From Enterobacter mori LMG 25706 (GTDB lineage Bacteria > Pseudomonadota > Gammaproteobacteria > Enterobacterales > Enterobacteriaceae): a stretch of DNA of 64,000 nucleotides. The stretch spans positions 66,175 through 130,174 of the forward strand of contig NZ_GL890773.1 in the NCBI RefSeq assembly GCF_000211415.1, in the 5' to 3' direction. The notes below the pieces were generated by a model. That model saw only the letters and a program-made list of their open reading frames with translations. It had not been told where the DNA came from and made no database searches. How positions within the stretch are numbered: position 1 is the first letter of the stretch; each line of letters opens with the position of its first letter. The translations under genes and the position numbers were made by a program. Of the stretch, positions 1 through 64,000 are shown in pieces.

Positions 1-21
1 ATTCACAACTCTTTCAAATAA

Positions 22-98
22 TGGGGTGGCTAATGGGATTCGAACCCACGACAACTGGAATCACAATCCAGGGCTCTACCAACTGAGCTATAGCCACC
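22..98 (-). tRNA. hisR: tRNA-His (GTG anticodon)
   Basis: Read on the minus strand this is a full 77-nt cloverleaf with the extra 5' G typical of tRNA-His. The anticodon is GTG, the T-loop reads GGTTCGAATCC, and CCA is encoded at the 3' end. It is the second tRNA of the argX-hisR-leuT-proM operon known in E. coli; leuT and proM would lie beyond the left edge. The promoter is shared with argX upstream. Confidence 0.98.
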
Positions 99-161
99 AC
101 TGTATTCTTTCACGCGGTACTGACTACTTCTCAGACCACCGCAGCTCTAGCACCGGGTTAA

Positions 162-238
<77 letters not shown>

Positions 239-259
239 TTAGCGCCGTTGCGGGGCTGG

Positions 260-288
260 ATATTACGTACCTCCGTCCCCGCTGTCTA
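260..288 (-). promoter_or_regulatory. sigma-70 promoter of the argX-hisR tRNA operon
   Basis: On the minus strand a -35 hexamer TAGACA (283-288) and a -10 hexamer TAATAT (260-265) are separated by exactly 17 bp. The bases just after the -10 element are GC-rich (CCAGCCCCG), the discriminator type linked to stringent control by ppGpp in stable RNA operons. It sits about 20 nt upstream of argX. The hexamers are seen directly; control by ppGpp is inferred from family knowledge. Confidence 0.75.
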
Positions 289-340
289 GTGCTTTTTTGA
301 AAAAAATGCGCGTTTGGTTATGGTTTGCACATTTTGCCGC

Positions 341-1726
341 TTATTCCTCCACTTTATGCGTGGTGGCGCGGCGACCCAGGCCAAAAAGCTTATATGCCGC
401 TGTGACGGCAGCCAGGAAGATCATCCCGACAAACAGCGACATGCGGGTATCTTCATTAAAGTACATCCCAATTAATACGCAAATCAGGAACGCCATCGTC
501 AAATAGTTCGCGTACGGGAACAAAATGGAGCGGAACGGATGGCTGGCGATCGCTTTTTTATGCGCATGACGGAAACGCAGCTGGCTAATCAGGATCACAA
601 ACCACGGAACCATGCCCGGCAGCACGCTGGCGCTATAAACGTAAACGAACACGCGCTGCGGATTCGGGATGATGTAATTCAGACATGAACCAATCAGCAG
701 GATCACTATCGATACTGCCACGCCCATAACCGGCACGCCCGCACGGGACACTTTCCCCATCGCCGCAGGCAGTTGGTTGTTTTTAGAAAGCGCGTAGAGC
801 ATGCGGCCACAGCTGTACATCCCGCTGTTGCAGCCAGAGAGCGCAGCCGTCAGCACCACGAAGTTAATAATCCCTGCCGCCGCCGTAATACCAATCTTCG
901 CGAAGGTTAAGACAAACGGGCTGCCGGTGGTGCCGATTTCGTTCCACGGGAAGATAGTCACGATAACGAAAATTGCGCCCACATAGAAAATCAGGATACG
1001 CCACAGCACTTTGCCCACCGCGCTACGCAGCGTGACCTGCGGGTTTTTCGCTTCACCGGCAGTAATACCGATCAGCTCAACGCCCTGATAAGAGGCGACA
1101 ACGATACAGAGCGCCGTCAGGAAGCCCTTCCAGCCACCCGCGAAGAAGCCACCGTTCTCGGTCAGGTTGCCGAAGCCAATCGCGTGCCCGCCGTTGCCGA
1201 AGCCAAAGAAAATAACCCCGAGACCCACGACAATCATCACGATAATGGTGGTGACTTTGATCATCGCAAACCAGAACTCGATCTCACCGTAGAGTCGCAC
1301 GGCAGCCAGGTTAGCCAGCGCCACCAACCCCACAGCAATGAGCGCAGGTATCCACTGGACCATGTCCGGGAACCAGAACTGCACGTAGACCCCTATCGCC
1401 GTGATTTCCGAGATGCCCACGGCCATCCACATAAACCAGTACGACCAGGCCGTAAGGTAGCCAAAGAACGGGCTCATATAGCGGTGCGCGTAAACGGCGA
1501 AAGAGCCGGTGACCGGCTCTAGGAAGAGCATTTCGCCCATTGAACGCATGATGAAGAAAACGAACAGCCCGGCGATGATGTACGCCAGTAATACGGAAGG
1601 ACCCGCCCATTTGAGCGTACTTGCGGAGCCCATGAACAGGCCAACGCCGATAGTGCCGCCCAGCGCTATCAATTCAATGTGTCGAGCTTCCAGCCCACGC
1701 TGTAGCTCCGGTTTTTTCTCTGCCAT
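341..1726 (-). CDS. yifK: threonine/serine permease ThrP (YifK)
   Basis: A 461-residue inner-membrane amino acid permease of the APC superfamily, AAT family, with about 12 hydrophobic segments. The first membrane segment holds the family signature [15 protein letters not shown] (residues about 22-36). Length and sequence match E. coli YifK, now called ThrP and reported to take up threonine and serine by proton symport. It lies between wecG and argX as in E. coli, with 196 nt upstream for its own promoter. In Salmonella yifK mRNA is repressed by the small RNAs GcvB and DapZ and by Lrp; I did not verify those sites here. Confidence 0.95.
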
Positions 1727-1833
1727 AAATCCTCGGTTGTGTCTGCTGTTTACCGGCTTAAGCCAGTTATTGTTTTTTAGGGGAACTAAAATACGGTGCG
1801 AATGGTTTCTTAAATTCTGCTAAATGGCAAACG

Positions 1834-1856
1834 ATGCATTAAAAAAATGAATGCAT
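1834..1856. repeat. AT-rich inverted repeat upstream of yifK
   Basis: ATGCATT (1834-1840) and AATGCAT (1850-1856) are exact inverted copies flanking a nine-base centre that contains seven A residues. The element lies in the 196-nt gap between wecG and yifK, about 110 nt before the yifK start. It could be an operator, for example for Lrp, or a weak terminator after wecG; nothing in the sequence decides this. Confidence 0.5.
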
Positions 1857-1922
1857 TGCACAGATTAGCAGCAGTATTGCAGGGGAGTTGCAGCGCGAAC
1901 AGCATATCGCGCTACATTTTGA

Positions 1923-2663
1923 TTACATTTTACCGGTGTAGTGCCAGGCGAGATAGCGCAGCAGACGGATCTGCCGTTTGATACGCGTCGGTTGTGATAA
2001 CAGACGATACAGCCACTCCAGGCCGAGGTTTTGCCAGACTTTCGGTGCGCGCTTAACGTGGCCGGTAAAGACGTCGTAGGTGCCACCAACGCCCATGTAC
2101 AGGGCATCCGGGCAGACCAGACGGCAATCGCGCATCAGGATCTCCTGACGCGGCGAGCCCATCGCCACGGTAACAATTTTCGCCCCGCTGTCGCGCACGC
2201 GTTCAAACAGCGCCTGCCGATCCTCAGGTTTAAAATAGCCGTCCTGGCTACCCACAATGTTAACATTCCACTGGCTACGCAGCTTCTGCTCCGTCTGGGC
2301 CAGCACCTCCGGCTTACCGCCGATCAGGAAGACCGGCGTGCCTTCCGCTCCCGCGCGCGCCATGAGCTGCTCCCAGAGGTCAGCCCCCGCCACGCGTGAA
2401 ACATTAGCGCCAGGATACTTTTTGCGGATAGAGCGCACGACGCTGATGCCGTCTGCGTACTTGAATTCGGCGGCGATAATCAGGTCTTTCACTTCCGCGT
2501 TATCTTCAACCGCGAGCATTTTTTCCGCATTGATGGCCACCAGCGTGCCCGATTTCATCTGCCCGTCCGAGAACAGAAAACCCAGCGCGTGTTGCATATC
2601 ACGCCAGCCTATAAGCTGTAGACCACGCAGCGCATAGCGCGGCGCAGAAGTTGTGTCAGTCAT
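1923..2663 (-). CDS. wecG: lipopolysaccharide N-acetylmannosaminouronosyltransferase WecG
   Basis: A 246-residue glycosyltransferase of the WecG/TagA/CpsF family (GT26), the same length as E. coli WecG (RffM). It transfers ManNAcA from UDP-ManNAcA to GlcNAc-PP-undecaprenol (lipid I) on the cytoplasmic face to make lipid II of enterobacterial common antigen. Family blocks visible are the RIKQ/YRLL region near the C-terminus and the [11 protein letters not shown] block near residue 165. It is the last gene of the wec operon, 12 nt after wzyE, so it is very likely co-transcribed. Confidence 0.97.
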
Positions 2664-2675
2664 TACACTCCCTAC

Positions 2676-4028
2676 TCAGACTTGCGACAGCGTTGTGCTG
2701 CCCTGATGCTCGCGTCGGTGGACAAGCCCTACGCTGTCAAACAGCCAGTACAACAGTTTTGCCAGCACCAGACACACACCGAAAACGACCATGAAGAACA
2801 CCACGCGCGAGACGAACGAATCCAGCCCCTCGCGTGCCAGAACAATCATATTGAAAATGGCACCAAAGCAAAAACTGTGCAAAATAGCCGCCTTGTAGCG
2901 GTTGGTCTCTTCGTTACCGAGCGTGTAAAGCCAGTCGAACCACTTAATGATCAACCCAACCGCAATCGCGCCAGGCAGGATAAACCACGCACCGCCCATC
3001 ACGACCAGCGAGCCAATCAGCGTTGGCGAGATCGCCAGGCCAGAATGGTTGTTCAGCACTTCCCAGGTAAAGTAGTTCGCCGTATTGAGCACCACGCCCG
3101 GACGGTCCGGCCACAGCCAGGTCGGAATAAAGACGTAGAAGTCGCGGGCAATGGGTGCCAGCCCCTGGAAGTCGATCTTGTCGTAGTTTTGCAGCAGCAA
3201 CGCCAGGTTTTCCCACGGCGAGAAGGTGTCGCGCGTGAGGTAGAGGAAGGTGTAAAACGCTTCGTCACCGGCAACGTTTAACCCATAGCGCTTCAGCGCC
3301 AGCCAGAACATTCCCACAATGCCAAATACGCCTGCCGCCGCCAGCATCCACAGGGAGATCCACCCGCGAATGATGCCGATAAACAGGAAGATGGCGAAGG
3401 CGATAATAATGTTGCCGCGCGTCCCACCCACAATCATATAGGTCAGGATGCCGAAGGCGACGGTACTCACGAGGAAAAACAGCCACGCCTTGCTGTCCTG
3501 GCGCAGGAAAAAGACCACCAGCATCGCCGGAATGAAGAAGTAGAAGAAACGCTTGAGCGCCACACCTGACACTTCAGCAGAGAAAATCTGGCTGTAGGAC
3601 TGGAGCTTAAACAGCAGGAAGCCGTTATGCATGAAGAAGATGCCGACGCTGACCAGCGCGATAGTCATCAGCATCACCCACGTAAGGTGCGTCTCCACCC
3701 GGTTCATGGTGAAAATCGGTCGCCGTGGCGCGGACGCTGTCGCTGAGCGCAGGCGCGTTTTATAGGTGACGTAGTAGACGGCGTAGAAGCAGGTTGCGGA
3801 GAGCAGCGCCTGCAGCAAAATTTCCGGCGGGGCAACGGCCACATCAAAACGGAAAACCAGAATACTGGTCAGCGGGAAGCCGAAGTAAAAGGTCAGCAAA
3901 AACAGCAGCGAGAAGAAGACGTTGAAGTTAAAGCGCACGCGACGAAACTCAAACCAGGTGAGCGTGGCGATAAACAGCGTGCTCAGCAGCCAAACCACCA
4001 ACAAGCCGCTAAATTGCAACTGGCTCAT
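2676..4028 (-). CDS. wzyE: enterobacterial common antigen polymerase WzyE
   Basis: A 450-residue polytopic inner-membrane protein, equal in length to E. coli WzyE. It joins lipid III trisaccharide units into the common antigen chain at the periplasmic face, working with WzxE and WzzE. The start is MSQLQFSG at 4028, giving a 4-base ATGA overlap with the wecF stop. A longer frame adds 13 residues to the N-terminus, but they lie within wecF and lack support from the family. About 11 hydrophobic segments are visible. Confidence 0.96.
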
Positions 4029-5104
4029 GCGTTGTCTCCTGCAGCGATACGCAGCGCGCGGTGCCACGGCGTGAGGTAGTTCGGGCTAAAGAAGTCGATG
4101 CTATTTTTATCCACCAGCGCCAGCTGACGCTGCGCTTCCCGCACGATATCGCTGTTCAGCGTGTCCGAGGTAAACAATACCGGAATATGCTGCTCGGTCA
4201 TATCCTGCCAGAACGGGTTTTCGCGGTTCAGCACGCACGGAACGCCTGCCTGGATAAGCAGACATAAGGTACCAATCCCCTGCTGACGGGCAAATATAAA
4301 ATAACCCAGGTCGCACTGTCTCAGGAGTGCGAGATAGTCATCAAATTCCAGCTTATCCTGCAGAATATTCACATGCTCAGCGCTGAATAACGCCAGCGCC
4401 TGCTGACGGACCTCAGCGATGTAGGCGTCGTTATTCGCCGGGTAGCCCATTGGCACTACCACGTTCACCGTATCGCCAAACTGCTGATGCACCGCCCGGA
4501 GCGCCGCAACATGTTCGTTACTGCGATCCCCGGAGTTCCCCACCAGAATCGTCAGTTTGCCCTCGCGCAGCGTATCGTTCGCCATATTGTTCAGCGCCGG
4601 GTTCATGCGGGTCGGGAAATAGAGCAGCTCACCGCGCACGTTCGGATGCCGTTCAGCAAAGTAGTTAAGATCACCACGGGTCGCGAACACGCAGCCCACG
4701 CGCCCCTGAGCCATACGGCGCAGCGGATAGAAAAGGCGGAACTTCCAGCCGCGCGACACTTCATAGAGATCGGCGCCCCAGATATGCCAGCTACACTGGG
4801 AAGGCTTTATCCCGCCGCTCAGCAGAGCCATCCACAGGCCCGTATTGAACTGCCCATGGAAGAAGAAGCGTTGTTCACGATCGGCTTTTGCCTTCGCGAT
4901 GACCGCTTTCGCCAGCGCGGCTTTATCTGGCCAGAAGGTGATGTTAAGCGCCGGACACGCCGCGCCCAGGCCATTGTCCTGACCTGCAACCATAAACTCG
5001 CGCGCATCAGGATTGCCCGACGCCAGCTCATCGTTGAAGAACCGCAGTACGGTCTGGTTATGGTGTGGGATGTCCGCCCCCAGGATGTGAATCAGTGCAG
5101 TCAT
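4025..5104 (-). CDS. wecF: TDP-Fuc4NAc:lipid II Fuc4NAc transferase WecF
   Basis: A 359-residue GT56-family enzyme matching E. coli WecF (RffT) end to end. It adds 4-acetamido-4,6-dideoxygalactose from dTDP-Fuc4NAc to lipid II, making lipid III, the complete repeat unit. A typical block is [11 protein letters not shown] (about residues 105-115). It overlaps wzxE by 4 bases (ATGA) and wzyE by 4 bases, showing tight translational coupling within the wec operon. Confidence 0.97.
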
Positions 5105-6351
5105 GCGCGTTTACGCCAAAGTAAAAATACGCCGCAACAGGCAGCGAAATAAACGATATAAGTTGCCATATAGGCCTGAGCAGCCCCCAGCGCGCCGTGC
5201 GAAGGGATCAGCCAGTGAGAGAACGCCGTCAGCAGTGCAAACTGACTAATCTCCGCCAGGATATACAACCGCAGCGAGGCTTTCGCAATCACCAGATAAC
5301 CGAAAACGTAAGCGCCGACTTTCAACACATCGCCTACCAGCTGCCAGGCGAACAGATCGCGCATGGCGATAAACTTTGCCGAGAAGAGCAGCCAGATGGC
5401 GACATCACGTAATAACCAGACGGTAAAGCTGGCGGCCGCCACGGCAGGGAGCACAAAACGCAATGAGCGGAAAATCTCGCGGGTAATATCCTTTTTTACG
5501 GTCAGCCGGGATAAGGTTGGCAGCAAATAGACGCTAAAGGAAGCCGTTATAAATTGGAGGTAGGCATCGGAAATGCTGCTCACGCCCTGCCAAATCCCGA
5601 CTTCATCCCAACTGTAATGCGCAGCCAGCAGGTTTCGCATCATGACGTAGGCCACCGGAAGCGTCACCGAAGTGATGAGCGCCATCAGGGTAAATTTGCC
5701 TAACTGCCCCGCCAGCATCTTGTCCCACTGCGGTTTCAGGTAACGTAGCGGGATGACCCCTCTGCGCATCAGCATAAACGCCGCCGGAACGACAACCAGA
5801 GCAGGCACGAGCGCCAGCCCCAGCAGTGCGCCCTCATAGCCACCCAGACGATAGCAGAAATAATAGGCAATCACACCGATGACGCTTCCCAGGATCAGCG
5901 CCAGCGCATTGCCCGCCGCATCACGGAAGCCCTTCATCAGTGCCAGCAGCAGGTTGGCCCAGGCAATCCCCATCTGAACCAGCGCAACCAGACGAACCAG
6001 CCCCTGATACTGCGTGTGTCCAAACAGCCCCTGGCTAATCGGTGCCGCCGCCAGTAAAAACACAACGGCCAGCAGCGTGGAAAATCCCAGGACCATGGCC
6101 GAGGACGTTCCCACAACCGTGCGCAGTTTTTCGGCATCATCATGATGCTGAGCCACGTATTTGGTGACGCCGTTAAATATTCCCGCCCCGGCCAACACGC
6201 CGAGTACCGTGACCAGCTGGCGGAAATTGCCCGCCAGCCCGACGCCCGACGGGCCGAATGAGACAGCCAGCAACTTGACGACCAGCAATCCGGCACCAAT
6301 TTTTACAAGGGTGGACGCAGCCGTCCACACCGATGCTTTTGCCAGAGACAT
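5101..6351 (-). CDS. wzxE: lipid III flippase WzxE
   Basis: A 416-residue membrane protein with about 12 predicted transmembrane segments, of the MOP/polysaccharide transporter family and equal in length to E. coli WzxE. It moves undecaprenyl-linked lipid III across the inner membrane for polymerisation by WzyE. It starts 1 base downstream of the wecE stop and its own stop overlaps wecF, so it belongs to the operon. Confidence 0.97.
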
Positions 6352-6352
6352 A

Positions 6353-7483
6353 TCAGCCGAAATAACTCAGAAGGGTATTGATCACCGTGCGTTGATTAAC
6401 GGGTGCGAGGTTGTAGAACAGAGGCAGGCGGAGCAAACGCTCGCTCTCTTTGGTGGTGTAACGGTCTTCGCCCGCGAATACGCCAAACGCTTCTCCAGCC
6501 GGGCTGGAGTGCAGCGGAATGTAGTGGAATACCGCCAGAATCTCAGCCTCTTTCAGCCAGGCAATCAGGCTGCTGCGATCGTCGTTATCGCGCAGCTTGA
6601 TGTAAAACATATGGGCGTTGTGGACGCAGTCTGCCGGGATCGTCGGCAGTTCAATACGCCCGGCTTTCGCCAGCGGCTCCAGCGCGTCGTAGTAGGTTTG
6701 CCACAGGGACAGGCGCTGCAGATTAATACGCTCCGCCGCCTCCAGCTGCGCCCAAAGATATGCGGCCTGCAGATCGGCCATCAGGTAACTTGAGCCGATA
6801 TCGCGCCAGGTGTACTTGTCGACCTGACCACGGAAGAACTGGCTGCGGTTGGTACCTTTTTCGCGGATCACCTCGGCACGCTCCACCAGCGCACGGTCGT
6901 TAATCAGCGTCGCCCCACCCTCACCGCCTGCGGTGTAGTTTTTGGTTTCGTGGAAGCTAAAGCAGCCGATGTGGCCGATCGTGCCCAGCGCGCGCCCTTT
7001 GTAGGTGGACATCACGCCCTGCGCGGCGTCTTCCACCACGAACAGGTTGTGCTTTTTGGCGATCGCCATAATCGTGTCCATTTCGCACGCCACGCCCGCA
7101 TAATGAACCGGGACAATCGCGCGCGTTTTGTCGGTGATCGCCGCTTCAATCAGCGTTTCGTCGATGTTCATGGTATCCGGACGGATATCCACAAAGACAA
7201 TTTTCGCCCCGCGCAGGACAAACGCGTTCGCCGTAGAGACAAAGGTATAACTCGGCATGATCACTTCATCGCCGGGCTGGATGTCCAGCAGCAGTGCGGC
7301 CATCTCCAGGGAGGCCGTACAGGATGGCGTCAGCAGCACTTTGGCGCTGTGAAAACGCTGCTCCATCCACTGCTGGCAGCGACGGGTAAAACCGCCGTCG
7401 CCGCAAAGTTTGCCGCTGCCCATGGCAGCCTGCATATAGTCGAGTTCCGTCCCCACGACGGGTGGTGCGTTAAATGGAATCAT
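6353..7483 (-). CDS. wecE: dTDP-4-amino-4,6-dideoxygalactose transaminase WecE
   Basis: A 376-residue PLP-dependent aminotransferase of the DegT/DnrJ/EryC1 family. It makes dTDP-Fuc4N from dTDP-4-keto-6-deoxyglucose with glutamate as donor. The PLP-lysine region is seen in SFHETKNYTAGGEGG (about residues 174-188). I chose the ATG at 7483 (MIPFNAPP, as in E. coli) because AGGTGA lies just upstream; a frame opening at 7537 would extend into wecD. Its substrate is normally made by RffH and RffG, whose genes are not in this operon. Confidence 0.96.
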   Translation of the reverse strand: MIPFNAPPVVGTELDYMQAAMGSGKLCGDGGFTRRCQQWMEQRFHSAKVLLTPSCTASLEMAALLLDIQPGDEVIMPSYTFVSTANAFVLRGAKIVFVDIRPDTMNIDETLIEAAITDKTRAIVPVHYAGVACEMDTIMAIAKKHNLFVVEDAAQGVMSTYKGRALGTIGHIGCFSFHETKNYTAGGEGGATLINDRALVERAEVIREKGTNRSQFFRGQVDKYTWRDIGSSYLMADLQAAYLWAQLEAAERINLQRLSLWQTYYDALEPLAKAGRIELPTIPADCVHNAHMFYIKLRDNDDRSSLIAWLKEAEILAVFHYIPLHSSPAGEAFGVFAGEDRYTTKESERLLRLPLFYNLAPVNQRTVINTLLSYFG

Positions 7484-7487
7484 CATG

Positions 7488-8171
7488 TCACCTGTATAAC
7501 CAGTAAGCGGTGGCGTCGACGTTGGCCCCACTCGCAATATAACGTTTAAGCGCGGCGGTGTTGCCCATCTGGGTCGCCACCCGCAGCGTCGATAACTGTT
7601 CCTGCTCAGCCCAGTGCAGCGCGGCCTTCATGAGTTTCTTACCCATGCCGCGTCCGGCGAGTAAGCCGATACGCGCGTCCTGCTCATTCACCTTACGCAG
7701 GGAGACAAAGCCCTGAATCTGTCCATCCACCGCGCGGAAAACCAGACACACGTGGTCGAACGTGCCTTTTACCGCATTTTCAATCCATTGAGCATAAAAA
7801 CGGCTGCTGTCCTCAGGCTTATACCAGGGAGCACGAAAGCGGCTTTGGGCAAAGGCCTGCGCCGCCATCTGGCGCAGCGCGGGAATGTCCTGCTCTGCTG
7901 CAATTTCTGCGCCTGCCGACGGGTGGCGGGAAACCGTTATGTAGAGATCAACCTCGCCTTCGACCAGCTGAAAACCATGTTGCTGCAGCGCATCCAGCAG
8001 ATCGGCACGGCCCGCCGGGATCTTCGCCTGCACGCGCGGCCAGGCCGCGAAGTCGGACGCCTGCAAAGCAGGCGCATCGTCACGCAGACGAACAATCGCC
8101 GAAGGCCGGGCAAAAAAAGTGCTTTCCCACTCAAGGGCTTCCAGCACGCCGTTGAGTTGACTCAACGCCAC
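7488..8171 (-). CDS. wecD: dTDP-4-amino-4,6-dideoxy-D-galactose acyltransferase WecD
   Basis: A 227-residue GNAT-type N-acetyltransferase that acetylates dTDP-Fuc4N with acetyl-CoA to give dTDP-Fuc4NAc. The acetyl-CoA loop is seen as [15 protein letters not shown] (about residues 165-180). The C-terminus TAYWLYR matches E. coli WecD. It overlaps the end of wecC by 10 bases; in E. coli two genes (rffG and rffH) lie between them. Upstream start choices within a few codons remain open, since the N-terminal 10 residues differ from E. coli. Confidence 0.95.
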
Positions 8172-9424
8172 ACGCCTTTGGTATCAACCACATACTTCTG
8201 GGACACAGTCTTACCGGGGATCGCTTTGAACGCATTGTGATCCACCAGCAGCACCAGCACATCCGCCGTCGCCAACGCATCGTTTAGCGCGGTCAGCGTA
8301 CAATGGCCCGCCAGCTTCGCTGGCAGCTCATGGATATTCGGCTCAACCACAAGCGTCTCACCGCTGTGCCATCCTGCGATCATCTCAGCAATTTCCATCG
8401 CCGGGCTTTCGCGCAGATCGTCAATGTTCGGTTTAAAGGCCAGGCCAAAGCAGGCAATTTTCAGCTCGCTGGCGCGCTTGCCGCTTTCAGCCAGACAATC
8501 CGCCACCGTCGCTTTTACCTGATTGAGTACCCAGTGAGGTTTGCTGTCGTTGACTTCACGCGCGGTGCGGATCAGGCGCGCCTGATCGGGGTTTTGCGCC
8601 ACGATAAACCAGGGATCGACGGCGATGCAGTGACCGCCCACGCCCGGACCCGGCTGGAGAATGTTGACGCGTGGATGGCGATTCGCAAGGCTAATCAGCT
8701 CCCAGACGTTAATCCCCTGATCGGCACAAATCAGTGACAGTTCGTTCGCAAAGGCGATGTTAACGTCGCGGAAGCTGTTTTCGGTCAGTTTGCACATCTC
8801 GGCGGTGCGGGGGTTGGTCACCACGCATTCGCCTTCAAGGAAAATCTTATACAACTCGCTGGCGCGCGCGGAACATACCGGCGTCATGCCGCCAATCACG
8901 CGGTCGTTTTTAATCAGCTCGACCATGACCTGACCCGGCAGCACACGCTCCGGACAGTAGGCGATATTAATATCGGCCTGCTCACCCGCCTGCTGTGGGA
9001 AGGTTAAATCTGGACGGGCTTCTGCCAGCCACTGGGCCATCTGCTCGGTAGCGCCCACCGGAGACGTGGACTCGAGGATCACCAACGCCCCTTTTTTCAA
9101 CACAGGCGCGATAGATTTTGCTGCCGCCTCAACGTAAACCATGTCGGGCTCATGATCGCCTTTAAATGGCGTCGGAACCGCAATCAGAAAGGCATCGGCG
9201 TCGACCGGCGTGATGCTGGCGCGCAGGAATCCCCCGTCGACGGCCTTTTTCACCACGAGGTCGAGATCGGGCTCCACAATATGAATTTCGCCACGGTTAA
9301 TGGTGTCCACTGCGCGCGCATTGATGTCGACGCCTACAACCTGCTTTTGACGAGAGGCAAAGGCCGCCGCAGTAGGCAGTCCAATGTAGCCAAGACCCAC
9401 GACAGAGATGGTAGTAAAACTCAT
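8162..9424 (-). CDS. wecC: UDP-N-acetyl-D-mannosamine dehydrogenase WecC
   Basis: A 420-residue NAD-dependent dehydrogenase of the UDP-glucose/GDP-mannose dehydrogenase family that oxidises UDP-ManNAc to UDP-ManNAcA. It shows an N-terminal Rossmann motif [13 protein letters not shown] (residues 8-20) and the catalytic-cysteine block [11 protein letters not shown] (about residues 260-270). It overlaps wecB by 4 bases. The 3' end runs directly into wecD, the site where rffGH is missing. Confidence 0.97.
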
Positions 9425-10551
9425 AGCGTTACCCGATTGTGTTTAAGTGCATGCAAAATACGACCACAAGACTGCCCATCACCATACGGGTTATGGGCGC
9501 GGCTCATCGCCTGATACTCTTCTTCATCGTGCAGCAGGCGCGTCACCTCGTCGACGATCCGGCGCATATCCGTGCCCACCAGACGTACCGTGCCCGCTTT
9601 TACCGCTTCCGGGCGCTCGGTGGTTTCACGCATGACCAGCACCGGTTTGCCGAGAGACGGCGCTTCTTCCTGAATCCCGCCGGAATCGGTGAGGATCAGC
9701 CAGGCGTGATTCATCAGCCAGACGAATGGCATGTAGTCCTGCGGTTCGATCAGAAGGACATTATCCACATGACCCAGAATACGGTTCACCGGCTCGCTGA
9801 CGTTAGGATTGAGGTGTACCGGATAGACAATCTGCACATCTTCATTCTGCGCGGCAATCTCAGCCAGCGCGTGGCAGATTTGCTCAAAGCCGCGACCAAA
9901 ACTTTCGCGACGGTGGCCCGTCACCAGGATCGTTTTCTTGCCGTTATGCAGGAAAGGATAGCGCGCAGCGAGTTCTGCCTGCAGATCGGTGTTCGCCAGC
10001 ACGCGGTCACGTACCCAGATCAGCGCATCGATAACCGTATTCCCGGTGACAAAGATCTTATTGTCGGCAATATTTTCCCGCAGCAGGTTCTGACGCGAGT
10101 TTTCAGTTGGCGCAAAGTGGTACATCGCCAGATGTCCGGTAAGCGTGCGGTTGGCCTCTTCCGGCCAGGGCGAGTAAAGGTTGCCCGTGCGCAGGCCCGC
10201 TTCAACATGACCAACGGGAATACGCTGATAGAATGCAGCCAGGCTGGTCGCCACGGTGGTCGTGGTGTCACCATGAACCAGCACCACATCAGGTTTGAAG
10301 GATTCCAGAATAGGCTTCAATTCTTGCAGAATACGGCAGGTGATCTCCGTCAACCCCTGCCCCGGTTTCATAATATTGAGATCGTAATCCGGGACGATAG
10401 AAAAGAGAGTTAAGACCTGATCGAGCATCTCCCGGTGCTGGGCAGTCACGCATACTTTTGCTTCAATATCAGGATCTCTGGCCAGCGCATGAACCAGAGG
10501 CGCCATCTTGATGGCCTCCGGCCTGGTGCCAAATACGGTTAGTACTTTCAC
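9421..10551 (-). CDS. wecB: UDP-N-acetylglucosamine 2-epimerase WecB
   Basis: A 376-residue non-hydrolysing epimerase that interconverts UDP-GlcNAc and UDP-ManNAc and supplies the ManNAcA branch of common antigen synthesis. It shows the family N-terminus [14 protein letters not shown] (residues 5-18), a VHGDTTT block and the ligand-binding block [18 protein letters not shown]. Length equals E. coli WecB. It is separated from wzzE by 56 nt that contain a strong hairpin, the only sizeable gap inside the operon. Confidence 0.97.
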
Positions 10552-10571
10552 ATCGATTCTCTTCGATTAGG

Positions 10572-10595
10572 CGATGAAGGCCGTAGCCTTCATCG
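10572..10595. other. perfect 10-bp hairpin between wzzE and wecB
   Basis: CGATGAAGGC (10572-10581) and GCCTTCATCG (10586-10595) pair perfectly around the four bases CGTA. The element lies inside the wec operon, 20 nt upstream of the wecB start on the minus strand. No U-tract follows, so it is not a standard terminator. It may stabilise or process the mRNA, or set the ratio of wzzE to downstream products; that is inference. Confidence 0.65.
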
Positions 10596-10607
10596 TAGAC
10601 GGCGTTC

Positions 10608-11654
10608 TTAATTTGTGCGACGACGCATTAATGCTACGCCAGCGCCAGTCAATGCGCCCACAATCCCCCACATGATCATCAGGAATGCGCGTCGCGGACT
10701 ATCGCGTTTTACAGGTTCTTCAGGCGTTCTCAAATAACGATACGTCTGAAAACGGGGGTCCATCGTTGGACCGACGTTCAGGGTGTTAAGCATGGCGCGG
10801 TTTTGGTCGTAATCGAGGTCAAAATCAGGGCCAACGGCCTGGAGATTTTCCAGTCGCGCCTGCAGCATTGGACGACCAAGGAGGAACATTTCGGAATCAG
10901 GCAGTCCATCAGCCGGAACATCCGTTTCGCTGCGCGAGATATTGTGCTGCTCCGCAATTTTAAGCGCCTGCTCAATATTGTGGACACGGCGGGCAAAAAT
11001 GGCTTTCGCCACCTCTTCCTGACGTTTCACCTGCGCCTTCATCTGAATCGTTCGCGCAGCCCAGGCACCTTTCAGCTCATCATTGAGATGGCTGGCGGCA
11101 CGCTGGCTGGCAAAGGCCACATACTGACGTAGCAGGTTGTTCGCATCCGGCGCCGTTTCGGCAATCAGCTTCACGCTGTCGCTGACATTGCGCAGCGCAT
11201 CGCCCGGCATAAACTGGATATTGTTGATGAGATCATCCAGCAGCGCGGCATCGACTTTTGTGTTATCAACCCGACGCTGCTTGAAGTAATCGGTCTGCGA
11301 CCAGAAATCGCGACGCGTATCCCACGAGGCGAGCTGCATCACGAACTCTTTGTAGGCCTCATCCATTACGGAAACCTGATCCGGCGTGGCGAGATTCGCT
11401 TTAATATCCAGGTTACGCAGGAACTGCTGCTGGGAATAGAAGCCGCCGAGCATATTAACCGTTGGTCTGTCGGTAATCGCCGTCGCGCTCCACTCTTGTT
11501 TTGCAAAGAATGTGTAGGCCAGCGCTAACAGAGCGAACCCCAACGCGATCCCCGCTATCCAGAATTTGCCCCGCCATAACACGCGAAACAAACCACGAAT
11601 ATCCAGCTCATTCTCAGTTACCACTGATTTCGCTCCCGCCAACGGTTGAGTCAT
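10608..11654 (-). CDS. wzzE: common antigen chain length regulator WzzE
   Basis: A 348-residue polysaccharide co-polymerase (Wzz family) anchored by two membrane segments (about residues 31-52 and 320-340) around a large periplasmic domain rich in helices. It sets the modal length of common antigen chains made by WzyE. The C-terminal segment with PVKRDSPRRAFLMIMWGIVG matches E. coli WzzE. Two ATG codons are adjacent (11657 and 11654); I prefer the second because GGGA then lies five bases upstream and it matches the E. coli start MTQP. Confidence 0.95.
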   Translation of the reverse strand: MTQPLAGAKSVVTENELDIRGLFRVLWRGKFWIAGIALGFALLALAYTFFAKQEWSATAITDRPTVNMLGGFYSQQQFLRNLDIKANLATPDQVSVMDEAYKEFVMQLASWDTRRDFWSQTDYFKQRRVDNTKVDAALLDDLINNIQFMPGDALRNVSDSVKLIAETAPDANNLLRQYVAFASQRAASHLNDELKGAWAARTIQMKAQVKRQEEVAKAIFARRVHNIEQALKIAEQHNISRSETDVPADGLPDSEMFLLGRPMLQARLENLQAVGPDFDLDYDQNRAMLNTLNVGPTMDPRFQTYRYLRTPEEPVKRDSPRRAFLMIMWGIVGALTGAGVALMRRRTN

Positions 11655-11667
11655 CATAGTCCCGGTT

Positions 11668-12771
11668 TTACTTAGTTAATGTTGTGTTTTTGCCACTGTT
11701 CCGACGCATCCTGCGTTTTAAACGTTTAATGAATCGTGCGACTTTCCATGCGCGTTTGATGCAGTAACCGTACATAAAGAATGCTAGCAAGAATAATACC
11801 AACATTACCCATTCAGGGATGAAATGAGCATATTCCGCGGCCACACCAATGCCGGCGAGGATAGCCGCTGCGAGGGTGATCAGGACAAAAGCCTGACGGG
11901 ACGTGAACCCGGCGCGCATGATCAGATGGTGGATATGCTGACGGTCAGGGGAGAATGGACTCATCCCTTTGCGCCGACGGCGATACATAATCGCCACCAT
12001 GTCCATCAGCGGGATAGCAATAATCCACAGCGCCGTTACCGGGCTAATCGGATGTGTTTTACCTTGTGTGGTTTCCAGCAGGACCCAGATAACGGTAAAG
12101 CCAATCAAGGTACTTCCCGCATCACCCATGAAGACTTTATAGCGACGCCCCAATACACCGAGGTTGAGGAAGATATAGGGCAGGATGGCGGCAATCATGG
12201 CGAAACACCACATTGACAGGCTGTACTGACCATCAAACCACAAAATAATACCGATCGCGGCAAACGAGACGGAGGACAACCCGCCGAGCAGGCCGTCAAT
12301 ACCATCGACCATGTTGAAAGCGTTAATTGCCGCCCAGACGGCAAACAGCGTCAGGAAGAAACCAAACGGCCCCAGCACCAGTTCCCACGGGCCAAAAACA
12401 TAACCCAGACTTCTCAGGTACAGGCCGCCGACCACCATCATGATGACGCCAATGGCCGCCTGTACGGTCGCGCGAAACTTCACACTGATATCAAATCGGT
12501 CATCAAGCGCCCCGACTAACACGAGGACGCCCGCACATGCCAGGTAGAGGGCGGCATGCGGAATATAGTAATCCGCGATCGCAAACGTGAAACAGATACC
12601 TGCGTAAACCGAAATCCCCCCCACCAGCGGGATAAGTCCCTGATGGCGCTTACGGAAATTCGGCTTGTCCACTAACCCGATTCTTTTTGCTACCTTGCGC
12701 GCAATGAACAAAAAACAGGTTGTGAATAAAAAAATACTGATCAGCTCAGTTACTGCAGTGAGTAGATTCAC
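11668..12771 (-). CDS. wecA: undecaprenyl-phosphate GlcNAc-1-phosphate transferase WecA
   Basis: A 367-residue polyprenyl-phosphate GlcNAc-1-P transferase with about 11 membrane segments. It starts both common antigen and many O-antigens by making GlcNAc-PP-undecaprenol. The DDRFD block (about residues 90-94), NAFNMVDGIDGL and FMGDAGS motifs and the HIHH carbohydrate-recognition motif are all present. It begins with GTG. It is the first gene of the wec operon, 244 nt after rho. Confidence 0.97.
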   Translation of the reverse strand: MNLLTAVTELISIFLFTTCFLFIARKVAKRIGLVDKPNFRKRHQGLIPLVGGISVYAGICFTFAIADYYIPHAALYLACAGVLVLVGALDDRFDISVKFRATVQAAIGVIMMVVGGLYLRSLGYVFGPWELVLGPFGFFLTLFAVWAAINAFNMVDGIDGLLGGLSSVSFAAIGIILWFDGQYSLSMWCFAMIAAILPYIFLNLGVLGRRYKVFMGDAGSTLIGFTVIWVLLETTQGKTHPISPVTALWIIAIPLMDMVAIMYRRRRKGMSPFSPDRQHIHHLIMRAGFTSRQAFVLITLAAAILAGIGVAAEYAHFIPEWVMLVLFLLAFFMYGYCIKRAWKVARFIKRLKRRMRRNSGKNTTLTK

Positions 12772-12804
12772 AATGGATTGCTCTCAACAAAAGTTAGTCC
12801 CGCA

Positions 12805-12834
12805 AGTATAACCATGAAGCACCCTGCCTCTGAA
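12805..12834 (-). promoter_or_regulatory. candidate promoter of the wec operon
   Basis: On the minus strand TTCAGA (12829-12834) and TATACT (12805-12810) stand 18 bp apart, about 34 nt upstream of the wecA start. The -10 hexamer is good and the -35 hexamer is weak. It lies downstream of the rho terminator hairpin, where an operon promoter is expected. Confidence 0.4.
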
Positions 12835-12970
12835 GGAATAAAAGGTGGCCTCTCACAACTCCCTTTGTATGTTTTTCAATCAATTATTTCTTTGACTGTT
12901 TAAACCTGCTTATTGTCGCACCGACAGGTCGAAAATGGGAGTCTGTGGTAATAGCGTATAGTCCATAAAT

Positions 12971-12998
12971 GAAAAACGCCACGTAAAAACGTGGCGTT
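12971..12998 (-). terminator. intrinsic terminator after rho
   Basis: On the minus strand a stem AACGCCACGT / ACGTGGCGTT with a short T loop is followed by TTTTTC, starting about 18 nt past the rho stop codon. It has the form of a Rho-independent terminator and separates rho from the wec operon. Confidence 0.8.
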
Positions 12999-13015
12999 CA
13001 CTGGGATAATTTACG

Positions 13016-14275
13016 TTACGAGCGTTTCATCATGTCGAAGAAATCGTCGTTGGTTTTGGTCATCGCCAGTTTGTTGATGAGGAACTCCATTGCGTCGATT
13101 TCACCCATTGGATGGATGATTTTGCGCAGGATCCACATTTTCTGCAGCTCTTCCTGAGTGGTGAGCAGCTCTTCCTTACGGGTACCGGAACGGTTGTAGT
13201 CGATAGCCGGGAAGACGCGTTTTTCAGCGATCTTACGAGAGAGGTGCAGTTCCATGTTGCCTGTACCTTTAAACTCTTCGTAGATAACTTCGTCCATTTT
13301 GGAGCCGGTATCAATCAGCGCGGTCGCAATGATGGTCAGGCTGCCGCCCTCTTCCACGTTACGTGCCGCACCGAAGAAGCGCTTCGGACGATGCAGGGCG
13401 TTGGCATCCACACCACCGGTCAATACTTTACCGGAAGCTGGCACCACGGTGTTGTACGCACGCGCCAGACGGGTGATGGAGTCGAGCAGGATGATCACGT
13501 CTTTCTTGTGCTCAACCAGGCGTTTCGCCTTCTCGATAACCATTTCTGCAACCTGAACGTGGCGAGATGCTGGCTCGTCGAAGGTAGAAGCAACCACTTC
13601 ACCTTTAACCAGACGCTGCATCTCGGTCACTTCTTCCGGACGTTCGTCAATCAGCAGTACCATCAGCACGCAGTCTGGGTGGTTGTAGGCAATGCTCTGC
13701 GCGATGTTCTGCAGCAGCATGGTTTTACCCGCTTTTGGCGGTGCCACAATCAGGCCACGCTGACCACGACCAATAGGTGATGCCAGATCCAGAACGCGAG
13801 CAGTTAAGTCTTCGGTAGAACCGTTACCACGCTCCATGCGCAGGCGAGAGTTCGCGTGCAGCGGCGTTAAGTTCTCAAAGAGGATCTTATTGCGCGAGTT
13901 TTCCGGTTTGTCGTAGTTAACTTCGTTAACTTTCAACAACGCAAAGTAGCGTTCACCCTCTTTTGGAGGACGAATCTTACCTGAAATGGTGTCACCAGTG
14001 CGGAGGTTGAAACGGCGGATTTGGCTAGGGGATACGTAGATGTCGTCAGGGCCGGCGAGGTAGGAGCTGTCTGCAGAGCGGAGGAAACCAAATCCGTCTT
14101 GCAATATCTCCAGCACACCGTCGCCAAAGATATCTTCGCCACTCTTAGCGTGCTGCTTCAGGATGGCGAAAATGATGTCCTGCTTGCGCATACGAGCCTG
14201 GTTTTCCAGCCCCATATTTTCGCCGAGAGTGATCAGCTCAGAAACCGGCGTATTCTTTAATTCGGTAAGATTCAT
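13016..14275 (-). CDS. rho: transcription termination factor Rho
   Basis: A 419-residue hexameric RNA-dependent ATPase and helicase that terminates transcription. Order: N-terminal helical bundle and cold-shock-like RNA-binding domain (1-130), then a RecA-like ATPase domain with P-loop APPKAGKT (about 178-185). The sequence is almost identical to E. coli Rho. I start at 14275 (MNLTELKN) as in E. coli; an open frame continues upstream by 24 codons without family support. Rho is autoregulated through its own leader, which here is the 341-nt region 14276-14616. Confidence 0.98.
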
Positions 14276-14363
14276 AATGGTGTGGGTTCTTAAACTCGGG
14301 GTGATTCTCGAACTTAATGTTGTGAATGGTATGGCAGGGTCATCCATGCCTGTTTAGCGGCCA

Positions 14364-14439
14364 TCAACTCATGTCTGTTCGCTGTCTGGTCACAGGGAAA
14401 GAACGCAGAACTGAAACGACAAGACGGATTGAGTGACAA
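14364..14439 (-). pseudogene. rhoL: relic of the rho leader peptide gene rhoL
   Basis: The rho leader (14276-14616, 341 nt) has no intact gene. Its minus strand reads SLNPSCRFSSA from 14436 and, one frame away, PVTRQRTDMS followed by a stop at 14364. Joined, these match the E. coli RhoL leader peptide as I recall it (SLNPSCRFSSA followed by YSPVTRQRKDMS). One extra base separates the two parts (73 nt from the first codon to the stop), and no ATG precedes them; a TAG stands six codons upstream of the serine. The peptide is therefore not made as in E. coli, although the DNA stays recognisable, probably because it forms part of the Rho-loading leader. Confidence 0.6.
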
Positions 14440-14616
14440 GCCCGGAATCTAGCAACTTCACGCACTGTTCATGTTAACAACGGGAAGTATCGGGTAAAAC
14501 AAGATTCAAACAACAAGATATGTTTAAAACGAAGTCATAGCTAACTTAGCACGACTAAAGCCGGGCGTCCAGAGATCCACACAATTTAGGCGCTCAGGAC
14601 GCTCAGCCGAGAAACC

Positions 14617-14946
14617 TTACGCCAGATTAGCGTCGAGGAACTCTTTCAGTTGACCTTTGGACAGTGCGCCCACTTTGGTCGCTGCCACTTCACCGTTTTT
14701 GAACAGCAGCAGGGTCGGGATGCCACGGATACCGTATTTTGGCGCGGTGCCCGGGTTCTGGTCGATGTTCAGCTTGGCAACGGTCAGTTTGCCCTGATAT
14801 TCGTCAGCGATTTCATCCAGAATCGGGGCGATCATTTTGCAAGGACCACACCATTCAGCCCAGAAATCGACGAGGGTTAGCCCGTCAGCCTTAAGCACGT
14901 CCGTGTCAAAACTGTCGTCAGTCAGGTGAATAATTTTATCGCTCAT
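14617..14946 (-). CDS. trxA: thioredoxin 1
   Basis: A 109-residue cytoplasmic disulfide reductase with the classic WCGPC active site (Cys33 and Cys36), reduced by TrxB. The start MSDKIIHL at 14946 matches E. coli TrxA; 25 more open codons upstream lack support. It supports ribonucleotide reductase, PAPS reductase and methionine sulfoxide repair. It stands alone upstream of the rho leader and is divergent from rhlB across 144 nt. Confidence 0.98.
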
Positions 14947-15090
14947 ATATAACTCCACAGGAATAAGCCTGGTACGTTGGTTTTGTCTCCACCAACGACG
15001 TGTTGATGTCGCATTAACCAACTAAAGGTTGACTTTATTTCACCGGATACGCTTTCGTAAAGCAATAGTAAGCTGATATTCTACCACACT

Positions 15091-16359
15091 ATGAGCAAAA
15101 CACATTTAACAGAACAGAAGTTTTCCGACTTCGCCCTGCACCCAAAAGTGATCGAAGCCCTTGAAAATAAAGGGTTTCATAACTGCACGCCCATTCAGGC
15201 TCTCGCCCTGCCGCTTACGCTGGCCGGTCGCGATGTTGCAGGGCAGGCGCAAACCGGTACTGGCAAAACGATGGCGTTCTTAACGTCAACGTTTCATTAT
15301 TTACTGTCTCATCCAGCGATTGCAGACCGCAAAGTTAACCAGCCGCGCGCGCTTATTATGGCCCCGACGCGAGAACTGGCGGTACAGATCCACGCAGACG
15401 CTGAACCCCTGGCGCAGGCTACTGGCCTGAAGCTTGGCCTGGCCTATGGCGGCGACGGCTACGATAAGCAGCTGAAAGTGCTGGAAAGCGGTGTGGATAT
15501 CCTGATCGGTACCACTGGCCGTCTTATCGACTACGCCAAACAGAACCATATCAACCTCGGTGCCATCCAGGTTGTCGTGCTGGATGAAGCCGACCGTATG
15601 TACGATCTGGGCTTCATTAAAGACATCCGCTGGCTGTTCCGCCGCATGCCTGCTGCGAATCAGCGTCTGAACATGCTGTTCTCTGCAACCCTTTCTTACC
15701 GCGTTCGCGAACTGGCGTTCGAACAAATGAACAACGCCGAGTATGTGGAAGTGGAGCCAGAGCAGAAAACAGGTCACCGCATTAAAGAAGAGCTCTTCTA
15801 TCCTTCGAATGAAGAGAAAATGCGTCTGCTGCAAACGCTGATCGAAGAAGAATGGCCCGATCGCGCCATCATCTTTGCGAACACCAAACACCGCTGTGAA
15901 GATATCTGGGGCCATCTGGCTGCAGACGGTCACCGTGTTGGTCTGCTGACCGGCGACGTTGCACAGAAAAAACGCCTGCGTATTCTTGAAGAATTTACCC
16001 GTGGCGATCTCGATATTCTGGTCGCAACCGACGTTGCCGCTCGTGGTCTGCACATCCCAGCCGTGACGCACGTTTTTAACTATGATCTGCCAGATGACTG
16101 CGAAGACTATGTACACCGTATCGGTCGTACCGGTCGTGCGGGCGCAAGCGGTCACTCTATTAGCCTTGCGTGTGAAGAGTATGCGCTGAATCTTCCAGCC
16201 ATTGAGACCTACATCGGTCACTCTATTCCGCAGAGCAAATACAACCCGGAAGCGCTGTTAAGCGAACTGCCGCCGCCGAAGCGTCTTACTCGCCCACGCT
16301 CCGGCAATGGTCCGCGTCGTTCTGGTGGCGCACCGCGTAATCGTCGTCGTTCAGGTTAA
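15091..16359 (+). CDS. rhlB: ATP-dependent RNA helicase RhlB
   Basis: A 422-residue DEAD-box helicase, one residue longer than in E. coli. It shows the Q motif near residue 30, AQTGTGKT (motif I), DEAD (motif II, in [10 protein letters not shown]), SAT (motif III) and [10 protein letters not shown] (motif VI), and ends in a basic, Arg-rich tail. It unwinds structured RNA for PNPase within the RNase E degradosome. gppA follows after 6 nt, so the two are co-transcribed. Confidence 0.98.
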
Positions 16360-16365
16360 GAAATT

Positions 16366-17850
16366 ATGCTCAGTTCCACCTCGCTATATGCGGCAATTGA
16401 TCTCGGTTCGAATAGTTTTCATATGCTGGTTGTGCGCGAGGTGGCGGGAAGCATACAGACGCTGACGCGCATTAAGCGCAAGGTCCGCCTGGCGGCGGGC
16501 CTGAGCAGCGACAATCATCTCTCCCCCGAAGCCATGGAACGTGGCTGGCAGTGTCTGCGCCTCTTTGCTGAGCGCCTGCAGGACATACCCCATACCCAAA
16601 TCCGCGTTGTCGCTACCGCGACGCTTCGCCTGGCGGTTAATGCCGTGGATTTTATTGCCAAAGCGCAGGAAATTCTCGGTTGCCCGGTGCAGGTCATCAG
16701 CGGTGAAGAAGAAGCGCGTCTGATCTATCAGGGCGTGGCGCACACCACCGGGGGTGACGATCGCCGTCTGGTGGTGGATATTGGCGGAGCGAGCACTGAA
16801 CTGGTCACCGGCACGGGCGCCCAGGCGACGTCGCTGTTCAGCCTGTCGATGGGCTGCGTGACCTGGCTTGAGCGCTACTTTACCGACCGCAATCTCGCGC
16901 AAGAGAACTTCGACGAGGCTGAAAATGCCGCGCGCGAGGTGCTGCGTCCGGTCATGGACGAATTGCGCTACCACGGCTGGAAAGTGTGCGTTGGCGCGTC
17001 CGGAACCGTACAGGCGTTGCAGGAAATCATGATGGCGCAGGGGATGGACGAGCGGATCACGCTTGCCAAACTCCAGCAACTGAAGCAACGCGCTATTCAG
17101 TGTGGTCGGCTGGAAGAGCTGGAAATTGAAGGCCTGACGCTTGAGCGTGCATTGGTTTTTCCAAGCGGTCTGGCCATTCTGATCGCCATTTTCACCGAAC
17201 TGAATATCCAGTGCATGACCCTTGCAGGCGGCGCGCTGCGCGAAGGTCTGGTCTACGGAATGCTGCATCTGTCGGTTGATCTGGACATCCGCAGCCGTAC
17301 GCTGCGTAACGTCCAGCGCCGCTTCATTGTGGATACCGAGCAGGCACAACGGGTGGGACAGCTGGCATCGCTCTTTGCGGACCAGGTCAAACCGCGTTGG
17401 GATATTGAACCATTAAGTCGCGATTTGCTGCTAAGTGCATGTGCGCTGCATGAAATTGGCCTGAGCGTTGAGTACAAGCAAGCGCCGCTGCATGCCGCCT
17501 GGCTGGTGCGTAATCTTGATTTGCCGGGCTATACCCCTGCGCAGAAAAAATTGCTCGCTACCCTGCTGCTAAACCAGACCAATGCCGTGGATCTCTCTTC
17601 ACTCCACCAGCAAAATGCGGTGCCGCCGCGCGTGGCCGAGCATCTGTGCCGTTTACTTCGTCTGGCGATTTTGTTTGCCAGCCGTCGCCGCGACGATCTC
17701 CTCCCGGCAATTACGCTGGTGGCAGACGATGAAAAGCTCACGCTGACGCTACCGGAAAATTGGTTGGATAATCACCCACTTGGGGCAGAGCTGATCGAGC
17801 AAGAGTGCCAGTGGCAGAGCTACGTGCACTGGGCGCTTGAGATAAAGTAA
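16366..17850 (+). CDS. gppA: guanosine-5'-triphosphate,3'-diphosphate pyrophosphatase GppA
   Basis: A 494-residue enzyme of the Ppx/GppA family with an ASKHA actin-like fold. It converts pppGpp to ppGpp and can act on polyphosphate. The phosphate-binding motif is [12 protein letters not shown] (about residues 9-20), and a second nucleotide motif is [11 protein letters not shown]. The C-terminal part is the all-helical domain of this family. It lies just after rhlB, as in E. coli, and is convergent with rep across a REP element. Confidence 0.97.
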
Positions 17851-17862
17851 GTCGCTGAACAA

Positions 17863-17895
17863 TGCCGGGTGGCGGCTTCGCCTTACCCGGCCTAC
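17863..17895. repeat. REP (palindromic unit) element
   Basis: GCCGGGTGGCGGC followed by TTCGCCTTACCCGGC forms the standard imperfect REP hairpin of enterobacteria. It lies between the convergent genes gppA and rep, where such elements commonly protect mRNA 3' ends or bind gyrase, Pol I or IHF. Confidence 0.85.
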
Positions 17896-17901
17896 TCATC
17901 A

Positions 17902-19926
17902 TTATCCCTTCTCTTTGGCTTTTGCCAGCATGGCGCGAATATTCGCCACGTTAGCCTGTCCCTTGTGCATGCGCTCTTCCGCGGTAATGACTTTGCGTTC
18001 CTGCTCCCAGATGAGGTCGTCCTGAGGTAGCTCCAGCAGGAAACGGCTCGGCTCAGGGCGCACCAGTTCACCGTACTGTCTGCGCTCTTTACACAGGGTA
18101 AAAATCAGCTCTTTCTGCGCGCGGGTGATCCCCACGTAGGCCAGTCGACGCTCTTCATCGACGTTATCTTCATCAATGCTGCTCTGGTGCGGCAGTAAGC
18201 CCTCTTCCATACCGACCAGATAGACATACGGGAATTCCAGACCTTTGGACGCATGCAGGGTCATCAACTGCACCTGGTCGGCCTCTTCCTCACTCTCACC
18301 GCGCTCCATCATATCGCGCAGCGTAAAGCGGGTGACTACCTGGGTCAGCGTCATCGGCTCGTCAATGTCCGAGCCTTCCAGCATTTCGGTCATCCAGCTA
18401 AAGAGCTGGTTGACGTTTTTCATTCGCATCTCGGCCGCTTTCGGGCTGGCAGAGGTTTCGTACAGCCAGGATTCGTAGTCGATACCATGGATCAGGTCCC
18501 GCACGGCAGCCACAGGCTCACGCTCTGCCAGCCGCTGTACTTCACCAAGCCAGTGGGTGAAGCGGGTTAAGTTGTCATATCCGCGTCCCGTCAGCGTCTG
18601 GCTTAGCCCCATGTCAAAGCTGGCGGTAAACAGGCTTTTATTGCGGGTCATCGCCCACTCGCCCAGCTTTTGCAGCGTCGCCGGGCCGATCTCGCGTTTC
18701 GGCGTATTCACAATGCGCAGGAAGGCACTGTCATCATCCGGGTTAGTCAGCACGCGCAGATAGGCCAGCAGATCTTTAATTTCCGGGCGCGAGAAGAATG
18801 AGGTTCCACCCGAAATTTTGTAAGGAATACGGTTCTGCATCAGCATCTTTTCAAAGACGCGCGATTGGTGATTACCGCGATAGAGGATTGCGTAATCCTT
18901 GTACTCCGTTTTATTCACGAAGTGATGGGCAATCAGCTCACCGGTGACGCGTTCGGCTTCGTGTTCTTCATTGTTGGCGCTGAGCACTTTCAGCTCTGTA
19001 CCGTAGCCCAGCTCGGAGAAAAGACGCTTCTCAAACACGTGTGGGTTATTGGCGATCAGGATATTCGCCGCTTTCAGGATGCGACCGGACGAACGGTAGT
19101 TCTGCTCCAGCTTAATCACCTGCAACGCCGGGAAATCTTTGCTCAGCAGCACCAGGTTTTGCGGACGCGCGCCGCGCCAGGAGTAGATCGACTGGTCGTC
19201 GTCGCCAACCACGGTGAAACGCGCGCGTTGCCCTACCAGCAATTTCACCAGCTCGTACTGGCTGGTGTTGGTGTCCTGATATTCATCCACCAGCAGGTAG
19301 CGGATCTTGTTCTGCCAGCGCTCGCGCACCTCTTCATTACGCTGCAACAGCAACGTCGGCAGCAGGATCAGGTCGTCGAAATCCAGCACGTTACACGCTT
19401 TCATGTGCGCATCGTACAGACCATAGCAGTGAGCGAAGATACGATCCCGTTCCCCTTTCGCGCTGGCTGCCGCCTGGGCTGGCGTCATCAGATCGTTTTT
19501 CCAGTTGGAGATCGTCGAGATCAGCTGTTGCAGCAGGACTTTGTCATCTTCAATCAGCCCTTCCGTCAGCTCTTTAAGCAGCGCCACCTGGTCAGTATCA
19601 TCGAAAAGCGAGAAGTTGGACTTCATCCCCAGCGCCGCGTATTCGCGTTTAATAATATCCAGCCCCAGCGTGTGGAAGGTGGAGATCATCAGCCCGCGCG
19701 CCTCTTTACGGCCCAGCGTCTGCCCCACACGCTCTTTCATCTCGCGCGCGGCTTTGTTGGTAAACGTTACCGCCGCAATATGGCGTGCCTGATAGCCGCA
19801 CTCGCGGATCAGGTGGGCGATTTTATTGGTGATCACGCGGGTTTTACCCGAACCCGCCCCTGCCAGCACCAGGCATGGTCCAGTAACGAATTCGACCGCT
19901 TGTTGTTGTCCAGGGTTTAAACGCAT
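17902..19926 (-). CDS. rep: ATP-dependent DNA helicase Rep
   Basis: A 674-residue superfamily 1A 3'-5' DNA helicase that clears proteins ahead of replication forks and works with DnaB. It shows Walker A AGAGSGKT (residues 22-29), motif [10 protein letters not shown], motif [15 protein letters not shown] and motif [14 protein letters not shown] start at 19926 (MRLNPGQQ) as in E. coli; five more codons are open upstream. The last residues differ from E. coli Rep, as is usual in this disordered tail. It is divergent from the first ppiC gene. Confidence 0.98.
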
Positions 19927-20038
19927 GGGAATATTGCTCAATCTTCGAACGGGGTGGGGATTGTAGCAGAAAGCCGGGCGCAGATTTACCGGCTAATGAT
20001 AAAGTGGCGAAAAGGCCATTAACCCGTAGAGCAGAACC

Positions 20039-20652
<614 letters not shown>

Positions 20653-20653
20653 C

Positions 20654-20689
20654 AAAAAGCCCGGTGAGTCAATGCACCGGGCTTTTTTG
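20654..20689. terminator. bidirectional intrinsic terminator between ppiC and cysE
   Basis: AAAAAGCCCGGTG, an eight-base loop and CACCGGGCTTTTTT form a strong GC stem with A and T runs on both sides. It can serve both ppiC (plus strand) and cysE (minus strand). It also marks the gene-order break relative to K-12. Confidence 0.88.
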
Positions 20690-20707
20690 TCAATGGCTGC
20701 CGACAGG

Positions 20708-21529
20708 CTAAATGCCGTCGCCATACTCGAACGTATGATGAATACCGTTGAAGTGCTGATCCATATCCATCGACGGTTTATCGCTATCCGGTTTACCGAC
20801 AATGCGCGCCGGTACGCCAGCAGCGGTGGTGTGCGGCGGTACAGGCTGCAGCACAACTGAGCCCGCCCCTATTTTGGCCCCACGTCCCACTTCGATATTA
20901 CCGAGGATCTTCGCTCCCGCGCCAATCATCACCCCTTCACGGATCTTCGGATGGCGATCGCCGCTGGTTTTACCGGTACCGCCCAGGGTAACCGACTGCA
21001 GGATAGAGACATCATCTTCAATCACCGCCGTTTCGCCGACAACAATGCCAGTGGCGTGGTCGAGCATGATGCCACGACCAATTTTCGCCGCAGGGTGAAT
21101 GTCCACCTGGAAGGTCACAGAAACCTGATTTTGCAGGAAGATAGCCAGCGCGCGGCGGCCTTCATTCCATAACCAGTGTCCGATGCGATAAGCCTGAAGC
21201 GCGTGGAAGCCCTTCAGATACAGCAGCGGCGTGGAGTATTTATCGACCGCCGGGTCACGCGTGCGCACGGCCTGGATATCACAGGCGGCAGAGGCGATCA
21301 TCTCCGGGTCAGCGGCATAGGCCTCTTCCACCACTTCACGAATAGCGATAGCAGGCATGATGGAGGAAGCCAGTTTATTGGCGAGCATATAGCTCAGGGC
21401 GCTGCCGAGGTCTTCGTGCTTGAGTAGCGTCGCGTGGTAGAAACTGGCCAGCATAGGCTCGCAGTCGGCCAAAGCCCGGGCTTCGGCTTTAATATTGTTC
21501 CAGACGATATCCAGTTCTTCACACGGCAT
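20708..21529 (-). CDS. cysE: serine O-acetyltransferase
   Basis: A 273-residue enzyme that makes O-acetylserine from serine and acetyl-CoA, the first committed step of cysteine synthesis, inhibited by cysteine. The N-terminal half is helical. The C-terminal half has left-handed hexapeptide repeats (for example around DHATGIVVGETAVIEDDV), and the tail MDMDQHFNGIHHTFEYGDGI matches the part that forms the complex with CysK. It follows gpsA after 74 nt, as in E. coli. Confidence 0.98.
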   Translation of the reverse strand: MPCEELDIVWNNIKAEARALADCEPMLASFYHATLLKHEDLGSALSYMLANKLASSIMPAIAIREVVEEAYAADPEMIASAACDIQAVRTRDPAVDKYSTPLLYLKGFHALQAYRIGHWLWNEGRRALAIFLQNQVSVTFQVDIHPAAKIGRGIMLDHATGIVVGETAVIEDDVSILQSVTLGGTGKTSGDRHPKIREGVMIGAGAKILGNIEVGRGAKIGAGSVVLQPVPPHTTAAGVPARIVGKPDSDKPSMDMDQHFNGIHHTFEYGDGI

Positions 21530-21550
21530 TGCTTACTCCAGACGATAGTT

Positions 21551-21584
21551 AATGACCAGCCAGTTCTGCGCTGGCTGGGTCATT
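21551..21584. other. long hairpin between gpsA and cysE
   Basis: AATGACCAGCCAG and CTGGCTGGGTCATT pair over 13 bp with a single bulge around TTCTGCG. It fills half of the 74-nt gap between gpsA and cysE. There is no U-tract on the minus strand, so a role in mRNA stability or partial termination is more likely than full termination. Confidence 0.65.
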
Positions 21585-21603
21585 CAGGTGACAACGGTTC
21601 CGA

Positions 21604-22623
21604 CTAGTTACTGCTGCGCTCGTCCTTGCGCGCACGACCTAATAAGGTCAATGCTGCCTCGCGCGCATTTTTTCCGCAATACAATACCTGATAAATTTCC
21701 TCGGTTATTGGCATTTCGACACCGAAACGGTGCGCCAACTCGCGGACTTCCTTTGTATTGCGGTAGCCTTCAACCACCTGACCAATCTTCTCCTGCGCAC
21801 TTTTTACATCGCTGCCCTGACCGAGCATCATGCCGAAGCGACGGTTACGAGACTGGTTATCGGTACAGGTCAACACCAGGTCCCCCAGACCCGCCATGCC
21901 CATAAAGGTGGCGGGATCGGCACCCAGCGCTGCGCCCAGGCGCGACATCTCGGTCAGACCTCGGGTGATCAGCGCAGTACGTGCGTTCGCACCAAAACCG
22001 ATACCGTCGGACATCCCGGCACCGATGGCAATCACGTTCTTCACCGCGCCGCCCAGCTGTACACCGATGAAATCGGGGTTACTGTAGACGCGGAAGCTCT
22101 TGCCGCAGTGCAGCAGCTGCTGGAGATCGTCAGAGAAAGCCTGGTCAGTGGATGCCAGTGAAATCGCTGTCGGCAGGCCAGCAGCAAGCTCTTTGGCAAA
22201 CGTCGGTCCGGAAATCACCGCAAGCGGGATATCATCGCCCAGCGCTTCGCGGGCTACGTCCTGCAGCAGGCGTCCGGTTTCCGCTTCCAGCCCTTTTGTC
22301 GCCCAGACAATGCGTGCATCCGGGCGCATCAGCGGCTTGATCTGACGCAGTACTTCGCCAAACACATGGCTCGGCACCACAATCAGAATGTTGCGGCTGG
22401 CCGCCAGCGCGGTCGCGAGGTCGCTTTCCAGGTGAAGGGAGTCAGGGAACGGAACGTCCGGGAGAAACGCCACGTTGCAGCGGTCGCGCTGCAACGTCGC
22501 GATATGTTTGGGATCGTGGCCCCACAGGACCACGTCGTGACCATTTCTTGCCAGCGTGATGGCAAGAGCGGTGCCGTAAGAGCCGGCACCGATCACAATC
22601 ATTGACGCATTAACAGTGCTCAT
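21604..22623 (-). CDS. gpsA: sn-glycerol-3-phosphate dehydrogenase (NAD(P)+)
   Basis: A 339-residue cytoplasmic enzyme that reduces dihydroxyacetone phosphate to sn-glycerol 3-phosphate, the phospholipid backbone. It shows the Rossmann motif [10 protein letters not shown] (about residues 12-21), the block GPTFAKELA and the substrate-binding block [10 protein letters not shown]. Its ATG overlaps the secB stop (ATGA), so translation is coupled. Length equals E. coli GpsA. Confidence 0.98.
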
Positions 22624-23090
22624 CAGGCATCCTGATGTTGTTCGGCACCTTCGCCAGCCTGCTGCTGCAGATAGTTCATGAACAGCGCATCAAAGTTAAC
22701 TGGCGCAAGGTTCAGTTGCGGGAATGTACCGCGAGAGACCAGGCTGGTGATGCATTCGCGAGCATACGGGAACAGGATGTTCGGGCAGTATGCACCCAGG
22801 CAATGTGCCATCTGGTTGCCTTCGATACCGCCAATGGAGAAGATGCCGCCCTGCTGTACTTCACACAGGAACGCCGTTTCTTCGCCCAGAGATGCGGTTA
22901 CGGTCACACGCAGTACAACTTCATACACATCATCCGCCAGTTGGGTGGATGCGGTATCAAGATCAAGTTTAACCTCTGGCTGCCAATCTTTCTGGAAAAC
23001 GTGTGGCGCATTTGGCGCTTCGAAAGAGACATCTTTGGTGTAGATGCGCTGGATCTGGAAAGTCATTTCAGTGTTGTTTTGTTCTGACAT
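22623..23090 (-). CDS. secB: protein-export chaperone SecB
   Basis: A 155-residue tetrameric chaperone that holds precursors unfolded and hands them to SecA. The sequence is nearly identical to E. coli SecB, including [14 protein letters not shown] at the N-terminus and an acidic/His-rich tail. It is the second gene of the yibN-grxC-secB-gpsA-cysE run, 32 nt downstream of grxC. Confidence 0.98.
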
Positions 23091-23122
23091 GGAAAAACCC
23101 TTTTTAATTGTCCTAAAGTCTC

Positions 23123-23374
23123 TTAGCTCAGCAGCGGATCGAGTCCACCACGGGCGTCGAGCGCATACAAGTCATCACAGCCACCAATGTGCTGCGCATC
23201 AATGAAAATCTGCGGAACCGTCGTGCGACCACTGCGTTGGATCATCTCTTCGCGTTTAATCGCGTCACCATCGATTGGCAGTTCCTGGAACGTTACGCCT
23301 TTGCTGTTCAGCAGTGCTTTCGCACGGTGGCAGAACGGGCAAGTTGCTTTGGTGTAGATCTCAATATTGGCCAT
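23123..23374 (-). CDS. grxC: glutaredoxin 3
   Basis: An 83-residue glutathione-dependent disulfide reductase. The active site is C12-P-F-C15; E. coli GrxC has CPYC, so Phe replaces Tyr. The TVPQIFI cis-proline block and GGCDDL glutathione-binding block are present. Start at the ATG 23374; a GTG one codon upstream is also open. It sits 11 nt after yibN. Confidence 0.97.
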
Positions 23375-23385
23375 CACTGAACTCC

Positions 23386-23817
23386 TTATTTACCGCGAAC
23401 TAAAGGAAGATTTTCCCCGCTCCAGCCGGAAATACCTTCTTTCAGTACCGTTACGTTTTCGAAGCCTGCTTTATGCAGTGCGTTGGCAGATTCCTGCGCC
23501 TGCATGCCGGTGCCGTCAACAACGATGATCGGCTGGGCTTTATGTTTTTCCAGCTCACCAATGTTGTTCGCTTTGATTTCAGCAGGCAGCAGGTTAATAG
23601 AGCCTGCAATGTGACCTTTGCGGAAATCGTCGCGCTGACGCAAATCGACGACGACGGCGTCTTCTTTGTTGATCAGACGTGTCGCTTCACCGCGGGTGAT
23701 CACCTTAATTTTAGACGTCAGTCCCTTAAAGGTGGTGAACAGCACAGCGACCAGCAGGCCAATCCACGCGATGCTCAGAACCGGGTGGCGGCTAACGAAT
23801 TGCATAATTTCTTGCAT
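23386..23817 (-). CDS. yibN: rhodanese-like membrane protein YibN
   Basis: A 143-residue protein, equal in length to E. coli YibN, with one N-terminal membrane segment (about residues 13-31) and a cytoplasmic rhodanese fold. There is no cysteine anywhere in the protein, so it cannot act as a sulfurtransferase. The loop where the catalytic Cys would lie reads [10 protein letters not shown]. YibN has been reported to associate with the insertase YidC. Start at ATG 23817, matching E. coli, not the TTG at 23829. Confidence 0.94.
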
Positions 23818-24065
23818 GGGGGGTAACAACTCCCGACTAAGTGATTAAAAAAACCAGGACAGGAGTATACCTGTGCGTTGTGGCAAATACAGCCAGCGAC
23901 AATAAGCTAATCGATTTTCTGCGGCATGCCACGAAAAAAAAGCCTCAAAATATCCGGGGAAGTGCCTTGCCCCTACGCATTCTTTGATCTTCTGCGGCTA
24001 TTTGATCGATTCAGCTGTAGTAAAATTACGCAAATTTTTCGTCTCTTGAGCATGAGGTTGTCGCA

Positions 24066-25610
24066 ATGTCGGTTTCTAAAAAACCTATGGTACCGGTGAT
24101 TCTGGATGGCTATGGCTACCGTGAAGACAGCCAGGATAACGCTATTTTCAACGCCAAAACGCCGGTGATGGATGCACTGTGGGCGAAACGCCCTCATACC
24201 CTAATTGACGCGTCTGGCCTGGAAGTGGGCCTGCCGGACCGCCAGATGGGCAACTCCGAAGTCGGTCACGTTAACCTGGGCGCGGGTCGTATCGTGTATC
24301 AGGACCTGACGCGTCTGGACGTTGAAATCAAAGAACGCACCTTCTTCTCCAACCCAACGCTCGCAGGTGCGGTAGATAAAGCCGTTGCCGCAGGTAAAGC
24401 CGTGCACATTATGGGCCTGCTCTCTGCAGGCGGCGTGCACAGCCACGAAGATCACATCATGGCGATGGTTGAACTGGCCGCCGAGCGCGGTGCGGAAAAA
24501 ATCTATCTGCACGCTTTCCTGGACGGCCGCGATACGCCGCCACGCAGCGCAAAAGGCTCTCTGCAAGCCTTCGAAGAGAAATTCGCCGCGCTGGGCAAAG
24601 GCCGCGTGGCGTCCATCATTGGTCGTTACTACGCGATGGACCGCGATAACCGCTGGGATCGCGTTGAACAGGCCTATGATCTGATGACCCAGGCAAAAGG
24701 TGAATTCCAGTTCGCGACCGCCGTTGAAGCACTGGAAGCCGCTTACGCACGCGATGAAAACGATGAATTCGTGAAAGCATCCGTCATTCGCGCCGAAGGC
24801 CAGGCTGATGCCGCCATGGAAGATGGCGACGCGCTGATCTTCATGAACTTCCGCGCTGACCGCGCGCGCGAAATCACCCGCGCATTCGTGAACAGCGACT
24901 TCGACGGTTTCGCCCGCAAGAAAGTGGTGAAACTGGACTTCATCCAGCTGACTGAATACGCCGCAGACATCAAAGCGCCTTGCGCTTATCCACCAGCATC
25001 ACTGGCAAACACCTTCGGCGAGTGGATGGCGAAGAACGACAAAACGCAGCTGCGTATCTCTGAAACCGAAAAATACGCGCACGTCACATTCTTCTTTAAC
25101 GGCGGCGTTGAAGAGCCGTTCAAAGGTGAAGACCGCATTCTGATCAACTCGCCGAAAGTCGCTACCTACGATCTGCAGCCAGAGATGAGCTCTGCCGAGC
25201 TGACTGAAAAACTGGTTGCGGCCATCGAAAGCGGTAAGTACGACACCATCATCTGTAACTACCCGAATGGTGACATGGTGGGCCACACCGGCGTGATGGA
25301 AGCAGCGGTTAAAGCAGTTGAAGCGCTGGACAACTGTGTCGAGCAGGTAGCAAAAGCCGTTGAATCTGTGGGCGGCCAGCTGCTGATCACCGCTGACCAC
25401 GGTAACGCAGAGCAAATGCGCGACCCGGCGACCGGCCAGGCACACACCGCGCACACTAACCTGCCTGTTCCGCTGATTTATGTGGGTGATAAATCACTGA
25501 AAGCAGTGGAAGGCGGCAAGCTTTCCGACATCGCGCCAACCATGTTGACGCTGATGGGCATGCCGATCCCTGAAGAGATGACTGGTAAGCCGCTGTTCAT
25601 CGTGGAATAA
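24066..25610 (+). CDS. gpmM: 2,3-bisphosphoglycerate-independent phosphoglycerate mutase
   Basis: A 514-residue Mn-dependent glycolytic enzyme of the alkaline phosphatase superfamily. The phosphorylated serine is Ser64 in QMGNSEVGH; metal ligands appear in ILDGYG (12-17) and in TADHGNAE near residue 445. It converts 3-phosphoglycerate to 2-phosphoglycerate. Divergent from yibN over 248 nt, which hold a TAAAAT -10-like hexamer and two copies of GATYTTCTGCGGC. envC follows after 9 nt. Confidence 0.98.
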
Positions 25611-25619
25611 TCGCTCCCC

Positions 25620-26903
25620 ATGAGGGGAAAGGCGATTTTTTCAATCACATGGGTCGTGAAGCCGCTTAGGTTATCAGTCAGACCTCTGTTTTACGCCAGC
25701 GCACTCAGCGCTGGCGTATTGCTGTGCGCCGCATCCGCCCACGCGGATGACCGCGACCAGCTGAAATCCATTCAGGCCGATATCGCCGCCAAAGAGCGTG
25801 CGGTACGCCAGCAACAGCAACAGCGTTCCTCACTTCTTGCCCAGCTTAAGCAGCAGGAAGAGGCGATCTCCGCCGCCGCACGCAAACTCCGTGAAACGCA
25901 AAACACCCTCGCCCAGTTGAACAAACAGATCGATGAGATGAACGCGTCGATAGCCAAACTGGAACGCCAGCGTGATGCCCAGGAGCGCAATCTTGCCGCA
26001 CAGCTTGACGCCGCGTTTCGTCAGGGTGAACACACCGGCCTTCAGCTGATCCTTAGCGGGGAAGAGAGCCAGCGCGGCCAGCGTCTGCAGGCCTACTTTG
26101 GCTACCTGAACCAGGCGCGTCAGGAGACGATCGCGCAGCTGAAGCAGACGCGCGAAGAGGTCACCACCCAGAAAGCCGAGCTGGAAGAGAAGCAGACCCA
26201 GCAGCAGACGTTACTCTACGATCAGCAGGCTCAGCAGGCGAAGCTGGAGCAGGCGCGCAACGAGCGTAAGAAAACCCTGTCCGGCCTTGAGTCTTCCATT
26301 CAGGAAGGCCAGAGCCAGCTGAGCGAAATGCGCGCTAACGAATCGAAACTGCGTAACAGCATTGCGCGAGCCGAAGCCGCGGCGAAAGCGCGCGCGGAAA
26401 AAGAGGCGCGCGAGGCGCAGGCCGTTCGCAACAAGCAGCAGGAAGCGTCCCGTAAAGGTACGACCTACAAACCAAGCGAAAGCGAACGCTCTCTGATGTC
26501 GCGCACCGGCGGTTTAGGCTCGCCTCGCGGCCAGGCTTACTGGCCGGTTCGCGGTTCCATTCTGCATCGCTATGGCGAACAGCTGCAGGGTGAACTACGT
26601 TGGAAAGGGATCGTTATCGGTGCGTCTGAAGGTAGCGAAGTGAAAGCCATCGCCGATGGCCGCGTGATCCTGGCCGACTGGCTGCAGGGTTACGGGCTGG
26701 TCGTGGTGGTCGAACACGGTAAAGGCGACATGAGCCTTTACGGCTACAACCAGAGCGCGCTGGTCAGCGTCGGCACTCAGGTGCGCGCAGGTCAACCCAT
26801 CGCCCTTGTGGGCAGCAGTGGCGGTCAGGGCCGCCCGTCACTCTATTTCGAAATTCGTCGCCAGGGTCAGGCGGTCAATCCACAGCCGTGGTTGGGAAGA
26901 TAA
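25620..26903 (+). CDS. envC: murein hydrolase activator EnvC
   Basis: A 427-residue periplasmic protein: signal peptide ending near AHA-DD (about residue 43), a long coiled coil (about 45-290) and a C-terminal degenerate LytM domain (about 305-427). The LytM domain lacks the metal-binding His/Asp set and so activates AmiA and AmiB instead of cutting murein. The coiled coil binds FtsEX. The N-terminus is uncertain: the E. coli protein would begin about eight codons later, where no ATG exists; I kept the ATG at 25620. Confidence 0.93.
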   Translation: MRGKAIFSITWVVKPLRLSVRPLFYASALSAGVLLCAASAHADDRDQLKSIQADIAAKERAVRQQQQQRSSLLAQLKQQEEAISAAARKLRETQNTLAQLNKQIDEMNASIAKLERQRDAQERNLAAQLDAAFRQGEHTGLQLILSGEESQRGQRLQAYFGYLNQARQETIAQLKQTREEVTTQKAELEEKQTQQQTLLYDQQAQQAKLEQARNERKKTLSGLESSIQEGQSQLSEMRANESKLRNSIARAEAAAKARAEKEAREAQAVRNKQQEASRKGTTYKPSESERSLMSRTGGLGSPRGQAYWPVRGSILHRYGEQLQGELRWKGIVIGASEGSEVKAIADGRVILADWLQGYGLVVVVEHGKGDMSLYGYNQSALVSVGTQVRAGQPIALVGSSGGQGRPSLYFEIRRQGQAVNPQPWLGR

Positions 26904-26906
26904 GTT

Positions 26907-27857
26907 TTGCTTCAATTTCGTCGAATGATTCTCTCCGTCGCCAGCGCACTGGCGCTGGCTGCACCGGTATACGCCGGCAAACTCGCTATTGTCATTGATG
27001 ACTTCGGTTATCGTCCGCACTATGAAAATCAGGTGCTGGCGATGCCATCAGCGATCTCCGTTGCGGTCCTTCCTAATGCGCCTCACGCGCGGGAAATGGC
27101 GACCAAGGCCCATAACAGCGGTCATCAGGTCCTGATCCACCTGCCAATGGCACCACTTAGCAAACAGCCGCTGGAAAAAGACACGCTTCGTCCGGACATG
27201 AGCAGCGATGAGATCGACCGCATCATCCGCGACGCCTACAATAAAGTGCCGTATGCCGTCGGCCTGAATAACCACATGGGCAGCGCGATGACGTCCAGCC
27301 TGTACGGAATGCTGAAAGTGATGCAGTCGCTGGAGCGCTACAACCTCTATTTCCTCGACAGCATGACCATCGGCAACAGCCAGGCCCTGCGAGCCTCTCA
27401 GGGAACCGGCGTGAAGGTGATCAAGCGCAAGGTGTTCCTGGATGACACGCAAAATGAAGCGGATATTCGGGTGCAGTTTAATCGTGCTGTACAGCTAGCC
27501 CGCCGCAACGGCTCAGCCATTGCCATCGGCCATCCGCATCCTTCAACGGTGCGCGTGCTGCAACAGATGCTGCCGACCTTACCTTCTGATATCACGCTGG
27601 TGCGGCCGAGCGATCTACTCAATGAACCGCAAGTGGATACGTCTCGTCCTGGCAGCGCACAGCCGCCAGCAACGCAGCCGCGTAATCCGTTCAGCGGCGT
27701 AAAAAACTGCAAGCCAAAACGGCCGCTTGAACCGGTGCATGCAACCCGCTTCTTCACAGTAATTAGCGAAAGCGTGAGCCAGAGTACGCTGGTGCAATAT
27801 TTCCAGCATCAGTGGCAAGGTTGGGGTAAAAAGCCCTTCCCCGCGACAGGTGACTAA
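26907..27857 (+). CDS. yibQ: divergent polysaccharide deacetylase family protein YibQ
   Basis: A 316-residue secreted protein with a signal peptide ending at VYA-G (about residue 23) and a NodB-like fold of the divergent deacetylase family (LAIVIDDFGY at about 26-35, HLPMAP, NNHMGS, IGHPHP). Function is unknown, but it travels with envC. The best start is a TTG three nt after the envC stop, with GGAAGA six bases upstream; an ATG at 26925 is the alternative. About 80 C-terminal residues are Pro/Lys/Arg-rich and poorly conserved. Confidence 0.92.
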   Translation: MLQFRRMILSVASALALAAPVYAGKLAIVIDDFGYRPHYENQVLAMPSAISVAVLPNAPHAREMATKAHNSGHQVLIHLPMAPLSKQPLEKDTLRPDMSSDEIDRIIRDAYNKVPYAVGLNNHMGSAMTSSLYGMLKVMQSLERYNLYFLDSMTIGNSQALRASQGTGVKVIKRKVFLDDTQNEADIRVQFNRAVQLARRNGSAIAIGHPHPSTVRVLQQMLPTLPSDITLVRPSDLLNEPQVDTSRPGSAQPPATQPRNPFSGVKNCKPKRPLEPVHATRFFTVISESVSQSTLVQYFQHQWQGWGKKPFPATGD

Positions 27858-27866
27858 GGTAGAAAG

Positions 27867-29072
27867 ATGCCGCAACGACACAAAATCCTGCTCCTCGATA
27901 CCGGTAAAGAATGGGGAGGAGGCACCAACAGCATGCTCGAACTTCTGAAGCGCATTAATCGCGAGAAGTTTGATATCACCTGTTGTTTTTACTCCGACTA
28001 CAGCCGAGCAGAAGGGCAAACCATCGGTCAGGTGTTGAATGGCATTGGCATCCCGTTAATTGTCATCCCTCAGCATAAGCAGCCCGCGTGGGCGAAGATT
28101 GCAAAAGAACTGGGTCGCAGCCTGCTTTTCTTCTCGCGCAGCGGCCGCAAGGCCGTCACGCGCCATATTGATACGCTCTGGCGTATTCGCCCCAACGTCA
28201 GCAAAATCGAGACGATTTTCAGGGAAGGCGGTTTCGATACGCTGTACATGAACAACCAGCCAGGTTCTAACGAAGAGGGTTACCTGGCGGGAGCTAAACT
28301 GCGTGCGCGGATCATCCAGCACTGCCGCATTGAACCGGTGCTGACGCCGCCGCTGGTAAAGCTGGTGAATGCCCATGCCACAAAAATCATCGCCGTCTCG
28401 CACGGCGTAGAGCGCGTGTTACTTCAGCATGGCGTCCGGCCTGAGCTGTGCACAACGGTCAACAATGCCATCGACATCCACCAGCCTTTACCGGATCGAC
28501 ACGCCATGCGTCGTCGCCTGAACATTGATGACGATACGTTTGTCTTTGGCAGCATTGGATCGTTAATTCCTCGCAAAGCCAACCACCACACGCTGGCGGC
28601 GCTGGCACAGTTCAGCCGCAGGGAACCCGACGCAAAATGGAAGATGGTGCTGGTGGGTGAAGGTGCGGAGCGTGCCGCATTAACCGCGCAAGCCAAAGAA
28701 TTGGGCATTGAGAACAACGTGATTTTCACGGGCTTCCAGAATACGCCATTTGACTACCTTGCCACGTTTGACGCGTTTATACTCGCCTCAAAAAGCGAAG
28801 GGCTGCCTCGCGTAGTGCTGGAAGCGATGCTGCTTAAAATCCCTGTTATTGGCTCTCAGGTGACGGGTACGGCTGAATTGATTGATCATGAGTCAACGGG
28901 GCTGCTCTTCCCCTGGAGCGATGTTTCACAGCTTGCTCAGCATCTGAATAATATCTGGGCGAATGCAGACCTGCGGGCTCGACTGGCTGCGGCTGCATAC
29001 CAGAACGTCTGCCATACCTACGCTATCGAAAACTATGTCAGCGGTGTCGAAGCCGTTCTTGGCGCGCACTAA
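27867..29072 (+). CDS. glycosyltransferase family 4 protein, unassigned substrate
   Basis: A 401-residue GT-B fold protein. The N-terminus has the DTGKEWGGGTNSML loop for acceptor/donor binding, and the C-terminal half has the GT4 sugar-nucleotide site (LVGEGAERAAL near 255, then SKSEGLPRVVLEAM with the ExxxxxxxE motif near 315-325). It has no signal peptide or membrane segment. It starts 9 nt after yibQ with AAGG ahead of the ATG, and is followed by an unknown gene after 15 nt. K-12 carries waaH (yibD) at this place, so a role in LPS core or another glycan is likely; the sugar is unknown. Confidence 0.85.
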   Translation: MPQRHKILLLDTGKEWGGGTNSMLELLKRINREKFDITCCFYSDYSRAEGQTIGQVLNGIGIPLIVIPQHKQPAWAKIAKELGRSLLFFSRSGRKAVTRHIDTLWRIRPNVSKIETIFREGGFDTLYMNNQPGSNEEGYLAGAKLRARIIQHCRIEPVLTPPLVKLVNAHATKIIAVSHGVERVLLQHGVRPELCTTVNNAIDIHQPLPDRHAMRRRLNIDDDTFVFGSIGSLIPRKANHHTLAALAQFSRREPDAKWKMVLVGEGAERAALTAQAKELGIENNVIFTGFQNTPFDYLATFDAFILASKSEGLPRVVLEAMLLKIPVIGSQVTGTAELIDHESTGLLFPWSDVSQLAQHLNNIWANADLRARLAAAAYQNVCHTYAIENYVSGVEAVLGAH

Positions 29073-29087
29073 CCAAACGAGAAGAAC

Positions 29088-30002
29088 ATGTTTAAATTCC
29101 TGAATGCTCGCTACCGCCACATCACCGGGCGACATAACATTCCGTACGCTTCCCTTCCGGTCACGCGCGATCTCGTTGCGGTGGATTCCATCGTGATCCC
29201 GTGTACGGGCGCAGATTTCGTCGAAGAAGCGTTATTGTCAGCGACGTTTGCAGAACGTTACGCCACTGCCGTCAGCGAGATCGTCATCGTCAGCGATCAG
29301 CCTGAATCCGCCTTCGGGGTACTGCCGCCGAAAACCCGCGTAGTGACGCTGAATCTTCCGGTTCGTGAGGAAGGATACCGCTATAAGCAGATCTACCTCA
29401 GCCGTCTGGTGAAGCTTAACGCCCCGCTGCAGGCGCGCGGTGAAGGCGTATTGATGATCGACTCCGATCTCAACCTGCTCAAGATGCCCGAGATCAACAT
29501 GGCCGACATGCACATCTACTCCAGCTTCCGTCAGGGCAAAATGATTGCCAAGCTGGACGGCGCGCCAGCGGAGAAAGTGCCGGCGTATTACAAGGAGACG
29601 GTGCGTCCGTATCTGGTCGATCACGTTAACGGCGCGTTTCTTGCGGCAACCAAAAAAACCTGGCGCCGCATCTGCCCGCTGTGGCTGACGCTGTTCCAGG
29701 ATACCTGGGAGCTGATGGACGACACGCAGCCGCCGACCGATCAGCTACCGCTCGCTGCGCTGCTGGACATGCTGGATTTAAAAACGGTTAACCTGGGTGA
29801 CTGGATGAACTGGCCGGTCTCCAAGAAGATCGGTGGTCAGGAAGCCGTTGTACCGAAAGAGGTGATTGGCGCGCACGGCGGTTTCCCTCTCTCCGAATGG
29901 CAGAAGTATCTTGAATCGCCGGATAACGCGCTGCTGTTCAAAGGTCAGGACTACACCCGCAAGGTGCGTTACCTGACGGACGAAGAGAAAAAAAATCAGT
30001 GA
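29088..30002 (+). CDS. putative GT-A-type glycosyltransferase, function unknown
   Basis: A 304-residue soluble protein I cannot assign to a named family. What can be seen: a GT-A-like pattern with IVIPCTGADFVEEAL near residue 35, EIVIVSDQPE near 65 and a DxD-like metal site in VLMIDSDLNLL near 125, then YRYKQIYLSRLVKLNA just before it. It has GAGAAG upstream of the ATG and ends at a strong terminator. Pairing with the GT4 gene suggests they modify the same glycan. It could also be a nucleotidyl- or phosphosugar-transferase. Confidence 0.75.
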   Translation: MFKFLNARYRHITGRHNIPYASLPVTRDLVAVDSIVIPCTGADFVEEALLSATFAERYATAVSEIVIVSDQPESAFGVLPPKTRVVTLNLPVREEGYRYKQIYLSRLVKLNAPLQARGEGVLMIDSDLNLLKMPEINMADMHIYSSFRQGKMIAKLDGAPAEKVPAYYKETVRPYLVDHVNGAFLAATKKTWRRICPLWLTLFQDTWELMDDTQPPTDQLPLAALLDMLDLKTVNLGDWMNWPVSKKIGGQEAVVPKEVIGAHGGFPLSEWQKYLESPDNALLFKGQDYTRKVRYLTDEEKKNQ

Positions 30003-30003
30003 A

Positions 30004-30026
30004 AAAAGGGGCCGCAGGCCCCTTTT
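30004..30026. terminator. bidirectional terminator before tdh
   Basis: AAAAGGGGCC, GCA, GGCCCCTTTT form a near-perfect stem with A and T runs on either side, between the convergent unknown gene and tdh. It can stop transcription from both sides. Confidence 0.88.
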
Positions 30027-30029
30027 GGA

Positions 30030-31058
30030 TTACTTATCCCAGCTCAGGAGCACTTTCCCTGACTGGCCGGAACGCATCGCGTCGAAGCCCTGCTGGAACT
30101 CATCGATGGAGAAACGGTGAGTAATAATCGGGGACAGATCCAGACCGGACTGTATCAGCGCCGCCATCTTGTACCAGGTCTCGAACATCTCGCGGCCATA
30201 GATACCCTTGATGAACAGCCCCTTGAAGATGACTTTGTTCCAGTCGATGGACATATCTGACGGCGGAATACCCAGCATCGCGATACGGCCACCGTGGTTC
30301 ATGGTGTCGAGCATGGTGCGGAACGCCGGTGGCGCGCCGGACATCTCCAGACCCACATCAAAGCCTTCGGTCATGCCCAACTCTTCCATCACGTCGGTCA
30401 GGCTCTCTTTCGAGACATCCACCGCGCGGGTAACGCCCATCTTACGCGCCAGCGACAGACGGTATTCGTTCACGTCGGTGATCACCACGTTGCGGGCCCC
30501 CACGTGCTTCGCTACGGCTGCCGCCATAATGCCGATGGGACCCGCGCCGGAGACCAGCACGTCTTCACCCACCAGGTCGAAGGAGAGCGCCGTGTGTACC
30601 GCGTTGCCGAACGGGTCGAAGATGGAGGCAAGATCGTCAGAGATATTGTCCGGGATTTTGAACGCGTTAAACGCCGGGATCACCAGATATTCCGCGAAGC
30701 AGCCCGGACGGTTGACGCCCACGCCGACGGTGTTGCGGCACAGGTGCGTACGTCCGCCGCGGCAGTTACGGCAGTGGCCGCAGGTAATGTGGCCTTCGCC
30801 AGAAACGCGATCGCCAATTTTGAAGCCTTTCACTTCCTGGCCGATACCGACCACTTCGCCGACGTATTCGTGACCGACAACCATCGGTACCGGAATGGTT
30901 TTCTGCGACCACTGGTCCCAGTTGTAGATGTGAACGTCAGTGCCGCAGATGGCTGTTTTACGAATTTTGATCAGCAGATCGTTATGACCGACTTCCGGCT
31001 CCGGCACGTCGGTCATCCAAATCCCTTCTTCCGCTTTCAGTTTGGATAACGCTTTCAT
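30030..31058 (-). CDS. tdh: L-threonine 3-dehydrogenase
   Basis: A 342-residue zinc-dependent medium-chain dehydrogenase that oxidises threonine to 2-amino-3-ketobutyrate. It shows the catalytic zinc region [10 protein letters not shown], the [10 protein letters not shown] block, a structural zinc lobe with four Cys ([10 protein letters not shown] then C), and Rossmann [10 protein letters not shown]. Start at ATG 31058 as in E. coli; a GTG one codon upstream is also in frame. It is 9 nt downstream of kbl; the kbl-tdh operon is leucine/Lrp-controlled in E. coli. Confidence 0.98.
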
Positions 31059-31067
31059 CACACGTCC

Positions 31068-32264
31068 TCAGGCAATTACGCCCAGCTGTTTGCCGATGCG
31101 GGTAAAGGCTTCCACCGCACGCTCAATTTGTTCAGGCGAATGCGCCGCAGACATCTGGGTGCGGATACGCGCCTGACCTTTTGGCACCACCGGGAAGAAG
31201 AACCCGGTGACGTAAATCCCTTCTTTCTGCAGCTCGCGGGCAAACTTCTGCGCAACGACCGCATCGCCCAGCATGACCGGAATGATCGCGTGGTCAGCAC
31301 CGGCCAGGGTGAAGCCTGCGGCGCTCATTTTTTCACGGAACAGACGGGCGTTGGACCACAGGCGGTCGCGCAGCTCAGCGCCGGACTCCACCATCTCCAG
31401 CACTTTGATGGAGGCAGAAACAATCGCCGGTGCCAGGGAGTTGGAGAACAGATACGGGCGAGAGCGCTGGCGCAGCCACTCCACCACCTCTTTGCGCGCG
31501 GCGGTGTAGCCGCCAGATGCGCCGCCGAGCGCTTTGCCCAACGTACCGGTGATGATGTCCACGCGGCCCATCACGTCGCAGTATTCGTGCGAGCCGCGGC
31601 CGTTTTCGCCGACAAAGCCGACCGCGTGAGAGTCATCGACCATCACCAGCGCGTCGTATTTATCCGCCAGGTCGCACACGCCCTTCAGGTTAGCGATCAC
31701 GCCGTCCATGGAGAACACGCCGTCGGTGGCGATCAGTACGTGGCGAGCCCCCGCTTCACGAGCCTCTTTCAGGCGTGCTTCCAGCTCAACCATGTCGTTG
31801 TTGGCGTACCGGAAACGCTTCGCTTTACACAGGCGTACGCCGTCGATGATGGAGGCGTGGTTCAGGGCGTCGGAGATAATCGCATCTTCTGCGCCAAGCA
31901 GGGTCTCAAACAGACCGCCGTTAGCGTCGAAGCAGGAGGAGTACAGAATCGCGTCTTCCATTCCGAGGAAGCTCGCCAGCTTTTGCTCAAGCTGCTTATG
32001 GCTGTCCTGCGTACCGCAGATAAAGCGTACGGAGGCCATGCCGAAACCGTGGGTGTCCATGCCGTTTTTTGCAGCGGCAATCAGCTCAGGGTGATTCGCA
32101 AGACCCAGGTAGTTGTTCGCACAAAAGTTGATCACATGGCTGCCGTCGGCAACGGTGATGTCCGCCTGCTGAGCAGACGTGATAATACGCTCTTCCTTGA
32201 ACAACCCTTCCGCACGTGCGGTGTCGAGGTCGCTGTTTAACTGTTTGTAAAAATCACCACGCAT
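31068..32264 (-). CDS. kbl: 2-amino-3-ketobutyrate CoA ligase
   Basis: A 398-residue PLP enzyme of the alpha-oxoamine synthase family that splits 2-amino-3-ketobutyrate with CoA to glycine and acetyl-CoA. The PLP lysine lies in [14 protein letters not shown] (about residues 238-251), and the HASIIDG and DDSHAVGF blocks are present. It is the first gene of the kbl-tdh operon, divergent from hldD over 215 nt. Confidence 0.98.
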
Positions 32265-32479
32265 TGCAATTCTCCAGACTCGGCAAATTTCGGCACATAT
32301 TACCCAAACCTATAGTTCATGACGAGATGACGCAGTATCTCTTCTCGTTTTTGCAGCATAAATCACGTGTAACCCTGCTGCATATCGGTGAATGGCTGAA
32401 GGGTCGCCATACTAATGATATGATATGAATATTAGCGTCCGGGATTGTCCCCGGGCTCCACACTTCAAAGGTTACAGTT

Positions 32480-33412
32480 ATGATCATCGTTACCGGCGGC
32501 GCGGGCTTTATCGGCAGCAATATTGTTAAGGCCCTCAATGACAAAGGCATCACCGACATCCTGGTGGTGGACAACCTGAAAGACGGCACTAAGTTTGTAA
32601 ACCTGGTGGATCTGAACATCGCTGACTACATGGATAAAGAAGACTTCCTTATCCAGATTATGGCGGGTGAAGAGTTCGGCGAGATCGAAGCCATCTTCCA
32701 CGAAGGTGCGTGCTCCTCCACCACCGAGTGGGACGGCAAGTACATGATGGACAACAACTATCAGTACTCCAAAGAGATCCTGCACTACTGCCTGGAGCGT
32801 GAAATTCCGTTCCTGTATGCCTCTTCCGCGGCAACCTACGGCGGCCGCACCTCTGACTTCATCGAATCGCGCGAGTACGAGCAGCCGCTGAACGTCTACG
32901 GTTACTCTAAGTTCCTGTTCGACGAATACGTGCGTCAGGTTCTGCCAGAAGCGAACTCGCAGATCGTCGGCTTCCGCTACTTCAACGTTTACGGGCCGCG
33001 CGAAGGCCACAAAGGCAGCATGGCAAGCGTGGCGTTCCACCTGAACACCCAGTTGAATAACGGCGAAAGTCCAAAACTGTTTGAAGGCAGCGACGGCTTC
33101 AAGCGTGACTTCGTCTACGTAGGCGACGTTGCAGCCGTAAACCTGTGGTTCTGGGAAAACGGCGTGTCCGGTATCTTCAACCTGGGCACCGGCCGCGCGG
33201 AATCCTTCCAGGCGGTGGCAGACGCGACGCTGGCGTACCACAAGAAAGGCAGCATTGAGTACATTCCGTTCCCGGATAAGCTGAAAGGCCGTTATCAGGC
33301 GTTCACGCAGGCGGATCTGACCAACCTGCGCGCCGCAGGCTACGACAAGCCGTTCAAGACCGTTGCCGAAGGCGTAACGGAATATATGGCCTGGCTGAAC
33401 CGCGACGCATAA
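32480..33412 (+). CDS. hldD: ADP-L-glycero-D-manno-heptose 6-epimerase
   Basis: A 310-residue NADP-dependent short-chain dehydrogenase/epimerase. It converts ADP-D-glycero- to ADP-L-glycero-heptose, the donor for inner-core heptoses. The nucleotide motif GGAGFIGSN (residues 6-14) and the YGYSKFLFD catalytic Tyr/Lys block (about 140-148) are present. It starts the hldD-waaF-waaC operon; in E. coli this promoter region includes a heat-shock promoter, which I could not pinpoint here. Confidence 0.98.
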
Positions 33413-33414
33413 GT

Positions 33415-34461
33415 ATGAAGATTCTGGTGATCGGCCCGTCATGGGTGGGCGACATGATGATGTCGCAAAGTCTCTATCGCACGCTCAAGGCGCGTTATCC
33501 CCAGGCGATAATCGACGTGATGGCACCCGCATGGTGCCGTCCGCTGTTGTCGCGTATGCCGGAAGTGAACGAGGCGATCCCGATGCCACTCGGCCACGGG
33601 GCGCTGGAAATCGGTGAACGCCGCAAGCTCGGCCACAGCCTTCGAGAGAAGCGCTATGACCGCGCGTTCGTGCTGCCAAACTCCTTTAAGTCCGCCCTCG
33701 TGCCTTTCTTTGCGGGCATTCCGCACCGTACCGGCTGGCGCGGTGAAATGCGCTATGGCCTGCTGAACGACGCGCGGGTGCTGGATAAAGAGGCCTGGCC
33801 GCTGATGGTGGAGCGCTACGTGGCGCTGGCCTACGACAAAGGGGTGATGCGCAGCGCGAAAGACCTGCCGCAGCCGCTGCTCTGGCCACAGCTTCAGGTT
33901 AACGACGGGGAAAAATCCCACACCTGCAATGCGTTTGGACTTTCATCCGAACGCCCGATGATTGGCTTCTGCCCCGGTGCAGAGTTCGGTCCGGCGAAAC
34001 GCTGGCCGCACTATCACTACGCCGAACTGGCGAAACAGCTGATCGACGAAGGCTACCAGATTGTGCTGTTTGGCTCGGCGAAAGATCACGAGGCGGGTAA
34101 CGAAATTCTCGCCACGCTGAGCAACGAGCAGCAGGCCTGGTGCCGCAATCTGGCCGGCGAAACGCAGCTTGAGCAGGCGGTTATTTTGATCGCCGCCTGT
34201 AAGGCCGTGGTCAGCAACGACTCTGGCCTGATGCACGTGGCCGCCGCGCTGGACCGCCCGCTGGTGGCGCTATATGGCCCAAGCAGCCCAGACTTCACGC
34301 CGCCGCTGTCGCATAAAGCGCGCGTCATTCGTCTCATCACCGGCTACCACAAGGTGCGTAAAGGTGATGCTGCTGAGGGTTATCATCAGAGCCTGATCGA
34401 CATTACGCCAGAGCGCGTCCTTGAGGAACTCAACGCCCTGCTGTTGAGCGAAGAAGGATAA
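33415..34461 (+). CDS. waaF: ADP-heptose:LPS heptosyltransferase II
   Basis: A 348-residue GT9 enzyme that adds the second heptose to Hep-Kdo2-lipid A on the cytoplasmic face of the inner membrane. It has the N-terminal GPSWVGDMMMSQ loop with the catalytic Asp13 and the donor site SNDSGLMHVAAAL. It starts 2 nt after hldD and is followed after 3 nt by waaC, so all three form one operon. Confidence 0.97.
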   Translation: MKILVIGPSWVGDMMMSQSLYRTLKARYPQAIIDVMAPAWCRPLLSRMPEVNEAIPMPLGHGALEIGERRKLGHSLREKRYDRAFVLPNSFKSALVPFFAGIPHRTGWRGEMRYGLLNDARVLDKEAWPLMVERYVALAYDKGVMRSAKDLPQPLLWPQLQVNDGEKSHTCNAFGLSSERPMIGFCPGAEFGPAKRWPHYHYAELAKQLIDEGYQIVLFGSAKDHEAGNEILATLSNEQQAWCRNLAGETQLEQAVILIAACKAVVSNDSGLMHVAAALDRPLVALYGPSSPDFTPPLSHKARVIRLITGYHKVRKGDAAEGYHQSLIDITPERVLEELNALLLSEEG

Positions 34462-34464
34462 CGA

Positions 34465-35448
34465 ATGCGGGTATTGATCGTTAAAACGTCTTCAATGGGT
34501 GATGTTCTGCATACGCTGCCGTCGCTGACGGACGCCACGCGGGCCATTCCCGGCATTCGTTTCGACTGGGTGGTGGAAGAAGGCTTCGCGCAGATCCCCA
34601 CCTGGCATGAAGCGGTTGATCGCGTGATCCCGGTGGCGATTCGCCGCTGGCGCAAAGCGTGGTTCTCCGCCCCCATTAAAGCCGAGCGCAAAGCCTTTCG
34701 CGATGCGGTGCAGGCTCAGCGTTACGATGCCATCATCGACGCGCAGGGACTGGTCAAAAGCGCCGCGCTGGTGACGCGTCTGGCGCACGGCGTAAAGCAC
34801 GGTATGGACTGGCACACCGCCCGCGAACCGCTGGCAAGCCTGTTCTATAACCGTCGCCACCACATTGCAAAACAGCAGCACGCCGTCGAACGCACCCGGG
34901 AGCTGTTCGCGAAAAGCCTCGGCTATGCGAAACCCGACACTCAGGGCGATTACGCCATTGCGCAGCATTTTTTGCGCAATACAGACCCCTACACTCAGCC
35001 TTATCTTGTCTTCCTGCATGCCACAACGCGCGACGATAAGCACTGGCCGGAAACGCACTGGCGAAGGCTGATTGAACTAATGCAACCTTACGGTATCCAT
35101 ATTAAACTCCCGTGGGGCGCTGAACATGAACGACAGCGTGCGGAGCGTCTGGCCGCAGGATTTTCGCATGTTGAGGTTTTGCCTAAACTCACGCTGGCAC
35201 AGGTTGCTGCGCAGTTAGCGGGAGCGAATGCTGTCGTTTCCGTTGATACGGGATTAAGCCATTTAACCGCTGCGCTGGATCGTCCAAATCTGACGATTTT
35301 TGGCCCGACCGATCCGGGTTTGATTGGGGGTTACGGTAAAAACCAGCATCAGATGGTCAGCCCGACTCAGCAAACAAAGGATATTAGCGCAGATGCGCTT
35401 TTTCCATTTTTACAGGGCAGCCACTGGCTTTCCAACAGGGATATTTAA
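34465..35448 (+). CDS. waaC: LPS heptosyltransferase I
   Basis: A 327-residue GT9 enzyme that adds the first heptose to Kdo2-lipid A. It shows KTSSMGDVLHTLPS at the N-terminus with the catalytic Asp, the IDAQGLVKSA acceptor block and VSVDTGLSHLTAAL at the donor site. The last 20 residues differ from E. coli. It is co-directional with hldD-waaF; base composition turns AT-rich just after it. Confidence 0.97.
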   Translation: MRVLIVKTSSMGDVLHTLPSLTDATRAIPGIRFDWVVEEGFAQIPTWHEAVDRVIPVAIRRWRKAWFSAPIKAERKAFRDAVQAQRYDAIIDAQGLVKSAALVTRLAHGVKHGMDWHTAREPLASLFYNRRHHIAKQQHAVERTRELFAKSLGYAKPDTQGDYAIAQHFLRNTDPYTQPYLVFLHATTRDDKHWPETHWRRLIELMQPYGIHIKLPWGAEHERQRAERLAAGFSHVEVLPKLTLAQVAAQLAGANAVVSVDTGLSHLTAALDRPNLTIFGPTDPGLIGGYGKNQHQMVSPTQQTKDISADALFPFLQGSHWLSNRDI

Positions 35449-35451
35449 CCC

Positions 35452-36561
35452 ATGAGTTATGTATTTCTGCTGATTTTACTCTTTCCGGTGAAGCTCATCC
35501 GGAAGCTGTTTCGCAAGGACACAGGTAAAAACCTTGTCATTCAAACAGCCAAAATCGGTGACTTTGTTAATGCTACGCCCCTCCTGGCGTACCTGCAAAA
35601 AAGCGATGTGCTTATCAGTCGCAGCGTGGGTGCGCTGGCGAAGCATGATGACACTATCGAGCAGATTTATTTTATCGAGCAGCATAAGCGCAATCTGTGG
35701 CGCAAGCTCTGCTTTGCCTGCAGGATTATGAATCGCTATGACAACGTGTATCTCCTGCAACCCAACAGCGTGAACCTCTTTTTCGCCTCCGTCTGTAATG
35801 CAAAAAACAAACAATTTTTAAGCACTTATACGCGCAGATGGTATCACGGCATTTTCTATACCACGGCTGACGGTACCGTTGAGCATGGTAAACAAACGTT
35901 ATCGGTCACAAACTATCTGAAGCTGGCGGACCGCTCGCTGACGTGGCAAGACTCCCCAAAGCACGCTACAAAGCCACTCTTCAAACCAGAGACATGGCCA
36001 GCGGTGCTCGATAAACCTGGCGTTATCCGTATCGGCATCAGTATCGCCGCCGGGAATAAAGCGAAAACCGTTCCGCCCATTATCTGGAAGCGAATTGTTG
36101 AGCATCTCGCTGACCTGCCCTGCGAGTTTTATGTATTTGGTGCGCCCAATGAGCAGCCGTGGATGGATGATATCACCCGTGCTTATGGTGAAATGCCCAA
36201 TTTCACCAACCTCATCGGGCAAATTTCCCTTGAAGAGCTTCCCTGGGCGATTTCAAAGATGGATTGTTATATCGCATCGGATTCGGGGAACGTTTATATT
36301 GCCGACGCGGTAGGTGTGCCGGTGGTGTTGCTGTTTGGACCATGCTGCCACCATGAACAGCGTCCGCTTGGCAATGTGTTGTTGATTGGTAATGACGACA
36401 ACATTTGTTCTTATGTGTTTGAAACACGTTATTATTTTTCACAAGAACGCGAAGCATTATTCGCGGTAACAGAAGACGCGCTACGCGAGCTTAAACATTT
36501 TATCTGCGAGTTACCTAACGTTGATCCCATCGTCTGTAATATTGATGCGCAAGGAAACTAA
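35452..36561 (+). CDS. glycosyltransferase family 9 (heptosyltransferase-like) protein
   Basis: A 369-residue protein with GT9 features: IQTAKIGDFVNATPLL (catalytic Asp loop, about residues 30-45) and the donor-site block IASDSGNVYIADAVGVPVVLL near residue 285. It has a short hydrophobic N-terminus that may hold it at the membrane. It is too divergent to be WaaF, WaaC or WaaQ, which are all present. It likely adds an extra heptose or a related sugar to the outer core. Three nt after waaC, and the first gene of an AT-rich block, consistent with core-type exchange by transfer. Confidence 0.82.
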   Translation: MSYVFLLILLFPVKLIRKLFRKDTGKNLVIQTAKIGDFVNATPLLAYLQKSDVLISRSVGALAKHDDTIEQIYFIEQHKRNLWRKLCFACRIMNRYDNVYLLQPNSVNLFFASVCNAKNKQFLSTYTRRWYHGIFYTTADGTVEHGKQTLSVTNYLKLADRSLTWQDSPKHATKPLFKPETWPAVLDKPGVIRIGISIAAGNKAKTVPPIIWKRIVEHLADLPCEFYVFGAPNEQPWMDDITRAYGEMPNFTNLIGQISLEELPWAISKMDCYIASDSGNVYIADAVGVPVVLLFGPCCHHEQRPLGNVLLIGNDDNICSYVFETRYYFSQEREALFAVTEDALRELKHFICELPNVDPIVCNIDAQGN

Positions 36562-36566
36562 TTTCT

Positions 36567-37475
36567 ATGGCTTTTCTTAGCGTCATTATTGCCGCACATA
36601 ACGCCGAAGATACGCTTCATGCTACGTTAGAAAGCCTGCACGCCGCGATGGATAATGCGGGAGATGCTGTTGAAGTCATTATCTTTAATGACAGTTCCGA
36701 TGATGCCACACAGGATATTATCGAAAAATGGTTGCCTGCGTTCCCACACGCGCAATCCCGGTACGTTGAGTACCGTAACGTCGGTCATGTTCGGAACAGT
36801 GCAGTGTCTCTGGCATCAGGCGATTACATCACGATGCTGGATAGTGATGATCGACTGAAGCCTTGCAGCCTCAGGGACGCAGTGGCTTTTTTGAAAGCAC
36901 AGCGTCCAGATATGCTACTGACGCGCTTGCTGGAAACTCGTGATATCAGAAAAATCACCGCATTCTGGCAGGGCTTTACGCCCGTCTCTTTTTCACAGAA
37001 TGAGGCGATAAAGCGTTTCTTGCAGCATAAAGAGTTTCAGGCACATCTCATCGGTCAATTTTTTCATCGGAAGTTGTACGAGAGCAACCCTATTCCCTCG
37101 ATGGTCTGTTACGAAGACTTTGCGGTATTTCCTGCCATGCTCATGCAGGCAGAAAAAATCTGCTATCAACGCCAGGGCCATTACTATTACATCAAACGTA
37201 GCGAAAGTTTGTCGAGTCGTCTCGACGCCAGTAAAATCACTACACTTGTTGAATGTACATTAAAGATGGAAAAAACGTTTCCGCAAGCGTTTAAAAATCT
37301 GATTAATTGTCACTGGTTTGATATCTACAGTAACCATCGGCAACACCTTACCGATCAACAGCTCAAATTCGTTAAATCACGGGTAAATGCGCTTTATTCG
37401 CTATCATTTTTCTTATCCAGCGATGTTCGTTTTAGCTATAAAAAAAGGGTTATTGAGGCATTATGGAAAAAGTAA
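36567..37475 (+). CDS. glycosyltransferase family 2 protein
   Basis: A 302-residue GT-A fold enzyme with the nucleotide site SVIIAAHNAEDTL (residues 5-17), EVIIFNDSSDDAT near 33-45 and the metal-binding DSDD near residue 92. It is probably an outer-core sugar transferase; neither sugar nor linkage can be read from sequence. It starts 5 nt after the GT9 gene and its last four codons overlap the start of waaL by 13 nt. AT-rich relative to the flanking genes. Confidence 0.85.
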   Translation: MAFLSVIIAAHNAEDTLHATLESLHAAMDNAGDAVEVIIFNDSSDDATQDIIEKWLPAFPHAQSRYVEYRNVGHVRNSAVSLASGDYITMLDSDDRLKPCSLRDAVAFLKAQRPDMLLTRLLETRDIRKITAFWQGFTPVSFSQNEAIKRFLQHKEFQAHLIGQFFHRKLYESNPIPSMVCYEDFAVFPAMLMQAEKICYQRQGHYYYIKRSESLSSRLDASKITTLVECTLKMEKTFPQAFKNLINCHWFDIYSNHRQHLTDQQLKFVKSRVNALYSLSFFLSSDVRFSYKKRVIEALWKK

Positions 37476-38674
37476 AATTGCGTCTTTATCAACTGACGCT
37501 AATTCTGAGCCTTATCTCGCTTGCATTGACCTTGATCAGTTCAGGTAAGCAGCGAGAGTTTTTCTATATCGCGATATATGCCAGCATTATCGGATTAGCG
37601 CTCGAATATAAAAAAATCACACTGCGCCCCTTTTCAATAGCACTGCCCATTTTGTTGATTGGGTTACTTAATTTTACCTGGTACATGGTTTATGAATACC
37701 ATAGTGAAGGTTTGAACGCTTACAGCGATTATCTCGGTTCAAGTAAGAAGCTGATACTCGCAAGTTTCTTGGTTTTTTATCTTGACCGGTTCAAGTTCTA
37801 CGTTGATAAGACCTCCTTCCAGAAGTATTTCCTCTATGCCACAGGCGCAGGGTTTGCTCTCGCTACTGGTTATGGCTTATGGCAAGCAACGCAGGGTATG
37901 ACTCGTGTTGAGATGGCTATCAACCGTGCGACGGTATCAGCCTATGTCTACTCAGTATTGTCTCTGGCTTTCGTATACAGTCTCTACCTTCAGAAAAACG
38001 TAAAACTGTATGTTGCTGCGGGCCTTACTATCTTACTTTCTTACTTCGTCATTCTTCTGACTGGGACACGTGCCGCAATGGGCCTGTATTTACTTTTGGC
38101 CATCGTGCTTACGCTTTACCACTTCAGACGAATTCATCTTAAATCGACGCTGATCTTTTTATGCATTGTGGCTGGCATTGTCATCGTATGCTACAAGCCT
38201 TTAATTGCTCCTAAGATTGCCCAAACTCAGACCGAAGTTGAGAAATATCAGCAAGGAATCGACCGTACTTCACTCGGTGCACGTTTTTCAATGTGGAGTG
38301 TGGGTATACAGAATGGCCTGGCACATCCATTAGGGCAGTCAGTTGAAGATCGTCAAATATGGACGCAGAATTATATAAAAAATGGTCATCCATATCTTGT
38401 CGGGGCATTGGATTTTATTAAGGTACATTTACACAACGAATTTATTGAGAAATATTCGCTGCAGGGTATCCCTGGGCTGGTGATATTATTCTTTTTCTTT
38501 GCGTCGATGATCGCTTACGCGCTTAAAAATAACAATGGCCTGTTGCTAACGACCATGCTCCTGCTTTTACTGTATGGCCTGACCGACGTTATATTGTTGA
38601 GCTCAGAAGCCTTGATCTTCTTTGTTACCCTGTTTGCCTTGAGTACACCCTTTTCGCAAACCAGACAACGCTGA
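37463..38674 (+). CDS. waaL: O-antigen ligase WaaL
   Basis: A 403-residue membrane protein with about 11-12 transmembrane segments and a large periplasmic loop at about residues 250-345. The loop contains the WaaL signature H-N-(9 residues)-G-x-x-G, seen in the stretch starting HNEFIEKYSLQG. It transfers O-antigen from undecaprenyl diphosphate to the core in the periplasm. Overlaps the GT2 gene and ends at a terminator. Low GC and little resemblance to E. coli WaaL, as is normal for this fast-changing family. Confidence 0.92.
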   Translation: MEKVKLRLYQLTLILSLISLALTLISSGKQREFFYIAIYASIIGLALEYKKITLRPFSIALPILLIGLLNFTWYMVYEYHSEGLNAYSDYLGSSKKLILASFLVFYLDRFKFYVDKTSFQKYFLYATGAGFALATGYGLWQATQGMTRVEMAINRATVSAYVYSVLSLAFVYSLYLQKNVKLYVAAGLTILLSYFVILLTGTRAAMGLYLLLAIVLTLYHFRRIHLKSTLIFLCIVAGIVIVCYKPLIAPKIAQTQTEVEKYQQGIDRTSLGARFSMWSVGIQNGLAHPLGQSVEDRQIWTQNYIKNGHPYLVGALDFIKVHLHNEFIEKYSLQGIPGLVILFFFFASMIAYALKNNNGLLLTTMLLLLLYGLTDVILLSSEALIFFVTLFALSTPFSQTRQR

Positions 38675-38678
38675 TGAC

Positions 38679-38709
38679 AATGCCCGCTGCGCGGGCATTA
38701 ATTTTTTTT
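38679..38709. terminator. terminator after waaL, overlapping the opposing gene end
   Basis: AATGCCCGC, TGC, GCGGGCATT is followed by AATTTTTTTT on the plus strand, a clear intrinsic terminator for the hldD-waaL transcript. Its right half includes the stop codon of the opposing deacetylase gene (38698-38700), so the two transcripts overlap at their 3' ends. Confidence 0.88.
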
Positions 38710-39654
38710 GTACTGATAAAACTCCGCCAGCGTCATCCCTACGGTTTTATCTGACAACCACGTAAACAGCGCTTCCAGATCGCGATACAAGCCCTCAATC
38801 GCCGCTTCATCCTTAAACGTGGGGCTCCCGCCAGGCATAAACTCAGATGAATGAAGCATAAACTCCACGTAATCATTCCCCTGCGATAAGCACTGTTGCG
38901 CGACCTGAATCATCTGCGCGGAGTTCCCACCAGACGGTCGTAGCCAGTTCACGGACGGTGAGCGATATTTACCGCGAATACGATCGTAGCCCTGCTTGAC
39001 GGCATTCAACCAGGCCGGGTGTTTATACTGAATACTCATCGGGACTTCGAGTAGCGGGCTATTACCCGCCCGGGAAATATCATCCGTGTCCATGAAGTAG
39101 GCATGGTCAGGGAAATGCTGATAATTCGTTCCGCCACTCCCCTGCGGGGCACCTTTCGCGTTGCGCCAGTTCACGCGCGGCGTAACGGAACAATCAACCT
39201 GATAGCCCAGTTCAATAAGCAATTTGGCATAGCGGCTGTCAAAGGCCCAGCGCCCGGCACGATGGCTCAGCATTTTGGTCTGGAAGGTCTCTTCCAGCAG
39301 GCGGGTCATGAAGAGCACTTTTTCGCGCATCATCTCGTCTGAAAACTCAATCAGATACGGCTGCCAGCGCCAGTCATCACCCGTGAGATCGTGCTCCGGC
39401 GGGCTATTCCAGGCATGCAGGTGCATACCCACTTCCCCCTGACCGCGAGCAATAACGTCCCTTGCGAATTCAATGAAAACGGGCTCGATTGCCATCTCAT
39501 AGTTTGTCAGCCAGACGGGCTTAAAACCAAAACGTTCGCAAAGCGCCTGAAAGCGCGCCAGGTAGCGTGCGTTTTCCGTTTTGATCACCCGATGGTTTTG
39601 CCAGAGATTATCGCCTTCGGTATCGATCGTGATGATAAACGCTGGTTTTTTCAT
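38698..39654 (-). CDS. polysaccharide deacetylase, WabN-like
   Basis: A 318-residue NodB-type deacetylase: FIITIDTEGD near residues 5-14 holds the catalytic Asp pair position, HLHAWNSPP near residue 80 the metal His block, and HRAGRWAFD a third motif near 130. In Klebsiella the deacetylase WabN removes the acetyl group from core GlcNAc placed by WabH; a wabH-like gene lies 2.3 kb away, so the same role is likely here. It is transcribed against the rest of the core locus. Start at ATG 39654 (MKKPAFII); 14 further codons are open upstream. Confidence 0.85.
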   Translation of the reverse strand: MKKPAFIITIDTEGDNLWQNHRVIKTENARYLARFQALCERFGFKPVWLTNYEMAIEPVFIEFARDVIARGQGEVGMHLHAWNSPPEHDLTGDDWRWQPYLIEFSDEMMREKVLFMTRLLEETFQTKMLSHRAGRWAFDSRYAKLLIELGYQVDCSVTPRVNWRNAKGAPQGSGGTNYQHFPDHAYFMDTDDISRAGNSPLLEVPMSIQYKHPAWLNAVKQGYDRIRGKYRSPSVNWLRPSGGNSAQMIQVAQQCLSQGNDYVEFMLHSSEFMPGGSPTFKDEAAIEGLYRDLEALFTWLSDKTVGMTLAEFYQYKKN

Positions 39655-39804
39655 AATGAGTCCATGAGACAAAGTAGTTAGCGCTATGTTACGCACGCCT
39701 CAAAGCAGGAGTAAACCCTTCCAGGGAAATTCCTGACATTGTGGAGAAAGAGTGCAAGTCGCTACCAGGTCTATTAGAATTGCCAACAGTACAACGCCGA
39801 TAAG

Positions 39805-40872
39805 ATGATGATGAATAACTTACCTGACACGCCTGATTTGCGCATTTTACTGATCAAACTTCGCCATCATGGTGACATGTTACTCACCACTCCCGTCATC
39901 GATTCGTTACGCCAAAAATGGCCTGAGGCGCAAATCGACGTGCTTCTTTATGAAGAGACACGCGATATGCTCGCCGCGCACCCGGCGATCGGCACAATTT
40001 ATGGTATCGATCGCAAATGGAAGCAGTTGGGCACGCTGAAGCATCTCCAGAAAGAGTGGCAGCTGCTTAGCACATTAAGAAGACAGCATTATCACCTGGT
40101 GATTAACCTTGCCGATCAGTGGCGCAGCGCCATCGTCACGCGCTTCACCGGTGCCCCGGTTCGCCTCGGGTTTGCCTTTAATAAGCGCAAGAGTGCATTC
40201 TGGCGGTTTTGTCATACCAATTTGGTCTCTGTCGCGAATCACCCGTCCCTGCACACCGTTGAGCAAAACCTTTCCGTCCTGTCAGCGCTGCCGGTTGACC
40301 CAAAACCCGCCGTCACCATGGCTTATCGCCCGGATGACTGGCAACACGCACACCACCTCTTAACGCAAAAAGGTGTAGGTGAGCGATACATCGTGATTCA
40401 ACCCACGTCGCGCTGGTTCTTCAAATGCTGGGATGAAGGAAAGATGGCGCAAACCATCACCGCCCTGCAGCAGGAAGGCCACACCATCGTTCTCACGGCT
40501 GGCCCGGATAAAAAAGAGATGGCAATGATCGATCGCATTCTCGCTACCTCACCGAAAACGGGTGTCGTCTCGCTGGCAGGTCAATTGACGCTGCGTCAAC
40601 TGGCATCCCTTATCGATCATGCGCGTCTGTTTATCGGCGTGGATTCCGTGCCGATGCATATGGCCGCGGCGCTTCAGACACCCTGTGTGGCGCTGTTTGG
40701 CCCCTCAAAGCTGACGTTCTGGTCTCCGTGGCAGGTCAACGGGGAGGTTATCTGGGCCGGTGACTACGGCCCGCTCCCCAATCCGGACGCCATTGATACC
40801 AGCACCAAAGAACGCTATCTCGACGCCATTCCCGTGGATGCTGTCGTCTCCGCTGCAAAGAGATACCTGTAA
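39805..40872 (+). CDS. waaQ: LPS heptosyltransferase III
   Basis: A 355-residue GT9 enzyme matching WaaQ (RfaQ), which adds the side-branch heptose to HepII. It shows ILLIKLRHHGDMLLTTPV near residues 14-31 with the catalytic Asp and a donor-site block FIGVDSVPMHMAAAL near 270. Three ATG codons in a row at 39805, 39808 and 39811 leave the exact start open; no strong Shine-Dalgarno is visible. It heads the waaQ-to-coaD run and its stop overlaps the next start by one base. The 150-nt gap upstream is shared with the opposing deacetylase gene. Confidence 0.95.
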   Translation: MMMNNLPDTPDLRILLIKLRHHGDMLLTTPVIDSLRQKWPEAQIDVLLYEETRDMLAAHPAIGTIYGIDRKWKQLGTLKHLQKEWQLLSTLRRQHYHLVINLADQWRSAIVTRFTGAPVRLGFAFNKRKSAFWRFCHTNLVSVANHPSLHTVEQNLSVLSALPVDPKPAVTMAYRPDDWQHAHHLLTQKGVGERYIVIQPTSRWFFKCWDEGKMAQTITALQQEGHTIVLTAGPDKKEMAMIDRILATSPKTGVVSLAGQLTLRQLASLIDHARLFIGVDSVPMHMAAALQTPCVALFGPSKLTFWSPWQVNGEVIWAGDYGPLPNPDAIDTSTKERYLDAIPVDAVVSAAKRYL

Positions 40873-41999
40873 TGAAACACCATCGCCTGGCGATTGTTCG
40901 CCAAAAATATCGCCCTGATGGCGGAGCGGAACGTTTCGTCTCCCGCGCGCTGACGGCGTTAAGCAATCAAAATCTTGAGCTCAACGTTATCACCCGCGAA
41001 TGGCAGGGAGAAAAGCAGGACGACTGGCATATCCACATTTGTGACCCGCGCAAGTGGGGACGCATCAGCCGCGAACGCGGTTTTGCGCATGCCGCCCGCA
41101 CACTGTGGCAGCAGCAGCAATTTGATATTGTACAAAGCCACGAGCGTATCCCGGGCTGCGACATTTACCGCGCAGGCGATGGCGTTCATCGCCGCTGGTT
41201 GCTGCAGCGTGCGCGGATCCTGCCCGCCTGGCGCGCACAAATGCTCATGCACGATCGCTACCACCGTTACGTGATGAATGCCGAACGTGAAATGTACCAG
41301 GCTCCTGAGTTAAAAGCCGTTATCTGTAATGCTGAGATGATCAAACGCGAAATCGTCGAAGACTTTGATATTGACGCAAAAAAGATACATGTGATTTATA
41401 ATTCAATTGATTCCAGCCGCTTCGTTCCGGCCGAGGAAGCACAGCGTGCCACGCTGCGTCAGCAGTTTGGTCTACCAACCCACGCCGTTGTGTTTTGCTT
41501 TGTAGGCTCAGGATTTGAACGAAAGGGGTTAGCCAGCGCCATACGCGCTATCGCGGGAACAGCGGCGTGGCTGATTGTGGTTGGGCAGGATAAAGCGGAA
41601 AATCGTTATCGTGAACTCGCCCGTTCACTCGGCTGTGAAGGGCAAATCCGTTTCCTGGGGATGCAAAAAGAGACGTTGCCATTTTACCAGCTATCCGATG
41701 GTTTACTGCTGCCAACGCTGTATGATCCCTTTCCTAACGTTATTCTTGAAGCGATGGCCTGCGGTTTACCTGTCATTACTTCAGAGAGTTGCGGCGGAGC
41801 CGAATTTATTGAGCAAGGCAACAACGGATTTTACTGTGACGCACTTGATATCAACACATTGAAGGAGGCAGTAGCCGCCATTCCTTCTCTGGAAAAGAAT
41901 AACAATATGGGGCTAGCGGCACGTGAACGTGTAAAAGAGGCCACCCCCGAAAAACTATCAAGTCAGCTTATTTCGCTTTATCAAAAATTACTGGATTAA
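40872..41999 (+). CDS. wabG: LPS core glycosyltransferase, WabG-like (GT4)
   Basis: A 375-residue GT4 enzyme. It begins LAIVRQKYRPDGGAERFVSR, and ITREWQG and SHERIPGCDIYRAGDGVH follow; this is close to Klebsiella WabG as I recall it and quite unlike E. coli WaaG. WabG adds galacturonic acid to HepII O-3 from UDP-GalA, giving the core negative charge in place of phosphate. The donor site DPFPNVILEAMACGLPV lies near residue 285. Assignment rests on sequence memory, so another hexuronic acid or hexose is possible. Confidence 0.85.
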   Translation: MKHHRLAIVRQKYRPDGGAERFVSRALTALSNQNLELNVITREWQGEKQDDWHIHICDPRKWGRISRERGFAHAARTLWQQQQFDIVQSHERIPGCDIYRAGDGVHRRWLLQRARILPAWRAQMLMHDRYHRYVMNAEREMYQAPELKAVICNAEMIKREIVEDFDIDAKKIHVIYNSIDSSRFVPAEEAQRATLRQQFGLPTHAVVFCFVGSGFERKGLASAIRAIAGTAAWLIVVGQDKAENRYRELARSLGCEGQIRFLGMQKETLPFYQLSDGLLLPTLYDPFPNVILEAMACGLPVITSESCGGAEFIEQGNNGFYCDALDINTLKEAVAAIPSLEKNNNMGLAARERVKEATPEKLSSQLISLYQKLLD

Positions 42000-42001
42000 A
42001 A

Positions 42002-43099
42002 ATGCGCATCCTAATGATTATTGATGGTTTACCCGGTGGAGGAGCTGAAAAAACAGTTCTTACACTTTCCAGCGGATTGATCGAAATGGGACATCAGGTC
42101 TCCCTGTTCTCCCTGCGGAAAGTGTGCGACTACGCCATCCCGGAAGGCATCGATTTTCAGGTTATTCAGGATACGTGCAAAAAGCCGTGGCGGAAGCTGA
42201 CGGAGATCCCGCGCCGCGCCCGACTGCTGGATAATGCGATTAAGCAGGCTGAACGCAGTGGAAAATTTGATGTGGTGTTCTCCCACCTGCATAAAACTGA
42301 CCGCATCGTGGCGCACTGCCGCGCACTGGAACGCGATAAAGTCTGGTTCTGCGTACATGGCATGTTCTCGTTCTCCTATCTGCGCCATCGCAGCGGTCTT
42401 TCGCGCTGGTTTAAACATTATAAGATTCGTCATACCTACGAAAATCGCAATGTTGTGGCCGTCTCAGCCGCCGTGTTGAAAGACCTCTCGGAAACGCTGG
42501 CAATCGATCTTCGTCGCCAGGCAGTTATCCATAATCCTTTCGATATTCCAGAAATCCAGCGTCTGGCGGACGAACCCTATGAGATGCAGGGACAGGATTA
42601 CCTCATTCACGTCGGCCGCTTCCACGAGCACAAACGTCATGATCGTCTCTTACGCGCCTTTGCGCTGAGCCAGATAGAGACAACACTGGTCATGATGGGA
42701 AATGGCGCCGATGCTAAAATTCAAAAACTAAAACAGCTGGCTACCGAGCTGGGCATTGAAAACAAAATTGTTTTCCGTCCATTCCAGCCCAATCCCTATC
42801 CATGGATCAAAGGCGCACGCCTCTTAGTGTTAAGCTCTGACTGTGAAGGTTTTGGTAATGTATTGGTCGAATCCATTATCTGTCAGACACCGCCCGTCAG
42901 TACAAACTGTCCGGGTGGACCCGCTGAAATTCTCACAGGCGACTTAGCGCGCGGGCTGACAGCATTAAATGATGAGTCACTGGCAAAAACGCTGGCAGAT
43001 ATCTATGCCTCTCCGCCAGTCGTTGATCGCGCAACGATCGCATCGTTCGGCATCAATGCTATCTGCCAGCAATATATTGCTTTGGTCGACAATCCATAA
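42002..43099 (+). CDS. wabH: LPS core glycosyltransferase, WabH-like (GT4)
   Basis: A 365-residue GT4 enzyme starting RILMIIDGLPGGGAEKTVL, with HVGRFHEHKRHDRLLRAF (phosphate-binding basic block near 205) and SDCEGFGNVLVESI near 280. It resembles Klebsiella WabH, which transfers GlcNAc from UDP-GlcNAc onto the core GalA; the WabN-type deacetylase then makes GlcN. It starts 2 nt after the wabG-like gene and shares its transcript. Confidence 0.8.
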   Translation: MRILMIIDGLPGGGAEKTVLTLSSGLIEMGHQVSLFSLRKVCDYAIPEGIDFQVIQDTCKKPWRKLTEIPRRARLLDNAIKQAERSGKFDVVFSHLHKTDRIVAHCRALERDKVWFCVHGMFSFSYLRHRSGLSRWFKHYKIRHTYENRNVVAVSAAVLKDLSETLAIDLRRQAVIHNPFDIPEIQRLADEPYEMQGQDYLIHVGRFHEHKRHDRLLRAFALSQIETTLVMMGNGADAKIQKLKQLATELGIENKIVFRPFQPNPYPWIKGARLLVLSSDCEGFGNVLVESIICQTPPVSTNCPGGPAEILTGDLARGLTALNDESLAKTLADIYASPPVVDRATIASFGINAICQQYIALVDNP

Positions 43100-43113
43100 T
43101 AATCAGGTTTCTT

Positions 43114-44103
43114 ATGCAAAATTCAGCGCCATTATTAAGCGTGGTGGTTGCCGTTTATAACGGTGAAGCGTTCCTGGATCAGTTCTTTACCTGCCTTGTC
43201 AATCAACGCATCGACAGTATGGAAGTCATCATCGTTAATGACGGCTCCACTGACCGCTCGATGGAGATCGTCGACAACTGGCGAGAAAAGCTGCCGCAGC
43301 TGCAGGTCATTGAGCAGCAAAACCAGGGTGTCTCCATCGCGCGGAATAGCGGTCTGGCCATCGCGACGGGTCAATATCTTTCCTTCCCGGATATTGATGA
43401 TGTCTTCAAACCTGGCATGTATCAGCATCTGCTGGATATGGCCGTTACGCAGGATCTGGACGTCGCCACCTGTAACGGGAACTACGTCTGGGAAAATAAT
43501 AAAAAACCCTCGCGCCCGATTTTCCCTGAGGACAAACTGGCCTCGACAGGCGTGATGACTGGCGCGGCGTGGTTAAAGATGGCGCTGGATTCTCGTAAGT
43601 TCCTCCACGTCACCTGGTTGAATATCTATCGCCACGACTTTATCCGTAAACACAGTTTCCATTTCGAACCCGGCCTGCGCCATCAGGATATCCCGTGGAC
43701 GACTGAAGTGCTGCTCGCGGCAGAGCGGGTGCAGTACACCAGTGAACGTTATTATGACTACTACATTCACTCCGCATCGGTGTCCCATATGCCGGACAAT
43801 GACGACACGCTCATTCGCTCGGCGCGCCATTACATGAAAATCCTGCAGATGCTTGATGCCATCAATCAGCGCTACCCGGATAAAGTGAAAGGTATCCCGG
43901 CCTGCCACTGGCAAATCGCCAAAGAGGGACTAGGGATTATTCACACCTTCGACAATATGAAGGATGAGAAGAAGAAATCCATGATTATTAAAGAGTTCTT
44001 CGAAACGGGCATCTGGAAACTCATCTGGAAAAGTGCAAAAAGTCCGCGTTTGCGCTGGCGACTGGGCCGCCGTTACTTCCGCTTAAAGCGGTATCTGGCA
44101 TAA
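43114..44103 (+). CDS. glycosyltransferase family 2 protein of the core locus
   Basis: A 329-residue GT-A enzyme: LLSVVVAVYNGEAFL (7-21), VIIVNDGSTDRSMEI (about 38-52) and DIDD near residue 95. The C-terminal 60 residues are very basic, suggesting contact with the inner membrane. It lies 14 nt after the wabH-like gene and about 66 nt before waaA. Probably an outer-core transferase; the sugar is not readable from sequence. Distinct from the GT2 gene at 36567. Confidence 0.85.
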   Translation: MQNSAPLLSVVVAVYNGEAFLDQFFTCLVNQRIDSMEVIIVNDGSTDRSMEIVDNWREKLPQLQVIEQQNQGVSIARNSGLAIATGQYLSFPDIDDVFKPGMYQHLLDMAVTQDLDVATCNGNYVWENNKKPSRPIFPEDKLASTGVMTGAAWLKMALDSRKFLHVTWLNIYRHDFIRKHSFHFEPGLRHQDIPWTTEVLLAAERVQYTSERYYDYYIHSASVSHMPDNDDTLIRSARHYMKILQMLDAINQRYPDKVKGIPACHWQIAKEGLGIIHTFDNMKDEKKKSMIIKEFFETGIWKLIWKSAKSPRLRWRLGRRYFRLKRYLA

Positions 44104-44169
44104 GAGATAGCTTTACCTGGCTTAAATGCTTAGAATTTGCCCGCCGAAACTAAAAAAACGGATAATCGA

Positions 44170-45444
44170 TTGGAATTGTTGTATACCGCCCTGCTCTATC
44201 TCATTCAGCCACTGGTGTGGCTGCGACTGTTGCTTCGTAGCCGTAAAGCTCCCGCGTATCGAAAACGCTGGGCTGAACGCTATGGCTACTGCCGTAATAA
44301 AGTTGCCCCGGACGGTATTTTGCTCCATTCCGTTTCAGTTGGTGAAACGCTGGCGGCTATCCCGCTGGTTCGCGCCCTGCGTCACCGATACCCGTCACTG
44401 CCGATCACCGTCACGACCATGACGCCCACCGGCTCTGAGCGTGCGTTATCCGCTTTCGGAAAAGACGTGCATCACGTCTATCTGCCTTACGATCTGCCCT
44501 GCGCCATGAACCGTTTCCTGAATACCGTTCGCCCGAAACTGGTGATCGTGATGGAAACCGAGCTGTGGCCGAATATGATTTCTGCCCTCCATGCCCGTAA
44601 GATCCCGTTGGTTATCGCTAATGCCCGTCTGTCTGAGCGCTCGGCGAAAGGGTACGGCAAGCTGGGCAAATTTATGCGTCGCCTTCTGAGTAAAATCACC
44701 TTGATTGCGGCGCAAAATGAAGAAGATGCGGCGCGCTTCATCGCGCTAGGCCTGAAACGCAACCAGCTTGCGGTAACGGGCAGCCTTAAATTCGATATTT
44801 CCGTCACGCCTGAACTCGCCGCCCGTGCGATCACGCTGCGTCGCCAGTGGGCCCCGCGACGTCAGGTCTGGATTGCGACCAGCACCCACGACGGCGAAGA
44901 AGAGATCATCCTCCAGGCGCACCGTAAGTTGCTGGAAACATTCCCTGATTTACTGCTTATCCTCGTGCCTCGCCATCCTGAGCGCTTCAAAGATGCCCGC
45001 GATATGGTGCAAAAAGGGGGTTTCAGCTACACCCTGCGCAGCAGCGGTGAGATCCCTTCCGGCAGCACTCAGGTAGTGATTGGCGATACGATGGGCGAGC
45101 TGATGCTTCTATACGGCATTGCTGACCTCGCCTTTGTCGGCGGCAGCCTGGTCGAGCGCGGCGGTCATAACCCACTGGAACCGGCAGCACACGCCATTCC
45201 GGTGCTGATGGGACCGCACACGTTTAACTTCAAAGATATCTGCGCGAAATTGCAGCAGGCCGATGGTTTAATTACCGTGACCGACGCGGATTCGGTGGTC
45301 AAAGAGGTGTCTACCCTTCTGACTGACGAAGATTATCGCCTGTGGTACGGGCGTCATGCCGTCGAAGTGCTGCACCAGAACCAGGGCGCACTGACCCGTC
45401 TGCTGCAGCTTCTGCAACCTTATCTGCCTCAGCGGAGCCACTAA
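44170..45444 (+). CDS. waaA: 3-deoxy-D-manno-octulosonic acid transferase (Kdo transferase)
   Basis: A 424-residue GT30 enzyme with one N-terminal membrane-associated helix. It adds two Kdo residues to lipid IVA, an essential step. [26 protein letters not shown] and the [18 protein letters not shown] donor-site block are present. No ATG aligns with the E. coli start; TTG at 44170 has GGAT six bases upstream and gives MELLYTALL, so I chose it. TTG at 44137 would add 11 residues. The stop overlaps the waaE start (TAATG). Confidence 0.94.
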
Positions 45445-46214
45445 TGTCAACGCGTCTGTCGGTCGTGATGATCGCCAAAAACGCCGCCGACCTGCTTCCG
45501 GACTGCCTGGCCTCCGTCGCCTGGGCTGATGAAATCGTCATCCTGGACTCCGGCAGCACGGACAACACGGTAGATGTCGCCCGCGCGGCGGGCGCAAAAA
45601 TCTATACCAATACTGACTGGCAAGGTTATGGCATTCAGCGCCAGCGCGCGCAGGAATATGCCACCGGCGATTATGTGTTAATGCTCGACACTGACGAACG
45701 CATCACGCCAGAACTGCAGCAGGCTATTCAAACGGTGCTTTCCTCGCCTCAGCCAGGTGCGGTATACAGCATTGCCCGCCGCAACTACTTTCTTGGCCGC
45801 TTTATGCGCCACAGCGGCTGGTACCCTGACCGCGTGATGCGCCTCTACGAGCGCGAGCGGTATCAGTACAACGACAATCTGGTCCATGAATCCCTGCGCT
45901 GCGATAGCGCCCAGGTCATCCCCCTGACGGGCGATTTGCTGCACCTGACCTGCCGTGATTTCGCGAGCTTCCAGCGTAAACAGCTCAACTATGCCACTGC
46001 ATGGGCGCAGGAGCGTCACCAGCGCGGCAAGAAGGCCTCGCTGACGGGTATCTTCACCCACACACTGGGCGCGTTTCTGAAAACGCTGCTGCTGCGCGGC
46101 GGCGTGCTGGACGGTAAACAGGGCTGGTTACTCGCAGTGGTCAATGCCCAGTATACTTTCAACAAATACACCGAGCTGTGGGCGCTCTGCCGCGGCTACT
46201 CTGAGAAAACGTGA
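45444..46214 (+). CDS. waaE: LPS core beta-1,4-glucosyltransferase WaaE
   Basis: A 256-residue GT2 enzyme: [16 protein letters not shown] (7-22), [13 protein letters not shown] (about 33-45) and LDTDER near residue 81. It matches WaaE (KdtX) of Klebsiella and Serratia, which adds glucose to HepI O-4; E. coli K-12 lacks this gene. It sits between waaA and coaD, its standard place in those genera, and overlaps waaA by one base. Confidence 0.93.
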
Positions 46215-46697
<483 letters not shown>

Positions 46698-46699
46698 CG

Positions 46700-47509
46700 C
46701 TATTTCTGGCACTGACGGCAATAGAACGTGGCGCGCTGGGCGTGCTTCGTGGCAATAACTGGCGTCCCGCAGGCTCTGCACGGTTCACCCTTACGGCCAT
46801 ATACCTGCAGCTCCTGGGCAAAATAGCCCGGCTTCCCGTCGCTTTGCAGGAAGTCCTTCAGCGTAGTCCCGCCCTGCTCAATAGAGCGCAGCAGCACCGC
46901 TTTAATCACTCTGACCAGCAATTCGCACTCTTGCGCCGACAGCGAAGAGGCCAGCCGATCGGGATGGATCCCGGCCGCAAACAGCGATTCGCTAGCGTAA
47001 ATATTCCCCACGCCGACCACCAGCTTGTTATCCATCAGCCAGGGCTTAATCGGGGTCTTTTTCTTTGCGCACTTCTCTTTCAGGTATTCCGCATTAAACG
47101 CATCTGACAGCGGTTCAGGCCCGAGATGCGCCAGCACGTTGTGCCCTTCCAGCTCCTTCGTCCACAGCCATGCGCCAAAACGCCGCGGGTCGGTGTAACG
47201 CAGCACTTTGCCGTTGCTCATCACCAGGTCAACGTGATCGTGCTTTTCCGCAGGCAGCTCTTCAGTAAGGATGCGCAGGCTCCCGGACATCCCCAGATGG
47301 ATAATAATCCAGCCGTCAGGCAGCTCCAGCAGCAGGTACTTGGCACGACGCTGCACGCTAAGGACGGGTTTGTCACTTAACGCGTGGATCTCATCGGACA
47401 CCGGCCAGCGCAGACGCCCATTACGGACAACTGCGTGAAGAATGGTTGCGCCGACCAGATGGGGCTCAATGCCGCGACGGCTGGTCTCTACCTCAGGTAA
47501 TTCAGGCAT
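46700..47509 (-). CDS. mutM: formamidopyrimidine-DNA glycosylase
   Basis: A 269-residue bifunctional glycosylase/AP lyase that removes 8-oxoguanine. The catalytic N-terminal Pro after Met and Glu3 are seen in MPELPEVE. The helix-two-turn-helix region reads GVGNIYASE, and the C-terminal zinc finger has four Cys (CRACG and CRQC). Part of the GO system with MutY and MutT. Separated from rpmG by a terminator, so partly uncoupled from it. Confidence 0.98.
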
Positions 47510-47535
47510 GGTTCCTCCGTTGAGATGCAGAATGC

Positions 47536-47562
47536 AAAAAACCCCGCAGATGCGGGGTTTTT
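47536..47562 (-). terminator. intrinsic terminator after rpmBG
   Basis: AAAAACCCCGCA, GA, TGCGGGGTTTTT forms a perfect GC stem with flanking A and T runs. On the minus strand it stands about 20 nt past the rpmG stop and ahead of mutM, whose expression would then need read-through or its own promoter. Confidence 0.88.
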
Positions 47563-47581
47563 CAATACAAGGAGACTAAAA

Positions 47582-47752
<171 letters not shown>

Positions 47753-47771
47753 TTATTTCCTCTTTAAGTAC

Positions 47772-48029
<258 letters not shown>

Positions 48030-48155
48030 TTAGCTCGAGCTTCGTATGGGGTATCGGCGCCTCGTCAGGCTTTACAGCCCGGTCATCGCATAGTTCTAAG
48101 TGAACTCTCGATTGCCAGGCCCAAATGCCAAACCCGAGATTCTCAAAGGTGGCGT

Positions 48156-48184
48156 AGTATACGCTGACTCGGCGGTGTGCTCAA
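48156..48184 (-). promoter_or_regulatory. sigma-70 promoter of rpmB-rpmG
   Basis: On the minus strand TTGAGC (48179-48184) and TATACT (48156-48161) are separated by exactly 17 bp, in the 218-nt gap between radC and rpmB. This leaves a leader of about 140 nt before rpmB. Confidence 0.7.
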
Positions 48185-48226
48185 GTCCCGAACAGACAAA
48201 GATCCCGATGGATCGCGAGAAAGGGT

Positions 48227-48892
48227 CTAAATCCAACCACGTTCCGCAAAAGAAATGTACTCTCCGCGGCCAATTATCAGATGGTCCAGCACACGAATGT
48301 CCATGAATTGACAGCATTTGATAATGCGCTCGGTGATTTCTTTGTCCGCTCTGCTCGGTTCTGCACAGCCAGAGGGGTGATTATGCGCGAGGATCACGCC
48401 GGCTGCATTCACTTTTATCGCTTCCCGCACAATTTCTCGCGGATAAACCTCTACGTGGGTCAAGGTTCCAGAGAAAAGGTGAGTGTGTTTCAACACCCGG
48501 TTCTTATTGTCGAGAAAGATCACCATGAAGATCTCCCGCTCCATATCTGACAGCTGGCTTTGCAGGAATTCGCGGGTCATCGCCGGGGTAAGGATCGGAT
48601 CTTCCTCCTCCATACGGACATTGTAAAAACGGCGGGCAAGTTCAGCAATCCCCCTCAACTGGGCATATTTCGCCACGCCAATCCCCTCAACCTGCGCAAA
48701 CGCTGCCAGATCGGCGGTCAGCAAACCATGCAGTGAACCGAAATGTTCTATCAGCTCTTTTGCCAGCGTAAATACCGTTTTCCCCTGCGTACCCGTACGC
48801 AAAAAGAGCGCCAGCAGCTCATCGTCTTTTAACAAGGTGACGCCATATCGCAGCAGTTTTTCGCGCGGTAGCAGCAGTTCCGTCTCTTCCAT
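48227..48892 (-). CDS. radC: RadC family JAB-domain protein (YicR)
   Basis: A 221-residue protein of the RadC/YicR family, with an N-terminal helix-hairpin-helix region (about 20-90) and a C-terminal JAB/MPN metalloprotease-like domain. The metal motif is seen in [16 protein letters not shown]. No confirmed DNA repair role: the old E. coli radC allele was later traced to recG. Start at 48892 has a strong GGAGG six bases upstream; the E. coli N-terminus differs in its first few residues. Confidence 0.94.
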
Positions 48893-49062
48893 GCCCAGCC
48901 TCCTTCTGTTTGCCATCATGCTGCCACAGGCCAATCCGGGGCTCGACGCTGACTTTTCGTTCTTGCGTAACGCCTCGCAAAGTGAACGAAGGACAAAATC
49001 ACCCCGTTTTTGTGATTGTGATAAAATGCCCGCTCTCTGGTGAAACCCAACAGGAAAGAATC

Positions 49063-50277
49063 ATGATGAGCCTGGCCGGTAAAAAAATCGTTCTTGGCGT
49101 AAGCGGCGGTATTGCAGCCTATAAAGCGCCGGACCTGGTGCGTCGTCTACGCGAGCGCGGGGCAGATGTGCGGGTCGCGATAACCGAAGGTGGCAAAGCC
49201 TTTATCACGCCTCTGAGCCTGCAGGCTGTCTCGGGGTACCCGGTATCCGACAGCCTGCTTGACCCTGCTGCAGAAGCGGCGATGGGCCACATTGAGCTTG
49301 GGAAATGGGCAGATCTGGTGATTCTTGCCCCCGCCACGGCCGATTTGATTGCCCGCGTGGCGGCGGGCATGGCGAACGATCTGGTCTCGACCATTTGCCT
49401 CGCGACACCTGCGCCAGTCGCCGTCGTGCCCGCTATGAACCAGCAGATGTACCGTAATGCAGCCACCCAGCACAATCTGGAGACGCTGGCATCACGCGGC
49501 CTGCTTATCTGGGGCCCGGACAGCGGCAGCCAGGCGTGTGGCGATGTTGGCCCAGGTCGTATGCTGGACCCGCTGACGATTGTTGATATGGCTGCAGCCC
49601 ATTTTTCGCCTGTCAACGATCTGCAACATCTCAACATCATGATTACCGCGGGCCCCACGCGCGAACCGCTGGACCCGGTGCGTTACATCACTAACCACAG
49701 CTCCGGCAAGATGGGCTTTGCCATTGCTGCTGCTGCTGCAAAACGCGGCGCGAACGTCACGCTGGTGAGCGGCCCGGTCTCACTGCCGACACCTCCGTTC
49801 GTTCAACGCATTGACGTCACCACCGCGTTGGAAATGGAAGCCGCCGTGCAGACCCATGCGCAAAACCAGCAGATTTTTATCGGCTGTGCGGCCGTCGCGG
49901 ATTATCGGGCAGAGACCATTGCAGACGCCAAAATCAAAAAGCAAGGTGATGAATTAACGATAAAAATGGTGAAAAACCCGGATATCGTTGCTGGTGTCGC
50001 CGCACTGAAAAGCCATCGTCCTTACGTTGTTGGGTTTGCCGCAGAAACAAATAATGTGGAAGAATATGCCCGGCAAAAACGTACTCGCAAAAACCTCGAT
50101 TTGATTTGCGCGAACGACGTATCGCTGGCCACGCAAGGATTTAACAGCGACAGCAATGCACTGCACCTTTTCTGGCAGGATGGAGATAAAGTCTTACCGC
50201 TTGAGCGCAAGGAACTCCTGGGCCAACAATTACTGGACGAGATCGTTACCCGTTATGATGAAAAAAATCGACGTTAA
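49063..50277 (+). CDS. coaBC: bifunctional phosphopantothenoylcysteine decarboxylase/synthetase CoaBC
   Basis: A 404-residue two-domain enzyme of CoA synthesis. The N-terminal CoaC part (1-190) is an FMN flavoprotein with [10 protein letters not shown], catalytic His in GHIELG and Cys in [12 protein letters not shown]. The C-terminal CoaB part joins cysteine to 4'-phosphopantothenate using CTP ([15 protein letters not shown]). Two ATG codons are adjacent (49063 and 49066); AGGA is better spaced for the first, while E. coli uses the MSLAGKK form. It overlaps dut. Confidence 0.97.
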
Positions 50278-50713
50278 GATTCTGGACCCGCGTGTTGGCG
50301 AGCAATTTCCGCTGCCGACCTATGCCACCTCCGGCTCTGCCGGTCTTGACCTGCGCGCCTGTCTCGATGACGCCGTAGAACTGGCTCCAGGTGCAACCAC
50401 CCTGATCCCGACAGGCCTGGCAATTCACATTGCTGACCCGTCTCTGGCGGCGGTGATCCTGCCGCGTTCTGGTCTGGGCCATAAGCATGGCGTCGTACTG
50501 GGTAACCTGGTCGGCCTGATCGACTCTGACTATCAGGGTCAGCTGATGGTGTCCGTCTGGAACCGTGGTCAGGACAGCTTCACCATTGAACCGGGCGAGC
50601 GTATTGCGCAGATGGTCTTTGTACCGGTTGTGCAGGCAGAATTTAACCTGGTGGCAGACTTCGACGCCACCGACCGTGGCGAAGGCGGCTTCGGCCATTC
50701 CGGGCGTAAATAA
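50258..50713 (+). CDS. dut: dUTP diphosphatase
   Basis: A 151-residue trimeric dUTPase that hydrolyses dUTP to dUMP and keeps uracil out of DNA. Motifs in order: [26 protein letters not shown] with the catalytic Asp, and C-terminal [10 protein letters not shown]. The gene starts inside the 3' end of coaBC (20-nt overlap). Tandem ATG codons at 50255 and 50258; I use the second. Confidence 0.98.
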
Positions 50714-50734
50714 CCGTCCGATAGATACGCATCT

Positions 50735-50787
50735 CACAGCGCCATAATGCAATAACAAACCGCAAACGTCAGTTTGCGGTCGCTGTG
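50735..50787. other. nested hairpin between dut and slmA
   Basis: ACCGCAAAC (50759-50767) pairs perfectly with GTTTGCGGT (50772-50780) around GTCA. Outside it CACAGCG (50735-50741) and CGCTGTG (50781-50787) also pair, leaving a 17-nt bulge on one side. There is no T-tract after it, so it is not a normal terminator; it may be a partial terminator or an mRNA-stability element for coaBC-dut. Confidence 0.6.
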
Positions 50788-50833
50788 TGGATGCCAGCCT
50801 GGCAAGTGCTTATTTTCAGGGGTATTTTGTAAC

Positions 50834-51430
50834 ATGGCAGAAAAACAAACCGCGAAAAGGAATCGTCGCGAAGAAATACTTCAGTCTCTGGCTCTGATGC
50901 TTGAATCCAGCGATGGCAGTCAACGCATCACTACCGCTAAACTGGCCGCCTCTGTAGGCGTGTCTGAGGCGGCGCTGTACCGTCATTTTCCGAGCAAGAC
51001 CCGGATGTTCGACAGTCTGATCGAGTTTATTGAAGACAGCCTGATCACGCGCATCAACCTGATTCTGAAAGACGAAAAAGACACCACCGCGCGTCTGCGT
51101 CTGATTGTGCTGTTAATCCTGGGCTTTGGTGAACGCAATCCGGGCTTAACCCGTATCCTCACCGGCCACGCGCTGATGTTCGAGCAGGACAGGCTGCAGG
51201 GGCGCATTAACCAGCTTTTCGAACGTATTGAAGCGCAGCTGCGACAGGTACTGCGCGAAAAGAAAATGCGTGAAGGCGAAGGGTACACCATCGATGAGAC
51301 GCTGCTGGCGAGCCAGATCCTGGCGTTTTGCGAAGGGATGCTCTCCCGTTTTGTGCGTAGCGAATTCAAATACCGACCAACGGACGATTTTGACGCCCGC
51401 TGGCCGTTAGTGGCTGCTCAGTTGCAGTAA
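50834..51430 (+). CDS. slmA: nucleoid occlusion factor SlmA
   Basis: A 198-residue TetR-family protein, equal in length and almost identical to E. coli SlmA. The helix-turn-helix lies at about residues 32-52 ([20 protein letters not shown]). When bound to its sites around the origin half of the chromosome it blocks FtsZ assembly over the nucleoid. Start at 50834 (MAEKQTAKR). Convergent with pyrE over a BIME. Confidence 0.98.
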
Positions 51431-51436
51431 CACCGT

Positions 51437-51507
51437 TGCCGGATGGCGGCTTCGCCTTATCCGGCCTACGAAATACGCAGGCCCGGTAAGCGTCGCGCCA
51501 TCGGGCA
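51437..51507. repeat. BIME: two REP units in opposite orientation
   Basis: A REP hairpin (GCCGGATGGCGGC ... TTATCCGGC, 51437-51469) is followed after about 10 nt by a second unit in the other orientation (GCCCGGTAAGCG ... CCATCGGGC, 51479-51507). This is the usual BIME arrangement between convergent genes, here slmA and pyrE. Confidence 0.88.
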
Positions 51508-51513
51508 ATTCAA

Positions 51514-52155
51514 TTACACGCCGAACTCTTCCCGGTACGCACGTACCGCCGCCAGATGATCCGCCATCTCCGGCTTCTCTTCCAGATAGGCAATCAGGTC
51601 TTTCAGGGTGATAATCGACGTCACTTTGCAGCTGTAATCGCGCTCAACTTCCTGAATAGCGGAAATTTCACCGCGACCACGCTCCTGACGATCCAGAGAA
51701 ATCAGGACGCCAGCAAGCGTCGCACCATTGGCCTGGATAATCTCCATCGATTCGCGGATTGCCGTGCCCGCGGTGATCACATCGTCCACCAGCATGACGC
51801 GGCCCTGCAGCGCGCTGCCGACCAGATTCCCGCCTTCACCGTGGGTTTTGGCCTCTTTACGGTTAAAGCAGTACGGCACATCGCGGTCATGGTGTTCAGC
51901 CAGCGCCACCGCGGTGGTGGTCGCAATTGGAATACCTTTGTAGGCCGGACCAAACAGCAGGTCGAAATCAATCCCGGAATCCACCAGCGCTTCGGCATAG
52001 AAACGGCCTAACAGCGCCAGATCGCGCCCGGTATTAAACAGCCCGGCGTTGAAGAAATAGGGGCTTTTACGCCCGGATTTCAGCGTAAACTCGCCAAACT
52101 TAAGTACCTGCTTGTTAAGCGCAAACTCAATAAACTGGCGCTGATACGATTTCAT
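51514..52155 (-). CDS. pyrE: orotate phosphoribosyltransferase
   Basis: A 213-residue enzyme of pyrimidine synthesis that joins orotate and PRPP to OMP. The PRPP motif is [13 protein letters not shown] (about residues 119-131). Start at 52155 (MKSYQRQF), aligned with E. coli. It is transcribed from rph through an attenuator and so responds to UTP level. Confidence 0.98.
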
Positions 52156-52189
52156 GGATTCGCTCCTTTGGTTTTTCTGTCTTACAGGC

Positions 52190-52218
52190 AAAAAAAAGGC
52201 GACTCATTGGTCGCCTTT
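52190..52218 (-). promoter_or_regulatory. pyrE attenuator (intrinsic terminator)
   Basis: On the minus strand AAAGGCGAC, CAATGA, GTCGCCTTT is followed by a run of T residues. The rph stop codon lies only 4 nt upstream of the stem. In E. coli and Salmonella, ribosomes following RNA polymerase closely to the end of rph stop this hairpin forming when UTP is low; the same geometry is seen here. Confidence 0.85.
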
Positions 52219-52222
52219 AAAA

Positions 52223-52939
52223 TCAATTTTCTAACGCCGCTTTCTGCGTCGTTACGATAGATTCGATTCCCCCTCGGGCCAACGCCAGCAGAGAGAGAAG
52301 CTCTTCGTGGGTGAACGGCTCGCCTTCTGCCGTGCCCTGTACTTCAATGATGCGACCGTCTTCAGTCATCACCACGTTCATGTCAGTTTCGGCAGCGGAA
52401 TCTTCAACGTATTCCAGATCGCAAAGCGCTTCACCGTTAACGATACCCACGGAAACCGCCGCGACCATGCCTTTCATTGGATTGGTTTTCAGCTTACCGG
52501 CCGCAACCAGCTTGTTCAGGGCATCCGCCAGCGCCACGCAGGCACCGGTAATGGACGCCGTACGCGTACCGCCGTCTGCCTGAATGACATCGCAGTCCAG
52601 CGTGATGGTAAATTCACCGAGGATTTTCAGGTCAACGGCGGCGCGCAGCGCACGCGCGATAAGACGTTGAATCTCCATGGTACGACCGCCCTGCTTGCCC
52701 TTCGCCGCTTCGCGGGCGTTACGGGTATGAGTCGCACGCGGCAGCATGCCGTACTCAGCGGTGATCCAGCCCTGACCCTGACCTTTCAGGAAGCGCGGAA
52801 CGCCTTCTTCGATAGAGGCGGTGCACAGAACCTTCGTGTCACCAAACTCAACCAGCACGGAGCCTTCAGCGTGTTTTGTATAGTTACGGGTCAGGGTGAC
52901 GGGACGCACCTGATTGGCGCTACGGCCTGATGGACGCAT
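52223..52939 (-). CDS. rph: ribonuclease PH
   Basis: A 238-residue phosphorolytic 3'-5' exoribonuclease that trims tRNA 3' ends. It is full length, with RDLTxGG-type core residues and the [16 protein letters not shown] active-site block. Unlike the K-12 allele, which has a frameshift that lowers pyrE expression, this copy is intact, so coupling to the attenuator should work. Divergent from yicC. Confidence 0.98.
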
Positions 52940-53064
52940 GATGGATTCTCCGGCTTGAAACGAATGTGGCTGCGCATTATACGGATAAAGGACGCTTATT
53001 CCTATCCTGAGAAGCCCCCGAAAGCTATAATCCCCCCATCTCTCCTTTAAAAACGGGAATGTCT

Positions 53065-53928
53065 ATGATCCGCAGTATGACCGCCTACGCCCGGCGTGAA
53101 ATCAAGGGTAGCTGGGGCAGCGCCACATGGGAAATGCGCTCGGTAAACCAGCGTTACCTGGAAACGTATTTCCGTATGCCGGAGCAGTTCCGCAGCCTTG
53201 AGCCTGTCGTACGCGAGCGTATCCGTACGCGTCTGACACGCGGCAAAGTGGAATGCAACCTGCGCTTTGAGCCTGATGCCAGCGCGCAAGGCGAGTTGAT
53301 TCTTAACGAAAAACTGGCGAAACAGCTCGTGAATGCGGCGAACTGGGTCAAAATGCAGAGCGATGAAGGCGAAATCAACCCGGTTGATATTTTGCGCTGG
53401 CCTGGCGTCATGGCTGCCGGTGAGCAGGATCTGGATGCCATCGCCGCTGAAATCCTGGCAGCCCTCGACGGCACGCTGGACGACTTTATCGTTGCCCGTG
53501 AAACCGAAGGTCAGGCGCTGAAAGCGATGATTGAGCAGCGCCTTGAAGGCGTGAGCACCGAAGTAGCCAAAGTCCGCACCCATATGCCGGAAGTGCTGCA
53601 GTGGCAGCGCGAGCGCCTGGTCTCCAAACTGGAAGAAGCGGAAGTTCAGCTGGAAAACACCCGTCTGGAACAAGAGCTGGTGCTGATGGCGCAGCGTGTT
53701 GACGTCGCTGAAGAGCTGGACCGTCTGGAAGCGCACGTTAAAGAAACCTACAACATTCTGAAGAAGAAAGAAGCTGTAGGTCGCCGTCTGGACTTTATGA
53801 TGCAGGAGTTCAACCGCGAGTCGAACACCCTGGCGTCTAAATCTATCAATGCAGACGTGACGAATTCAGCGATTGAGCTGAAGGTGCTGATTGAGCAGAT
53901 GCGCGAGCAGATCCAGAATATCGAGTAA
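53065..53928 (+). CDS. yicC: YicC/YloC family endoribonuclease
   Basis: A 287-residue protein, same length as E. coli YicC. It begins MIRSMTAYARRE and ends in a helical DUF1732 region (FMMQEFNRESNTLASKS). The family has endoribonuclease activity, and YicC has been linked to decay of the small RNA RyhB through PNPase. I prefer ATG 53065, which has GGGA six bases upstream, over ATG 53059, which directly abuts that sequence. Confidence 0.94.
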   Translation: MIRSMTAYARREIKGSWGSATWEMRSVNQRYLETYFRMPEQFRSLEPVVRERIRTRLTRGKVECNLRFEPDASAQGELILNEKLAKQLVNAANWVKMQSDEGEINPVDILRWPGVMAAGEQDLDAIAAEILAALDGTLDDFIVARETEGQALKAMIEQRLEGVSTEVAKVRTHMPEVLQWQRERLVSKLEEAEVQLENTRLEQELVLMAQRVDVAEELDRLEAHVKETYNILKKKEAVGRRLDFMMQEFNRESNTLASKSINADVTNSAIELKVLIEQMREQIQNIE

Positions 53929-53936
53929 TGCCTTTC

Positions 53937-53959
53937 GGGTGGTGTCGACTGCACCACCC
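53937..53959. other. hairpin after yicC
   Basis: GGGTGGTG and CACCACCC form an 8-bp GC-rich stem around a seven-base loop, 8 nt past the yicC stop. Only a short T-poor stretch follows, so it may be a weak terminator. The rest of the 205-nt gap to yicG (to 54133) holds nothing I can identify; K-12 has dinD here. Confidence 0.55.
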
Positions 53960-54133
53960 ATTACTATTTCTAATCCGTGCTGATGCTCAATTATCCCACC
54001 TTCCGCCCGTCATCAAGCCTATCCAGACAAATGTGATAAAAATTTATAGGGCAAACTAACTCGCCTTAGAAAATCTCAATCGTGATCTTGCGCACAAATC
54101 GCTAACCTCCCCCGCGTTCACACCGGAGGGTAT

Positions 54134-54751
54134 ATGCTGCTTCACGTTCTTTATCTGATTGGTATCACCGCAGAAGCCATGACCGGCGCGCTTGCAGCCG
54201 GACGTCGCCGTATGGACACCTTCGGCGTGATTATTATTGCCACAGCGACCGCGCTGGGCGGCGGTTCCGTGCGCGATATCCTGCTTGGCCATTACCCGCT
54301 CGGCTGGGTTAAACACCCTGAGTACGTGATTATCGTGGCGACGGCTGCCGTGCTCACCACCATTGTGGCACCCGTTATGCCCCACCTGCGCCGTCTGTTC
54401 CTGGTACTTGATGCGCTGGGGCTGATCGTCTTTTCAATCATCGGTGCGCAAATCGCGCTCGATATGGGTGAAGGGCCGGTTATCGCCACTATTGCCGCCG
54501 TGGTCACGGGCGTATTTGGCGGAGTATTGCGTGACATGTTCTGCAAACGTATTCCCCTGGTCTTTCAAAAAGAGCTCTATGCCGGGATCTCCTTTGCCGC
54601 AGCGGTACTCTATATCGCCTTGCAGCATTACGTTTCGAACCATGATGTAGTGGTCATCTCGACGCTGCTGTTTGGCTTTACGGCCCGCATGCTGGCGCTA
54701 CGTCTGAAGCTCGGGCTGCCCGTTTTTCACTACAAGCACAGCGCACACTGA
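54134..54751 (+). CDS. yicG: trimeric intracellular cation (TRIC) channel family protein YicG
   Basis: A 205-residue inner-membrane protein with seven hydrophobic segments and an internal two-fold repeat, seen as [11 protein letters not shown] near residue 39 and [13 protein letters not shown] near 133. This is the UPF0126/TRIC pattern; family members form cation channels. The physiological role in bacteria is unknown. A GGAGGG motif stands just upstream of the ATG. Ends 2 nt from the convergent ligB. Confidence 0.94.
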
Positions 54752-54753
54752 TG

Positions 54754-56490
<1,737 letters not shown>

Positions 56491-56623
56491 TCACTTTGCG
56501 AGGCGCTATCCAGGGTTTCTTTTTATTTCTGCAAACCGCAGGTAAAACCGGAAAACGACACGCAAAAATCAATAATCCAGGGGAAAAAGTGTGACAAAGG
56601 CTACGTCACGGTGCGCCGACGTG

Positions 56624-56629
56624 TATAAT
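56624..56629 (+). promoter_or_regulatory. candidate -10 hexamer of the gmk-rpoZ-spoT operon
   Basis: A consensus TATAAT stands 46 nt before the gmk start, in the 251-nt gap divergent from ligB. No good -35 hexamer lies 16-18 bp upstream, so the promoter may be weak or rely on an activator. The rest of the gap has nothing I can name. Confidence 0.4.
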
Positions 56630-56657
56630 AAGCCCGTATGTAGGACTTCTTCGTTAA

Positions 56658-57299
<642 letters not shown>

Positions 57300-57353
57300 A
57301 CCCACTTTCAGTATCATGCCCAGTCATTTCTTCACCTGTGGAGCATTTTAAGT

Positions 57354-57629
57354 ATGGCACGCGTAACTGTTCAGGACGCTGTAGAGAAAATTGGTAACCG
57401 TTTTGACCTGGTGCTGGTCGCCGCGCGTCGCGCTCGTCAGATGCAGGTAGGCGGTAAAGATCCGCTGGTACCGGAAGAAAACGATAAAACCACCGTTATT
57501 GCACTTCGCGAAATCGAAGAAGGTCTGATCAACAACCAGATCCTCGACGTGCGTGAGCGCCAGGAGCAGCAAGAGCAGGAAGCCGCAGAACTGCAGGCCG
57601 TAACCGCTATTGCTGAAGGTCGTCGTTAA
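57354..57629 (+). CDS. rpoZ: RNA polymerase omega subunit
   Basis: A 91-residue subunit identical or nearly so to E. coli omega. It begins [20 protein letters not shown] and ends in an acidic, Gln/Glu-rich helix. It helps assemble beta-prime and forms one of the ppGpp-binding sites on RNA polymerase, so its place next to spoT is meaningful. Starts 54 nt after gmk. Confidence 0.98.
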
Positions 57630-57648
57630 TTAAACCTGCGGGTCGCCC

Positions 57649-59763
57649 TTGTATCTGTTTGAAAGCCTGAATCAACTGATTCAAACCTACCTGCCTGAAG
57701 ACCAAATTAAGCGTCTTCAGCAGGCGTATCTCGTTGCACGTGACGCTCACGAGGGCCAGACACGTTCAAGCGGTGAACCCTATATCACGCACCCGGTAGC
57801 GGTGGCCTGTATTCTGGCCGAGATGAAACTCGACTACGAAACGCTGATGGCCGCTCTGCTGCACGACGTGATCGAAGATACCCCTGCCACTTATCAGGAC
57901 ATGGAACAGCTGTTTGGCAAAAGCGTTGCCGAACTGGTGGAAGGGGTCTCTAAGCTTGATAAGCTGAATTTCCGCGACAAGAAAGAGGCGCAAGCCGAAA
58001 ACTTCCGCAAGATGATTATGGCGATGGTGCAGGATATCCGCGTCATTCTCATCAAACTCGCTGACCGTACCCACAACATGCGCACGCTGGGCTCACTTCG
58101 CCCGGATAAACGTCGCCGCATTGCCCGTGAAACCCTTGAAATCTACAGCCCGCTGGCGCACCGTTTAGGTATTCATCACATTAAAACCGAGCTGGAAGAG
58201 CTGGGTTTTGAAGCGTTGTACCCGAACCGCTATCGCGTGATTAAAGAGGTGGTGAAAGCCGCACGCGGTAACCGTAAAGAGATGATTCAAAAAATCCTCT
58301 CGGAAATCGAAGGGCGCTTGCAGGAAGCGGGAATTCCGTGCCGCGTCAGCGGCCGCGAGAAACATTTGTACTCCATCTACTGCAAAATGGTGCTCAAAGA
58401 GCAGCGTTTTCACTCGATCATGGATATCTACGCCTTTCGCGTGATCGTCCACGACTCCGACACCTGCTATCGCGTGCTGGGGCAGATGCACAGCCTCTAC
58501 AAACCGCGTCCGGGTCGCATGAAAGATTACATCGCCATTCCAAAAGCGAACGGCTATCAATCTTTGCACACCTCGATGATCGGGCCACACGGCGTGCCTG
58601 TTGAGGTGCAAATTCGCACCGAAGACATGGACCAGATGGCAGAGATGGGTGTTGCCGCTCACTGGGCGTATAAAGAGCACGGTGGCGAAAGCAGCACGAC
58701 CGCACAAATCCGCGCCCAGCGCTGGATGCAGAGCCTGCTGGAGCTTCAGCAGAGTGCGGGTAGCTCGTTTGAATTTATTGAGAGCGTTAAATCCGATCTC
58801 TTCCCGGATGAGATTTACGTTTTCACCCCAGAAGGTCGCATTGTCGAACTGCCTGCGGGCGCAACGCCGGTCGACTTCGCTTACGCCGTGCATACTGACA
58901 TCGGGCATGCCTGCGTCGGCGCGCGTGTCGACAGACAACCTTATCCGCTGTCTCAGCCGCTCTCCAGCGGTCAGACGGTAGAAATTATTACCGCGCCGGG
59001 CGCACGTCCGAACGCGGCCTGGCTGAACTTTGTCGTGAGCTCCAAAGCGCGCGCTAAAATTCGCCAGTTGCTGAAAAACCTCAAGCGTGATGATTCCGTC
59101 AGCCTGGGGCGTCGTCTGCTCAACCACGCGTTGGGTGGCAGCCGTAAGCTGGCTGAAATTCCACAGGAGAACGTCCAGCGTGAGCTGGAGCGCATGAAGC
59201 TCGCCTCGCTTGACGATCTGCTGGCAGAAATTGGCCTCGGCAACGCTATGAGCGTGGTGGTGGCGAAGAACCTGCAGCAAGGCGACACAACAGCGGTGCC
59301 TGCAACGACGCAAAGCCACGGACATCTGCCGATTAAAGGCGCGGACGGGGTGCTGATCACCTTTGCAAAATGTTGCCGCCCAATTCCTGGCGACCCGATT
59401 ATTGCGCACGTCAGCCCGGGTAAAGGGCTGGTTATCCACCACGAGTCCTGTCGAAACATTCGCGGCTACCAGAAAGAAGCCGAGAAGTTTATGGCGGTCG
59501 AGTGGGATAAAGAGACCGCGCAGGAATTTATCACCGAAATTAAGGTGGATATGTTCAACCACCAGGGTGCCCTGGCGAACCTGACGGCAGCGATCAACAC
59601 GGCCTCTTCCAATATTCAGAGCCTGAATACGGAAGAAAAAGATGGTCGCGTGTACAGCGCCTTTATTCGTCTGACCGCCCGCGACCGCGTGCATCTGGCG
59701 AATATTATGCGCAAGATCCGCGTCATGCCGGACGCGATTAAAGTCACCCGAAACCGAAACTAG
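57649..59763 (+). CDS. spoT: bifunctional (p)ppGpp synthetase/hydrolase SpoT
   Basis: A 704-residue protein, two longer than in E. coli. Order: HD hydrolase domain (His72-Asp73 in ALLHDVIEDT), synthetase domain (about 200-330, with YIAIPKANGYQSLHT), TGS (about 386-447, EIYVFTPEGRIVELPAG), then zinc-finger and ACT domains at the C-terminus. It mainly breaks down ppGpp and makes it under carbon, iron or fatty acid stress. The start codon is TTG, as in E. coli, 19 nt after rpoZ. Confidence 0.98.
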   Translation: MYLFESLNQLIQTYLPEDQIKRLQQAYLVARDAHEGQTRSSGEPYITHPVAVACILAEMKLDYETLMAALLHDVIEDTPATYQDMEQLFGKSVAELVEGVSKLDKLNFRDKKEAQAENFRKMIMAMVQDIRVILIKLADRTHNMRTLGSLRPDKRRRIARETLEIYSPLAHRLGIHHIKTELEELGFEALYPNRYRVIKEVVKAARGNRKEMIQKILSEIEGRLQEAGIPCRVSGREKHLYSIYCKMVLKEQRFHSIMDIYAFRVIVHDSDTCYRVLGQMHSLYKPRPGRMKDYIAIPKANGYQSLHTSMIGPHGVPVEVQIRTEDMDQMAEMGVAAHWAYKEHGGESSTTAQIRAQRWMQSLLELQQSAGSSFEFIESVKSDLFPDEIYVFTPEGRIVELPAGATPVDFAYAVHTDIGHACVGARVDRQPYPLSQPLSSGQTVEIITAPGARPNAAWLNFVVSSKARAKIRQLLKNLKRDDSVSLGRRLLNHALGGSRKLAEIPQENVQRELERMKLASLDDLLAEIGLGNAMSVVVAKNLQQGDTTAVPATTQSHGHLPIKGADGVLITFAKCCRPIPGDPIIAHVSPGKGLVIHHESCRNIRGYQKEAEKFMAVEWDKETAQEFITEIKVDMFNHQGALANLTAAINTASSNIQSLNTEEKDGRVYSAFIRLTARDRVHLANIMRKIRVMPDAIKVTRNRN

Positions 59764-59767
59764 GTTT

Positions 59768-60457
59768 ATGAATTCACAACGTTATGCACGTATCTGCGAA
59801 ATGCTCGCCAGGCGTCAGCCTGACCTGACGGTCTGCATGGAGCAGGTGCATAAACCTCATAACGTCTCTGCTATCGTTCGTACCGCAGATGCCGTCGGTG
59901 TGCATGAAGTGCACGCCGTCTGGCCGGACGGCCGTATGCGCAATACGGTCTCGGCGGCAGCAGGCAGCAACAGCTGGGTGTCTGTCAAAAATCATCGCAC
60001 CATTGGCGAAGCCGTATCGCACCTGAAAGGGCGCGGGATGCAGATCCTTGCCACTAACCTGTCCGCTAAAGCCGTAGATTTCCGCGAGATCGACTACACC
60101 CGCCCGACCTGCATTTTGATGGGTCAGGAGAAAACGGGGATCTCCCAGGAAGCGCTGGATCTGGCGGATCGGGACATCATCATTCCGATGATCGGCATGG
60201 TGCAGTCTTTGAACGTCTCCGTGGCGTCTGCGCTCATTTTGTATGAAGCGCAGCGCCAGCGTCAGAACGCCGGAATGTATGAGCGCAGCAACAGCATGCT
60301 GCCGAAAGAGGAACAGCAGCGCCTGCTGTTTGAAGGTGGTTATCCGGTGCTGGCTCGCGTTGCGAAGCAGAAAAAATTGCCTTACCCCCACGTCAACGCG
60401 CAGGGCGAAATTGAAGCCGATGCCGAGTGGTGGGCCACCATGCAGTACGCCGGGTAA
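59768..60457 (+). CDS. trmH: tRNA (guanosine(18)-2'-O)-methyltransferase
   Basis: A 229-residue SPOUT-family methyltransferase that makes Gm18 in tRNAs. The knotted S-adenosylmethionine site is formed by LMGQEKTGIS and IPMIGMVQSLNVSVASAL (about residues 118-160), and the N-terminal catalytic Arg region lies in VSAIVRTADA. Four nt after spoT and three nt before recG. Confidence 0.98.
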   Translation: MNSQRYARICEMLARRQPDLTVCMEQVHKPHNVSAIVRTADAVGVHEVHAVWPDGRMRNTVSAAAGSNSWVSVKNHRTIGEAVSHLKGRGMQILATNLSAKAVDFREIDYTRPTCILMGQEKTGISQEALDLADRDIIIPMIGMVQSLNVSVASALILYEAQRQRQNAGMYERSNSMLPKEEQQRLLFEGGYPVLARVAKQKKLPYPHVNAQGEIEADAEWWATMQYAG

Positions 60458-60460
60458 GCG

Positions 60461-62543
60461 ATGAAAGGCCGACTGCTGGATGCCATCCCGCTAAACAGCC
60501 TGACGGGCGTGGGCGCGGCGCAAAGCAATAAGCTGGCAAAAATTGGCCTGCACACCGTGCAGGATCTCCTGCTTCACCTCCCCCTGCGTTACGAAGACCG
60601 CACTCAGCTCTATAAGATTGGCGATCTCCTTCCCGCCATTTACGCCACCGTTGAAGGCGAAGTCCTGAACTGCAACATCACCTTCGGCGGACGCCGGATG
60701 ATGACCTGCCAGATAAGCGACGGCACCGGCATTCTCACCATGCGGTTTTTTCAACTTCAACGCGGCGATGAAAAACAGCCTGACGACGGGCCGCAGGGTG
60801 CTGGCCTATGGCGAGGCCAAACGCGGGAAGTACGGCGCAGAGATGATCCACCCGGAGTACCGCGTACAGGGCGATCTCAGCACGCCGGAGCTGCAGGAGA
60901 CGCTCACCCCGGTTTACCCGACGACGGAAGGCATCAAGCAGGCGACGCTGCGTAAACTCACCGATCAGGCGCTGGAGCTGCTGGATACCTGCGCTATTAC
61001 CGAGCTGCTGCCGCCCGAGCTGGCGCAGGGCATGATGAGCCTGCCCGAGGCGCTGCGCACCCTGCACCGCCCGCCGCCAACGCTACAGCTCAGCGATTTA
61101 GAAAGCGGCAAACACCCCGCCCAACGGCGTCTTATCCTTGAGGAATTACTGGCACATAACCTGAGCATGCTGGCACTTCGCGCTGGCGCACAGCGTTTCC
61201 ATGCCCAGGCCTTAAGCCAGAATGATGAACTCAAAGATAAGCTGCTGGCCTCGCTGCCGTTTAAACCCACCGGCGCGCAGGCGCGCGTCACCGCCGAGAT
61301 TGAACGCGATATGGCGCTCGACGTGCCGATGATGCGCCTGGTGCAGGGCGACGTGGGTTCCGGCAAAACGCTGGTTGCCGCCCTGGCGGCCCTGCGCGCG
61401 ATTGCCCACGGCAAACAGGTGGCGCTGATGGCGCCGACCGAGCTGCTGGCTGAACAGCACGCCAACAATTTCCGCGCCTGGTTCGCGCCGCTGGGAATTG
61501 AAGTGGGCTGGCTTGCCGGGAAGCAAAAAGGCAAAGCGCGCCTTGCGCAACAGGATGCCATTGCCAGCGGGCAGGTGCAGATGATTGTCGGCACGCACGC
61601 CATCTTCCAGGAGCAGGTGAAGTTTAACGGTCTTGCGCTGGTGATTATCGACGAGCAGCACCGCTTCGGCGTGCATCAGCGTCTGGCACTGTGGGAGAAA
61701 GGCCTGCAGCAGGGCTTCCACCCGCATCAGCTGATCATGACCGCTACGCCGATTCCGCGCACCCTGGCGATGACCGCCTACGCCGATCTGGATACCTCCA
61801 CCATCGACGAACTGCCGCCGGGCCGTACCCCGGTCACAACGGTCGCCATTCCTGACACGCGCCGCAGCGATATCATCGACCGCGTGCGCAACGCCTGCAC
61901 CCACGAAGGCCGTCAGGCCTACTGGGTCTGTACGCTGATTGAAGAGTCTGAACTGCTGGAGGCGCAAGCTGCCGAAGCCACGTGGGAAGAGCTTAAGCTG
62001 GCGCTGCCGGAGCTGAACGTCGGTCTGGTGCACGGACGCATGAAGCCCGCCGAAAAACAGGCGGTGATGCAGTCGTTCAAACAAGGTGATTTGCATCTGC
62101 TGATCGCCACCACGGTGATCGAAGTCGGCGTGGACGTCCCGAATTCCAGCCTGATGATCATCGAAAACCCGGAGCGTCTCGGCCTTGCCCAGCTCCACCA
62201 GCTGCGCGGGCGCGTCGGCCGCGGCGCGGTAGCGTCCCACTGCGTACTGCTCTACAAAGCCCCGCTCTCAAAAACCGCCCAGATGCGGTTGCAGGTGCTG
62301 CGCGACAGCAACGACGGTTTTGTGATTGCGCAAAAAGACCTGGAGATCCGCGGCCCGGGCGAACTGCTGGGCACGCGTCAGACGGGGAACGCGGAATTCA
62401 AAGTGGCGGATTTGCTACGCGATCAGGCGATGATCCCCGAAGTTCAGCGCCTCGCACGCCATATTCATGAACGCTACCCCGAACAGGCGGCAGCGTTGAT
62501 TGAGCGCTGGATGCCGGAAACTGAACGCTACTCCAACGCCTGA
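60461..62543 (+). pseudogene. recG: ATP-dependent DNA helicase RecG, interrupted by a +1 frameshift
   Basis: RecG reverses stalled forks and branch-migrates Holliday junctions. Frame one (60461-60955) matches the wedge domain of E. coli RecG to GILTMRFF. The match then moves to another frame, from about MKNSLTTGRRVLAY (60768) to MPETERYSNA (62543), with Walker A GDVGSGKT and the helicase motifs intact. The break is a run of six T (60746-60751); five T would give RFFNFNAAMKNSL, as in E. coli, and a product of exactly 693 residues. As written, the first frame adds a wrong tail and stops; a product from 60768 would lack most of the wedge domain. It may be a real mutation or a homopolymer read error. 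Confidence 0.9.
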
Positions 62544-62545
62544 TT

Positions 62546-63748
62546 TCAGGCAAACATCGGCAGCATCAGGTACAGCTTAATCACCAGCGCGTTGACGATA
62601 TCAATAAAGAACGCCCCGACCATCGGGACCACCAGAAACGCCATGTGCGATGGCCCGAACCGTTCGGTGATCGCCTGCATGTTGGCGATAGCCGTTGGGG
62701 TAGCCCCCAGACCAACCCCGCAGTGACCCGCCGCCAGCACCGCCGCATCGTAGTTTTTGCCCATCATGCGCCAGGTCACGAACATGGCGTACAGCGCCAT
62801 AAACAGCGCCTGCACCGCCAGTATCGCCACCATCGGCAGCGCCAGCGAGGCCAGCTCCCACAGCTTGAGGCTCATCAGCGCCATCGCCAGGAACAGCGAA
62901 AGACAAACGTTACCGAGCACCGATACCGCCCGTTCAAACACGCGGTAGAAGCCCACCAGCGCCAGACCGTTGCTCAGGATCACCCCGATAAACAGCACGC
63001 AAACAAACGTCGGCAGTTCAAACGCAGAGCCCGCCAGCCATTGCGCAACCACTTTGCCCACGGTCAGGCAGATGGCGATCATCGCGATGGTTTCAATCAG
63101 CACCAGCGAGGTAATGCTGCGCCCGACGTCCGGTTTTTCGAACGCGGTCGGCACCAGCTCATCGTCAGGCCTGCCGTTCGGCGTGGTGGAGTGTTTAACC
63201 AGATAACGCGCCACCGGGCCGCCAATCAGGCCACCCAGCACCAGACCAAAGGTCGCACAGGCCATCGCCACCTCCGTCGCGTTTTCAAACCCATAGCGCT
63301 CGATGAACAGCTTGCTCCACGCGGCTCCGGTACCGTGACCACCAGAAAGGGTAATCGACCCCGCCAGCAGTCCCATCAGCGGATCCAGCCCCAGCAGCGT
63401 CGCCATCCCGATGCCGATGGCGTTTTGCATCAGCAGCAGCCCCACCACCACAATCAGAAATACGCCGAGCACTTTACCGCCCGCCCGCAGGCTCGCCAGG
63501 TTGGCGTTCAGGCCGATGGTGGCAAAGAAGGCCAGCATCAGCGGGTCTTTCAGGGACATATCAAAATCGATTTCCCAGCCCATGCTTTTTTTCAGTATCA
63601 GCAGGGCCAGCGCCACCAGCAGGCCACCGGCGACAGGTTCAGGAATGGTGTATTTCTTCAGAAGGGAAACGCTATGTACCAGCTTACGACCAAGCAGTAA
63701 GACCAGCGTTGCGGCAACAAGTGTCGACAACGTATCGAGATGAATCAT
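62546..63748 (-). CDS. gltS: sodium/glutamate symporter GltS
   Basis: A 400-residue inner-membrane protein with about 10-12 hydrophobic segments and an inverted two-fold repeat; pore-loop signatures are SGGHGTGAAWS near 142 and AGHCGVGLGATPTA near 345. It takes up glutamate with sodium. Start at 63748 (MIHLDTL), aligned with E. coli; 28 further codons upstream are open but unlike the family. Convergent with recG, with a 2-nt gap. Confidence 0.97.
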   Translation of the reverse strand: MIHLDTLSTLVAATLVLLLGRKLVHSVSLLKKYTIPEPVAGGLLVALALLILKKSMGWEIDFDMSLKDPLMLAFFATIGLNANLASLRAGGKVLGVFLIVVVGLLLMQNAIGIGMATLLGLDPLMGLLAGSITLSGGHGTGAAWSKLFIERYGFENATEVAMACATFGLVLGGLIGGPVARYLVKHSTTPNGRPDDELVPTAFEKPDVGRSITSLVLIETIAMIAICLTVGKVVAQWLAGSAFELPTFVCVLFIGVILSNGLALVGFYRVFERAVSVLGNVCLSLFLAMALMSLKLWELASLALPMVAILAVQALFMALYAMFVTWRMMGKNYDAAVLAAGHCGVGLGATPTAIANMQAITERFGPSHMAFLVVPMVGAFFIDIVNALVIKLYLMLPMFA

Positions 63749-63905
63749 AGAAGGCTCCTGTTTTGCGCGTGTTCCATACACACGCGGCGTTATCCTGGGC
63801 CGGTTTGCGCTCGTCATGAGCTCCCGGCGCAAAAAGTGTAATTTTTTTTCCCGATGGGGAGTAGAAAACCTGCGCGCAGCGGCAGAATTTCTTCCCTTTT
63901 TTTGC

Positions 63906-63921
63906 TGGCAATCGTTTGCTT
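63906..63921 (+). promoter_or_regulatory. candidate PurR operator of xanP
   Basis: TGGCAATCGTTTGCTT matches the PurR pattern ANGCAANCGNTTNCNT at every fixed position but the first. It overlaps the -35 region of the likely xanP promoter and lies about 50 nt upstream of the start, a good place for repression of a purine permease gene by PurR with hypoxanthine or guanine. Confidence 0.6.
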
Positions 63922-63943
63922 TTACCAGGTGGTCAGATAAAAT
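63916..63943 (+). promoter_or_regulatory. candidate promoter of xanP
   Basis: TTGCTT (63916-63921) and TAAAAT (63938-63943) stand 16 bp apart, 30 nt upstream of the xanP ATG. The -35 part is covered by the candidate PurR box. Confidence 0.5.
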
Positions 63944-63973
63944 GCCCGCTTTTCCACCGTGGGATTGCCGCCG

Positions 63974-64000
63974 ATGTCCGTTAACACCATAGAGTCGCCT
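63974..64000 (+). CDS. xanP: xanthine permease XanP, first nine codons only (cut by window end)
   Basis: The last 27 bases read MSVNTIESP, resembling the E. coli XanP (YicE) N-terminus MSVSTLES. In E. coli xanP lies next to gltS and divergent from it, as here. XanP is a proton-coupled xanthine uptake system of the NCS2 family. The call rests on nine residues plus gene order. Confidence 0.7.

Follow-up and report, generated by a model that had tools for sequence, protein, structure and literature searches.

The recG gene of this Enterobacter draft genome is broken in the deposited letters by the gain of one base, and we consider it somewhat likelier, at a probability of roughly 0.55, that the frameshift is a single-base insertion error in the draft than that it is a genuine mutation. 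On this reading the locus would be an unremarkable chromosomal recG, belonging to an Enterobacter near E. asburiae, in which a doubled G ahead of a normal six-T stretch (F96-F97) produces an apparent frameshift; the insertion error would be systematic, coming from sequencing or assembly, and the organism probably makes an ordinary RecG. The error is favoured because the event is absent from every other aligned locus, because the gene bears no sign of decay, because other small breaks occur in the same assembly and because there is an excess of extra G's in one sequence context. The finding is an ordinary one whether it proves to be an error or a real mutation.

The window, which is the whole stretch of 64,000 nucleotides that was analysed, lies on contig 1 (66175-130174); the whole genome measures 4.96 Mb in 23 contigs. 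The recG locus within it is laid out as follows.

57649-59763, plus strand: open frame of 704 aa, further upstream of recG (ORF list), presumably spoT.
59768-60457, plus strand: open frame of 229 aa, directly upstream of recG (ORF list), presumably trmH.
60461-60955, plus strand: 5' part of recG, a first frame of 164 aa from the ATG at 60461 to a stop at 60955 (ORF list); RecG (wedge domain) from residue 1 to about 97, the remainder out of frame.
60744-60752, plus strand: break site, two G's, six T's and one C, exceeding every aligned relative by one base.
60768-62543, plus strand: 591-aa 3' part of recG, which opens at an internal ATG (RecG residue 103) and ends at the usual stop codon (ORF list).
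62546-63748, minus strand: convergent open frame downstream of recG, its ATG start judged by eye, presumably gltS.

At the edge of the window, genes for tRNA-His and tRNA-Arg are found on the minus strand (22-238).

The gene is 2083 bases long here and 2082 in the nearest relatives. The RecG model NF008163 (692 positions) is matched in two frames, at 2-106 by the first (residues 2-106) and at 103-692 by the second, so that recG is indeed frame-broken in the letters as given, and no single reading frame yields a full-length RecG equivalog match; the second frame alone passes the model cut-off, with 1105 versus 796 bits. The RecG_wedge domain (PF17191) is split in the same manner, profile positions 6-90 of 162 falling in the first frame (residues 15-98) and 95-159 in the second, and is matched unsplit over 6-159 in the close relative L091, whose intact RecG has 693 residues. 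In a domain search the 591-aa frame contained DEAD, Helicase_C, RecG_dom3_C and the rest of RecG_wedge, which means that both helicase domains are present and the first part of the wedge/OB fold is not; no one frame holds a complete wedge/OB domain, and the SF2 motor and the RecG C-terminal domain are whole. The best matching segment of this 591-aa piece is 99% identical to E. asburiae TN152 and to two other records, one of them labelled Lelliottia; with recG DNA that is 95-96% identical in its closest relatives of the genus, the genome is placed in Enterobacter, near E. asburiae. The first-pass annotation had described the downstream helicase motifs as preserved, which holds, and had calculated 693 residues upon removal of one base, a length that would be expected from the relatives.

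In the protein, the break interrupts the wedge domain at R95-F96-F97, and the T run exists at this site because it codes for F96-F97. It had been proposed that recG is broken by one extra T in a six-T run; the run lies exactly at 60746-60751, the frame is broken and the net gain is one base, but a T as the surplus base is not supported. At the break point, one base fewer is present in 109 of the 109 other recG loci that were aligned. In the eight nearest of these (L009 and L090-L096, seven distinct sequences since L009 and L093 are the same gene), whose recG DNA is 95.2-96.0% identical to that of the window, the T run is also six letters long, and it is preceded by one G where the window has two, so that the surplus base aligns to G. 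Most simply, a single inserted G would account for the difference in one step, while an inserted T would need a substitution in the arginine codon as well. Among 115 distinct recG sequences (a set that omits L225, the one locus of 140 missed by the site pattern), the run has six T's in 34, five in 54, seven in one and fewer in 26; judged by this distribution, six T's is an ordinary run length in recG.

These run lengths also bear on slippage in the T run, either as a phase-variable recG switch or as transcriptional or ribosomal slippage that would supply some full-length RecG. The site does adjoin six T's, and a forward slip would, by the codons present, re-pair the phenylalanine codons. We nevertheless hold such slippage to be highly improbable: the run is as long as in the intact nearest sisters, the frame change occurs in none of the 109 other loci, and in the passages of PMC3711429 that deal with the subject programmed transcriptional slippage is often placed at homopolymers of at least eight or at two shorter ones combined, and the scan for phase variation used poly-A/T runs of at least seven. 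A programmed frameshift or phase variation would be recognised by a transition or a variable repeat conserved in relatives, and 138 of the 141 recG loci have a single frame. Since the nearest sisters carry the same six T's with an intact frame, T-run slippage was rejected, and the earlier suggestion of a reversible change in the run is likewise not supported, six T's being normal (34 of 115).

A broken recG is rare among the genomes compared. Of 141 recG loci, which come from two partly overlapping sets and do not represent 141 independent genomes, 138 stay open for at least 680 codons, and the three exceptions are the present genome and two others of the genus. One of these, G032 (locus L104), has an independent break elsewhere in recG, with one base fewer, in a genome of 2 contigs with a listed completeness of 100%; there the adjacent 229-aa frame matches uninterrupted, as does the 704-aa frame over its visible end. 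The other, G001 (locus L218), is a single contig of 78% listed completeness with many small indels in recG, and its assembly looks error-laden. In E. coli, the recG place is found with at least 80% query coverage in 5374 of 5426 complete genomes, and 60 rows spread over the 5374 show no net length change. Among the papers listed by literature searches on recG and frameshifts, none reports a recG frameshift in Enterobacter, as judged by titles and the starts of abstracts.

The main alternative to an error in the draft is a genuine and very recent one-base insertion that inactivated recG in the sequenced isolate and may have arisen in culture, to which we give somewhat less than an even chance. 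Translation would then end with residue 164, a motor of 591 aa that lacks the part of the wedge recognising forks could be made from a weak internal start, and RecG activity is predicted to be lost or nearly so. The deposited frame is after all broken, G032 has a separate recG break, and real indels of 1-2 bp have frameshifted 13 genes in the laboratory strain ER2796 relative to MG1655, according to the portion of PMC4444293 available to us. In addition, PMC5055574 states, in the section concerned, that E. coli without RecG is not much impaired in its normal growth; the loss being tolerated there, a recG-null strain could live. Against a genuine null mutation stand the frame kept in 138 of 141 loci, the coverage of recG in E. 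coli and its unchanged length in the 60 rows, the lack of decay beyond one base, and the small-indel breaks in other conserved genes of the assembly, tolQ among them. An extension of the same idea, that recG is lost now and then within the genus and that RecG has here been genuinely and recently lost by the one-base gain at R95-F96-F97, perhaps favoured where over-replication or amplification is temporarily useful, seems to us unlikely.

The state of the rest of the gene says little about which of the two took place. Between recG and its nine nearest relatives, with the two pieces counted separately, 5-13 nonsynonymous codons stand against 74-110 synonymous changes; by these counts, recG is a gene under strong purifying selection until very recently, and an ongoing decay of recG is ruled out by them. 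The marks of a decaying pseudogene were absent, there being no relaxed selection and no other indel relative to L009 and L090-L096. The signal of purifying selection is compatible both with an error and with a very recent mutation and does not separate them, as a recent loss likewise leaves past selection visible in the remaining gene. The first-pass annotation had read the preserved motifs as pointing to a very recent event or a read error, which is supported; its caution was sensible, a read error being the slightly better supported of the two, although for a different base. For singletons with a BLASTp-validated frameshift, the authors of GeneTack, in the relevant part of PMC3711429, expect sequencing errors rather than genuine indels.

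The quality of the assembly was examined by comparing the present genome (G000) with its relatives G034, G010 and G007. G000 is a draft of 23 contigs with a completeness of 96.82 and a contamination of 2.87, and 56 of 61 genomes of the genus are listed with a completeness of 99-100. It contains N runs, 4 of them in a stretch of 200 kb and 14 over 600 kb, some of which possibly do not come from the assembly; on its contig 4, a short N run has identical bases on either side, as if overlapping contig ends had been joined by N in a scaffolding-like manner. The comparison with G034 covered 800 kb, of which about 697 kb aligned with 30,602 mismatches, and 400 kb were also compared with G010 and G007. 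Decay should raise both frameshifts and nonsense mutations and indel error only frameshifts. In the 800 kb against G034, six genes of G000 have mid-gene, N-free frameshifts of one or two bases each, namely recG, putA, yccS, pqiA, RNase I and tolQ; in G034 three were counted, one of which is the partner side of the tolQ break of G000, leaving two. The difference of 6 versus 2 is weak and not significant (two-sided sign test, p 0.29), and mid-gene nonsense mutations number 5 in G000 and 7 in G034. Apart from recG, these genes (tolQ, putA, yccS, pqiA and RNase I) lie on contig 4 of G000, outside the window, and their G034 copies are intact.

Several further candidates were excluded as breaks. In EmrD and S-methylthioribose kinase the indel precedes the family match, which starts at residue 82 and residue 39, respectively; galactonate dehydratase, one base shorter in G000, reaches the limit of the compared stretch; two genes have a break that spans an N run; in an RND outer-membrane subunit the break is near the start, at 6% of the length; and RmuC has a break near the start and an N-terminal match that differs more. 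Some of these may be real breaks, and they stand outside the count of six. When four genomes were compared over genes intact in at least one further relative, frameshifted genes numbered 3 of 195, 5 of 230 and 5 of 247 in G000, each of these counts including one break that spans N; 0 of 178, 0 of 227 and 0 of 228 in G034; 2 of 193, 2 of 178 and 0 of 185 in G010; and 1 of 246, 1 of 190 and 2 of 233 in G007. With frameshifts and stops pooled, the four genomes were alike, at 1 to 5 of the 151-163 genes intact in both other relatives. A generally error-laden genome was ruled out: of the 47-48 genes per reference that all three relatives conserve, recG was the sole broken one in the first 200 kb, and pooled breaks were no commoner than in the relatives. 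What carries the case for an error is the frameshifts, taken by themselves, together with the context of extra G's.

That context is a gained base directly before TT. Isolated single-base gains of G or C have this position in 7 of 13 cases in G000, recG included, versus none of 11 in G034 (Fisher p 0.006); a stricter flank filter leaves 7 of 12 versus 0 of 6 (p 0.038), and against a before-TT background of 7.2% in the window the binomial p is 6e-6. As the pattern had been noticed post hoc, 160 kb of fresh sequence were then examined, in which the extra G stood before TT in 2 of 2 cases in G000 and in 0 of 1 in G034. Pooled over 960 kb, the counts, which are small, are 9 of 15 in G000 versus 0 of 12 in G034. 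In the other pairings, gains before TT numbered 2 of 3 and 0 of 1 for G000 versus G007, 1 of 1 and 1 of 2 for G000 versus G010, 0 of 2 and 1 of 2 for G034 versus G010, 0 of 3 and 0 of 1 for G034 versus G007, and 2 of 8 and 0 of 5 for G010 versus G007, so that G010 shows the pattern to a degree. By its position, the recG event would carry the signature of a process that is pronounced in the G000 genome. We infer that the excess of extra G's is due to sequencing and not to mutation in the cell, although a real mutational bias of the strain may be its source instead.

Other observations weigh against an error. Random errors should fall mostly in genes, yet only 3 of the first 7 before-TT cases break a conserved gene, and neither of the fresh cases lies in a gene flagged as frameshifted; outside open reading frames of at least 150 aa, single-base gains (35) and losses (30) are about even. 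Moreover, the fresh 160 kb held no N-free frameshift in G000 or G034, the sole flag in G000 spanning N and G034 having none, and it held more stops in G000 than in G034 (10 versus 4 overall, 5 versus 1 mid-gene), which is unlike what is predicted from indel error only.

If the break were real, the first piece would lack the motor, and the second, begun at the internal ATG, would lack residues 1-102 and with them R95, F96 and F97. A passage of PMC10164576 places R95 on the DNA-binding surface of RecG and cites the finding that changing F96 or F97 to alanine drastically lowers DNA binding and unwinding. Fork remodelling would in that case probably be lost, and the isolate would offer a naturally occurring RecG-less strain in which to learn how a wild enterobacterium handles over-replication at fork fusion. 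Chiefly, the case cautions against equating a broken frame with a loss of function when the housekeeping gene concerned comes from a draft genome. It cautions as well that the wrong base may be blamed unless relatives are aligned.

Compared with the RecG of gamma-proteobacteria, a helicase of branched DNA (NF008163, PDB 9wm0; 1gm5 for T. maritima), the two pieces jointly match along the length and the motor domains are complete, and the intact relative L091 matches 9wm0_A over 1-693; the known proteins differ in being encoded by an uninterrupted frame, which is here interrupted at R95-F96-F97 in the wedge domain. The frameshifts of ER2796, as described in part in PMC4444293, are similar in being indels of 1-2 bp that accumulated in a single strain, but those were established by a finished genome, whereas mutation and error are not separable here from the letters. 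There is also a likeness to the false pseudogenes that arise from small-indel errors in drafts, as portrayed in the part of PMC12007338 concerned: a conserved gene has gained one base, which the aligned relatives lack, and bears no other decay, to which some similar events elsewhere in the same assembly can be added in the present case. Those examples come from long-read assemblies, and for recG an error is somewhat likelier than a mutation.
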